Shown: piece by piece, positions 1 through 64,000 of the stretch
Numbering within the stretch: the stretch's first letter is position 1
Layout: each line of letters begins with the position of its first letter
Assembly: GCF_016859285.1 (NCBI RefSeq)
Contig: NC_053414.1
Span: 13,129,517 to 13,193,516, forward strand
Reading direction: 5' to 3'
Source of the DNA: Xiphias gladius
Taxonomy: Eukaryota > Chordata > Actinopteri > Istiophoriformes > Xiphiidae
DNA length: 64,000 bases
Position numbers and translations under genes: made by a program
Notes under the pieces: model-generated
Database searches by the model: none
What the model saw: only the letters and a program-made list of their open reading frames with translations
What the model was told of the DNA's origin: nothing

Positions 1-2351
1 TTTATGCATTTTTTAAAAACTATTACTATTATTCATCCGTAATTGAAACCGATTCTAAAACATGTGGTATTCATAATAATACAAAAATATTTATTACGAG
101 ATCTCTCTTTTAAATAAAACAATGTAATTTTTGAAATCAAAATCAGATGAAACAAGCTGGCAAACTAAATAACCAAAACGTTTTTAATAGGGGACGTTGT
201 CGTTAAGCTACATAAATGTAGTGTAAAGTAATCAAAAGGTATTTTGCAGTTGCTGTAAAATATTAGAAAAACAAGTCTGAAGGCGGAGTTAGTTTGAGAC
301 AGTTAAAGCTAACACTGGTTGCGCAATTCAGTGTTAGACAAAAACGTTGCAAAAAAAGTTGTTGTCAAACGTCAAAGATCACGGTTTCTCCAGTAAAACA
401 CCGAAATGGATACTGCGTCTCCATCTAAAAACATTTCGTATTATTGTGTGCTCAATTTATCCGGGCACGACAGTTAGTGCATTGATTTCTTTGAAACGAG
501 GAAGAGCAAAGCAGTAGCTTCCCATGGCCTGCTGATGCAGTCACTAATGACAAATGCAATGATTTTTGAGAGCTAGCTCGCTACAGGCTAGCCATTGCCC
601 CTTTTAAACGCTGCCGTGCGGTAGAGGAGCAGCTAGAGAGCTCTGTCTGGCCGCCATTAGCCAACCCAACAGCAACGGAAAGGATTGCGAATACACCCTT
701 AGTAAAGATTTTGTTTTTCGTTTTTTTTTTTCGTTAAACGAGGTTCCATGTGGGAAGTGGAATATTCCTATACGTCGAGCGAACGACCGATATTGCCAGT
801 TTGTTACAGGGCACTACATCGTTTTCAGGTCGAAGTGGCGAAGGAAATATATTGAGAACGGAAATTTAGTAAAAACAAAGATGGAGACAGTTCCTTTCTC
901 CCAGAGCTTCAAAGACGACAGAATGACAACATGGCGATCCCTGAGATACAGTATGCACTTCTCTGAACACTTCAATGGCGAAAAGTGCTGTTTAGGAAGA
1001 GTAATTATCGTTACTTGCACATTACCAAAATTATTTTTCGATGTTAAATTTGTTTTATTTCATGCATGGGTCGAGAGGAAACGCCGGCCGTCGAGTTTTT
1101 GCCTGCCCACGCATCAAGCGCGGTGCAACGGATCTCCGTGTCATTCAAGCAGGCTGACTCGGTTTTCCGAAGCCGCTGTCCAACAAATCGGTCCGTTTAG
1201 TTGCAAACAATGTGGAGTTTAGCTTTAATGACAGTTCGTGGAGCACAGAATAATTGTGTTTTGACGTTTTAAGTGTACGACTGGATATATTTTGATGCCT
1301 TTGACCGGTGTAGCGAAGGGGGTAATATGGCGGGAACAAAAATACTAAGTTAGGTGGCTGCTCTCTGAATGATTCTGACTCACCAGACTTAATTAAAAAA
1401 AAAAACAAAAACGTGTGCAATATTTACACCAGTGTAAACGCAAGGATGTGAAACTGTAACGTGGCTACTGCACAACTGTGTGTAAGCTATTTTATGGAAT
1501 TAACTGCTGCACACTCCCTTTTAAAACTTACGGATCGCAACAGCTTAAACGTGGCTTTAGACGAATAACGATTACGGGAATAGTTGGCTGCTTGTTCTAG
1601 TTTGTGTGGAAAAATCAACTGGCTATGGTTAGAGTAACAGTGGCTTAAGTGGTCAAGGTATGGATGACTCGTGAACCAAGTGACTGTTTTTTTTTTGTTG
1701 TCGCTGCTGAATCTGGCCATTTGATATTAACGTTAATGTACTCTACAGAAATTTCAAGACATGACTCGTGATCGGCGATGGCCCCTGTACATGTAACAAA
1801 AACTCAATTTTAGCACAAACGCCTTGAAGTTGTAAAGTGCATTTCTAATAAAAAAAGAGCCCCATTTTAGCAGTTATGCTAGCAGCAAACATGGCTTCCA
1901 AGGTCTGTATATAATATACCGCTCTGTGAATGCCAAACGCGGCGCAGGAAGCAAATTTCCTCATATATCAGCGTAAAAAGAAGTTTACTAATTGTGCTAC
2001 AACGGTGGAGTCGAGCTGTATCGTGTGTGCACCACTGACCAAGGAGGCTGCGAAACGGTTAAAGCACTGCAATAATGCCAGCAAGCTGAGGAATCGCCGT
2101 TTCAAAGTAACGATTGAATATAGCTTTTCTCATCTCCTTGCCCCTATACGCCCAATCCAGAGCAGTGTAGAGGATTAAGCTTGTTATGCGACTGTTTTCC
2201 ACCCGATTATAAACGAGAAACACAATCTAAAGCCCATGTGGTCACCATTACGTTAGCTACACAGGTCACTCGCAAAGCAAAAAAAGTAGCAAGCTAGCTA
2301 GCAAGAGGCTAGCCAGAAAACTAAGGGTTGGTTTTAAAAAGCACGACTCAC
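1..2351 (-). other. intron 1 of the anp32b-like gene (5' part)
   Basis: This stretch lies downstream of the ANP32 first exon on the minus strand and holds no further exon that I can recognise. In particular, nothing matches the leucine-rich repeat exon expected next. It is AT-rich with several short GCTAGC-type words around 540-600 and 2290-2320. The short open frames here have no family resemblance and no consistent splice sites. The remaining exons are presumably beyond the left edge. Confidence 0.6.
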
Positions 2352-2405
2352 ATCAGACGGTGTCCTGTTTCTTAGCTCCAAGTGGATCCTCTTTTTCATG
2401 TCCAT
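2352..2405 (-). CDS. anp32b: ANP32 family acidic nuclear phosphoprotein, exon 1 only (anp32b-like)
   Basis: Read on the minus strand, the exon starts at ATG 2405-2403 and encodes 18 codons: MDMKKRIHLELRNRTPSD. It ends in GAT followed by a GTGAGT donor, so the exon is phase 0. This is the signature N-terminus of ANP32 proteins, leucine-rich-repeat histone chaperones and phosphatase regulators with a long acidic tail. The MDMK opening matches ANP32B better than ANP32A (MEM). The rest of the protein is outside the window. It is divergent to hemgn, as in human 9q22 where ANP32B and HEMGN are neighbours, and this synteny supports the b assignment. The A/B paralogue choice is less sure than the family. 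Confidence 0.85.
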
Positions 2406-4979
2406 CTTGCCCCGTGAAAGTTAAACTTTTCTCTCTTGGGTTTTGGTGGGATCTTTAGTCCAAAGGCAGAGATGCCCTAATGGAGGGAGAATATAGGACT
2501 GTATAATGAACTGAGCCAAACGCTAAGTTAGTCGGAGAGAGGAGACAACCATGGAGGGAAACGGGACTGAAACAAAATATATGCTCAACAGCGCCATCTG
2601 CGTCCAGAAACGCCCATCGCCTCTACAAAGCCATTGCAGTCACAAAACATGACGCTGCCCCGAAACAGTGCTATGGTGCAATTTATTTCTGCAAGGAAAG
2701 TACTGTAATATGTTTAGTGAAGACACGGGCCTTTTGTCTGTACGCTCAATTTTATTAAATGAAGGAATGCAGAATACATGTCTACATTTTACGCAAAAAG
2801 CATTCAGCCAATTAGACGTCAAAAAGAAAAGTCGGTCATACGGTGAACTTTTATCTGCCTAACTTACCAAGTTTCATAGCTTGAAAACATGCCCACGTTT
2901 GATTATATATATTTAACGTCATATTGTTATTGTTGCATATTAAGTGTGTGACCATGGCAAACGTCTATCATCATAAACAATTCCTGTTGTGAATATTACT
3001 CAAACCTGTTGCCTACCAAGGCAAAATATCTGTTGTGTCATAATAGTCCGGGGAATGAAGACGCTAATCCGTGTGAGAATTTTTTTTTCAATAAACTGCA
3101 TCATGCATAAGTTGTGTTGTACTCTGTTGATTCATAAATGCCTGATTCTTTTCCACCGTTTTCACACATTGCTAGGAGGGGTATGTTTGGTTTGCAGTAA
3201 AGAGAGCATTGTGTATGCATATGGTAGTGGAGTCGGGTACCCGTCCACCCCCAACCCCCTTTGCTTCCTGAGACACGACTGCACTCAAGTAAAGGTCTGC
3301 TGAGTATGAATTGTTGATTTTTCTGAATAAAACTCTGAATCATTGACATTCTGGGTGTTTGTAAAATCATGGATTTAGTTTTAAAGTTGCTTGTATAGTA
3401 AAGATGTAAAAGAAAAAAGACTAGGCAATAATACTGTACACTCACTATATCCACTGTCGAGGGCAGATGAATATAGAATACCTTATCTTTGGCCTTGTGC
3501 GTGTTACAATTACTGTATATATACTGTCTCTAAAATCATTGTTTGGTAGTTGAGACGGCACACCAGAAGATGGCACTGTAATATCTGCTTTGACATTCCT
3601 CAAACTTGATTGTTGTGTGTGTCAGTGACAGCCTTTTTACTAATAAATTTTTACCAATAATCAGTCATTTGCAACGACGTGCATACTTGGTACAAGTCCA
3701 TTCTTGTGTCTGCAGGACTTTGATGAGGCTGAAGAGTGAACTGTGTGCAGCCTATGATCTTTTGACCAGCTGGAAGTCAACACAGATGCTGGTGGTGCTG
3801 GTGATCATCTGAGATGTCCAAGGTAGTTTGAATTTGAGTGTGCATGGATCGGTTTTTGATTCCCAGAGACGGAGATTGCATCTAACCCTGGACAACACCG
3901 GTGAAGGTGCAGATCCACTGCACTATTACATGAATCAGACAATAACTTAGAAATGCTTACCGTTTCTCTTACTACAACTTCATAAAGTGTGTGTGTGTGT
4001 GTGTGTGGATTGCAAGAAGCTCCTTCAATACAGCAGCGAGTGAATTTAACAATGGACCTTCAACATTTTCCCCTACAATGCTGGAGGCAATTGGCAGTTG
4101 AGTGTTATTTACTCTGCTGGACAGCTTCTCTCACTGAGTGGCTCAAACACACACATCAGAGCTCAATGTGCTGCGAGAAGATTGAGAACACACCCTAACT
4201 GAGCAGCTCTCCATCTGTGAGATAAGATGGGTATGCCCCCACTCTATTCGAAAGGATTTCTTGCTTGGTCTCTGACCATCCACTGGCTTTTCGCCACAGT
4301 AGTTTAACCCAAGTACTACAAAGCACATATTTTTTACTAGAAAAATAGACACATTTAGCCTGTTGACTGATTTTTATTTCTGCATATTATTCATGCACAG
4401 AGCAGCATGTACTTTATATATCACGTTCAGAACTTGATTTAACTACCTGTTTTGTACCCTTCACCAATATTAAGCAATTTAGTCATTGAATAACCGTCTA
4501 AATTCAGTCAAAGCAGACATTTCCCATTGCTAAGCAACAGCAACATTTTACTAATGACTCCTAGCTTGCACATTAATATGTATGCAAAACAGAAAAGTGC
4601 CTTTTATTATCCAGTCTTTCGCTAGTTTAATGAAGACATCATTACACACACACAATTGTTGCTTTACTTTTGAGCAGCGGTCAAGAAAGCTTGTATTTTC
4701 TCCGTTACTACTACATACATACTGTATTTCATTCCTATCATGCACCACCCACACACAACATGCTCCAGTCTTCTTCTTTTTTTCTGTCAGTGCTGTGCCA
4801 ACTCCTCCAGCTTTACAAATATGATAAGACCAAAGCTGCAGGAACTCTCCCAGCATTATGGTAATGGTTAACCAGATAATTTTAGGGGTGGGTATAGAAA
4901 ACAGTCAGAAGTTATTCTGTCTCCATCTCTGCGCTCGCCCGCCTTCAATGAGTTGAATTCATTCATAGTAGGACTCAGA
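2406..4979. other. intergenic/5' regulatory region between anp32b and hemgn
   Basis: About 2.6 kb separates the two divergent start codons. The left part (2406 to about 2600) should hold the anp32b 5'UTR and promoter, and the right part the hemgn promoter. I see no coding exon. It holds a short GT run near 3986-4005 and GATA motifs at 4221-4226 and 4823-4828. Confidence 0.5.
4743..4828 (+). promoter_or_regulatory. candidate erythroid promoter of hemgn (CACCC + GATA)
   Basis: A CACCACCCACAC stretch (from about 4743) of the CACCC type bound by KLF factors lies about 70 bases upstream of a GATAAG motif at 4823-4828, some 150 bases before the hemgn ATG. A second AGATAAG lies at 4220-4226. Paired GATA and CACCC elements are the known hallmark of erythroid promoters, and mammalian HEMGN is a GATA1 target. 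The motifs are visible; their use is inferred. Confidence 0.4.
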
Positions 4980-6859
4980 ATGGAGGAGACGTTGCAACAA
5001 GAGAAACAAGAGTTGGAATATAAAAATCCGAATGAGGACGAAGGTAACATTTGAAATGTCTCCTCTTCTTTAGAAATTAAGTCCTTCAGTATTTCCACTC
5101 TAGAAGTTGAGTGTTCCAGTTATTCATTTACATACTGTGTGGTGTCCTTTGATCAACTCAGACACAGAAACCTTGTAGTCAACATCTAAACTGCATTACT
5201 ACAGAAAATGAGAGACAAGTTTAGCCTGTCTGTGTAATTGTATTTTAGAAACCAAGTGTGAACATGTTTCTGTCAGAGACTTGCCAGTGTGTAGCTGAAA
5301 GAAAACACTGTCTGTAACCCATGTCTTTATATGTCATCGGTCAGTGACATTAGCCAGTTATGCCTTACAAATACTGCCCTGTGTATCTTTGATTTCATAC
5401 TGCGCTTGTTTACGTGGTTTCTTTGCGTGGGTTTCTGTTTTAAAGGTGGGATCCGTCGCCGATTGCGGGACAGGGATCTTCTCAGGAAGAGAAAGGCCGA
5501 AGCAGAGGAAAAGGAAACTAACCAGTGGGTTTTTGGGTAAATTTATAGAACAGCACAGTCAACGTTAGTGACATGACCTAAATTTAAAGCTACGCTCATT
5601 TGGAGTAACCATGTTTGGTTTAGCAGTGAAGAAGCTCCACAAATTTAAGAACTTACACCAGTGTAACGATACTCTAAATAAATGTTCCAATGCGGGTGAA
5701 AACAGAGACAGGAGTTTTAGTAAAGTTATTAAGGCTTATTACCACAACTTGTTTTATAAAACAGTACTTTACAGTGCAGAGTGAATTATCAGCAACCTCG
5801 CTGCTTATCATTCCTCTGGTTTATATTGAATATGGAGCAAGAGGAAACCAAAGGTTGCTCTGGTGTTTCTATTGCAGCCCCAGATCCAGGTCAAGGACTT
5901 TGTACTATTAGCTTTGCAGAAGTATCACAAAGAGCTGTATCACTGTCCACTGCTGCTGATTACAATTGTTGTGCTCTTTCAGGGTTGAGAGCCAGAGGAA
6001 AAGATCAAGGGCCGACGAGAGGAGTGGCACAAAGAAGAGAGGGAGGCCCAGGAAGACTGGGCCCGTGCCGGAGATATCTGTCATTCAGGAAGAGGCGGCA
6101 ATTGCTCAGGAAACTCCTTCAGTAGTGGTGGTGCCTGAACCTATGGGGGTCATCTTGGATCAAACATTAGGTTCTCTGACCCCCTTACTTGCCGTGGACA
6201 GTGACACACTTGAGTCACAACCAGCATCTGTCCTCGCTGCTTCTATTCCCGAGGTTGGATCTGTCCAAAGCTCTGTCCTTGCTCCTTTTCTGACTTCTCC
6301 AGTTCCAGTTAACCAGACTCCAGCTCTTGTTTTACCCTCAGCTCCTGATAAATCTCCCGCCAGTGTTCTAGATACGGCTCCAATCCCCTTTCAAGATTCA
6401 GCTCCAGCCCCAGCTACTGCTCCAGATGCTGTTCCAGTCCCAGCTCTGTCCCAAGCCCCTGTTCCATTTGCAGGTCCTGCTCCTCCCCAGATGAAGACCC
6501 TCTACACAGAATCACAAGGCAGGGAGGCCCTTGACCAGGTCCTGATTGAGGACTTGGGCCCAGATGAGGAGGAAGACATCTCTCCATCGCAAGAACAAGG
6601 AGGTGATGAAGGTAAAAATGTTGTGGAAGTACAACGCCAGAAGCAATCCTTTGAAAAATGACCTGGTTTAAGAGTTTCTGACAATATATGCTTGGTTCAA
6701 ATGTACTTTTCCTCTTAATATTAACTACATACTGTCTGTCTGCTTTTTATAGATTTGAGTGAGACACCGTCGATCAATGTACCTGAACAAAACAAAATGC
6801 TCTCAATTCCAACTTTGTCCTCTCCGCCTCCACCACAAGAATATCTCCCTGGAAATTAA
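4980..6859 (+). CDS. hemgn: hemogen, erythroid nuclear regulator (4 coding exons)
   Basis: Exons are 4980-5043, 5446-5536, 5983-6611 and 6753-6859; they join in frame to 891 nt (296 aa). Exon 2 gives the conserved hemogen core at residues 28-52 (LRDRDLLRKRKAE, then KETNQWVFG), closely matching the mammalian block. Residues 56-77 are very basic and contain KKRGRPRK, a nuclear signal with an AT-hook core. The middle (about 85-215) is a low-complexity Pro/Ala/Val/Ser region with PAPxP-like repeats, and residues about 235-260 are acidic (DEEED), a plausible transactivation segment. Mammalian hemogen promotes erythroid differentiation in the nucleus. Start choice: the first ATG of an exon that splices in phase into the conserved block. 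Neighbours anp32b and trmo are the same as in human. Confidence 0.88.
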
Positions 6860-7217
6860 TTCTAATTTTCCTAAAACACACTTTTCAGATACTGCCTCAG
6901 TACTTCCTTTTGTGTCACAATTTGTATCTGAGTATTATTGTGGTTAGTTTCAGCCTGTTGGTTGAAGAGAACAAACATTTTGAGTGTATGCATTGCTTAT
7001 TTGAAAAACGTATGAATTCAAACCAAGCCTGTATGCTTATTTATTCTTGGTTTGTGCTTCACTGCGAAGTTCTTGAATTTTATTTTTTACTTTGCATTTA
7101 GTTTATAGCAAAATTTGCCTGCTTTTATTTAAAAGTAAATGGTATGAATCACTGATAATGATGTATATGTAATTGTGGATTTATTTGATTGAATTTTGTA
7201 AAAGTTGTTTTTCACCT

Positions 7218-7223
7218 AATAAA
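7218..7223 (+). terminator. hemgn polyadenylation signal (AATAAA)
   Basis: A canonical AATAAA lies 360 bases after the hemgn stop, in AT-rich 3'UTR-like sequence and followed by T/GT-rich bases. It is the best placed signal before trmo. Confidence 0.6.
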
Positions 7224-7689
7224 ATACACTGCTTATATCATCTGACTGTGGTCATTATTATTTGTGTCATTCACAGCCACACATCTTAGTGTGTAAATGA
7301 AAATTCGACAAATACATGATCAACATTCAATTGATTTTATCCTTTCATTCACCATCTTACAAAATTTGTTAAGACCATAGATCCTTCTTTTTGTGTGTGC
7401 AGGCTCTAATGAGACTGTCAATTCATTTTGATTTGATGATGGATTTAAGCATAATTATGGCCAAATTGAATGTAAACACATCAACAATAAAGCGTTGTCC
7501 ACTCTGTTTAGTGAAATTAAAAAGGATATTTCTATTATTGCTCACAGTGAGAACAGAATATCTGCAAAAACATACAGTATATCACCAATCCTTGTTTGTT
7601 AAAGCACGTGCAGCCAAACATCTGGCTCTACTGCATCTGCCTGTTTGTAAAACAGTTATTTTGCTGGTAAGTTTACACTTTACTGTATA

Positions 7690-8010
7690 CAGGAGTGCTT
7701 TTACTTCCGGAAAAGTAACGCTACCACAATGTAAAAATACTTTATTACAAATAAAAGTAATGCATTCAAATTTTACTTAAGTAAAAGTACTACTCGAACT
7801 ACTAATACTAGTATTATCAAAAAAATATATAAAGTGCTGATAATGCAGCAGAGTGACCTCTGTCAGTGTGATGTTATTATGTATTATATTTTTATTGTTT
7901 ATTATTACATTACATTCATTAGCACGTGAGCAGCATTTTAATGCTGCAGCACGTGAGCCGGGGGCCAGTTGCAACTACTTGATATTCTGTTTCATCTATA
8001 ACTGCACATT
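7690..8010. mobile_element. hAT-type MITE copy 1
   Basis: It contains the family words TTTTACTTAAGTAAAAGTAC and AGCATTTTAATG that recur in the copies near 48.5, 51.6 and 53.7 kb. An internal inverted repeat (GCAGCATT/AATGCTGC), flanked by CACGTGAG on both sides, sits at about 7922-7960. No coding capacity. The family name is inferred from this recurrent teleost pattern. Confidence 0.5.
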
Positions 8011-8589
8011 TGTGTGAGATTAATGTATAGTTTGTATGTAAAGTCTGAACCAGCGAAGTTTATTAAAGCTGCCAGCAGGATGCAGAACAATATCTAGCCT
8101 CTGACATGTAGTAGAGTGACAGCAAATGCAAGCACTCAAGACCAGCACTTGGGTAGATGTAACGAGTTACATTCCAGCAGTGACTACACGGTATGTTGTA
8201 GTACATTTTTTGTGTACTTGTTCTGTAGTTGTAAATAAAGCTCGACACACACACACACACAAAAAAAAAACAACACCGTAGCTGAAACGACTCTTGGCTG
8301 CCCTCTGCTGGCATAAAACATGCCCAGCGCAGATTTATCAATGGCGTGTGCAACATGCTTGCTTTTTTTTTTTTTGCCGTGCAGTGGCGCGTGCACGTTG
8401 CGCCAACCTGCGAAACACGCACGATGTGCCAAAGTGGCAGGGGGCGGCTTTGCTGCCTCAGACGCGCCGTCAGTCGGTGGCGTGTCACGCGAAGCACTCC
8501 TGGTCGGCCAACCATAAAAGCCGACGTGCGTTTCCGCATTGGGGAAGCTCCCACGTGTTTCGCCAGCGTGTATTGTGTGTGTGTCTGTG

Positions 8590-8628
8590 CAGCAGCAGCA
8601 GCAGCACCGGCGGCGGCGGCGGCGGCGG
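8590..8628 (+). repeat. compound (CAG)n-(CGG)7 repeat in the trmo 5' leader
   Basis: About five CAG units (8590-8606) are followed by seven perfect CGG units (8608-8628), 52 bases before the trmo ATG. The surroundings (about 8370-8640) are the most GC/CpG-rich part of the region, so this is probably the trmo promoter and 5'UTR. Confidence 0.75.
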
Positions 8629-8680
8629 CTAGTCGAAGCGGACTTACGGGGTCTTATTTGTCACCTTCTGTAGCGGCAGG

Positions 8681-11600
8681 ATGAGTCCTCTGTGTGACTG
8701 CTGCGGCGAGAACATCAGTAGGCTGAACCAGCAGGTTTCTGTGATGAGAAAGGAAATCAAGAACCTGAGGTGCCCTCACAACGTCACAGATCTCCTAATA
8801 ACCTTTGTGACAGTTCACTATGTGACCTTCTGTGTTCCTCTGGCACATTGAGCTCTCACCCTCCTTATTTTTTCTGAACGCTGCTTTAAATCTTACCACA
8901 TTTGACCTGTCGCAACACCGGCCTTCTTTTGTCAGCAGTTCTGATTTTTTTTTTTCTCTCTCTCTCTCTCTCTCTCGCTTTCTTTTTTCAACAGGCAGAT
9001 GTTGGACAGCGCAGTTCGAGCACATCGCAAACATATGATGTCAATTGAGTCTGCTGTGTCAAGGACTGGACTCTGTGAAGCTGACAAAGACCAGACACCA
9101 CCACCACCACCACAGGCTGCATTAGAGCAAGGTAATTACAAATGTAGGTTTGGGCAAATTACATGCTTTGTTGATTTCTGAGGTCAAAAGGAGTAAATAG
9201 CACCCCTGCAGCAAACAGAATGAGCCTTTCTTCAAATGTCAACGCACTTTCACTTTTTATTTCATGCACTTCTTATGCTTCTATGTTTGTTTTTATATTA
9301 AGCAACAGACCCTAGCACTGTGCCCAAGACAAATTTCCCCTCTTGGACAAAAAAGTTTACTTTACTTAAAAAAAACTGGATAAAAAAACAGTGGCATCTG
9401 CAACGGTTTGGGCACCCTACTAAGTGAGTACTTAGTAACCCCGGCTGTGATGCATGGGGATGGAAATATATTCTGCTTTGGGGTTGTCTGGCTGCCAGCG
9501 AGACGGTAAACATTGCACCGATAGAGAGAAGAATTGGTTCCACTAAATATCAGCGAATGCTGGATGCCATCGTCCTGCAGTCGGTGAAGAAAGTGAAACT
9601 GAAAAGAGTCTGCCTTCTACAACGGGACAATGAGCCAAAGCAGACCTGAAAATCCACCATGAACCACTTCAAGAAACACAAGCTGAAGCTTTTGGATCAG
9701 CCCTCACAGTCCCCTGGCCCCAACATCAAAATCTGAGGGTTGATCTTAAACATGCTGTGTGTGCAAGGGCAGCCTAAAAACATCCCAGAACCTGAAGTGA
9801 TCTGTGAAAACTCCCAAATCAAGGACAGAAAGAGTCTTAGGTGGCTGCAAAAACTGTTTGCAAGCTTTAATATCTGCCACATGGCACAATTACTATTGAA
9901 TTTATTTCTAGTTTTTAAGTTCATAAAAATTAAAAAGTCAATTTGAAGACAGGCTAATTTTTAATAAATCTTTTTGCTGCAGGGCATTTGTGTTTTAATT
10001 TTACTAATTTGCCTAGGGATGCCCTTTAGCATACAACTGTATGATTAGTAAAATTGTGAAGTCACCCGCAATTGTAATATAAGACAGGTGGAGGTTTTTT
10101 TTCATCAGAACTTTCTAAGAAGAAACTCTCTATATCCATCTGCTATACATTAGCATGATGTTGTCGTAGTTCATAAAAATGCATCACCACTTGTAAGGAA
10201 AAGAAAATCTTTATTCATCCCAGAGTAATGTTTTAGTACCAAAGATGCTCAGTATACATTGTGAAATAAATTAGAGCTGCAACTAATGATTATTTTTCCT
10301 CATTGATATATTTGTTGATATTTTGGTTCGCTGATTAGTCATTTAGTCGATGAAATAAAAATTTTAAAAAAGACCAAAAAAAGGCCATAAGTTCCCAGAG
10401 CTTAAGTTGACGTGTTAAGACAGATGTTTTTCAACAGTGCAAAACCCAAAGATATTCTATTTCCAATGATATCGTGAAAATCAGAAAAGCTTTACATTTG
10501 TGAAACTGGAACCAACAAATGTTCTATATTTAATTCTTGATTGATTGTCAAAGTAGCCGATAAAATTTTTGTCAGTCAACTAGTCAATTAAATGACCGAT
10601 GATTTCAGCACTTAAATAAATATGTACATATTATAGCGTATGATATACTATGCATCTTTACTTTGTTAAATGAATATAAACATACATACAAATAAATGCA
10701 GAAATAATAAATACACTTGTAGTATAAAGAGAGTTGCAAAGTACAAATGATGGTGCAACACAAGAGTGAAAGAGCCTGATACGTTACTGTTTTATAAATT
10801 ACAAGTAGTGAAAACAAAAACGCACACACACACACACACACACACACGTGCCTCTGTGATTATTACTGTGTTACAAATGTTCCAAATCAACACGATATCG
10901 TTAATGGTGTAACATTGCAGGAAACATCCAGACAGTCCCGATCGGCTACATCAGTTCCTGTTTCTCGGTGAAGAATGGGACACCCAGACAGCCCACCATT
11001 TGTGGCCCCTCGAGAGCGGCACTGCGCATCCAGCAGAGCGTCTTCAATAACCCGGAGCACGCCCTGGCAGGCCTGGAGCAGTACTCCCATGTCTGGTGTG
11101 TCCCATGCAGTTGGCGTACCGCATGTTTTAACAGTTTATCTCTGTGTACCTTCCACTGGCCAGTCCACAGGGTGGTGTTGCAGCATCTCAAAATTTTAGC
11201 AAAAAGTATTATTGCTGGCTGTATTAATGAAACAGTGTTAAGCAATATTTTCCAGTCTGCTGCCTCTGTTTTGTGCCAATGCAGCAGTGACTCAAAAGGA
11301 ACAATAGTATTATTCTGCATATGGGTTCAACAGGGTGAATGTAGGTTTTTGAGGTTTGGCCACAAGCTTCATTTTATTTCAAGCTTCAGGAGTTACACGT
11401 AGAGTGGTTGACAAAAGTATCTACAAAACCATTGATAATTCTTTAATGTTATTGCACCGAGGCTTGAATTAAAGCCATTAAATGTTTCTGTGTCTCATCC
11501 TGTGTTTTCCTTGCTTGAACAAAGCGTTCTTGTTTCCCGTCTAATGTGGGCGTATGAAACCCTTTGAGACTGGTATTGTTTTAAAGGCAGTATAATTCAA

Positions 11601-13260
11601 CTTGATTTGAGGCCTTTTTAAATTAGGAATAATTACCCACTGATAGCAATAGTGTGTGTGATTGGATGAGACTCACATTATCTGGCACTTGTGGACTGAA
11701 GATTTATGGATGTTTATCCCGTTCTTTTCAAAACGCAGCTCATTTCAACAGAACCACCTCTGCATAAATCTAGACTTTTGAATTAAATTCAGAAATAAAT
11801 AATTATTAGACTGTTTGTTTGATGGCATTTCTGCGTTTTCCCCTTCCTGTTTCTGCAGGATCATCTTTCTCTTTCACAAAAACGGGCACCTGAGTTACAA
11901 AGCCAAAGTGAAGCCTCCCCGACTGAACGGTCGGAGAGTTGGCGTGTACTCCACGCGCAGTCCGCATCGACCCAACGCCTTGGGTCTAACTCTGGCTAAA
12001 CTTGATAAAGTTGTGGGTGAGTGAAATCATCAAAATGTGTCTTACATGGCTAATTGTGTGTTTGTGAGGACCTATGTACAGATTTGGCAGAATGTAGACA
12101 CATCTACATTTCTAAACTCTAAATGCTAGACTACACAGACACACAGAATATTAGTGATAACTTTTTTTTCACTTAAGTCTCAATGTTCAGCTGTGAAATT
12201 TAACCCAAGCCACACAAACAAATAACTGATGTTACTTCACAGTAACAAATGCACTCCTCCCTTTTATATTCTAGGTGACACAATACATCTGTCAGACATT
12301 GACATGATTGCAGGCACCCCAGTCCTGGACATCAAGCCCTACATCCCAGAATACGACTCCCCCCAGACCAGGATTCGCATGGACTTACAGCCTTGTGAAC
12401 TAAACACACACGAACCGAATGCAACTGCTGTGGAGGAGTCAAATACCTTAAACCTCGACGAGGACTCAGAAACAGATGCTCAGTCAGACCGAAAAGGGGA
12501 AAGAGCTGCTGCTGATGACTTGGAGAGTCAGCTCTCAAAAGACAAATCTGAAGCGTTAGGTCTGGAGATTCCTTTAATAGATTCATCTGGAGTCTGTGGT
12601 CAGTTTTCCCTGCGCAGAAACCTGCACGGTGTGCTGGAGGAGGTCAAGGCCTATGTGACCCAAGGTGACTGTTGCCAAAGCGAGGGCCGAGTTTCCGACT
12701 CTCAAACAAGCAAGCCTCCAGAGTCGACAGCGGACCGCCCCTGCTATGGAGAGGAGGCCTACAGCACCATTGCTGGCTGGATCAGAGAGCCTCCCGTTGC
12801 CGGTCTGGAGGTACGCTTCACTCCTCACGCTGAGAGGGAGCTAGCAGAGTTCCTTCCCACACACGTGTCAGGTAAGACAATCTTAACAGTGTAATGAAGC
12901 TCGTTGTCGCCGGGAGAAATATGTGATGTTGTCCTCTTCTCCACAAGAGGGTGCTATTGTGACAGTAATAAATATGAAAGCAGTCATTCATCACTGAAAC
13001 AAAACAACCTTGTATGCCACACAGGACCCGTTGAACGTGTCAGACCCAGGTTCAAGTTTCTGTGCAGTCCAGAGGAGGCTGCTGCCGCAATCAGGGGGGT
13101 GCTGTCAGCAGACCCCCGGTCGGTCTACAGGCGGACACGCTGCAGGGACAGACTCTTCTTCTTCACCCTGGACACGGCTGACATCACCTGCTGGTTTGGA
13201 CAGGGCTTTGCTGAGGTACTGCAGGTCCGACCCGTTGAGTGCCACATTGCCACCATGTAA
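8681..13260 (+). CDS. trmo: tRNA (adenine(37)-N6)-methyltransferase TrmO (6 coding exons)
   Basis: Exons are 8681-8769, 8995-9131, 10921-11095, 11859-12016, 12275-12871 and 13025-13260; joined they are 1392 nt (463 aa; human about 441). The enzyme methylates t6A37 of tRNA-Thr to m6t6A using S-adenosylmethionine. The TrmO/YaeB beta-barrel core spans about residues 80-215, with KNGTPRQP, FNNPEHALAGLEQYSHVW, FHKNGHL, the SAM-site block YSTRSPHRPNALGLTLAKLD (164-183) and GTPVLDIKPYIPEYDSP. A poorly conserved acidic linker follows, then a C-terminal block with LEVRFTPHAERELAEF, VLSADPRSVYRR and CWFGQGFAEVL. Exon 1 (MSPLCDCCGENIS) begins a short coiled N-terminus. Intron 1 ends in a CT run (8955-8976); intron 2 carries a Tc1 remnant and an interspersed repeat. 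Confidence 0.93.
9370..9960 (+). mobile_element. degenerate Tc1/mariner element in trmo intron 2
   Basis: It starts with a TIR-like stretch (CAACGGTTTGGGCACCC) and contains a plus-sense transposase remnant. Its C-terminal part reads, through stops, LILNMLCVQGQPKNIPEPEV and DRKSLRWLQKLFAS, the typical end of a fish Tc1 DDE domain. Several stops and shifts make it dead. Confidence 0.7.
10270..10620. repeat. interspersed repeat, 'GAGCTGCAACTAATGATTAT' family, copy 1
   Basis: It opens with GAGCTGCAACTAATGATTAT and carries TTGGTTCGCTGATTAGTCAT and AACCCAAAGATATTC. The same words recur near 26.2, 26.6, 46.7 and 62.1 kb. Its ends are AT-rich and partly complementary (GATTAGTCATTTAGTCGATG against CAACTAGTCAATTAAATGAC), suggesting a non-autonomous DNA element. 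No coding capacity. Confidence 0.5.
10823..10847. repeat. (AC)n microsatellite
   Basis: About 12 CA units in trmo intron 2, shortly before exon 3. Confidence 0.9.
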
Positions 13261-13540
13261 GAAACTCTTTCAGTGAAAACGTTAGAGCTGGGTGGTGTCA
13301 CTTCCCATGCGCATAGAGAAACAAACACAGAGCCTGTAAAATGTTCCTCACCTCAACATTTCCAGGTTATTGCTCTAAGATTCATCATTAAGACAGATTA
13401 AAGATGAAAAAGTATCACAGTATTGTTTAAACCATGTTCAGCAGCTGCATTCAAAAGTTTCTTTCATGTATCCTTTCTTTTTTTCATGTTTTTTTTTCTT
13501 TATGCGGAGGAAGTAACTGGCCCTCTGCCCATAGTGGAAA

Positions 13541-13546
13541 AATAAA
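13541..13546 (+). terminator. trmo polyadenylation signal (AATAAA)
   Basis: AATAAA lies 281 bases after the trmo stop and is followed by a GT/T-rich stretch (TTCTGTGTTTCTTCTTG). A second AATAAA-containing site near 13725 is a possible alternative. Confidence 0.6.
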
Positions 13547-13984
13547 CTGACCCTGAATGAACGAGTGGACTTCTGTGTTTCTTCTTGTAATTTATTACTG
13601 ATATAACTCCCCATACCAAGAGTGACAGTAAATCACTCTCCAGCTATAACTTTACAGTGACGTGTGTTTGAGTCAGAGAGGAAGAGAATGAGAGGTGGTG
13701 GTGAACGGAAAAAGGAAACATTCAAAATAAAGCTGTTGTTAGATGCATGGATTTACATCTACCAAACCCGTTTTGAAATTACTCTGAAAGACATGAATCT
13801 ACATGGCTTGCGGTAGCATTTTATCTACAGCTGAAGTAGCCTTACTGTACTGTTGCTTGAGGAAGTTGAGTGTAACAGTGACAAAAATATTGTAGGGGGA
13901 ATGATCTTTTGATAAATTCTTGGTGGAGCTAGACTCACATATATATTTAAAAACCCAACGTGAAGGGTTTGGAATGTGAAACAA

Positions 13985-14460
13985 GAGTTTTAGGCAGTTC
14001 AGATGTTTCAATTCTTATCCGTCACACAGTACAATCAGGGAGGCGTCTGATCAGTCCCAATTTCGTTCTGCAGCATGAGACAAGGACCCCACAAATACAG
14101 CCAGAGTCATACAGAGCTATCTTCAGAGACATGAAGAACAAGGAGTCCTGCGACAGATGGTCTGGCCCCCCCACAGAGCTCTGATCTCAACGTCATGGAG
14201 TCAGTCTGGGATCACATGAAGATGCAGAAGCCACCGAGACAGACTAAATCCACAGAAGAACTGTGGAAATTTCTCCATGACGCTTGAACAACCTACCTGT
14301 CGAGTACCTCGAAAAACTGCACAAGTCTACCGAGGAGAACTGGTGCCAAATATTGATTTAGTTTTTCCCATTTACCGTACTTTGTATGAAATTAATTGAT
14401 AAATAAAAATGATTCATTGCATTATTTCTGAAAGCATCATCACTTTACAACATTTTTTTT
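13985..14460 (+). mobile_element. second degenerate Tc1/mariner fragment, between trmo and spag5
   Basis: Reading through stops gives the end of a Tc1 transposase: a block resembling NVMESVWDHMK, then PPRQTKSTEELWKFLHD and LPVEYLEKLHKS. Stops and frame breaks interrupt it. The 5' half of the element is missing. The rest of the 13.5-14.7 kb interval shows nothing recognisable. Confidence 0.65.
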
Positions 14461-14689
14461 CCTCCAGTCCCTAAAACTACTACCGTAGGTGGTACAGTCA
14501 CTAAAATGAGACACATGAAGAATAGGTACAAGGCATCAGGAACAAATGAGAGGGGTTATTTTTATTTTCTGGCATAACATTATAAAGGGAGAAATGAGCC
14601 TGATATGTCTTATAAAGCCCAGCTTGTAGATACCTGTGAGGTCACAGGAGAAATCTGTCGATTTTATATTGAGCTGTGACGTTAATGTC

Positions 14690-14889
14690 CTGTGGGGGGC
14701 GGCAGTGCGTTGTTGTACGCGCTATGTCCACCCCGGTGCGTCACACAATAACCGAAGAAGAGAAATTGACCAATAGCAGAGCTGAGATTTGTGTTTTGAA
14801 TGAAACGCGGTTGATGGCCGCTCAGCGGAGATCTGCTTTTCTCGTCCTCTTTTATAACGTTGGTTAAAATCGGCTGTTAACGTGTGGAA
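14690..14889 (+). promoter_or_regulatory. spag5 promoter and non-coding exon 1 (CCAAT + CHR)
   Basis: A GC-rich GGGGGGCGGCAG patch (about 14693) is followed by CCAAT at 14770-14774 and a CHR-type TTTGAA at 14795-14800, 20 bases further on. The segment ends in a good donor (GTGGAAG|GTAACG at about 14889), which suits a non-coding first exon joined to the acceptor at 15378. CCAAT boxes plus a CHR are the known signature of G2/M genes repressed by DREAM, which fits a mitotic spindle protein. The motifs are seen; the regulation is inferred. Confidence 0.55.
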
Positions 14890-15396
14890 GGTAACGCGCT
14901 TTTACATCATTTAACGATCTGCTTCGGGCAAATTATAGTTTAGGTAGTGTAAAGTGTACATTAATGAGTTGTGTTCAAACTAACTAGACTTGACGTTAAC
15001 CAACGACTTCGGTAACGCTGTCGTTCACACAAGTTTACTATCCTAACTTACGCCCTTGCTGACAATATTCTTAGCAACGCATTGTGTGATAATTTAGTGT
15101 TACTTTATGCATCCAAGTTAGTTTTGTTTACTTATCAGCGCTTGTGAATGCTCTAAAAAGCCTGGTTCTGGGCAACTCCCTGTACTTGATACGTTACTTG
15201 ATGTCAGTAGATTCTTAGCTAACTAGTTAATGTTCACATAATTTCGGTCTAGAAACTAGCTTAACGTTAGGGTCAGAACAGTTTGCCACCAATCAGTTTA
15301 ATAAACATAAAAACAAGTTTAAAAAAAACAACAACAACAAAACAAAACAACCGTTTGATAGGAACTTGTATTTTGCAGTTGTACAGATACAGAATA

Positions 15397-18300
15397 ATGT
15401 CCTCCTTGAAGTCACGTTCCACTGGGGAAGGCTTGGTAAGTCATTTGCACTCTGTCATGCATAGTGTACAGTTTTAAATTATGACTGAGCAAGCTAACAT
15501 CTTATTTCAACTTTTGATGATGTTAGCCTTCCGGAAAATATGGAGAGCGTACCCCTCTGCGAAGTCTGGAGAATAAAATGCTGCACCTGCCAACTCCATC
15601 GTCTAGGCTGAAATCAGGTTGTGATGCAGTGAATACGACAAAGGTGGGTTTATACTAATATTTAGACACGCTCTCATTGTTTTAAATGTCTTTGTGACTT
15701 TTTCTGACCCTCTGTCCATTCTAATGTACAGGGTGAGGTTTCTCTCTGTGCCCCAGAGCCCCACCTGCATTGTCTTCCATCCACCGAAGTCATACAAACC
15801 AGTGCTCCCACGAATGATATGACAACTGCTGAGGCTGCTTATGGACTTGAAGATGTAACATTTAAATCCTTTGTCTGTCCCGGCGGTGAGGTTGAGATTT
15901 CAGGCTCTTTAGTGTGCGCAAAAGAGAGCATTATTTTGCCCAATCATCAGACTGGATATAACAGTGAAACAGAAGATACAGTCATATCAGACAGTATGAT
16001 GGTGCAGTCATGCAGTTGCCACATAGAACATCCCTATCACAATCCAGAGATGATAGATGGTTCCTTGGTTGACATTGATGCAGCATGCTCCTTTGAAATT
16101 CCCAACACCACACCTCTGGCCTCTGGGAGCCTGGATGATAAACATGCCACACAAGATTCAGGAGTTTTTCAGTACGACTGCTGTGGAGAGAAAGATGCCA
16201 ACCGGAAATCCTTTGTCTGTGACGGAGGTGAGGGGGAAGTCGCAGATGTCATCAGACAACATGATGAGACCATTCCTCTGTCCCAGGCAAAGCTTAGTGA
16301 ATGTTTACAGGACAACAGTGTAAATTCAACTACTTTCTCTGACAACGGCCAACTGTGTCAAGCGGAACATGCTGATCGTCCCAACTTTAGCAGCACAAAT
16401 GGTCTTCCTGTCATCACCACCGTCTTTGAGACCCAAAATGGTTTTGAAAAGCCTGCTAATGGACCCAGTGATGTAACCTTCAAATCATTCAACTGCACTG
16501 GTGGTGAGATAGAAATTTCAGATGGCACCAGACTTGTAGATGAGACTGTTCCTCTACTAGCTGACTGCACTGGGACCAGCAGTGTGTCATGCAGTTATAG
16601 TATAAATCAAAGTGTTGTAGCTGGTGACCATGATGCGCAAAACAGTACTGATCATTTAGATCACCCATACTGTAATATTCAAAATTATTCATCAAATTCA
16701 AGTGGCGACCTTTCCATTGCCCAGGGGCTATTGCCAAGCAGCACTGATGCTATGGATGAGGTTAAACAGATTAGCTCGGTGGTACCCGATAGCCAGACTG
16801 GCAGACAGGAAGGGGTTGCATTTGGCTCTTTCATCAGAACTGTGGGTGAGGTTGAAAAATCAAATGGCAGTCGATTGTCTGAGAAGATTTCCCCTCTGCC
16901 CAGTGACCAGGCTGTGATCTGCCAGCCCCTGGATGACAACACTGTACCTACTTATGTTACACAGGATCAAATCCAAGATGACTACGAACAACCTAACTGC
17001 CACGTGGAAAATGATGAACTTGTTTTAGATACTCACCCACCCGCGTTCAACACATCTTCGCCGACTAACATGTTGTTAAAGGCCTTGGATAATGAATCCA
17101 TTAACTGTCAAGTCCAAGAAAAATCGAAGCACTCAGTACAACCTAAAGACAGTGCGTTGTCCTCAATGTTTGCCAAAACAGAGTCTAATGACTGCAGCAA
17201 ACTTGAGGCTTCAGCAGAGAGTCCCACACCTGTGGAAGTGCAGCAGGATCTGGAGCATGTCTGTAACGCGCTTTTAAGCAGTGGACCTCCTGAATCCAGT
17301 GAGGCAAAAGACAGTACCCTCGGCTCATCTGGGAATGGACCTGTTCTTTGTAACTCTGCAGAAAAACTTCATACAGAGAACCTCCCTGATGTTGTGAAAT
17401 TGCTGTCAGAGTGTCCCTCAGCAGCATCAGCTTTGCAGTTTGGAATCCTAAGTCCTGCTGTATCTGTATTAAAAGCTCATAACGATTCTGCTTTGGACAA
17501 TTTTTTAACTAACGACTCTGCTCTCGAGGTTGAAAAGAGCTTGGTGGCTCCTATTAATGCTGGGTTATGGGCAGAGCACTTGGAGAGCCCCATGCCACGT
17601 CCTCTATTCAACTCTACAGCACTGGGTTACAAGCCCCAGTCAGACCCAGGCATTGAGCCGAATGGGGGTGTGGGTATGAAGCCCTGTGCCGTGCCTCAGT
17701 CAGAGGTAGAAAAGCCGGTCCTGGATTTCTCGTTGATTCCAGATGGTCCCCTTCAGCACCAGCTCCGGCAGATGGCAGAGTTCCTCATTTTGGCATCTGG
17801 AAAGATGGGTCCTGCTGCTGTCCCTGCTTCTACTCCACCTCCTGCTTCCGTCACAGTCCCGTCAGCAAGAGCTACTCCTGCAGAATCCCACAGTGTTTGT
17901 GTGGGCACCACTGCTGTGAAACTGGTAGACCGGAGCCTCAATACATCTGGCCAGTTTGAGAGAAAGAGGGCTTTCTCTGTGGTTGATTCCTGCACTCTTA
18001 CTGACCCTCTCCTGTGGAAGTAAGTGTTAGCTATGAATTTATTATTTAATAAAACATTGGTTGTGATTATGACATGGCTAATTCTGCTGTCTGTGTGTTT
18101 CTCTGTCTGCCTTCCTGACTCTTTCTTTCTATCAATGTGGTGTCAGTTTACCTCCAGGCAGTCTAGAATGCCTCCCTAGACACGAGCTGGAGCAGAGGTT
18201 AAGTTGTAGCATGATCATGGTGGAAGCCCTGGTCCAGCAGTTGGCTGCAGCCAGAGCACAGGGATGTCCTCCTGCAGGCCCTGGACCTTCAGAGCTCAGG

Positions 18301-21300
18301 GAGAAATTAGTGCAGACAGACCACACTGAACTCAGTCAGGTAAGGACACATTCAAACAATTCTAAGGACAGTGGGAGATGTGAAGAATTTAGAGCTGGTA
18401 CTTTTGTACATTGACTTCTTTCACTATGATGACCTTTGGTTTCTTGTAGTTCAGCATTCTGTTGATGTTATACAGAAGCTATAACTTTCAATTATAAGTT
18501 TTAATAAACATTTGGTTTGTATTTTATATAGACCACAATGTTCCGAGACCTTTATATGGAGGCTCTGAGCAGGATTGGTGAGTTGGAGTTGCAAGGAAGT
18601 TCTCTACAGAACCTCATTCATTGTATGCAGGACATAAGAGTCACCATGGTGAGACAACACATGATACACGATACAACACAACCCAAACTTTATAGGTACA
18701 ATGCTCTTGAATGTCAGTGTGTTTAAAGACTGTTTTACAAATTTACATAAATTGTGCAAAATTATGTTTTTTAATTTTCTTTATTCCTATGTGGAAAAAA
18801 TGTGTTAGCGCACCTGATTTTGTTCTTTAATAATGGTGAAGTGCTTGTTTTTGTCCCAACAGACTTCTTTGAGTGGTGACACAGATGCTGCTCTCTCTAA
18901 CATGAATGAAATAGGATACATTGTCAGAGAGGACCATCAAAGCCTTGTCTCACATGTATGTAAACATGTCTTGCATGTCTTTCTCACTTGACATCAACTG
19001 CAAGTATTTGTGTGATTATCCATCCAGCAATTATATTATGGTATGTGTTTAACTGTGTATACGCCAATAATGGTACATTTTATCTGCTTGAATTTAGCTG
19101 ATATTTACCCCCCCCCCCCCCTTGTGTTGTTTAGTATGGTCAGATGAAGTCTCTATTTGAGAAAACAAAGGACACACAAACGCGAATGATGCAGAAGGTC
19201 AAAGATGTTTTTCACCAAAGAAATGACATGAGGACACAGATGGAGGAGGCCTTCACAGCCAAGGAGGCGGTAAACACAGTGACTAATCTCTTAATTGTTA
19301 TGTGGCCTTAGTAATTAATTTTTTTAATTTTTAGCTCCATGACTTTTCCTATCCTTTTTCAAGTGTCTCTGCTGCAGGTTGGAACACAGAATTTTTTTTT
19401 TTTTTGTTATTTGTCATTGATGAAGCCAGTACTTTCAAACACCAGGGCTACATTTTTTTATGCTTTTGTTGAGAAAAGATAAAATAAATATCACGGGCCT
19501 CTTAATAGTTAATGTTTTATGTAGCAGGGCTTTCCTGCTCTGGTGGACCTAAATACAAGCATTATGGAGAAAATTTAAACTGCCCCTCCACAGTTAATTG
19601 TTGTCATAGTTACCGTCAGTGACATGCAAGTGTGTGTCTGATTGTCTGTTTCCAGGCCTTCAGTGCGATGGAACAGCTGAGGACGCACTGTGCCACAGAA
19701 ATGTCAGAGCTGGAGAAGAGTGTGGGGTCTCAGCAAGAACTCTTGGCTGCCGTAAAGCAGGCCCACCCAGAACAGGCAAGAACAAAAGGCAGTACCGTAA
19801 TTTATTCAGCATAACATCCTTCAGAATGTGTCTGATTTCAGTTTTTTTTTTTACTAATGCAGGTTGCATTAAACCAGGCCTACACTGAAACGCTGAACTC
19901 TGCTTCTGATCTTTTGTCCGAAACCATTGAGGAGCATTCCAGTCTGATGAAAGAAGTATGATCAGTATATCCTTTTAGAAACAACTCAAATACATTATAA
20001 GCACGTAACAACACCTTTACATAATATGTTGTGAGTCGCAAAAATTGGGCTGGATATCGGCAGTAAACTCCATATATTTCCTGGTTATAAAACTATGGAC
20101 CAAGGATTTATTTTAGAATAAATACAGCCTCATACAGCTACGCATGGACTGTCAGTACCTGATGCTTCCACTGAGTACAGACATCAACCTTAGTTATCAC
20201 TTCGAGCACAGACAGGGTAGAAACTGATAGTCTGCATACTAATTCCTCTGCATTGTTTGTGTTGACAGGACATCAGGCTGTTATCTGTAAACTGCTGCTA
20301 CCTAGCAATAGCGTCCCGGCAGAGACAGAATGAATAATGCCCATAGCTTCATGCCTCACAGCTGCGTAGCCAGAGATATCTTTTCAACAAACGCAAACCG
20401 AGAGCTCAGATCAGTGTGTGGATTTTTTTTCTTTTTTTTTTTTTCTGCCAATCCCTCATTTTTTGAATCCAAACCTACCCAGAAATCACAATCTGCCAGT
20501 TTCTACAAAATAAAAAATAAAAAAAAAGATAAGCATAAAGGACTGAGATCTCATATGACAGAGAACTAAACAGCAACAATTGTGTTTTATTTTTTAAACA
20601 ATTTTGTTTCAATTTTAGCTTGATTTCTGTGAAAATTTTCTCACAAACTAAAAGTGCCTTTACGAAATGGTGTTTGAATGGAGATAGCATTCACAACTTT
20701 ATTTTAAATATAACAATGCTCATGGTGCTGATGGTTTTGCATTGTCATCTTTCCATAGCTCTGCACAGTCAGAAGCCTTCTGCAGAAAAGTGCACCTATG
20801 CTTCTTAAGCTGAATGAGAAGGCAGCGGCTGCTTTGAGAGAGAGGGACGAGCATATTTCTGCAAGAGACCAAGCTGTCGAAGAGAGAGAGCAGGTCAGAT
20901 TTTAATAATTTATTTGGGACACTTATTGCCCTAAACCACTTAACTACTTGTTTTAATAGAATGATGATGGGTGCAAATCATGAAGATGATTATACTCAAC
21001 AGATCGAAGAGGAATTGAACCAAGCTAATGTGAATCTCCAAACTGCCAGCGAACAGATTGGTGATTTAAATCTGCAGGTGACAATTCTGACCACAGGTAA
21101 AACTGAAATGAATATGTTTAAGTGTCTTTGGTCATTTAATTCCTTATCTTTTCAAACAACTGTGTAAAAAGGCAAATTAGTTTTCTTCTTTATCAGCCCA
21201 TACAATTGATAACTATTCGTTCTTTTCATTAAATTTTAGAGATGGGTGTGCTGCGTCAGAAGCTAACAGAAAGAGATGAGGAGAGTGGTCAGCTAGAGAG

Positions 21301-24300
21301 GAAGGTGACAGAGTTGTCTGCTACAGTTTCCTCCACTTTGGCCTCCTATAGCTTCTTGGAGCAGGCCCTTGCTGCTGAGACTACAAAGTATGAGCCCAAC
21401 AAGAACTCTAATTTATTGAAAAAAGGAAGCAAATGCTGTGCTAATTTAACATTGTTGCACTAGCACAATATTTGATATATTCTGATATAGAACACGCAGG
21501 TGCTAAAAACTTTTTTTTTTTTCAGATTGCAGCAATCATGGAAGGACATCCAGCAAGCCAAGGACAGAGCAAATGAGTAAGTGGTCACAGGGATTTTCAA
21601 TAGGAATGAAACAATAACTAACTTGAAATTGGTTAATGGTTTGATATGAAATTTTGAGCAAAATCACAGTGAGAACAAAAATGATTGAAGAAAAATTTAT
21701 CTTTGTTAACACTTACAGCAAACAATGTTTTCATGTACTTTTTTTATATCCCATGTAACGTTACATTTATTTCCAAATGCGTAGGTATTTGGAAATCCCC
21801 ACTTCTTTCTGTTTTCATAAATTCTGTTTGGTTAGGAAGGGAAGTTGTCCCTCTTTCTGTCGCTGACAAGATGCCCTGGCAGTTTACCATTTGCAGTAAT
21901 GATGAAAGGGAATTTAAACTTCTTGAATTATGACAGAAGATTGGGACCAATAGGCAACCCCCCTGCCACACATTCACAGATGTTATTGAAAATACTGCAG
22001 CTAATGCCACTGCCTATGTTATGTCTGTGCCTGTGTCCAGGTTGGAGACGTCACTGGGCCAGTCGGAGCAGCGTGTGTGTGAGTTGAGTCGGGCTCTGGC
22101 TCAAAGTGAGGAGCAGCTCAGTCAGCTGCAGACCCTCTCGCAGTCTCAGCAAATGCAGATCCAGCAGCTCCAGGATGTTTGCGCACAACTCGGTGGCGTG
22201 CGAGAAATGAACGAGGTTAGCTTGTAGAGTGAATATGTGTTACACTTGTGGTACTTTTTGGATTCTTGGCTTGGAAAATTTTTATGGTATAGACCCTCTT
22301 ACTTTTTCTTTATATTGTTTTTCACTTATGCTGTTGAAGTCCCCATCCTATATTGCCTGAGAGGATTACTGGCATCAATAGGGTTGTGAGCAAAGCAAAA
22401 TGTTTGTAATGGATGACCAATAAAATCCTTAGATCCAGCCTTGGTTTGGGAGAGCACATACATTTTTACATAACATACATCCTTGATTATCACTTATAAA
22501 CGTGCTGTATAAGCTAACATAAATCCAAGATCTGAGCATCTGTACTCACAAAGTTGAGTAGTAGCTTTGTTACTTTCTTTTCTAAATCCACTTTGCCGTC
22601 TTGATTGGCAGTTATTTTATTTTAAAGTCGGGTGTTGTCGTCTTATGAATAGTACGGGACTTCTGTGTCATGGTGGATTTCTGGTTTAACTTCCTGTTGT
22701 CTGTGTGTGTGTGTGTGTGTGTGTCAGTTCTTACAGATGGAAAATGAGTTGGCGAGGGAGCAGGTGGCTGAAAGTGAGCGTATGCTGAGGGCCAACCTGC
22801 AGGGGCTCCGGGAGAGGAACATTCAGTGTGAGGACCTAAAAGGAGAACTTAGTCAGCTTCAGTAAGTTTAAGTTAACAGCACCCTTTTAATGATCTTTTT
22901 TTGCATTTTAATAATAAAACTAAACCTGTAATTATTTCGGTTAATGTGCTGTTACCATAACCATATGTTAGTGAGGTCGACAGCACCACTGCTTTCTCAC
23001 TTAAATACTCCAGCATTTTGTCAACATCCACTGTTTTGGGTTTTATCAACTTTCTTTTTGCTTTGCTTACCAAAAGTTTGTAATATACTTAACATATTGT
23101 GTTGGATGCCTCTTTTATGTCTGTTAGACATAATATTAATATAATAAACCAAAACAGTTTTGCATTTTGGAAAGAAGTAGCACCGAAGAGGAGAGAAGAA
23201 AAGTCATTCTCTCATGTGTTCTTCTGGGTTATTTTGATCAAGAGTATAATTCCTCTGTGGGTCCTAAGTCTATCTGTGTGCATGCAGTTACATTTGAACT
23301 TCAGCAAAGCTAGTGTTAATCTTACTACAAATTGTTCTATGCTTTGTCTAACAATGTTTAACATTTTGTCTATATACTCAGTGATAACTTATCTGTGTAT
23401 GTGTGATGCAGGCTCGAGAACAGAAGTTTGCAGGAGCAGCTGGAAACCACAAGGTCCAGGGCCAGTGCAACCCAGATGGAGCTTGGAGAGAAGCAGGCCC
23501 AGGCAGTCACTGAAATCACTTTGCTGCATCACACACTGCGAGGACTGATCAATGAGCTATATGCAGCTCTCAATGACCAGGTAACATTTGGGAACTGCAA
23601 AACACAACCCAAAGCAGGACAGCAGCTAGATTTCACCACCTTTGTCTCACTCTCATATTGCACCGATGTACAGGCGTGGCCAAAATTACCCTTCCATTTA
23701 AAAGAGGGGGGAAAAAAAACAATTTTCTCTGAAATAAATTGAAACTGACGAAAGTAATCTATTCTCTCTCCCATATTTAATAAAACACACATGTTGCTTT
23801 TGATTCTCCCAGAAACATTTTGGCTCGTCAACATGCAATTTGGCAAACTCCAGTCAGGCATTTTTATGTTTCAAAATTGGGGTCTTCCTGGGTCACACAA
23901 CCAAACAGCACATGGAGGACTTTTCTCCCTTTAAATATGCTGAAGGACTGAATAAAAGATTGCAGACAATTGTGATGCTAATTGAAGACAACAGTCTGCC
24001 TGAAATATCACTACAATCCACTTATTTATCAGCCCTTTTAAGGGGTACCAATAAATTTGTTGGGGCCATTTTAGAAGATCTTTGTATAATAAAAAAGAAT
24101 TCAGCTCTTTTCCCAACTTCTTTCATTCTATGGTAAGCCAAAGTCATGTGACTATGCATGACAAAAGAGCTTTTAATTTCAACACTTTTCAGGAAGAACG
24201 GAGCTTTGTTTCACTGAGGTGTAAGGGCAGCAACAATTTTGGCAACATCTGTACATGTTCTATACATATAGGCGACATGCAAGGCTATAACTCTGTTTCT

Positions 24301-27300
24301 AGTAGAATGGATGATGCAGCACTGTGTTGTAAATTCTGCTATGAGAGAGATGAATCAACTCTATAGGTGTGCTGTCAAACGTCCTGGTTTACAAAACGTT
24401 AAATGACATTTTGTAGCAGCGAATAATTCTGACATGAATTGTAAATAATTGGACTGCAGCACGGTGGAGAAAAACTATAATGCTTTTTCACTCAGTCTTA
24501 TATATCTTACTTTTTAGAAACCAGAACCACTGAAAGGTAAAGAGTCTCAACCAGTCCACAACTTGGAGCGTCGTCACCCCTCCAGCTCGTTTGTCGACAG
24601 CATCATGGTTGCATTAACTGCTGAGAAGGAGGGAGAAGTCAAAACAGAGACACCGCCTGGACCAGGTACTGTAGCTAAAACCTGCATGTGTCTTAAGGTG
24701 ATGCTTTTTCCAAAATGTAACAGCTCTCGGCCCTTAGCCTTGAGGGACGAGAATGAAAGTTGTCACATGGGCTGTCACTTTTTCCAAAAATAATAAACAA
24801 TTTGTTTGAAGGATATCCCCCTGCCGCATATCCTTGCATATAAACTTTGCTATCTTACAGGCGATGGCATTTTTACGAGCTTCGGCTGCAGGTTTGTTGT
24901 TGTTGTTGTGGTGTAAGACACCTTTTTTTGGTCAAAGTCAACAAACAGACTTATCTTTGTTAGTTACTTTGCCGTCTATGGTGCAGAACCCAAAATACTT
25001 CCACACACTGCTTCTCAGAGTCTTTGGTCTTTCGATTATCCGCTCAGCGGGTTTTCCCGCTATTGTCCTCCATCTTCGAAGCAAATAGAAAAAGTTACTA
25101 GCTTGATAGGTCAATAAGGCATGCCATAGGTCAAGCTGATAGTGAAGTTTTAAAGCTTTATGAACAAATAAAGCTAAGGTTTTGTTTTTAAAAAAACAAA
25201 ACATAAAACAAGTGCTTTGGTGAACGTCTGTTTCTATTGGGGATGAGAGCTGCTATAAATATTTAATTTTTAATAGTGCTATGTATTTATATTGTTCAGC
25301 AAGTTCAAACAGGTGACAGTGACAACAGGTGTTTCATTTCAGTGGCTCAAGCATGAGTTGCATATATGTGTCCCCTTTATGGAAGGGAGGTATAGATATC
25401 CTGTGAAGGATGGTTAAAAAGTCCACTTCCCTAACATAACTCAAAATGTTCCTCCTTTGAAACGAAGCAGGTGAAAATTGCCTTGTCTTATCCTGTAATA
25501 ATCATTGCGTTTTCTTCAAAACTTTTTGTTCTTTCCACACCACCTGGTATTGCAATTGCCACATCTCCCTAAGGATAATAAACCCAGGTGTCTTTTTCTT
25601 CATATTCTGGTAAAATGTACAACTAAAACTGTCTACTTTACTTGAATTAGCACTTTTGTTAGAGTTTGCACAGCTGGCATCTGAGTTAAAGGGGCTATAA
25701 CTGAGTGAAATTAAAAATTGCACACCTACATGGGAAAAATCTAATTACACACCTCTAATTTCAAAGTGGGTTTAAATGTCATTCAATAACAGTGTACAAT
25801 TAAAAAAATCTAAGCTGTAGTTCACTGTCTCTTCAGTCCCCTCAGACATGCCTGAGCCACAGTGTGAAGCTTTGTTCAGTGGGACAAGTGCCTTCGTCCG
25901 CATTGCAGCCATCACCCCTAAAAAGAATTTAAAAGCAGTAGAGTTTGAACCAGAAGAGGACGATCAGAGCAGCGTGGCAGAGCTGCTGATTGACCTGGGC
26001 AGCACCGTCACAGAGCTGGTCAGCACTCTGAAGCTGGTGAAACAGCACAAAGATGCTCAGCTGGAGGAGCTGCACCACACCATGTAAGTGCTGTAAAATA
26101 TTTATGTGGTGATGAAATAAAAATGTAACTTTTTCTTATAAGAAACTCTGCTTTATAAATTTACTTCAACTAACTATTTATTTAACTAATTATTTTCTAT
26201 TTAGCCAAATGTTTTTGCTATCTTTTCATTAGTTGATAATATTTTTGATGTGCAGTCTGTACTGTCTATTAAATCTTAGAAAACAGGAAAAAGCGCCCAA
26301 CACTAGTTTCCACCGCCCAAGGTCATGTCTTCAAAGTGATTGTTTTTTCTGACCAACCATCCAAAACCAAAGATATTCAGTTTGCAGTGACATAAAATTC
26401 TCACACTTGAGAGACTGGACACACCAAATGTTTGGCATCCTTTACTTGATGAATGACTTAACAGAAAATAAACCTCCACCTCTTTTGATAGTCAATTAAT
26501 TGATTTGTTGATTGATTTCCACTAATCCCCTTAGCACTAGATCAGTTAGTGAAGGGCTGCAACTAACAATTATTTTCATTAACATTTAATCTGCTTATAA
26601 TTTTTCTTGATTAATTGTTTGGTTTGTAAGACATCAGAAAACAGTGAATTTTTTTTGTCTTAAGCCCAGGGGGGATGTCATTTAAGTGCCTGTTTTATCC
26701 GACCAATGGTCCAAAACCCAAAGATTTTTTTATTTATTATCTCATGAGACAATAAAAACAACAAATCCTCACAACTGAGAAGCTGGAACTAACGAATATG
26801 TGATGTTCGAGGGATAGGAAAAGCAGATGTGAGAGGCAGCATGGGAACACCAACTAACTGAAAGAGTCTGCACATTATTCAGTAAACATGGTTTGACACA
26901 GGGCCTTCACCAGAGGTTTGGTATTGATAAGGACCAGTCCCTGACAGACAAGGGGTGATATTAACTTTGTTAGTAAATATAAAGAAGATTTCTGGATTTA
27001 TATTCTGTGAAGCTCACCCCAGAGGAATGAATGATTGGAGTTGCATTGTTCATACAAGCTCAATGTAAAATCCAACATTATTTATTGCATTGTTCCAGCT
27101 ATGGCCTGCAGGAGGAGCAGCAGGCTGCAAATAGCAACCACGAGGCTGAAGTGTATGAGCTTAAGCATCAACTTAGCAGTCTAAACAGCCTGGTTGAGAG
27201 GGGCAATCAGGCGTTGCAGCAGAAAGCTCAGGTAAGAAATGCATTCCCTTCTGTCAGTTTTAACTTTGTCTGTGATGCCTTAGTTCAAGATGGCTAAAGA

Positions 27301-28405
27301 AGAGTGCTGACTAATGGGACTGATCCTGTTGAGCTGAGAAAAGTGCTGAAATTTTTCTTTTAAAAAAAAAAACCTTTTTCTTTACACAGGATGAGAAAAC
27401 TTTGGCAAATTTGTCTGCAGAAATACAAGACGCCCAGGAAACTCTAAATAAACACAAGACTGACAATAACGTAAGACGCAGAATAAGTGTAACAGTGTAA
27501 CAGTGTACACTAAGTGTAACAGTTTAAAAAAAAAAAAAAAATGTATCAATTTTTCACAGGAATTGCGGAAGGAGGTGGTAGAACTTCGTCGCTCTCTCCA
27601 GCAGTTGAAGGTGGAGTCCCAATTCCTGCGTGAGGAGTTGAAAAAAGCTGGTTGCCATTCAGCTAACCAAGCCCATTTCATGGAAGAGAAGATCCAGTTA
27701 TTGAGAGAGGTATTTATGATCCTGTCACATATAGTGTCAGTATAGCCTCATATAGCCCGTGTGGATTAATTCACTATTAATTCATTATTCTATCTTGTAG
27801 TAGTTTTCAGCCTGTTCCAGAGCAAACACTGCAGGTTAAATGCTTTTTTTTTTTTTTTCTCTCTATCATATATTTCTTTTATTTGATCCCTAGGTGGAGA
27901 GACTGAAGTTGAGTCTTCAGGAGGTAGAGCAGGCCAGAGTGAAACTCCTTGAAAGAGCAAAGAGACATGTAAGTGCCGACTATATACAGTATCGCTTATA
28001 TTCCTGATTACGCACCATCACCTTTCTTTTCTTGTCTTGGGAGAACATGAGATTGTTTTAATGCCAGTATCCCAGAACTGTCTTGTGAGGATGCGATCCG
28101 GTGTGTTCACGATGTTGTAACGTCTCTCACAGCAAATGATCCATCAGAGCAACCAGCAGAAAAGTGAGAATGAACTTCAGATGTTAAACAACATGATCAA
28201 TAAAGTCAGAGAGGTGAGAGATACTGTTTAATCTGGTTTTTCTGTGCTCTTTCACTTTTGGCATCCTGTCAAGAGTGTGAAGTCTGTGATATGGATATTT
28301 GAGGTGATGGATGTTTTTATTTGCTCCACACAGACCCTGCTGTCTTTGCCAGAGGTTGTGAAGAATTGTGAACAACTTCAACAGCTTGTTGAATACATTG
28401 GCTGA
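15397..28405 (+). CDS. spag5: sperm-associated antigen 5 / astrin (24 coding exons)
   Basis: Exons: 15397-15435, 15527-15643, 15732-18019, 18147-18339, 18532-18648, 18863-18955, 19135-19269, 19656-19775, 19863-19955, 20759-20893, 21003-21096, 21240-21387, 21526-21576, 22041-22215, 22728-22861, 23412-23580, 24518-24665, 25837-26083, 27099-27231, 27390-27470, 27560-27709, 27894-27968, 28133-28213, 28334-28405. They total 5088 nt, in frame (1695 aa; human about 1190). Astrin binds kinetochore-attached microtubule ends and spindle poles, stabilising attachments in metaphase. Matches to human: N-terminal RTPLRSL, the helix LPRHELEQRLSCSMIMVEAL, LRERNIQCEDLK, FVDSIMVALTAE, SAFVRIAAI and the C-terminal LLSLPEVVKNCEQLQQLVEY. 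Residues about 660-1690 are mostly coiled coil. The large exon 15732-18019 encodes an acidic, disordered N-terminal region with four repeats. Two splice sites need checking (19775 and 21003). Confidence 0.88.
15852..16862 (+). repeat. four degenerate protein repeats in the spag5 N-terminal exon
   Basis: A motif of about 15 residues, roughly (D)VTFKSFxCxGGEVEIS, occurs at nt 15852-15902, about 16200-16241, 16469-16519 and about 16814-16862. These are residues near 93, 209, 298 and 413. It is followed in three copies by a short acidic or SxLP/ETxPL stretch. The fourth copy is the most decayed (AFGSFIRTVGEVEKS). I do not know its function and do not recall it in human SPAG5. Confidence 0.7.
23667..24255. 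mobile_element. decayed Tc1-type element in a spag5 intron
   Basis: Terminal inverted repeats are visible: TGTACAGGCGTGGCCAAAAT at the left and the complement of GCAACAATTTTGGCAACATC near the right end, which closes with TGTACA. The GGCCAAAATTA terminus is typical of fish Tc1-like elements. The interior has no intact transposase. Confidence 0.65.
24850..25085 (-). mobile_element. hAT transposase fragment with BED zinc finger remnant
   Basis: On the minus strand a frame reads SSVWKYFGF, then DGKVTNKDKSVC, and stops. This has the aromatic and first-cysteine pattern of a BED zinc finger (SxVWxxF...C) as found in hAT transposases and ZBED genes. The second cysteine and the catalytic domain are absent. 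It lies antisense in a spag5 intron and has no splice sites in frame. Confidence 0.5.
26150..26520. repeat. interspersed repeat family, copy 2
   Basis: It shares GACCAACCATCCAAAACCAAAGATATTCAG, in part, with copies 1 and 3, and ends in GTCAATTAATTGATTTG. It lies in the spag5 intron 26084-27098 and is non-coding. Confidence 0.45.
26550..26800. repeat. interspersed repeat family, copy 3
   Basis: It starts GGGCTGCAACTAACAATTAT and contains CCGACCAATGGTCCAAAACC. It is adjacent to copy 2 in the same spag5 intron, so two insertions, or a duplication, lie side by side. Confidence 0.5.
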
Positions 28406-28523
28406 CATGTTTTGTTTTTTTGTCACTTGTGTTCTTTGTATTTATGTCTATGTTATGCTTTAGCTTCTCCTGGCTGTAAGTGTTCATATTTTAAGTATGA
28501 TTAAAATAATTGTTTTTAAATCA

Positions 28524-28529
28524 AATAAA
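28524..28529 (+). terminator. spag5 polyadenylation signal (AATAAA)
   Basis: AATAAA lies 119 bases after the spag5 stop, with a T-rich tract next to it (TTGTCTTTGTTCC). A second AATAAA about 30 bases later (near 28555) may also serve. Confidence 0.65.
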
Positions 28530-28559
28530 TTGTCTTTGTTCCTTATACTTCAGCAAATA

Positions 28560-30721
28560 AAGTAAACAGTCACGTTAATATTAATAGCAGCACACGTGGC
28601 CACTGTTAGATTTGAATACATCATGCTGAATAACTACATGTGTTGTGCTCCCACGCTACATGGAAAATAAAAACATCTTTTTTTCAAAGTGTTAGCAGTC
28701 ATACTTAGGTTTTCTCTACCAGGCAATATTTTTAATAGTGATATATTTTAAAGGGTTTGATGAACTTCGTATCTTGGTCTAGAACTTAGTTTTAACTATC
28801 AGTTAATGGTTTGTGAAAAGAAAGGTGGTTAAAAGTATTAATAATACTTGAACCACAAACCTTCAAATTTTAATTGTCAGTCATGACAAATAAAAATTTT
28901 TTGCAGAAAATGCGCTCTGTTCGAGTGCTTTAAAAAAAAAAAAAAAAAAAAGGAAAAAAAATCTTCCCCTAAAATGAAAACAAATTACAATTTCCTCCGT
29001 GGATGTTTTTCCGTATGGCACAGTTCAGCATTTGGTAAAAGTTGGGAGAATCCTACAGTGGAAATGAATGCAGATACAACTTGACTGTGTTTGAGCAGAA
29101 TGCACAAGAAAAGCAGATTTGTTTTTTCTCTTTTTCTCAAACCTTAGCAAAGTGTTACTGTACATGGTAATCTCCTGTTGCTGTGTACTGTTAACACAGA
29201 TGAGGTATGCCACCGTAGGCTACACCTGAGTTTGTTTAAATCTAATTTTATAATTTTAAAAAAGTGAAGTGTGTAGAAAGATCTCCCATCACCTTCGGCC
29301 TTATACTTTCTATTATCGCCTATCATTAGACCATAAACAAAACCTTTGTTTATCAAACCAATCTTTGTAGTAAATCCCCAATGTCAATATTGTCTTTTTG
29401 ATATCTTATAAGTTGACACTTGCTGATTAGTTATCCTCATTTAATCCACCGTGATATTAAAGTTCAGTTGCACTCGCGAAAACTAGGAGCCCTTCAAAGA
29501 GGGATACTTTGTTGAAAAAAAAAAAAAAATCAAGTCATATCCGTAAACATAGCTTCTTTTCCGATAGAAAATAAAGTGTCTTCACCATAATAAAGTATTT
29601 CATATGAGTCTCATCTTGTCTGATACGCAGATGTTTTTGCAACAGAGGTTCTAGCATTGAGGTAAAGGACTCGCACTGCTTCATTTCACAGGCTGAAATA
29701 TTGAGTTACAAGTCAATTCATTTTTTTGATTAGTGGATCCATGTGGTAGATAAACTCTGTGTTTCTAAGTGCTGTGTAGATGTCTGGGCATGATAATTGA
29801 GGCCGGTCACAGTCACTGCTAATACCGTGGCTCCAGACAACACTTCAAACTGGCTGAAGTGAAACACCGTAAGTAAAATAAACAAAAGAAACAGATTTTG
29901 GAGGGCATTTTTCATTCGTGGCGGCATTATGTCTGGATCTGTTGGTTCCTCGTTATTTTGTAATCCATTCTAGTTTAATTATAACATTTACAGATATATC
30001 CGATGTAATTCTGATATGTGACTAACTGATGTTGCCTGGCTGTGAATCACATTTTCCTCTGGGGACAATAAAAATACAAAATAATTGCCTGATATTTCGG
30101 CACAATTCCTTAAATTGTAATAGCAATAATTCATCAGTAATTTAAACATTTTATTTTTGTAAAAGAAACCTTCTATATGATTGTTTATTTCCAAAAAGAT
30201 GACCTAATATGCATTTTCATTTGGAAACAAAATACATGCAAATGTAGTAAAGCTAATGTTCTTCATACAAGCCACCTAATGCAAAGGCTATGACCATGAA
30301 ACACAATAATTTATAGCAACATTTCAAAGACTGTCATTTAAACTTAACAGTAATGTAAATATTTAGCTTGCACATTCTAGTTATGACAAAAAAAGCTCGC
30401 ACCCACAAATGAAATTAGATGAATTTTACATTCTCACATGCTGTGAAGAACCCTTGACATTCAAAACCAAATTTAAAACGTGATCTGAAAGTAAATTACC
30501 GTCATTATGGAAAATCGGTTGTAGGGTTAATGGTATATATCACAGTTGTGTCAAGAGAGGTGCATTTAAACAGTCTGTTCAGTTTTGTCCTTAATAAATG
30601 TCAAACAAAGAAAAACAATCATGTTTGTGTGCAGAAATGTCTGGCTCACTTAGTGCTTTCTCAAGTCTCTGATGTTCTGTTATAAAGGTATTGAGATGCT
30701 GGGATCTACATTCTCGGTAGC
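28560..30721. other. intergenic region between convergent spag5 and foxe1; includes the foxe1 3'UTR
   Basis: Very AT-rich, with A-runs at about 28930-28951 and 29516-29529. The right part should be the foxe1 3'UTR; its poly(A) site is not clear because TTTATT (the minus-strand signal) occurs several times. I see no exon here. Confidence 0.5.
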
Positions 30722-31819
30722 TCAGATTGCAGACACAAACCTGTCCATATTCCCTGGGTATGTGGGGTGTCTCAGATAACCCCCAGTGTTGCCGATAGGA
30801 CCTGCAACACTGTTATACTGGGAGAAAGAACCCAGCTGCACTGGGGAGATCCTGCCATAATGGTCCACAGACTCCGCAGGCCCGTGGGGTGAGGCATGGA
30901 GGCGTCCTGTCGCTGCATACCCCTGGGTGTGGCTGTGTCCATATGAGCCCGGGTGTGCATGGTGGTGTGGGTGCCCGTTGGGCCCAGAGTAGGTGAACCC
31001 GGGATGTGTAGAGGAGCGGGATGGCACGGCTCCTCCGCACGGTTGGCTCTGGAAAGCTGGAGCTCCCAGGTTGCAGGGACTGGATCCGCTTGGAAGCCCC
31101 TCAGGAGTGAAGCTCCTGCTGGGCTGCTGCATCACCTCTGGCCCTTGACCTCCCAGCATGCTGGCTGACGGTGGGTGTCCCATGAGGTTGCTGATGCTGA
31201 ACATACGGGTCTGGCCTGGCCCGAAACCAGGAGGGGATGAAGAGGGGTAGTAGGTGGACGGCAGCTGCTGCCCATAGGTTGCACTGACTGTCATGTTGGG
31301 GTAGACTGAGTTGGTATATGCAGCTGACCTGGCAATCTGGACAGGAGAGAAAACTGGCGTCTCATGCATGTATGAGGTGTAGGTGTTCAAGTCACAGCGC
31401 TTAAACCTCTTCCTCCGCCTCAGGAAGCTTCCACTCTCGAACATGTCCTCTGCGTTTGGGTCTAAAGCCCAATAGTTGCCCTTTCCTGGCCGCCCTGGCT
31501 CTCGAGGGATCTTGATAAAACAGTCATTGAGAGTCAGGTTATGGCGGATGGAGTTCTGCCATTTCTTTGAATTGTCTCTGTAGAAGGGGAAACGCTCTGT
31601 GATGAATTTGTAGATGCCCCCCAATGTCAGCTTGCGGTCAGGGGAGTTTGCTATGGCCATGGAAATGAGTGCAATATAGCTGTAAGGGGGTTTCCCCCGC
31701 TGGAGAGGTCTCTTCCTCCTCCGACCTCTGGGCTGCTCCTCTGTCTGTGGCGGAGGGTTGGAGACAGATAAAGTGTCTGCTGGAGAGTCTTTCTCCACTT
31801 TGACCACTGGCATTGTCAT
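30722..31819 (-). CDS. foxe1: forkhead box protein E1, thyroid transcription factor 2 (single exon)
   Basis: One uninterrupted reading frame of 365 aa. FOXE1 is a nuclear DNA-binding factor for thyroid, palate and pharyngeal development. The N-terminus [13 protein letters not shown] contains a SUMO-type site (VKVE). [20 protein letters not shown] starts the forkhead domain (about residues 43-135), with [13 protein letters not shown] and the recognition helix [35 protein letters not shown] and RRRKRFKR follow. The C-terminus [12 protein letters not shown] and DRFVSAI matches human FOXE1 (DFYGRTSPGQFG and DRFVSAM). There is no polyalanine tract; a His-rich stretch (HPHHHAHP, about residue 290) lies in the tail. 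An in-frame Met 23 codons upstream (31888) is possible, but MTMPV suits the family better. Single-exon structure is usual for FOXE1. Confidence 0.93.
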
Positions 31820-32240
31820 GGACAGTTCAAAAATGTCCCGGAAAAACAGATTATAAAGTGAGCTTACTGCAAATGCTGGTAGTTCCACAGCCCGCCTGAG
31901 GAAGACAAATTTGATCCTGGACAGTGGAAACAGACAATCCTTCCAGAAAAATCACATTTGTTTTTCACAATTCAGTGTCTCTGAGTCCAAATCCAACAGT
32001 TCTTCAAAAGCAGTTGAAGTAATTTGCTTTTCCAAGAAATCCCGTTTCATTAAATGCAGTGCTAATTCCACAGTTTGTTGTCAGGTTAAGTTGGAGACCA
32101 AAGCTGTAAAAGCACTATGCGTGGTGTTTAAGGTGTATGTGAGAATGAGTCAACCAGCGTTACCTGAAGAGCGTATTACCTCCGCAGAGCACCTGAGGGG
32201 CCACACCCCCCCAAGTATCACATGCTCTCAACATACCTCA

Positions 32241-32248
32241 GCTTTATA
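32241..32248 (-). promoter_or_regulatory. TATA-like box upstream of foxe1
   Basis: TATAAAGC on the minus strand, about 420 bases before the foxe1 ATG, would place the transcription start near 32210. The sequence between is GC-richer than its surroundings. Seen motif, inferred use. Confidence 0.35.
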
Positions 32249-32259
32249 AGGGCCTATTG

Positions 32260-35030
32260 TTCATGCCTGACAAAGTCTGCATACTTTGTGGGGGAAATTT
32301 CTATTTCAAGCGTTCTGACATATTTTTAATGTGGCTGAAATACAAAAATATCTGTTGTCAAATTCAGAATCTACTTTTTCAATTAAATGAATTAACTGTT
32401 GTTCATTAAAAAAATAAACACTAAATTTTAAGTTCACCTTTTATTACCTGTTATACATTTACTTGTAACTATCAGATTTATTCCATGCAGAACCGTTTTG
32501 AGTTTTATAGACCAGAACTGTCAAAACAAACATTGTTTCCTCTTCATATGCAAATTCTCCTTTAAAGCTGACCTCAATTTATTTTAACAAGTCCAAAATG
32601 GTACGTGTTGTTTTGATGTTTCACACTAAAAGACCTCTTTAGTGGTAACTTAACCTGTGAGTTGTTTTTCTACCTCGCTTCCTTGTTTGTTTTGTGCCAG
32701 CGGTCGGACGAGCCAGCTGTGTTAAGAGATGTAAATATTTTCCAGTGAAAGGCCCTCGTGTGATTTCAGCATGTAAATTATAGAACATCACAATCCCTGG
32801 ATGTATCCCAAGACACAGAAATAACCAGCTCTTGATATAGAAATTGTTTTGATTATGAACATCTTCAAGGAATTGGTGGTAATACTTCCTGGATATATTT
32901 TAAATTCAGTGTCATTTAAGTTTGTATCAGTCTATTTTTGCAGGGCAGCAACTGCTGCACACACTTACAATTTTTAACTTACTAGGTCCATTCTTAGATA
33001 GACTAATCTGTGAAACCTTTTCTTTTAAGTGGACTTTAAACACTGTTGAATTTCACCAGCACCAGTGATGGACACAATGCTGACACTCTGTGCAGCTCTG
33101 GTGGTATGAAGTCTGGGGACTCCACAGGGCTGGGGTTCACCAACTTAATCTCTTAAACAAACAGAGAGGAAAACACAGCAGCACACTCCCACTGCTCAAC
33201 ACCAGGCTGGGTCAACACCGCGGGCATGTGTCAGAGCAGGAGCGTGGTGAGAGAGCGTGGGTTTTCGCAGACAAACAGCCCGATGAAAGGTTTAGTCCTG
33301 TGGGGAGGGCTGGGGATGTGGCGCTCCTGGGCTGGACCTGGAGTCATATGATGGGGTGGGGTATGTGATCGGATGAGGAGTTTTTTTTTATGTTAACATG
33401 AGAATCCTGTTAGTTGTTAATTCAATTTAACTTTGCTGTAATTTTGCTTACATTTCAAGATAAGACAACCAGCTAAAAATAGAGAAAGCTGAACAAAAAA
33501 GGAAGACAGGTGCAAAATTGTTTTATGATATTGATGATTTAAGTTTTACACGATCCCAGGTGTTTATTTGAAAATTATCCAGTTATAATATAGGTATAAT
33601 CTCTCAAAGTCTCACAGCCTTTTAGCTACTTGTTTAGAAAGTTATGGGTGCAATATTGTGCAATGATTGCACAATATTAATCCTTTAAGTGAATAAATTT
33701 TAGTTTAGTCTATATCGTGTTCATGACAGATTTTTTTCGTGCTTCATATACATTTTTTTTGTATGATGGTCATTTCATTATTCAGTTAAACCCAGCATGT
33801 ATTTCTCCTCAAGGTGCATGGTGAAAAAATATGCAGCAGTTACATGAGTGTGTAGAGGGCATGCAAGCTACCTGACACCCCATCCAGTTCGACTAGGACA
33901 GGCAAATAAAAAAAGCCACTGGATCACAGTGGATAGTATTATTTGTCACTGTGAGCCTTTACAGTGCAAAAGTAAATACATGTAAATTAATCCTAATTCA
34001 ATTAGCTGAAGAATTGATATGTATATAGGCAGAAAGTGAATAACTGACTGTTTTGATAATTGTTAAAGTCAATAATAAGAGTATAAAGAAAATAATTATT
34101 TACAGTCCTAATATAATACTATTATAGGCTGGCATTTCAAAACGTATTTGCTGTGTCTTTTAGTTCTCTTATCTGACTGTTGCTCAAAATCGAATTAAAA
34201 AAGACAGAAATATACTTATACTTAGAAAAATGAAAATAGGTGTTGATATTTTTTTCCCCTGGGTCATTGGCTTTCTTTTGTAGTCCATTTAAGTTCAGTT
34301 CAGATCTTCATTGTTCCTACAAAGGAAATTCTGCAGGAAGGGACAAGTACAACAACATAAATACAATTAAAACAATAAATCAAAGAAGACAATAGAAAGC
34401 GCAAATACACCATACACATGTACAAAATACATACAATATGTCGTAAAAACTGCACTTCTTACACGTGGTTTAAAGTAATATTGAACCTTTCAATTTAACA
34501 AGTTTTAAATGGTAAATTCGAATTGTGTTTACAATGTAATGTGACACAATATAAACAAAGGGAATATTGCGCTCTTATCCATATGAATGATAATATGTTT
34601 GATTGCATGGTTACTTCAACATCTGACAGAAGTGATGGACATGTAATGTAGTTTGCAGTGGACCTCACCCTTTGCCTAAGACAGCTTCTTATGCTTTATG
34701 GTTATGAACAATTAGTGGTGAGTTATTTCCTTGGTACCTGTTGTTACTGGAGCTCAAGCACATAGTTGCAATAGTTTGCTTATGCATCACGATTTGGCAC
34801 TTAAACAGCATTTACTGTCTAATATTTGTTCATCAGTCTTTTAGCCTAGTGTTTGTGCTGGTGGATTAAAAATAGGATTTATGCTGCTGTAAGGTGACTA
34901 CTGTCAACATTTAAGATAAAAAAAAGTTTTAAAATGTGTTGATATGCTTCATTGACTAAATGATTCTCGGTTCATGCTAAATGGATTGTGTTGTGTAACT
35001 TGGAAGGCTCACATTTAGAAAGACAACAAA
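32260..35030. other. foxe1 upstream intergenic DNA, nothing recognised
   Basis: This is AT-rich single-copy-looking DNA. A GC-richer block at about 33060-33370 has no splice sites or family resemblance. It could hold foxe1 enhancers, but I have no direct evidence. Confidence 0.4.
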
Positions 35031-35039
35031 GTTTCACTT

Positions 35040-35760
35040 TTATCAGAATGGGTACTTTCACTAGGACTGACCCGAATGCCTCAACGCTTCGAAGCTTCTG
35101 CCATTGCGATGGTAATCGACGTCCAAATCCGCATTTGAATGCTGTGTTTTGTTTTTTGTTTTTTTGGTTCTGTTTTGTCTTGTTTTTATAATTATTATAT
35201 ATGCATAACAACAAAAATCCCAAATACCCCATTAAAGAAATAGTAATGCAAAATTATTCATTATGCATCAATATAAATTATTAGTACTTATTCTAAGACA
35301 AGGACATTTAATCTTAGTGATAGTTTTCTGCAGCACAGCTCTCACCTAATGTTACCAGCACTGACATTGGGACAGTGTCACATGACCACGTGACTGTGGC
35401 TTACAAGTAACAACTGCGCTAGCAAGATGTCGAAAAAGTCAAGAATCTGGAATAATTTCCAAAATTGTGAAGATGACCCCAAAAAAGTCGAGTGCCAGAT
35501 ATGGCAATGGAAATTGGCATATCACAAATGTACAGTGAGTAAAACTGTAAATACAGCTTAGCCATCTTGCAACTGCTAAAATTTTCGTTTTTCTTTTTTC
35601 TATCTTGGCTGATGTTAGTGCAGCCTGCATGCTAATGAAGTATAATGCTGAAATCCGATTTTTGTCCTTGTTTCTCTCTGTTCTTCGATTATTAATGGGT
35701 CATTGGAGCTTCAAGGCCCGAAAAATGGTATTTTGGACAACCGTAATTCTGACTGATTAA
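35040..35760 (+). mobile_element. hAT remnant with degenerate BED zinc finger
   Basis: ATG 35427 opens a frame reading MSKKSRIWNNFQNCEDD, then KKVECQIWQWKLAYHKC, which is then lost. This fits a BED finger (SxIWxxF...C..C), but the second Cys is replaced by Trp. The flank at 35040-35110 (CTAGGACTGACCCGAATGCC, CGCTTCGAAGCTTC) resembles fish hAT ends. No transposase core remains. Confidence 0.5.
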
Positions 35761-36586
35761 CAATGAATACAAATCTTATTATTCTTTGATTGCTTGTTTT
35801 TTTTTCACTTTAAAGCTGCTGTAATCATTATTTTTATATTAATAATGCATGAAATGACACTTGACACATGAAAGGAAGTGACAAATCTAAGCAAAATAAT
35901 CACCCAACTCTCCAGTTCCCCTCAGCTGTACGGAACTAGCATCTTTCAGCTCATTGTTTTCATCAGTCATTTCCAGCCATAGCAAGCAGCTGCTTTATGG
36001 AAAACATGAACGGTGCAGGAAAGCATTGATAAACCCACTGTACACTACCTGCTCAGCACCACACAACAGAGGGACAAAGTTAATGAATAGCTGGGGAACA
36101 GAGTGCAGCATTTAGCAGCTTAAGAGTCAGATACTTCCCCCAAAGGTTAGCTGAGACCTAAATTAAGCTAAAACTAGTGTGAAGAGTGGATGTGCATTCA
36201 CAAGGTGGGCACAATCACAACTCCAAATTAGTGCTAATGTTGCTCCATAACTGCTGGAAAAAACCAACTGTTTGCTGACACATTTACCAAACCAACTTTA
36301 TAAGGTGATAATAAGTAAATTTGTTTACTGCTTGTTGTGCTTTCCCCAAGTGGCCAGAAAATCAATTTAAGCAGATATAAGCTATGGGGGTAGAAAAAAT
36401 AACAAAACATTCCTTTCATGAAAAGCTATTATAGCTTGGAGGTGAAGAAATCACAGTTACAGACACCTCACCTCTCCAACTAGCAAGTATGAAAGTGCTC
36501 TGGAAAAAAGCTTTTTCATATGTTACAGACAAAGGGAACAAAAGATGAGAAATCATACATACATTACATTATTACACATAAATTAT

Positions 36587-36612
36587 ACACACACACACAC
36601 ACACACACACAC
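36587..36612. repeat. (AC)13 microsatellite followed by (TA)n
   Basis: A perfect CA run is followed directly by GTATATATATATAT. Confidence 0.9.
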
Positions 36613-36949
36613 GTATATATATATATTTGTACATGTATTGATATTATGTACTATATATACCAAAATTACTGGTGCATCATTCAGAAAAAAAGAGATGAGC
36701 TGCATTGATGCATAAATATAGCACACCTTTATTGTAGAGTTTAAACTGGTAATTTAGTTACGTTAAAGTTAAAATACATTTTTTCACGAATTTCATGTTT
36801 TTTTGTCTTTTGTCTTTGTGCTTACATGTGGCCACTTAAGTATTCACTTTCAAGTCCTGAATTCTTATATGCGGGATTTTTGAATCCAGTGTAGCTTTAG
36901 CTGCAAACAGAGCCCCAAGTCTTCCTGTTGAAGTGTACTTGGGTTTAGC

Positions 36950-37210
36950 ATCACTGAGTATATGTCAGGGCCTCCACTGCTAAGAGCCCTGGAGCCATGC
37001 ATTGATGCCACTGTGAGAGGCCTCTACCTGTCCATCACAGTGCAGTGTGGAGACGCAAATGACGGCTGGACACTGAGACAGCTGCACAGGAGAGCAGGGC
37101 TGCAGCCAAGGCAAATGAAGGGCTCTTCACTTTGCGGCCGGCATATACTTCTGGCTGTGCCAGAGAGAAACGGCTCTCTCCAAACAAAGACAAACAAATT
37201 AGACATTTGA
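36950..37210. other. GC-richer island of unknown nature
   Basis: About 260 bases of balanced-composition sequence stand out inside AT-rich intergenic DNA, open in one plus frame for 82 codons. No splice pair, Kozak context or family similarity is visible. It could be a conserved non-coding element, for example a foxe1 enhancer, or an old repeat. Confidence 0.25.
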
Positions 37211-37486
37211 ATTTGAACACTTGACTTTAACCATTTGGCGGCTGCACATATACAGATGGCAGGTGTCTTTTAGTACTAATAGAAGATAATAATTTCTTTA
37301 ACGGTTGCTGCAGTAGACAGGGAATCGCAAAGATTATGGTTCATATAATATGTGTATTAAAGGAAATATAACTGGTAAAAACTTTACAACACTTTTCTTT
37401 GAATTAAGTTATAAAAGACATTTAAAAGATAAAAAAACTAAAAAAAACCCACCATTTTAACTTTTATTTATTTAGCCATTAACAAA

Positions 37487-38665
37487 TACACTCACGAGCA
37501 CTTTATTAGGAACAACTGTTCACCTTTTTATTTATGCAATTATCCAATCAGCCAATCGTGTGGCAGCAGTGCAATGCATAAAATACAGATACAGGTCAGA
37601 AGCTTCAGTTAATGTTCACATAGAAAGTCAGAATGGAGGAAAATGTGAACTCAGTGACTCTGACAGTGGCATGATTGTTGATGCCAGGCAGGCTGGTTAG
37701 AGAATTTCTGAAAATTGCTGATCTTGTGGGATTGTCACGTACAACAGTCTCTGGAGTTTACTCAGAGTGGTGCCAAAAAAGAAATAACATCCAGTGAGCG
37801 GCTGTTCAGTGGACTGAAATACCAGAGCAGAATGGCCGGACTGGTTGGAGCTGACAGGGAGGCTACAGTAACTCTTTACAGCTGTGTTGAGCAGAAAAGC
37901 ATCTCAGAGTACACAATACGTCAAACTTTGGGGTTGGATGGGCTACAACAGCAAGCGACCATGTCGGGTTCCACTCCTGTCAGCCAAGAGCAGAAATCTC
38001 AGGCTGCAGTGGGCACAGGCTCACTATAATGGGACATTTAAATAGTGGTAAAATGTAGCCTGGTCTCATGAAACGTCATTTCTGCTGAGGCACGTAGATG
38101 TTAGGGTCAGAATTTGGCGTCAAGAGCATGAATCCATGGATCCAAGCTGCCTTGTGTCAAAAGTCCAGGCTGGTGGTGGTGGTGGTGGTGGTGTAATGGT
38201 GTGGGGGATGATTTCTTGGCTCACTTTGGGCCTCTTAATACCAAACAATCATGGTTTTAAATGTAGCAGCGTATCTGAGTATTGTTGCTGACCATGTGCT
38301 TCCCTTTATGGCCACAATTTACCATCTTCTAAAGGCCACTTCCAGCATGATAATGCACTATGTCACAAAGCAGTAGTCGTCTCAAACTGGTTCCATGAAC
38401 ATGACAGTGAGTTCAGTTTACTTCACCAGTCAGCAGATCTGAATCCAATAGAACACTTTTGGGATGTGATACAGCGGGAGATTCAAAGCATGAATGTGCA
38501 GCTGATAAATCCACAGAAATTATTATGTGCAGCAGAATCTCAAAGTAAAGTTTCCAACATCTTGTGGAATCCATGCTACAAAGGACTGAGGCTGTTTTGA
38601 GAGCAAAGGGAGGGTCTACCCAGTATTACTATGGTGTTCCTAATAAAGTACTTGCTGAGTGCATA
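37487..38665 (+). mobile_element. near full-length but dead Tc1/mariner element
   Basis: Both terminal inverted repeats are visible: TACACTCACGAGCACTTTAT at the left and, at the right, the complement of AATAAAGTACTTGCTGAGTG ending in TGCATA. About 1.18 kb, the usual length. Inside, a broken plus-strand DDE transposase reads in pieces: VMVWGMISWLTL, FQHDNALCHKAVVVSNWF and SADLNPIEHFWDVIQREIQS. Many stops and shifts are present. A (GGT)n patch at about 38172-38193 encodes the Gly run before VMVWG. Confidence 0.85.
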
Positions 38666-39210
38666 TCAAATTACATAATCATATTGAAATTGGAGACATT
38701 TCCTCCTTATAGTAAGGATGTGTTTTGTTCATAAACTCTGGATCAGTATGTTACTTGTTGAAAATATCGTTACCAATAGCTCATCATCCAGAAACTTCTT
38801 AAGTCGCGTTTTAAGATATGGTTTTTAATTTGGTATCTTTGAAAGGTTTAATTGGAAATCAATTTTTTGAAGTGAGTGAGCTAAGTATTTCTTGATTCAA
38901 AATATTTAGGCAACTAATTTTGAAATAGCAGAGATCAAATTCACAAGCAAAGTCTTTGTTTAACTACTGTAATGTGTATTTATATAAGTCATGCATTTGG
39001 GGACTTAATTTTTAAAAGCCTTTTTAGAAAAAAATAATTAATTAAGTGAGTACTTAAGCTTATAAAAATATCCTAAACATATCTCTGAAAGTGCATAATA
39101 GTCCTTAAAATGCACCCTATCTTTTTAAATTACATCCTATCAATCATTTTAGTACAAAAGGTTTCCTGAAGCTGTTCGTTTCTGTTTTTAAATTTGAGTC
39201 TACCGCTGTA

Positions 39211-39256
39211 TGTGTGTTTGTGTTTGTGTGTGCGTGTGTGCGTGTGTGTGTGTGCG
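39211..39256. repeat. imperfect (GT)n microsatellite
   Basis: TGTGTGTTTGTGTTTG followed by TGCGTGTG units; intergenic. Confidence 0.85.
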
Positions 39257-39719
39257 CCCTGACCCATTCAGGCCACTGTGGAGAAAGTGAAGGCTTCTTG
39301 TTTGCATTAGCAGCTGCAGGGGCTTGGTGAGGATGCAAAGTCCTGAGTTGAGTTGAGTTGCTCCAAACCCAGGCCAGTTTACATAACTGAAGCACTGCAC
39401 TGCCCAGGAAACCTGCCGTTAAATCACAGTGTGTGCGAGTGTGTTTGTGTGTGTCTCTCATAAGCATGTTGACTGATTGAAGAATAAGTATGTGGATTTG
39501 TGTAATATAAGAAAGAGTTAGTCTCAGCAAGAAGTCTGGTACCATGGTGGAGTGAAGACGTCAACTCCAGCTCTCTCACCTGTTTCGATATTTATTAACT
39601 TAAATCATCAAGCCATCTCTACGAAACACGCACTTATTCTGTATGAGAGTTTGTTGTGAAACTTGGTAAATACCTCGACCTCATGACAAGTGGATAGCCC
39701 AGCACAAGAGCAATGAAAC

Positions 39720-40260
39720 CGAACAGACTCAGTACTAGCGATATCCAAACCCCATGGCTAGTCACTGGCGAAATTACAGAGACTAATGCTAGGCCTAACC
39801 TACAACTTAGCTGTGATGATTCGAAGGGGATGCTCAGTGCTATGAGAGATGAAATCCTTTCTTAGCTCTGAAGCACAGTCGGCACACTTCAGTCCACAGT
39901 CTCCTCTCAGGTAGTGAAAATCCAATAGATGGATGGATCGCAGAGTTGCCATACTGGAGCACTCCCATTGTGAACCTCAAGGCTGAGAACGCAAAGCTTC
40001 ATGCTCGTCTGGATGACCTGGAAAACAGATCACACTGACAGAACATTAAAGGTTCTCGGTCTCCCAGAAAAAATTGAAGGCAGCCACACTCCCTCCTTCA
40101 CAGAAGCCTTCCTGGTTGAGGTCTTTGGGGAGGACAGCTTCTCTCGTAAACCAGAAATTGACCTTGCTCATTGTACTGGTGGCCCCCATGAGCCATGATT
40201 GTACGCCTGCAGCGCTACCGGAGAAAAGAAATTATTCTGTGCCTATCCTGGGGGTGAGTG
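39720..40260 (+). mobile_element. degenerate L1-type LINE ORF1 fragment
   Basis: Reading plus with frame breaks gives LKAENAKLHARLDDLENRS, then NIKVLGLPEKIEGS, VEVFGEDSF, PEIDLAH and RLQRYRRKE. This is the coiled coil plus RNA-binding domain pattern of L1 ORF1 (transposase_22 family). It has stops and shifts and no ORF2 is seen next to it, so it is a 5'-located relic. Confidence 0.65.
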
Positions 40261-42420
40261 GGGCAGGTGACATATCACAGGGCGGAGATCAGCCTTTAAC
40301 CGGACCTAAGCATTGACCTAGAGTGGAAGAGAGCTGCTTTCAACCCAGTGAAGAAATAGCTTCGAGAGGCTGGCTTGAAATATTCCTTTGCATATCCTGC
40401 AATGTCCTGGTTCATATTCAGTGGGTCCAGAAAGGAGATCAAGTCACCGCAGGATACTCTGTCTTCATTAAGGCTAACATTATTAAAATGTTTGAGGGGC
40501 TGAATGATGTGGGGAGCAAAGATATGCCCATGCTGGAGGAATTGGCTGGAACAACTGTTTGGCTACCTGTCCTATCCATGGGGTGCAGACTGACCATTGC
40601 AATGTAGGAGAACATTTCCTCGTTGCCATCTCGATCACAGCCTGTGAGTTGTGCTTCTGTGTCAAACTATTGCCAATAATAAAATCTAGCCTTAGACACA
40701 AATCTGCTATGCCCAGCCTCCTCTATTACTATTGGGCTAGTAACACCCAGAAGGTTGTCATGCATTTCCAATGCAGCTCACTTCAGCATGCACCTGAATG
40801 GGTGAAGATAGAATCATATAATCTTCCTTTTTCCTTCTTAGTCACTTTCCCCACTACCACTGGTAATTAACACATCATAAAACATTCCAGTTATAGCTCA
40901 CACAATCAGAATAGATCTCAATTTAGGAAACAATTTGAACTGCAAAAATCCCGTAATGGTACCTATTATGCCAAACCACCTCTTTTCCCCAGCCAAGTTA
41001 TATCTGTCTTTTTGAGCATGGCATGTAAATGGAATTTGAGTTGTTAAAGATTTATACCTTGGTGGGTTATTCACATCATTCAATCAAACGGCAGGAAAAT
41101 CTAACCTACCCGCCTCTCATTTCTACTGTTATTTACAGTTTAGGCATTTTGTAGAGAAGAGCTACCATCATTTCCCTTGGATAGTCCTGGCGACAGCAAT
41201 AGATATTCTTTTAGCCACAAATGCGAGTCTCAGGGGTGCCACACTAGCTAAAATGAATCCTCAGTCTATGGCTAGAATTTTATAACCCTCTGGGAACAAG
41301 ATTTTGGCACACTTTTCAATAATAATCTGTGGAATGCAGAATCCACAGAATCTGCATTCAAATCACTCTCTCTGCGGCTGAGTTTGGTTGTGATCTCTCT
41401 GCCATCATTTATACATGGTTGTTGTTGAATTATTCACTCATTTCAGCTTGACCTACATTTCATTTTCAATCAATGAAAGTAATGTGTAACTCCTGTCTGT
41501 CATGCAATGCATTCAGTGAAGCGGCCGGGGCCTACACTAGAACTCGCCAATGTAGTGTGGGCATTTTCACTCATTTCTGACATTGTATAGACAAACTGAT
41601 GAATAAATCAGTTGAGAAAATAACAGGCAGGCTATTCATTAATGAAAGTAACTGTTAGTTGCAGCTAAAGTCTACAGACATACGGTCTCAAAATTCATGT
41701 AAACAAAAGTCCCTTTCATGCCAACACAATACCTTGACCAAAATAATGAGAATAAACTACCACTTTACTCAAATTATCCATGTTTCAGTCACTATTCATA
41801 AGCAGCTGTGGATCAGGTTGTCTTTTTAAGGGGTGAGTCTCCCCTTACCTCTTACCTGATAGAAACAGCATCTGTATCAGAGCTCACAATTATAGTCATG
41901 CGTGGTTGCAAATGTCAGTTAGGGTCTGTTAGGATCTATGTTTCAACACCTCATAGATGTCTCAGCCTGCACAGGGCCCAGGTAGCCGCACATACACATT
42001 TTTACCTGCAACCTGAAAAGAACCTCAGTTGCACAATAGGATCGCATGTTAGGATGGTTAAACGGTAGAAGTCAAGCACCATCCTCTTTATTTTGTTCTA
42101 CTTCATTAACACTGATTCATTTCTGTCTGTGCATCTATGCTGTCTGACAGAGAGGCAGAGAGGAGGGTAGAGGGGGAAGAGTCAGAGGAGATGTGTTGTT
42201 ACCACACAGAGCTCTTGTGGTTTTGGCAAAAAATATTTCCATTGAAATGAACCTTTTGCTTTCTTTTCTCGAGATGTGCGGTACAGCTCATTCTCTGTGT
42301 GGGCGTGTGATGGCAGGCAATCCAGTCAACAAAGTGATGTCATTTAAAATCAGGCATTTTTTCAAAAATTCAACCTTTTTTGAGACATGGGCCACTTTCT
42401 TGCTCAGAGTTAGATGAATA
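40260..42420. other. intergenic DNA, nothing recognised
   Basis: AT-rich sequence. Several open frames of 60-100 codons occur but none has similarity, codon bias or splice sites that I can support. The first few hundred bases may be a continuation of the L1 relic. Confidence 0.4.
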
Positions 42421-42429
42421 TGTTGATGC

Positions 42430-42905
42430 CAATCTCAAGTCTGTTCGGTAAATACGAAACTACTGCCAGCAGCTGGTAATTTTAGCTCACCACAACAACT
42501 GGAAACAGGGGAAACAGGAAACGGCTAGCCTGCCCATGTCCAACGGTAACAACTGCCTACTAGCACTTCTAAAGCTCACAGATTAACATGTTATGTCTTG
42601 TTTGTGTAATCCGAGAGAAAATAGTAAGAGATAACCCCACATGTAACCCCAGCAAAAACACAACAAAATACAAATGAGATAAAACATGTAGGATAGTGAG
42701 CTTGTAGGTGGATTTTGTTACTTTTGGAGAGAGTCTGGCTAGCTGTTTCCCCCTATTTACATTCTTTGTGCTAGGTTAAGCTAACCAGCTGCTGGCTGCA
42801 GCTTTATATTTTAATGTACAGACATGAGAATGGTATCGATCCTCGATTCTAACTCTTGGCAAGAAAGTGAACGAGTATTTCCCAAAATGTTGAACTATTC
42901 CTTTA
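42430..42905. repeat. interspersed repeat, 'TTTCCCAAAATGTTGAACTA' family, copy 1
   Basis: Its end (GCTGGCTGCAGCTTTATATT ... GAACTATTCCTTTA) closely matches the end of the block at 58200-58510 (GCTGGCTGTAGCTTCGTATT ... GACTATTCCTTTA). Both also share the preceding GTGGATTTTGTT / GCAGATTTTGTT region. Two copies in one window show an interspersed family. It is non-coding. Confidence 0.55.
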
Positions 42906-43079
42906 GAGCAGATGAAGACAACGACGACGACGCCGACAACAACAACAGCAAGAACAACAACACAAGAGCAATTACACACCCAAAAACTGGTCATCTTAGA
43001 TGTAGCTACAGTAAAAAGATACAACAACAAGTTGGAAGCACTGCCTTAACGAGACAAATTTACCAGTGCATATAGCGTT

Positions 43080-45057
43080 TAACTTAATTTATTACATGGT
43101 CTCTTGTCTGTGTGAGCAAGGCACCTTGCCAAAACCGTGTCCCTATTATCGCATCAATAATTGGGAATTCATTTTTTAAATCTTCTGTATTAACTGGATT
43201 ATAATCGCTGCTTCAGTCACATGTATTGAAATTGTTCAGTGGTGCACAACAAGGCTTTTGTGTGTCATTCCTGACAAGCTTTCACCGCCACCTAAATCCT
43301 CTGATTCCTAAGCAGGAAGATACAGGTATTCATCCAGCTTCCACCATATCCTTGAGCACAGTGTTGTGTTTTCTCGGCTGTCAAACTCCTGACATGTCTT
43401 TTTAAGCTTGGCAGATGAAGCACTTGTGGAAAGGGCCTTGGCTCTCAAAATGCATCTTTGTCCCCGTATGATGTTGAAAATGTGCATTTCGTTTTGATAT
43501 GAAGAGACGATTTATTTTTATAAAAAGGAATCATAAACAGTAAGTAGATTTTGTAAAAAGGATAAGTAATACCTCCTCAAATGATAGAACTGCAATTTCA
43601 CTAGAGTCCAACCTTGGTGGCTTGTGACCCTTCAACTTAACTTCATTGTAGCAGAGGGGAAATTTGTCTTGTAGCCAGATTAACCATACAACACCCACAG
43701 ATATGTAAGCATTGCATATATAAAACATAATAAAATACATAAGACCTTATTAAACAACAAGCATAATAAAATTGATCTTTTCACAAGTTATTTTTAATAG
43801 TCATTAAGGTTAATTTGTTATTTTTAGTTTTAGGTTACACTTTCTAATCACAGTTTCTGCCTGGATAACTAAAGCTCCTTCCACTTAAGAGAGAGGACAC
43901 ATGCAACGGCAATGGTGACACTACATCTCCATGCATGACTTGACTGACAGACTCAAGCATGACCACTCAAAAAGAATGTGACGCCGAGCAGTCCACTTGT
44001 GAATGTACGTGTATGAGAGAGAGAGCGAAAGAGGTTGCTGTGTATTGTGTGTTGTAGGTCTCATGCACACCTGTATCTGGGCTGTGCGGCGGGAAGCTGC
44101 CCTTCTGACTCAGCCTTGCATGGTAATTGGCCAAGTAAGACAGGGAGCGAAATCTAGACTGGTATGCTGTTTCTCTCAGTGCCACCTGTGTGTCTGTTAC
44201 TGTGGGATTTGTACCTCCTCCATCACTGACACGTATGGATTATGTGTACTTAAGGCAAAAAGCCAATACAAGCCAGATCTTGTGTGCAAGCAATCAGGCC
44301 CTCAAACACAACATATCTTTGCCTTTGTGGATGGAATGATCTAAAGATCTGCTACCAATAAAATTGCTGTAATTAGACTTGAAAAAGAAAGTTATTTCAA
44401 TGTAACCCCTCCATTTTAAATGTAATGGATTTATTAAGATACACAGAGACACCCTGAAGCGGTATTGTCTTAAAAACAGTTTTTTAAGATTGTGGGTTTA
44501 TTCTCCAGGCGCTCGGTGGGTTGGATGATAAGTGGTCTTTGCGGTTTCGTTCTGAGGTACCCTGGGCTTTAGCTTGGCACAGACAGACGAGCTCAGGTGT
44601 AACGAGAGGTTAAAGGTTGGTCAACTGTTGTGGAAATATTATGAACGTGTGAGCGAGTCAGAGAGAGAGAATAGGAAATACTGTTGAACAATGCTGATAA
44701 TCTCCCTAATCAGAAACCTACTCATCTGGATTTCTCTCTTTGCAGGTGCGGGTAGAAGTCTGCTCCAAAAGAGGATACTTTCCTTTTCTTTGTTTAGCAT
44801 TCACCAATGTTGGAATCTTCTATTCAGCATCTATGCTGTCAGGGGGTTTATATTAACTTACATAACATACTGTATGTCTATTATTATTCATATATAGAAT
44901 AACTGGGATGGAAGCAGGGAGGTAATTGAAAAAGTTCCTACTAACAGTGTGCCTGTGGGAAACCTTGTATTCAAAGAGATTAAAAGCCTGATTAGTAATC
45001 CAAATATCCACAAATCAAACACATTTAAAGCTCATATGATACAGTCATAAACAGATT
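43080..45057. other. intergenic DNA, nothing recognised
   Basis: No exon, RNA gene or clear repeat that I can name. Confidence 0.4.
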
Positions 45058-45183
45058 TAATAGACTGGCGACGTGTCCAGGTTGTACCCTGTCTTTCGCC
45101 CAGCGTCAGCTATGATTGGCTCCAGCCCCACCGCGGCCCTCAAAGGATAAGCCATATAGCTAATGAATGGATGGATGGATAAA
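45058..45183 (+). mobile_element. 3' tail of a non-LTR retroelement with (ATGG)n end
   Basis: The sequence CTGGCGACGTGTCCAGGTTG, then GGCTCCAGCCCCACC, then a run of ATGGATGG units is the familiar 3' end of fish L2/CR1-type LINEs or SINEs. The body is absent, as expected for 5' truncation. Confidence 0.6.
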
Positions 45184-46689
45184 CAGATGTAATGTATGGA
45201 GAAGGATTTCATCAGATGGTCTGTAGTTAAAGGATAATTTCAGTTTATTACAACTTGAGTCTTACTGTTGTAGGTTTGGCAACCTTTGCGGTAATGATAA
45301 CATTTTTTGAAGTTAATCACTGAGATCTGCGGAGAAAAAAGAAAAGAAAAGAAGGGGCAGTAAAAACGAGGCATAAGAGTTTTAAACAAACCCCCAGTTC
45401 AGCCAAACTTATCTGGAAGAGAAAAATAAAATGTAAACTACAGTGTTTACTGTAAAGGATGCTTACTCTTTAAAGGAGACAAAAGGCCGGATCAGTAGTG
45501 AATCTAGAGCTGAAGCAGAGATAAAGGAGGCAACAGAACCAGAAAATGTGCAAAGACGATGGCACACAGGGGGTTTAACGTGTTGCATTAACAAAGGTGA
45601 AAAGATAAGGACCAGGTCTTGTTGTTCTGGATTCTTTCAGAAAATAGACTTTATTTTTATTTTTATGTCTGGGTGTTTTAAGTGAGTGATGTAGAGGTAA
45701 ACCCAAGTCAGCCAGAGTCAGACACAGAGAGACTGTCCTATCAGTCAAACAGGCCTGAAAGCTGCAGGTAGACTCCTTAAATTATAAATGCTCAAATTAC
45801 AAAAAAACAAGGCTTTGAATTGTGTGTGTATGTGTCATTGGGTTTGCACGCTTGTGTGCACATACGCACGAATTTGTGTGTATGATTTGGGCTGTGCTTG
45901 CAGGTTGATAAACTCAAGTACTTACTCTCTGTCATGCATAGAGAGGTTTTTGGCTGCACAATGCTAGAGTAATGGGTGTGACTGTCTCCGGGATTAAAGT
46001 AGGAGAATAGATCAAGAAACGGACAGGTTCCACTGCCTGGCTCGCTGAGACCCCTCCTTAGCAAATGAGCGGGGAAATCCTGACACTCTTTAAAGTCACA
46101 GGATCTGCAGCAGTAGAAGTTACATTTAGTTTTTTTTTTTTTTAGGTCTGAGTGGACGTTAAATGTAAATTCCACTTTTGAATGCAACGGGTTTGAGCCT
46201 GTTCCCACTTGTAAATCAGAGCTGATGAAAAACCTTTAAAAAAAAAAAAAAATAAAATTCTGATTTCTTTCCTTCCTCAGGCTAATTGATTTGTTTGTGT
46301 ATCAACTTTTTGTTTGGGACACAATTTGAATGGACTGATGTATTTGCACACCAAATGTTGTCCCATTTTACTGTTTTGCATGCTGTGCGGCTGGCCCTGA
46401 ACCTGGCGCCATTTGTCATGAAAGCCCTTCTCTCTTGTTCACTGTTGGCTCACACTCACAAGAAGCTTTTAGGAGCTAAACCACAGTGGAGAATTTATGA
46501 CCAAGAATAGCAGGACTGCCAAAAAAAACTTGTTTTTTCATAAATAGCTTGGTGTAGTGGAGGGTTAGTCAGTTATTGCTCTTATTTTCGTATTATTATG
46601 CATAAAATGTATCCACATTATACACATTATTGTACAGTATAGCAGCTGCTTTGATATTTTTACACACTTGTTTGGGTATTTCTAAGAAG

Positions 46690-46970
46690 TCTTGCTCATA
46701 GAGCCAAAACTATTTGTTCATTTATTGATCAGTTGATCGATAGCAAAATAATCAGAAACTATTTTGATAATTGAATAATTGTTTTAGCCGTTTTTTAAGC
46801 AAAAATGGCAAACATTTGCTGCTTCCAGCTTCTTAAATGTGAGGATTTAACGCTTTTCCTCGTTGTAAATTACAGTAAACTGAATATCAGTTTGAAGACC
46901 TCACCTTGGCACCTTGGCTTATGGGAAATTATAACAGGTGTTTTTTCTTTCTCACCACCACCACCTTATA
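46690..46970. repeat. interspersed repeat family, copy 4
   Basis: TTATTGATCAGTTGATCGAT, AATAATTGTTTTAGCC and the following GCTTCTTAAATGTGAGGATT region follow the pattern of the copies at 10.3, 26.2, 26.6 and 62.1 kb. Confidence 0.45.
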
Positions 46971-46999
46971 TAGACAAAATGATTCAGTTCAATTCAAAT

Positions 47000-48540
47000 T
47001 AAATAATCAAATAAACTACACTGGCACTCAGTAGAGCGCATACCTCTGCCAAGGCCATTATCAAAGAAATTTGCACCAGACAGGTTCTTCTCTGTGCCCA
47101 TTCCCCATTTTTCCACCAAGTCTGGTTCAAACGAGTAGTTTTTGCGTAATCCTGCTGACAAACAAACAGACACAGGTGAAACCGTCTTAAATTCAATTTG
47201 AGTCAAAGGTTTAATGCCACTATTTTGTAAAGTCTCTTTTTCATCACTTCCCATGAAACATAGAGGATATAATCTTTACATGTTTTAAGAATTTTGCTAA
47301 TTTGTTCACTCTTGCATTTACATCCTCACATTGTTTGTGAGTGACAGGCAAAGATCCTTAGGACAGACGACAAACAAATTGTTCCTTTTGTCACCTAGAC
47401 ATCATTATGCACAAGTGAGAGAGATAACGTCTCCAGAAAGTGTAGACAGCTATGAAAGAAATACTTGTTATTTGTTAATTTGTCGGATTAATTTAATTAT
47501 TAAACAAAAATTGTTTTATCAGCCTTAAAGAACTGCTGACCTGCCTAAAATAATGTAAATGTGCAGGATTTTCCAGGTCTTAAAATGTTTTGGTAATACT
47601 GGTTCCCTTCCATTGATGCTAATTAAGCTTAATTAAACTGACTTGAAATTAAATTAAACTACTAAAATTAAGATGATGTTGTTGATGAAGCTCTGCCTCC
47701 ATCCTTATGGAGCCTTATCATCCCTTTTAACCCTATAATTCAACATCCACCCTTTGAGCACCGGTCCACACCAAGATGAAGCCTGATGAAGAGGGTTGAG
47801 GTCTGACACACTCGGCCCACAGTTTGGTGAATCTGAAACGATGTTGACCATCATTGGGACTAAAAATGGAAGATTTTTTAAATATATTTCCTATATTTTC
47901 ACACACACGGAGATGCTCTCTCTTTTGGATTTCAGTGTCTGAGCCTGAGCGACACGCACCCTCACAGGGGACAGAGCTGGCGCTGGAGGTGAATCCAGAG
48001 CTGGAAACACACTCAGACCTGACAGACAAGCATGGCGTCAGACCCCCAGAGACCATCACGGTATGATTAACAAATATGCAAGAATGAACACACACACACA
48101 CACACACACGCACACACATAAAATACCTCCTCCCTGTTGACACTTCCATGCTTCTTTCGGTCCCTGCCTCCTCTCTTTTCTCTCCCTCTCTCTGCTGCCG
48201 CCACCATATAGCTGCCTGACCTGTCTTACTGCCTCGTTTGTCATCTCCAATCACTTGCTCTTTGAGCGGCTCTGACAGACAGGGGTATTAGCTGCCTCTG
48301 TGTGGTGTTGAGAGCTCGGCTTTCCTGCTGAATAGAGAAACTATGTATGAACGCCACAGAAAAACATGTAATGACACACACTGGCGCACTCCCACCAACA
48401 GCTGCTCCTCAGAGTGCATGAGTGTGATTGTGCATGTGTGAGTTTATTTTCTTTTTTTGTCGTTAGGTCTCCTCCATTTTACTTTACTTTTTTACTTTTT
48501 TTTCTCCGGTGTGTGTGTTTTTAAGTGTGTGTAACTGGAC
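47000..48540. other. intergenic DNA with an (AC)n microsatellite at 48088-48118
   Basis: A CA run interrupted by one G lies at 48088-48118. A 173-codon minus frame (48254-47733) exists, but its middle is the translated microsatellite and it has no supportable similarity, so I do not call a gene. Confidence 0.5.
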
Positions 48541-48544
48541 ACAA

Positions 48545-49000
48545 GTGTAGAAACCAGTGGAGGAAGAAGTATTCAGATCATTTACTTAGGTAAAAGTAGC
48601 AATCAACTACCAAACTGTGAAAATACTCCATTACAAGTAAAAGTCAATGTTATGTGATCCTTATTATTAGTATTGTTATTATCATTATTAATATTATTAT
48701 TGCTAACATAACTGCAGCTAAAGTAAGCTATTTTCTATACTGTCTATACTGAGTAGTTTTATCAATAACAATGCATCATATTTTATAAGCCCCTCATATG
48801 TTTGTATGTGAAATGTTTTGTAAAGTCACTACTACTTAAAGATGTTAAATAAATGCAGTGAAGTGAAAAATACAAAACATTTTTTGTAGTGGAATAGACG
48901 GTCAATGTGTCAAGTAATGTACTGTACAGGAGTCTAATTTTTACTTAAGTACAGTACTTGAGTAAATGGACTTAGTTACTTTCCACCGCTGGTAGAAACT
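48545..49000. mobile_element. hAT-type MITE copy 2 with terminal inverted repeats
   Basis: It starts CCAGTGGAGGAAGAAGTATT and ends with the complement-like TTACTTTCCACCGCTGG. It contains ATTTACTTAGGTAAAAGTAG and TTTACTTAAGTACAGTACTT. About 450 bases and no coding. Related sequence (TTTTACTTCACCAAATTTAT) continues at 49090-49150, so a second fragment may abut it. Confidence 0.65.
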
Positions 49001-50417
49001 CAAGGAAAGGAGAGAGGAAGAGTGAGAGTGTGTGTTGTTGATGATGTGAAGTGTGACGTTAGCGTCACACTTCTACTCGAAGTGGAAAATATTGCACTTT
49101 TTACTTCACCAAATTTATTTGACAGCTACAATTGCTAGTTACTCCGCAGAGAAATAATTTACATACAAAACATATAATCGGTTTATGAAATATGATGTAC
49201 TCAAAGTACTACCACGTTAGTTTTATTTTTTACTGTGCATCTACTGTGAATTTTAAATAACGTTTCACAACAATAAAAAAACAAGGTGACAGAAAAACCT
49301 CCAGATCACTGTATTAAAAATCTGTTATGCCACAGTGAAAACCAAAAACACTGAAGGGGGGCTGTGGTTTTAAGTCTAATATTTTGGTCACCCAATTTAT
49401 ATTAAGGAGGGCAGGTAAACACCTAACGCAATAACATCGTGACAAACTACATCCTCCGAAATAACCATAAAGATGCATCAGCAGCTCTTGAGAAACGTTT
49501 CAACAGAAAAAGCCCTTTAAAAATAAATGCAGTAGTATGTACATTATGATATAGTATCTTTTACATATGAGAGTAGATAGTAGTTTGTCCACTGTAGTTT
49601 TAATGTACTGTAGGTCGTGGGAGGTACTAGAGTTTGATACCTATTGTTCCCTTGGCCTCAGTGAATATGTGGAACATGTCCGTAACTGGTCTGGGTATCT
49701 TGCAGTCTGCTGTGGTTTGGGGCTTGCCAGCAAACAGATGCAGTGTCATTCATGCATTAAGAACTGTGGCTGATTCAAATGTCAAATACGACTGAGTGGC
49801 TGACTGCCCTGCCAGTTTGAGCTTGCCATGGCTGGCCAGCTGAGCAGCTGACTGGGTGTGCAGCATCGCTTCTCTTTACACGCGAACTAAATGAATCGTT
49901 GAATCCAACTCCTGCAGACGGGCCAGTTGAGCTAGATTTTCCAAGGAAAGCTTTCTCAGCGTAGCTCAAAATAGCTGCTCTGACTGAAAACAAATCAGAG
50001 GCTAATCAAAGTAGATTACCTTTATTTTAAAATACATACAGTATAAGCAGCGGGTAAACAACCATTCAGCTGATAAATGTTTAACAAGACCTGCGTCAGC
50101 TGTGGTCAAGGGTCATCTGGCATTTAAACACAACGCGGTCGGTTGTTAGAAATGTTCAGCATCCATGTAAGCGTGTCAGTGTCTGTAACGCAGGCCGGCG
50201 TGGGCAGGCACAACGGCTGTGAAGGGTTTTTAGTCTCTGCGTCCAGGCAGGCCACCCACCAGGAGAGAGGGTCTGAGGAATGCTTTTTACTGGATTGCTT
50301 GTCTTGTTGCCCGACCCCCCACTCTCCTCCTCTTCCTCCTCCTCAGACCTACAGTGTCTGTGTGTGTGTGGGCATGTGTCAGAAATGCCATTGCATACAT
50401 TACCTGGAAGAGAGGAG

Positions 50418-50420
<3 letters not shown>

Positions 50421-50479
<59 letters not shown>
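50421..50479. repeat. (GT)n microsatellite, about 29 units
   Basis: The longest perfect dinucleotide run in the window (59 bases). It produces spurious Cys-Val and Thr-His open frames on the two strands. Confidence 0.95.
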
Positions 50480-50481
<2 letters not shown>

Positions 50482-50817
50482 AGGACCACTGGGTGTTAGT
50501 GTGTTTTATCTTGCCTGGACCTGGATTTTCCACGTGCGCCGTGACCACCAGTGTTGTGGTTTTGAGTCATTGGTACTTTTTTATCCAGTTCGCTGACAGA
50601 CTTCTCAAGGAAAGAATGTAAAGGAGGGTGTTTTGTGTTTTGTGTTTTTTTTTTGCTGAAAAATTGATTATTGATTGATTTGCAACACTTTCATAAGCTG
50701 TTGATAGTTTAAAGGGGAATTCCATCAATTTCACATGTCAAAGTCTGTTTAACTTTACTGCTAAAACACCCGAATCTCTGACAGAACTGTCAGCGATCAA
50801 GTTGCATTGTGGGTAAT

Positions 50818-51365
50818 GTACACTAACAGGCAAAAGTTTTGGAACACCTCCATTTTTCCAGTTTTTATTGAAATTTAATCTGTTCAAGTCCAGTGAATAA
50901 CCTTAAATGGTACAGAGGTAAGTGGTAAAGTGCCCAACGTAAAATAAAAAAAAGCTTAGGTCAAAACCAAATACTGAAAAATCGTGTAAATTTCATAGAA
51001 AACAGGCCTTTTCAGAGATGAAGAAATTGGTTAACGTGCGGCTTTCCTGCAGAAATCAAAGTAAATTAAGCCTTGAGAGTCGATGCAAATGATTCCTACA
51101 GTCGCCGCAACTTTTGTTGGTGACTTACAGTTCCTCTGTCTATTTGTGAGTTCTGTGCTTCTGCTGCGTCCATTTAAATCTTTTTTTTAAAAACTGCCCA
51201 TCATGAGCCCAACAATGTTATTAGGAGTGCAATGCTGAATAAATGGAGGACTCTTATTTTCATTTTTAAACAGAAATTTAAAAATATCACATATAAAGAT
51301 ACCAAGAGGTGCTTTTAGCATCAAGACGCACACGATTCCAAAATGTGCCAAGACGTTGACCCCTA
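50818..51365. mobile_element. Tc1-type non-autonomous element (probable)
   Basis: The left end TACACTAACAGGCAAAAGTT followed by TTGGAACACC is a Tc1-like terminus. A weak complementary end (GATTCCAAAATGTGCC) lies near 51335-51350. No transposase is visible between them. Confidence 0.4.
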
Positions 51366-51604
51366 GAATTAAAAAAAAAAAAAAAAACAGCTGATATGAT
51401 ACAGCTCATGATATACAAAAGAGAAAAGCAGCAAATGGTCACATTGGAGTAGCTGAGAGTATTTGTCTTTTTTTCCCCTCCCATTTACTCCCTGGTGCTG
51501 AACATATACCAGCAGAAAAAATGCAACTGAAAGAGCATTATGACGGACTTCAGCATGCAGAGTCTTTTGCACTTGCTGCACTCGACAGTAGGTACATGCA
51601 CTAT

Positions 51605-52105
51605 TTTTTGTTACGGGGGGAAGAAGTGTTGATATCATTTACTGAAGTAAAAGTAGCAATGCACTATGTAAAAATGCTTAGTCACAAGTCCTGCATTCAA
51701 AATATTACATAAGTAAAAGTATGAAAGTATTATCAGCAAAAAAGCATCAAAAATTTGAGTTAAGCAGGCAGAATGGCCCCTCTCAGTGCTACTTAAGATA
51801 TATTATAATATATACTGGATTATTATTTAGACTGTTGGGTGAATGTGTAAGAGGCGTTTTAATGTTGCGGCTGTTTGAGGTGGAGCTAATCTGAACTTTT
51901 TGGTGAACACTTTTGGGTAGTTTAACCTACAACAATGCACTAAAATGTATGAAATGATTATATAGTTTTTATGCAAAAAAGAAAATAGTAACTGTAGATG
52001 TCAAAAAATGTAAAAGTTCAATATTCGCTTCTCAAATGTAGTGAAGTGGAAGTAAAAGTAATATAAAATGGAAATACTTAAGTAAAGTACTTTTTTTTTC
52101 TAACT
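51605..52105. mobile_element. hAT-type MITE copy 3
   Basis: It contains ATTTACTGAAGTAAAAGTAG, AATGCACTATGTAAAAATGC, GCGTTTTAATGTTGCGGCTG and TACTTAAGTAAAGTAC, in the same order as copies 1 and 2. Non-coding. Confidence 0.6.
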
Positions 52106-53724
52106 TTTTTTTTACTGCTTTCAGTGTTTGGTTGAGCACAGTATTTTTTTTTTTTTCTACCTGCAAATTTAAAAACAATGAATGTAAAAAAAGGAGCAGG
52201 AAAGATAAAAATACACTCCTTTCTAAGTGGCCTTCATGCTGAGCGCTGTAAGTTTACCACCACTAGAGGATGCGTTATTTCTAGCATCGGTCTTACAAGA
52301 GCAGCAGAGCGAGTGAGACTCAGGCAGATAGCTGGCACGGTTTCATAGACAACATTTAATAGGAGACGCCCTGTATCCACAACATCCACCTGTACACACA
52401 TGACAATGCCAGTTACTGAAAATTGTGGTCGACATAAGTGTTTGTAGACTTCTGTTCAACCTGTAACTCACTGGTCAAACAAACTGCAGGCTGTATCTAT
52501 ATTTGCTTTGATCAGAGGAGCGACAGGACACAGGGTGTGTGACTGTGAGGGCGACATGCTCTGATGCTATTCAAAAGACCTGTCTGACTTAATCTGCTGC
52601 AGGACGTTCCAGCGGTCTCCCCTATACTGGATCAGTCTCCTTCTAGTGTGTGCATAAAGAATGTGTGCGCAGCAGCGCAGCGGTAGAGTAGGGGTTCAAC
52701 CGTATGCATGAAGAAAGGGTGTAGCCAGATTGACTGGTGGTGAGATATAATAGGTGGCGACCAAACAGTGTCAACGCACATCTGATGTTAACTGTTATCC
52801 AGTTACAACTTAAACTGGTTTATCAGATTGTCATGAATGGGAAATTCCTCCATATCTTAATGCATTACAGTGTTTGGCATGATGCTGTTGGCTCGACTTG
52901 CACCACTGAGCTTCAATATGCAAAACACTTCCAACAAAATGCTACTCTAACGACACTGTATTTTTTCATCATTAGTGAACTTTGAAATAAAATGGTTATT
53001 ACCATCAAATGATGCTGTCAAAAACCGCCTATACAGAAATATGTATTTGAAATATTATAGTGTAAGAATTCCTTTTGAAAACTTTAATTTAATTTAATAA
53101 ACATACTGTATTACTATAGATATAGAGTAAGTATTCGGGAATCTGATGGTTGTTGCTGTTATTGCATCAGTTTAGTTTTTGTCCTGTATCTACAGCAAAG
53201 TTTGTGTTTTTAATTCAACACATCAAACATATATTTCCATCATTTCTAAGTTCAATAATTGAATTAAATACAGTAAGCTACTGTCACACCGGGAAGGATA
53301 CAACAGTAAAACACAGTTTACACCACTGTAATCTGCACTCAATATATCGACGGTAATCAAAAGCAAAGATATTGCCTTCCTTTTCCTTTTCGAAGTGATC
53401 AGCAGTTACGTTTCAGTGACACTCACATGGGTAAAGCTAAAGTAGAGAAACGTTTCCACTCAATGTACCATTGAGTCACTGATCTGTACCCTTACTAAAG
53501 AGCATTGTGCTAATATGAGGTAGCTTTATTCTGAAGACTAAGCAAGTGAATTGAGTGTTTTGCACCTCAGTTAAGGAAAGTTGCATACTGTGTTTAAAGT
53601 TAAGAATTTCGAAAGTCAGTTTGGCTTTTTGCATTAAGGGTTTTGCACATTAAAACTTGTTTAGCAGTCATGTTGAAGTTCTGCTCACCTGGGTTGTTAA
53701 AATGTTACTTATATAACACACATA

Positions 53725-54110
53725 ACAGCAGAGGTATTAACAGCTATATGTACTTATAATATGAAAAGTAAAAATACTTAAGATGCAGAAAACCTGGCCT
53801 GTAGCAGTGTTAAATTTGTTGACATTACTCAAATATTATTAGCAACACATGAATATGTAAGTAGCAACAACAAAATAAAATCATTTTGTCTAGTTAAATA
53901 TGTAACATTGCATCATATTTATTATATCACGCTTCAGATGTAAAAACTTTATGTACAAAGTAGATATAACTGTCAGATAAATGGAGTTGGGTAAAAATTA
54001 CAATATATGCCTCTAAAGTGTGAATATAAGTACCTGAGTACAATTTGATTGTACTTGTACAGTACAGAGTTAGACCAAATTTACTTTGTTGCTTTCCACC
54101 ACCGCTGAGA
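53725..54110. mobile_element. hAT-type MITE copy 4
   Basis: It starts near CAGCAGAGGTATTAACAGCT and ends TTGCTTTCCACCACCGCTGA, a TIR pair like that of copy 2. It contains AAGTAAAAATACTTAAGATG and GAGTACCTGAGTACAATTTG. Confidence 0.6.
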
Positions 54111-54664
54111 GCAATTGATTTATTACGTTTACTACAGCTCTACTATAATTCTTCCTTTGTGCGGGTTGTACGACGTTTGCATTGTATATCGCAGCTTACA
54201 CATGTACACGTTTCATATCTCCTGGAGCCTTGAAGATGCTGGAAGCTGTAGTCATGACCATGATAATGTTGTGCTTGTTAACAGGATTATTAAGCCATTT
54301 CAGTCGTCTTGGATCCACAAAAGAGATTTTCTTACTTGACCTACTTTTTTCTTGTTTGGATTCTTGCAAGAGGACATGAAAGAATCCACCAGGAAAATAA
54401 ATAATGCATCTCTCCTCTTCTATTTGCTGAGCCAAGTCCCCGCTGCGCCTTCTGCATGTAATGAAAAACAACAGCTAGAGAAGTGTAGTGAAGTAAAATA
54501 GCTGGTTAACAAGAAATGAAACGATTTTATCTTCAGCCTAGGTCTAAATTAATTTTGAAAAATGTGTTGGTCTTTCTACCTACAACATACTTTTAGCTTC
54601 AGGTAAAATCCTGAGGGTGTGTGTATGAAGGAAAAGTCGTCAGGTCAATAACCACTTCTCTGTA

Positions 54665-54670
54665 TTTATT
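54665..54670 (-). terminator. candidate sh3gl2 polyadenylation signal
   Basis: AATAAA on the minus strand, about 2.46 kb after the endophilin stop. Brain endophilin transcripts often have long 3'UTRs, but other signals could be used nearer the stop. Confidence 0.35.
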
Positions 54671-57133
54671 TGAATAAATTACACTGACTTATCACATTTT
54701 TTTCTTTACATCGAGCATACAGTCTTAGAATCCAGTGCAAGAGTAAAGTAAAACAAAAACAGAAAACAGAACAATCCAAAGACAATCATGTGCAGCACAG
54801 AGAATCCCTCCTTTCACATTGCTTCTGGATAATAACTGTATATATACATCTATTCTGTATGTGTATACTTTTGTCACAGTTACAAAAATAAGATACGTTA
54901 CTGTAGATGCGCAACTATACACACAAGGTGAAAACAAAACACAGAAAAGCTGTACAGTCCTCATTGAGGGCAAAGATACACACGATTGTTAAAAAACAGT
55001 GAGAGAGAAAAAGATGGAAGGAATTGGAATCACCTTTAAAAAAACAAAAACAAAAACATGACCTCTTCAAACTGTACCGTTATTCTTCCCGAGTCAACAA
55101 AGTTTACTGTCTGTTAAAGCGGTGCTTCCCTTAAAAAAAAAAAACGAGAACAAAACAACAACACTTAATATGGGTTATCAGTTGATTTTGCATCATTATT
55201 GTACTTCTACTGAATATAATGAATTGGTCCTTTGATCAAAGAGACATCCATGTTTGCTTCAATGTTGAACACTGTCAGAGACAGTATATTTTAAATACCT
55301 CAGCATCGGAGGTCCTCTGCCACCCTGTCCCTGTGCATTACATGTACAGTATGCAAACCCAAATACACTTCCCTCCCCCAAAACACACGCACAACATTAC
55401 TACAAGATGGGTGAAACTATAGCGTTACTGCTGCGAGAATTGTTTTGCAGGGGGGTTAATACATTGTCCACATTGCAGGGAGCAAAATCTCAGGGATAAT
55501 GTCTGCACTATGGCAACTCGCTGCTCAGCTGAGAGGTGTAGTAACTGAGGCTGGTTTGATTTTCTAGATTATCAGTACGTCAGTAAAAGAAGGGAAACAA
55601 ATCCCACACAATACTGCATACAAGCAAACAGCTGGTTAGGAAAAATTAAACATCATGTAGAATATCTAACAATTTTTCTGAGGAAAGGGAAATGGACATG
55701 GAAAGGGAAAACCGGTGACCTATTGTCCGTATTATCATGGAGAAAAGGGGTTTTTAGTGTAATTTGCGTCATTTCAATGAGACATAGACAAATGATTTCT
55801 CATTCCACTCTGCCATTTGTGAACTCCTTTGTCCTCCTTAGAAAGTATTTCAAAGAGTTTTGTTGTTGGCTACGTCTAGTTTTTTCTTAATCAATAGACA
55901 GCTACACTACAGAATACTAATTGGACCAGTAGGGATGCAGCAAAAAGAGCAACACCTTCAGCTCCCGAGAAAACAGTTGCCCCAGTGAGCAGTTAATTCC
56001 TATAAGTTATTATATCACAATACATCAACCATTTTTCACACAAGTTGCCGATAAAATACACGTTGGAGGACTGAAATTTATGCACCATAGTTTTCTTACA
56101 TCACTTCAGACAGTTTAAACGTCACAACTTGTGTTTTTGCAAATCATGTCATCACTTCACTAATCACTGGCTCAGATATGTAATGTCACATACTTAAGAA
56201 TACAGTTTCAACCCCCCTTGATAAAAGTACCAAAGAACTAGAGATTGTAAGCTTCACCCTATTGCATCAAACAGATTTACTGACAACTTGCTGTTAGAGT
56301 TAATTCAGGTGTTTGTAGGTAACTTTGGTATCTAAACCACATATGACCAATCGTGCACACATGTTGATATTCAAAAAAATAAAAATGCTATGAGTAATCT
56401 TGGTTGTAAGTTATCGACTAGATGAATCTGTCTAAAACTCAGAATAGTTGAAATGCGAGGACGTCCTTTGGACAGAATTGTTGGAGCATGACATGGACGT
56501 GGTTTCTCCAGAAACGGCCCGAGCATGCCAAGAGACGACTACAGTTGGGAATATTTAAAACAAAACAAAATCAGCTTAACATCTTTTTTTTTATAAGATA
56601 AAACGTTAAACACTTGAAACCATGCTTGACCTAGAGTCTCTAACAAACATGAAGCACGTGGACCGATTTTTTTTTTTACTAGCATGTGAGAAAAAAAGCT
56701 TCTATCTACTGCAGAGGTTTCCACATAATACAGTGAATGAGAGAGAATGTGGATTTGCAAAGCTGTTCTGATAAACTCATGACGGACTGACAGCCAACTT
56801 AAACCAAGACAAAAGCCGTGACAGAAATGGATTAAATGACTATGAAAGCCTGAAGGTATCTCCTGGTATTGGGGGAAGCAACAACATCAATGCAGATTTT
56901 TCCTCATTTGAAGTTTTTAGGCTCAGTTGGTGCATACCTGCTTTAATTCGTCATCAATCTTGTTCGTAACTTCGTTCGTTATTGTGTTGTTGCCGTTTGG
57001 ACTCCTTTAAAGAGGAGCGCAGGTGGATGGTAGGAACGTTTAGGAAAAGCTTAATGGAAATACCGGGGGGGAGGAACTGGAGGCCAGGATTTGTTTTGCC
57101 ACTTTTGCCGACACGGCTGGTTGTCGTGACGTC
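54671..57133 (-). other. probable long 3'UTR of the endophilin gene
   Basis: A 2.4-kb stretch after the stop codon without recognisable repeats, which contrasts with the repeat-rich DNA to its left. It is AT-rich and free of exons in either strand. 3'UTR status is inferred from position and lack of transposon debris. Confidence 0.4.
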
Positions 57134-60100
57134 CTAGTGGGGCAGCGGCACCAGGATATCCACGTAGTTGATGGGGAAGAAGCCAGAGTTGCCGTGCAGC
57201 ATCCCCTCGTACCAGTTTTCATCGATCTTATTGGTCAGGGTGATGATGTCACCTTCCTTGAAGCCTAGCTCACCTTCGTTCTCAGGGTCAAAATCGTACA
57301 GTGCACGGCAGCAGGGCTGGTCCATAGGGGCTGGAGAAAAGAAAGACGGTTGGACATATAAGAGAAGAAGAGCAGAGTTAGAAGAGAGACTGCATATAAA
57401 TTAGAGGCATAATGATCACAAAAAAAAAGCTTGTGAAAGGCTCACCTGGAGACCTGGCTGTGAGGGGGGATGGAGGACGTAGCACAGAGGAGAAGACAAG
57501 GCAAGAGAGAGACACAAAACATGACCATCAGTGACTGAAATATTTTAATTAGGCAGGCAGTGTTTTAGGGACTCGTTCAGTGTTGTGGGAAATACGCACA
57601 TTATTCCTGGGACTGTGTCATCACTGCGAAGTACTGGCTGGTTTTTTCTCTTGTTAAACCCCAATCCCTTGCGTTTTACAAGAGATAAGATAAATCTCAT
57701 CTTTGCGTCGCTTGTCTGATTTTGTTTTTGAGAGTGGAATGGGTTCATTATTGACCCTTGTGGCTTTTTAGGGAAGAAACACCTACTACAACTTCAAAGT
57801 ACCGGTTGGTGTTTTCTGCTCTCTGGCCTAAGAGCAGTAATGAGTCCATTATGGCTTATTGCACTACAATGAGGCAAAGAAGATGCCGCACAGGAAAAAT
57901 CAGGTGGACAACAGACACAAAGGTTAGATTTATGCTTTATGGTAAGTGTCCTCAAACTGTATTTTTGATTTTACAAGAGAAAAGACTTTGACGATAAAAA
58001 CTAATTGATTGATTGATTTGGAAAATCTGGTTAATTGCCCCAACCCTGTAAAATAGCACCCTACAGCTGGTTCCCTGCGTTGGTCCGTGGCTCTGTCCAA
58101 AGGTGCATCCAGCACTTCTACAGCTCGCTAATTTACACATTATATCTTGTTTGTTTAATCTTTACAAAAACCGCAGTGTAAAAACAATTCACTGTTTGAT
58201 GGGACTATTTCTTGGCTCTGAGCAGTTGTGAGGCAGCAAGAGATTCCAGGAAGTTACTGCTCCAGGGCAAGAAATAGTCAAGCGCATAACCCCTTAAAAA
58301 TAATTAGTGAGTGAGCTTTAGGGTTCTGGTAGGCAGATTTTGTTGCCTTTGGACAGAATCAAAGCAGCTTTTTCGCCAGCTGCCAGTATTTATGCTAAGG
58401 TAATTGCTAAGTTAACTTGCTGCTGGCTGTAGCTTCGTATTTAGTGTCCAGACATTATCTAAGTCCAAGTGAATAAGCGCATTTCCCAAAATGTCAGACT
58501 ATTCCTTTAACATAAAAAAAGAAAAAAAAAGAGGAATTGATTTAATGAAAGGGGACCAAAGAGAAACCAGGGGTTAGACAGAAGCAGCACTGCAGATGAA
58601 CTGCACTGCAAACAAAAAATGCAGACAAAACACCATTTCCACAGAAGTCCATTTAAAGAAGGATAAAAATAAGAGTGATAGCGAGATTTTGCATCTCTTC
58701 CCAAGTCACTCTTGCTCACCTGGAGATCTTGCTGCAAAGGGGGAAGGAGAAAACAAAGTTGAAAAACAGAATTTTAGCAATAGTATTCTTAGATAGATAA
58801 ATGATGATGAGTAGTTGCAGCAATTAAGAAGACAATAAACAACAAAGCAAGAAGAAACACAAGTTGGACAAGAAATTGAAAGAGAGGCAGACAGACAAAG
58901 AAACAGGAGGAAAAGACCGGTCAGAAGACTGACGAGAAGAGAACACAACAGAAATAGCAAATGCTCGTCTGCTGGCAAGCTTTCATTGGTAATGTCGGCC
59001 TGGGATTCTTTGCACAGTGATCGGACGGCACTTGCTTTTCTGCTGTTTGTTTATATCATTTGAGTAATTTTCTTATTACAAAAGAGACAAACAAAGAGAG
59101 ATAGACAAAAAACAAACAAGAAAGATGAAGCAATGGAAGAAAAATTATATCTCTCTGGGATTCACTTTTGTCTCACCTGGAGACCTTGCTGCAAAGAGGA
59201 AAGAGGAAACAACACGGGGGAGGGGGAAAGGACACAGCAGAAGTGGTTTTGAGTTTAAAGTGGAAATGACGGAATGCTGCTGAGGAAATGAATTGATGAC
59301 ACATTAACGTATTGACAGAGAAAAAAGCACAAGTTTGACCTGGCTCACCTGGAGACCTTGCCCCTAGAAGAATAAACAGAAATTATAAGGGGAAAGAGAA
59401 AAGTGCAGAGTTGTATTTATTTGTTCTGGATTGATGGATATTCTGTTCAGTACAGGTGATAACTGAAATGTTGGGAAAAGAGCTGGGAAAAAGAAAGATA
59501 AAATTAGAAAACACCCTAAATTCTCAAATTTACCTCAATTCATGAAAGCACCATGCTTTTATTTTAAACAGGTTAATCAAAATGTTTCTCTTCTGCTGTA
59601 CAAAAGACCAATTGGATTTTTTTTCTTTAATGTGGAACTAATGTCTATGTATGTATGTGAATTGTGTGTTGTGCTTTATTTCTGTTGTTAATGATTATAC
59701 TTTTTCTATTTGTTACTGTGCACGTAACGTAAGTCTCTGTTAAAAAAGACGTCTCAGTGAAACTGTTTAAATAAAAGACTACTAACTAACCAAATATACT
59801 TTTTCTTACTATTTAAGTAAGAAAGCTCCCTCTTTCTGATTAGCTCCCATTTGTAGTATTTGTTTATCAATGTAGCTGTTTTCAGTTATTACAGACAGTC
59901 CACGTACAGTATGGACTGCATACTTGCATTAAAAGGCTTATAGTAGTTGACTGGACTTAATCCATTCTCTCCTCTGGGGGGCTTTTATTGTGAAAACATC
60001 TGCAGTAAATGTTGCATTTCAGTAGCTCGATGTTAAGAAATGAAAAGCAAATTGACCAAAATTAATCAGTGGGAGTTATGACGGTACAAGTATGAGTATG

Positions 60101-63100
60101 GTCTACTGATTAAATATGCTGTATAACGTAATGTATAATGTACTCTAAATTTACCATGCAATGCATTCAAATACATCTGAAGCATTTAGTCTTTTTGTTT
60201 TATTTGGCCATTTTGACCAGCATCAGTATTGACTTCTATTTGAGAATTTAAAAAGAAAATTAAAAACAAAGAGAGGGTTGTTAAAGGAAAGAAACATGTC
60301 AATTAATAGAAACTAGCCCAGAAACTATCCTTTAAAGGGAAATACTACTACAAATGTTACTGTTGTGTCTTCACATCTGTTGAGACAGAAATTTGTTTCA
60401 ACCCCACTGAGAGACTACAGGGTGCATGCAGAACCAGGACTAGTTTGTGGACATGTTTCTGAACAGTGAGGTTTATATCCTGGCTCACCTGGAGACCTTG
60501 CCCCTAGAAGAATAAACAGAAATTATAAGGGGAAAGAGAAAAGTGCAGAGTTGTATTTATTTGTTCTGGATTGATGGATATTCTGTTCAGTACAGGTGAT
60601 AACTGAAATGTTGGGAAAAGAGCTGGGAAAAAGAACGATAAAATTAGAAAACACCCTAAATTCTCAAATTTACCTCAATTCATGAAAGCACCATGCTTTT
60701 ATTTTAAACAGGTTACTCAAAATGTTTCTCTTCTGCTATACAAAAGACCAATTGGATTTTTTTTCTTTAATGTGGAACTAATGTCTATAGTGTATGTGAA
60801 TTGTGTGTTGTGCTTTATTTCTGTTGTTAATGATTGTACTTTTTTCTATTTGTTACTGTGCACAAGTCTCTGTTAAAAAAGACGTCTCAGTGAAACTGTT
60901 TAAATAAAAGACTACTAACTAACCAAATATACTTTTTCTTACTATTTAAGTAAGAAAGCTCCCTCTTTCTGATTAGCTCCCATTTGTAGTATTTGTTTAT
61001 CAATGTAGCTGTTTTTAGTTATTACAGACAGTCCACGTACAGTATGGACTGCATACTTGCATTAAAAGGCTTATAGTAGTTGACTGGACTTAATCCATTC
61101 TCTCCTCTGGGGGGCTTTTATTGTGAAAACATCTGCAGTAAATGTTGCATTTCAGTAGCTCGATGTTAAGAAATGAAAAGCAAATTGACCAAAATTAATC
61201 AGTGGGAGTTATGACGGTACAAGTATGAGTATGGTCTACTGATTAAATATGCTGTATAACGTAATGTATAATGTACTCTAAATTTACCATGCAATGCATT
61301 CAAATACATCTGAAGCATTTAGTCTTTTTGTTTTATTTGGCCATTTTGACCAGCATCAGTATTGACTTCTATTTGAGAATTTAAAAAGAAAATTAAAAAC
61401 AAAGAGAGGGTTGTTAAAGGAAAGAAACATGTCAATTAATGGAAACTAGCCCAGAAACTATCCTTTAAAGGGAAATACTACTACAAATGTTACTGTTGTG
61501 TCTTCACATCTGTTGAGACAGAAATTTGTTTCAACCCCACTGAGAGACTACAGGGTGCATGCAGAACCAGGACTAGTTTGTGGACATGTTTCTGAACAGT
61601 GAGGTTTATATCCTGGGTCTCACCTGGAGAACGAGCACTGTGGATGCCTCCATTGTGGTTCTCACTGATGGAGAAGTCCAGAGACGTGCGTGGTTTAGGC
61701 ATGTACTCCTTCCTCTGTTTGTTAGAAATGTCCCTTATCCTGCAAAGTTGAAAACAAATAATTCATCAATGCACAAATAATAGAGATTAAAATGAACCTC
61801 ATTCGATTCCTTTGGCAATAACTGGTAAATAGTAATTCAAACGTGACTGAAATCCTACATTTAAGTACATCCAGCGATGCATGCGGAAAGAAAAAGACCC
61901 GGTGGAACAGAAAAGTGTCAATACTGACCGTTCGTCGATCTTACTGGAGAGCTGTGTGAGGATCTCAGCAGCCCGGCTGTGGTACTCTACCTGAGCGTGG
62001 ACCAACGCGGCGAGCTGGCTCACCTGTTCAATCTGTTGATACGCACAGAAGAAGCACAGGATTTACTACGCACCGACACCACTGGCTGATGATTGCTACT
62101 TCTAATTTAAGATTGGGGTGCACTATTTTTTTATTTTTTCAATTAATCATTTAGTCAATGAAATGTCACAAAATTGTGATAAAGTCCATTTTTCCAGAGC
62201 CAAAGTGACATCTTGCGTTTCCATGGTTTGTCTGACCAGCAGTTCACAACCCAAAAATGTTGCATTTACATAAAACAGAAAAAAGCATATCCTCATATTT
62301 GAGATGGCATGTATTTGGGATGTTTGCTGACAAATGGCTCGACCTGTTATTCAGTCATCAAAGCTTGCGCTTAATTTTCTGTTGATGGAATAACCAATTT
62401 GTTAATTGTATATGCAATAATTCAAAATACTCTAGATGTGGATCCTGAACTTGTATGTTAAAACCGTGTGCTCTAAAGGTGACATCTGGTTGAATAAGGA
62501 ATGCGTAAAAACAACAGTGGTTACCATGGATGGCTGATAGGACATTTACAAAGCCATATACAGTAGAATTGACTAATGTGGAGCTGATAATGAAAACAAT
62601 AGGGGTTCCCCGTACGTAAAGGGGTCACAACTCCCAATTCACTGCAATAGTTTGAGATGCACAAGAGGGTAATGGAAATGGATGTAGTAGTTGGATTCAG
62701 AAAAAGTGGAAAGTTAGTAATGGAATAATAAATAGACATGGTTGTAAACTTAGAACATGTAAGGAAACAATACTGGTTGTGTCAATGGGGAATTCAACTA
62801 TTTAACACCAAGCAGGGAGGCCACTAACGCTTACATCACTCTCCAGCAGGTTGAACATGCTCTGCTCAGCAATCTCCTTGGAGTCGTCGAACTTCTCAAG
62901 TGCTTGTTTGATCTCGTCGTCTGTCACTTTGCCCTGACGTTTCTTCTTATAATCAAAGTCCAGACGGCGACCCTCCAGTTTCTTCAGGTGATGCTGCAAA
63001 AGAAGATCAGGTGGTAAATCTGAATCCTTGACCTACAGATGACTTAGATTATTCGTTTTTGTTCCTCCCCCTGTTGTGTAACAGAGTTCTGTACTCGTAC

Positions 63101-63722
63101 TTGAATCTCCTTGAGATCTTTTTCATGGAGGTTCTGCAGTGGATCAATGAAGTTCTGCTTGACCTCCATGTCCAGAGCGTCCTTAACCTCTCCAAGCTCA
63201 CGCATGGCTTCCCCAGCATCAATCAGAGCAAGGCCTGAAAAAAAGAAACACATTCATAAACTAAAACCATATGTATAAAATACATTTCAATGTCAGTGTA
63301 TGGTGTAGAAAAAAGGTTCATCTCTTGTAACACTATCTCATTAGAATATACAGCAGATTCTGAAGACATGTTTTAATCTTTAAACAACATTTTAATACCT
63401 TCAACTTGTGAATAACAGAGGAAACTTCAGGCATCTTGTCTGGAAAATGGGCTCATACATTTTTCACAACATTGTTACTGCATCCTTGAGGGGATAAAAT
63501 TGTACCACTTTGTTCTTGTGAAATATATACAAGTGTTTCTTCTCTTTTTCTGAGAAGCTTTTATGTGATGCGGCTCACCAAAGGTGGACTCCTCTCCGAG
63601 CTCCCTGCCGAACCTCTGCATGGACTCTCCCAGGATGGTCTCGGTCTGTGTGTAGCCTGGTCCCTTCTCCTGGCCCCGGATACGTGACATGGAGTTCATC
63701 ATGCTCATCTTGGCTCTGGTGG
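57134..63722 (-). CDS. sh3gl2: endophilin A1 (SH3GL2-like), 3' part; first exons beyond the right edge
   Basis: Minus-strand exons in order: 63722-63579, 63234-63101, 62993-62835, 62032-61929, 61739-61624, five micro-exons, then 57330-57134 with the stop. Endophilin binds curved membranes and recruits dynamin and synaptojanin in synaptic vesicle endocytosis. The BAR domain part starts at [20 protein letters not shown] (about human residue 65) and includes [39 protein letters not shown] and the [14 protein letters not shown] helix. The linker has PKPRTSLDF and GGIHSARSP. The SH3 domain runs from [20 protein letters not shown] to [20 protein letters not shown] and ends PLPH. PKPRxSLxF and the PH end favour SH3GL2 over SH3GL1 and SH3GL3. 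All joins keep frame. Confidence 0.92.
57446..57457 (-). CDS. sh3gl2: sh3gl2 micro-exon 5 (12 nt)
   Basis: Minus strand: pyrimidine-rich CATCCCCCCTCACAG, then CCAGGTCTCCAG, then GTGAGC. Phase 1-1; it encodes A-R-S-P in the linker just before the SH3 exon. Confidence 0.75.
58200..58510. repeat. interspersed repeat, 'TTTCCCAAAATGTTGAACTA' family, copy 2
   Basis: Matches the end of the block at 42430-42905 (see there). It lies between micro-exons 4 and 5. Confidence 0.55.
58720..58731 (-). CDS. sh3gl2: sh3gl2 micro-exon 4 (12 nt)
   Basis: Minus strand: TTCCCCCTTTGCAG, then CAAGATCTCCAG, then GTGAGC. Phase 1-1; encodes A-R-S-P. The acceptor carries TGC right before AG, as in micro-exon 3. Confidence 0.75.
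59177..59188 (-). CDS. sh3gl2: sh3gl2 micro-exon 3 (12 nt)
   Basis: Minus strand: TTTCCTCTTTGCAG, then CAAGGTCTCCAG, then GTGAGA. Phase 1-1; encodes A-R-S-P. The intron separating it from micro-exon 2 is only 160 bases. Confidence 0.75.
59339..60478. repeat. tandem duplication, unit A (about 1.14 kb)
   Basis: Almost identical to 60479-61614. I count nine small differences by eye, including two short indels (near 59649 and 59724). It contains micro-exon 2 at its left end and the intron segment next to it. Confidence 0.95.
59349..59363 (-). CDS. sh3gl2: sh3gl2 micro-exon 2 (15 nt)
   Basis: Minus strand: CTGTTTATTCTTCTAG, then GGGCAAGGTCTCCAG, then GTGAGC. Phase 1-1; encodes G-A-R-S-P. Identical to micro-exon 1 through the 1.14-kb duplication. 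Confidence 0.72.
60479..61614. repeat. tandem duplication, unit B (about 1.14 kb)
   Basis: Second copy, ending about 10 bases from the 3' end of constitutive exon 61624-61739. The junctions on both sides share CCTGG..CTCACCTGGAGA, that is the donor and last bases of the ARSP exons. Confidence 0.95.
60489..60503 (-). CDS. sh3gl2: sh3gl2 micro-exon 1 (15 nt)
   Basis: Same sequence and splice sites as micro-exon 2. First of the array in transcription order, after the exon ending in S-A-R-S-P-G. Confidence 0.72.
62110..62420. repeat. interspersed repeat family, copy 5
   Basis: TTTCAATTAATCATTTAGTC, TTTGTCTGACCAGCAGTTCA, AACCCAAAAATGTTGC and GTTATTCAGTCATCAAAGC follow the order seen in copies 1-3. 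It lies in the endophilin intron between exons 62835-62993 and 61929-62032. Confidence 0.5.
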
Positions 63723-64000
63723 CTATAAAGACAAGGCACAAGTGAAACCAAACACCTCTGGGCCAAGTGTTTGACCATGTCTTAAATTCGTAGTCAGATA
63801 ACACGATACCTGAGGCACCAAAGTGAACCCTGTTAAAATGCTTGACTGTAGTTTGCAGTTAATTTGGTGGTTATTTCATGTGAGAGTTTCTAACCAGTTC
63901 CCACTAGTAGCAGAACATTTGACAGAATATTCAGTTTCACTGTTATGGAAAAATCAAAGGCATAAAGGGCCAATAAGCCTCAAGGATCAACTGTTATTAG

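Follow-up and report, generated by a model that had tools for sequence, protein, structure and literature searches.

Does the intron that precedes the SH3 exon of the endophilin-A1 gene (sh3gl2) of Xiphias gladius hold a run of very small exons, and could the choice among them set the length and the number of Ser-Pro sites of the linker between the BAR and SH3 domains? These questions were addressed in a 64 kb window of NC_053414.1 (the whole stretch of DNA analysed), in which the gene hosting the array lies on the minus strand. The BAR exons and the SH3 exon that we found are all in frame (Table 1), and PF03114 has two matches inside the window. The best solved match of the SH3 domain is endophilin-A1 (2knb, 133.5 bits), followed by A3 (2ew3, 129.9 bits), a second A1 chain (2dbm, 129.2 bits) and A2 (120.9 bits). 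With its N-BAR exons and a C-terminal SH3 domain nearest SH3GL2, the gene is, as judged by these sequence matches, endophilin-A1 (SH3GL2), the margin over A3 being small.

Five candidate microexons, measuring 15, 15, 12, 12 and 12 nt in transcript order, are found on the minus strand in the interval that separates the last linker exon (61739-61624) from the SH3 exon, which starts at 57330. They are consecutive, their lengths are multiples of three, all are phase 1-1, and they repeat one peptide as GARSP or ARSP. Every unit has an AG acceptor with a pyrimidine tract and a CCAG/GTGAG donor (the slash marks the splice junction). The preceding exon ends ...GCTCGTTCTCCAG/GTGAG at 61624, and its donor and those of the five units all read GTGAG[AC] (6/6). 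No other AG occurs in the 48 bases preceding the acceptor AG of any unit, which is also true of the two constitutive acceptors tested. Re-reading the sequence bore out what the first-pass annotation had given for the five units: their positions and lengths, their splice sites, and their phase and peptides.

Table 1 Features of the endophilin-A1 locus in the 64 kb window.
Feature	Positions	Strand	Remarks
Endophilin BAR-domain exon, ends STFG	63579..63722	-	Translated match; boundaries by eye from AG and GT
Endophilin BAR-domain exon, ends KEIQ	63101..63234	-	PF03114 match; boundaries by eye
Endophilin BAR-domain exon, ends LLESD	62835..62993	-	PF03114 match; boundaries by eye
Endophilin BAR-domain exon, ends SKIDER	61929..62032	-	Boundaries by eye
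Last exon preceding the array	61624..61739	-	Phase 1 end; carries its own ARSP
Unit 1, 15 nt, GARSP	60489..60503	-	GGGCAAGGTCTCCAG; one of two tandem-duplication copies
Unit 2, 15 nt, GARSP	59349..59363	-	GGGCAAGGTCTCCAG; identical to unit 1
Unit 3, 12 nt, ARSP	59177..59188	-	CAAGGTCTCCAG; acceptor TTTGCAG, UGC at -5
Unit 4, 12 nt, ARSP (AGA arginine codon)	58720..58731	-	CAAGATCTCCAG; acceptor TTTGCAG, UGC at -5
Unit 5, 12 nt, ARSP (GCC alanine codon)	57446..57457	-	CCAGGTCTCCAG
Last coding exon, coding part	57134..57330	-	AP + SH3 domain MDQPCC...LVPLPH + stop
First copy of 1.14-kb tandem duplication (exon tail end, intron, unit 1)	60485..61630	-	6 mismatches vs second copy
Second copy of 1.14-kb tandem duplication (unit 1 end, intron, unit 2)	59345..60495	-	

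A chance origin of this arrangement was rejected on the basis of shuffles and genome-wide pattern counts. With at most one mismatch allowed, TCTCCAGGTGAG occurs 6 times in the 64 kb, against 0.23 expected, and all six occurrences are exact and fall inside the array (the five units and the exon tail). The 4.3-kb intron was scanned for stop-free AG/3n/GTRAG candidates (3n of 6-30 nt) whose acceptor is rich in pyrimidines; from 121 raw AG-3n-GT candidates, this filter returned exactly the five units. Dinucleotide shuffles of the intron (n = 500) yielded 0.78 candidates on average and never more than 4, with an ARSP candidate in none of the 500 and any repeated last-four peptide in 14. When 691 Mb of the genome were searched, the splice-flanked 12-nt ARSP pattern, restricted to TCN serine codons and GTRAG donors, matched four times, three of these in the array and the fourth without a pyrimidine tract; the splice-flanked 15-nt GARSP pattern matched twice in 691 Mb, both times in the array. 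The array thus holds five of the six genome-wide matches to both patterns together. Broken units were sought in the intron among candidates ending in [ST]P only, and besides the five units this gave one 24-nt candidate, ETCPQTSP, which is present twice through the duplication described below; its tract is weak and its donor reads GTTCT.

While the exons are clearly present in the DNA, their use in splicing and its regulation we infer from their anatomy. The reading that we favour, at a probability of roughly 0.7, is that part of the flexible BAR-SH3 linker is encoded by frame-neutral microexons arranged in tandem, and that cassette choice would set linker length and Ser-Pro number. Each unit would be a cassette exon that brings its own acceptor, and its donor hardly differs from the one that ends the constitutive exon in front, so that every donor could be spliced to any of the acceptors that follow it, always in phase 1-1. 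Computed from the sequence, the 32 possible splice combinations give 12 distinct linkers, all in frame, and the anatomy thus supports the first-pass proposal that any subset of units keeps the frame. Depending on the units chosen, the linker is predicted to gain 0-22 residues and to carry 1-6 Ser-Pro sites, the linker segment measuring 36 residues with all units in versus 14 with all out. The proposal that each unit brings one Ser-Pro site holds for all five and can be refined: each 12-nt unit would complete an S-P-x-R site of the kind that CDKs prefer, whereas a 15-nt unit adds S-P only. The units may be spliced in as regulated, perhaps neural, combinations, and the resulting changes in length and phosphorylation could alter the reach or the autoinhibition of the SH3 domain.

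The units might instead be real but essentially constitutive, so that the linker would be longer and fixed, with no tuning. Long, pyrimidine-rich acceptor tracts and donors that are all GTGAG would suit such use, and the second GRSP unit of the closest paralogue, which is fused into its exon, would be constitutive. However, splicing as a rule recognises exons of 12-15 nt poorly and mostly uses them as alternative exons, and near-identical donors together with competing acceptors would favour mixed products; for these reasons we consider a fixed linker unlikely.

The two 15-nt units evidently stem from a recent 1.14-kb tandem duplication, whose copies differ by 6 mismatches (~0.5% substitution divergence). 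Since units 1 and 2 are copies within this duplication, the array amounts to four units and one recent copy; the five units announced by the first-pass annotation are all present, but they are not five independent ones. A mobile-element origin of the duplicated intron was not supported: in a search that skips very common words and scores best candidates only, a 1091-base query returned, besides the two local copies, two short matches on C7 (79 bp) and C18 (56 bp). On this reading the array has grown recently: the duplication joined the donor region of the 15-nt unit to the intron of the constitutive exon within their shared TCTCCAGGTGAG..CCAGG, which added one unit and left the frame intact. 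Alternatively, the duplication, and hence one 15-nt unit, could be an assembly artefact in which two alleles were placed in tandem. At ~0.5%, the substitution divergence of the copies is no larger than alleles of a fish may show, which would fit this reading. Against an artefact, the copies meet in sequence common to the constitutive exon donor and the microexon donor, with a chimeric joint (unit 2 donor on the left side, exon donor on the right side) as in true unequal exchange; the window is also free of N, and a genome search scoring best candidates only gave no third copy. An artefact therefore appears improbable.

Outside the splice sites, the flanks of units 2, 3, 4 and 5 were not significantly alike, as none of 12 comparisons stood out against 500 dinucleotide shuffles; in the three lowest, 25, 29 and 30 of the 500 shuffles did as well. 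In a simple-shuffle test of units 3-5, four of six comparisons scored high, being reached by 1, 4, 8 and 13 of 200 shuffles, so that these flanks could still be remotely akin. Introns that are unlike could also have arisen if a short donor/exon piece was copied, so that the unlike flanks do not establish the age of units 3-5.

The unit cores differ by 0-2 bases among exons. Against unit 3 there are five changes in total (one in unit 4, one in unit 5 and three in the exon tail), all of them synonymous, for which the probability is ~0.007, or 0.004 with the last 7 bases of the exon held fixed; the differences behind this test are few, and with the exon tail left out it is weak (0.15 or 0.11). 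Synonymous-only differences fit a coding role for the units, with coding and splice-site constraint not fully separable.

Candidate paralogous loci on six other chromosomes (C14, C12, C1, C6, C18 and C8) were picked by eye from 23 BAR matches, and C18, which gave no match to the endophilin queries, was left out. On C1 and C8 the exon preceding SH3 was not identified, so the entire span up to SH3 was scanned. The filter passed 0 of 29 raw candidates on C12, 1 of 39 on C14, 2 of 107 on C6, 0 of 142 on C1 and 1 of 58 on C8, and none of those passed in these five loci was ARSP. The C8 candidate adjoins the C8 SH3 exon. As judged by eye, the C1 paralogue is more A3-like. Among unfiltered candidates, only one across the five loci ended in [ST]P (27 nt, on C12, in poor splice context). 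No ARSP-type unit was found in the linker intron of the closest paralogue, whose exon has a single GRSP unit fused into it and which shows no array, or in the scanned regions of four other endophilin-A paralogues. Because no such unit was found in the linker intron of the closest paralogue, the array is not common to the family within this genome, and on this comparison it may be young and lineage-specific.

The units could also be unused by-products of local exon-end duplications that are not spliced into mature RNA. The scanned paralogue regions without an array, the very recent copying of one unit and the involvement of the exon donor region in a duplication are consistent with this, yet acceptor, phase, peptide and donor are intact in 5/5 units and the differences among them are synonymous only, and we regard unused units as quite improbable. 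That the CCAG/GTGAG points are recursive (ratchet) splice sites, aiding intron removal and leaving no peptide, is very improbable, for although the unit ends TCTCCAG/GTGAG are near the juxtaposed acceptor-donor form, the acceptor does not abut the donor: in every unit a separate AG, preceded by a long tract, precedes the donor by 12-15 nt. The span, moreover, measures just 4.3 kb rather than being a very long intron, and peptide and phase are kept.

The closest known kind of arrangement is, by analogy, the exon array of fast troponin T, including the avian P exons; the exons of the troponin array are small. In passages of PMC2447309, TNNT3 exons 4-8 form a run of alternatively spliced exons at one gene end, the majority of one phase class, and in passages of PMC7581897 up to seven P exons of birds encode a repeating His-Glu-rich motif in the variable region and are included according to muscle and stage. 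The likeness lies in the run of same-phase exons and, for the avian P exons, in the repetition of a short motif. Troponin T, however, is a muscle thin-filament protein with an N-terminal acidic segment, whereas endophilin is endocytic and has A-R-S-P with Ser-Pro in an interdomain linker, known here from DNA. The neural SRRM3/4 programme is similar in that it comprises short in-frame exons and here, too, the gene is synaptic. According to passages of PMC8797185, fly eMIC exons have UGC near the acceptor together with long AG-exclusion zones, and EndoB has an Srrm3/4-regulated exon whose position agrees between fly and mouse; part of PMC5891588 describes splicing of endophilin B1 (SH3GLB1/Bif-1) in the context of SRRM4 in neuroendocrine prostate cancer. 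Endophilin B is another gene, however, and these passages contain no array. In the array, UGC at -5 is found in units 3 and 4 only (2/5) and equally at -5 of constitutive exon 61739; it is therefore not diagnostic of SRRM3/4 dependence.

The splice variants of endophilin-A (SH3GL1/2/3) concern the same protein family and the same linker as the array. The review PMC12457278 states that the linker is flexible, 37-58 residues long and less conserved, with modification sites, and that a linker swap alters endophilin endocytic function; of splice variants it says only, where it names them, that each endophilin-A has several, and the word 'microexon' is absent from it. Endophilin-A3 appears as a binding partner in passages of PMC11445533, and sh3gl/endophilin is not named in PMC12626420, PMC12626424, PMC7821500 and PMC13281805, three of them zebrafish microexon main texts. 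The first-pass remark that no such array had been described stands for endophilin, for which we found no description of a microexon array in the open-licence literature among the matches listed; it does not extend to runs of alternative exons of one phase, of which fast troponin T is a known case, nor to the motif-repeating exons that this gene has in birds. Exons of 12 nt are easily missed by RNA aligners. Passages of PMC7821500 likewise describe microexons as readily missed in this way.

The cassette array that we favour could also be self-seeding. As TCTCCAG/GTGAG closes the constitutive exon and all units alike, unequal exchange between donors could shift the array by one whole unit at a time. 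With in-frame units gained or lost in this way, linker length and the number of CDK-type S-P-x-R sites would depend on splicing within an animal and also on unit copy number, which would vary between animals or species. We put this forward tentatively, as a doubtful extension; if true, it would make the array a graded length-and-phosphorylation dial for a synaptic endocytosis protein. The duplication joint itself offers an example of how such an array can grow by one unit at a time with no frame shift. The endophilin linker is a little-studied part of a central endocytic protein, and if graded combinations of the units are spliced, they would provide a natural series of linker lengths and Ser-Pro numbers in which both folded domains are unchanged, so that the effects of linker length and phosphorylation would be directly testable.

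The endophilin gene runs on the minus strand, entering from beyond the right end of the window, and its BAR exons were detected with PF03114 and by translated comparison. The best solved relative of the SH3 domain in the last coding exon is endophilin-A1 (2knb, 133.5 bits), followed by A3 (129.9), a second A1 chain (129.2) and A2 (120.9 bits). Five short stretches of 15, 15, 12, 12 and 12 coding bases lie between the constitutive exon and the SH3 exon, each with an AG acceptor and pyrimidine tract upstream and a GTGAG donor downstream. The constitutive exon terminates in phase 1 and carries its own ARSP, all five units are phase 1-1, and the SH3 exon opens with the remaining two bases of an alanine codon. 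Translation predicts 36 residues across the junction with all units in and 14 with all out. Sequence inspection and translation confirmed the coordinates, splice sites, phase and ARSP or GARSP peptides claimed in the first-pass annotation.

Coordinates of features in the window
Feature	Position	Strand	Remarks
Constitutive exon	61739-61624	-	last before the array
Unit 1	60503-60489	-	15 nt, GARSP
Unit 2	59363-59349	-	15 nt, GARSP
Unit 3	59188-59177	-	12 nt, ARSP
Unit 4	58731-58720	-	12 nt, ARSP
Unit 5	57457-57446	-	12 nt, ARSP
SH3 exon	from 57330	-	last coding exon
GT dinucleotide repeat	50421-50479		perfect, 29.5 copies
Forkhead gene	30722-31951	-	single open frame; Forkhead domain E 5.2e-38
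Open frame	15708-18023	+	771 codons
tRNA methyltransferase O gene, pieces	12226-13260	+	TrmO_N above cut-off, TrmO_C below

Searched with up to one mismatch, TCTCCAGGTGAG matched six times in the window, always exactly and within the array region, against 0.23 expected. A mechanical scan for AG-3n-GTRAG with a pyrimidine-rich acceptor returned exactly the five units (5 of the 121 raw AG-3n-GT candidates of the intron); 500 dinucleotide shuffles gave a mean of 0.78 candidates and a maximum of 4, with an ARSP candidate in none and any repeated last-four peptide in 14. A search of all 691 Mb of the genome for the 12-nt form, limited to TCN serine codons and GTRAG donors, gave four matches, three in the array and the fourth without a pyrimidine tract; both matches of the 15-nt form fell in the array.

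Relative to unit 3, units 4 and 5 differ by one base each and the tail of the constitutive exon by three, all synonymously (probability ~0.007 with positions free, 0.004 with the last seven bases held by splicing). This favors a coding role, and is supportive rather than conclusive because the probability is 0.15 (free) or 0.11 (held) when the exon tail is excluded. The flanks of units 2-5, splice sites excluded, showed no significant likeness under dinucleotide shuffles (lowest of 12 comparisons, 25, 29 and 30 of 500). Under a simpler shuffle, four of six comparisons among units 3-5 were high (1, 4, 8 and 13 of 200), which we read as base composition.

All five units are present, but not all are independent: units 1 and 2, each with its preceding intron, form a 1.14-kb tandem duplication (1136 identities, 6 mismatches, 13 gap positions). 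The middle joint runs from the donor of unit 2 through GTGAGCCAGG and into the intron sequence that follows the constitutive exon. That placement, and the failure of a genome search, scoring its best candidates, to find a third copy, make it unlikely that two alleles were mis-assembled in tandem. The simplest account of a genuine duplication would be unequal exchange or a template switch within the sequence common to both donors, TCTCCAGGTGAG(AC)CCAGG, which would have added one unit, the frame unharmed.

The closest paralogue, at C12 on another swordfish chromosome (18093700-18103699; SH3 query 89% identical), is, judged by similarity, probably the genome-duplication partner of the window gene. 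Its exon before SH3 ends in ...HSAKSPGRSP, then gtaggg; this SAKSP-GRSP end represents one further 12-nt unit (GRSP) fused inside the exon, not a separate microexon, and no microexon candidate passed the filter in the 1.16-kb linker intron. No ARSP unit turned up at the other four endophilin-A loci, C14, C6, C1 and C8; for C1 and C8 the scan took in everything up to SH3, as the exon preceding it was not located. A putative sixth locus, C18, was dropped, having no endophilin match. With GRSP fused in C12 and no ARSP microexon in the other paralogues scanned, the R-S-P repeat therefore seems to be labile within the sh3gl2 pair, forming separate microexons only in the window copy.

Elsewhere in the window, we take the forkhead gene to be FOXE-like; TRMO and FOXE1 are adjacent in human, so the synteny looks vertebrate-typical. 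The 771-codon frame, an exon of some gene, has no Pfam match and contains, by eye, loosely repeated blocks such as DVTFKSFVCPGGEVEIS.

The 32 splice combinations yield 12 distinct predicted linkers, longer by 0, 4, 5, 8, 9, 10, 12, 13, 14, 17, 18 or 22 residues and carrying 1-6 Ser-Pro sites. With a 4-residue unit, Arg falls at +3 relative to the preceding serine (S-P-A-R), the form preferred by CDKs; because a 5-residue unit moves Arg to +4, a linker has as many S-P-x-R sites as it has 12-nt units. Inclusion of the units, the cells in which it would occur and the effect it would have are all inferred. UGC next to the acceptor is an SRRM-type feature; two of the five units have it, but so does one constitutive exon, so neural control is a guess.

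Runs of alternatively spliced exons that share one phase are classical in fast troponin T (PMC2447309), and birds are described as having up to seven P exons with a repeated His-Glu-rich motif, inclusion being set by muscle and stage (PMC7581897). Among the matches listed, the open-licence literature gave no description of a microexon array in endophilin-A; the Srrm3/4-linked alternative exons reported for endophilin B belong to another gene (PMC8797185; PMC5891588). The array would be a device of the troponin T kind in a different gene, endophilin-A1. Counted on the translation, the skipped form has ~41 residues, starting at RIRD and running to the SH3 exon's methionine, and full inclusion would therefore lengthen the linker by about half. 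Endophilin linkers are described in a review (PMC12457278) as flexible, 37-58 residues long, less characterised and bearing modification sites, and swapping them can alter endocytic function. The proposal that splicing tunes this linker needs correction as to unit independence (duplication) and conservation (no ARSP unit in the paralogues scanned); although unproven at the RNA level, it is plausible.
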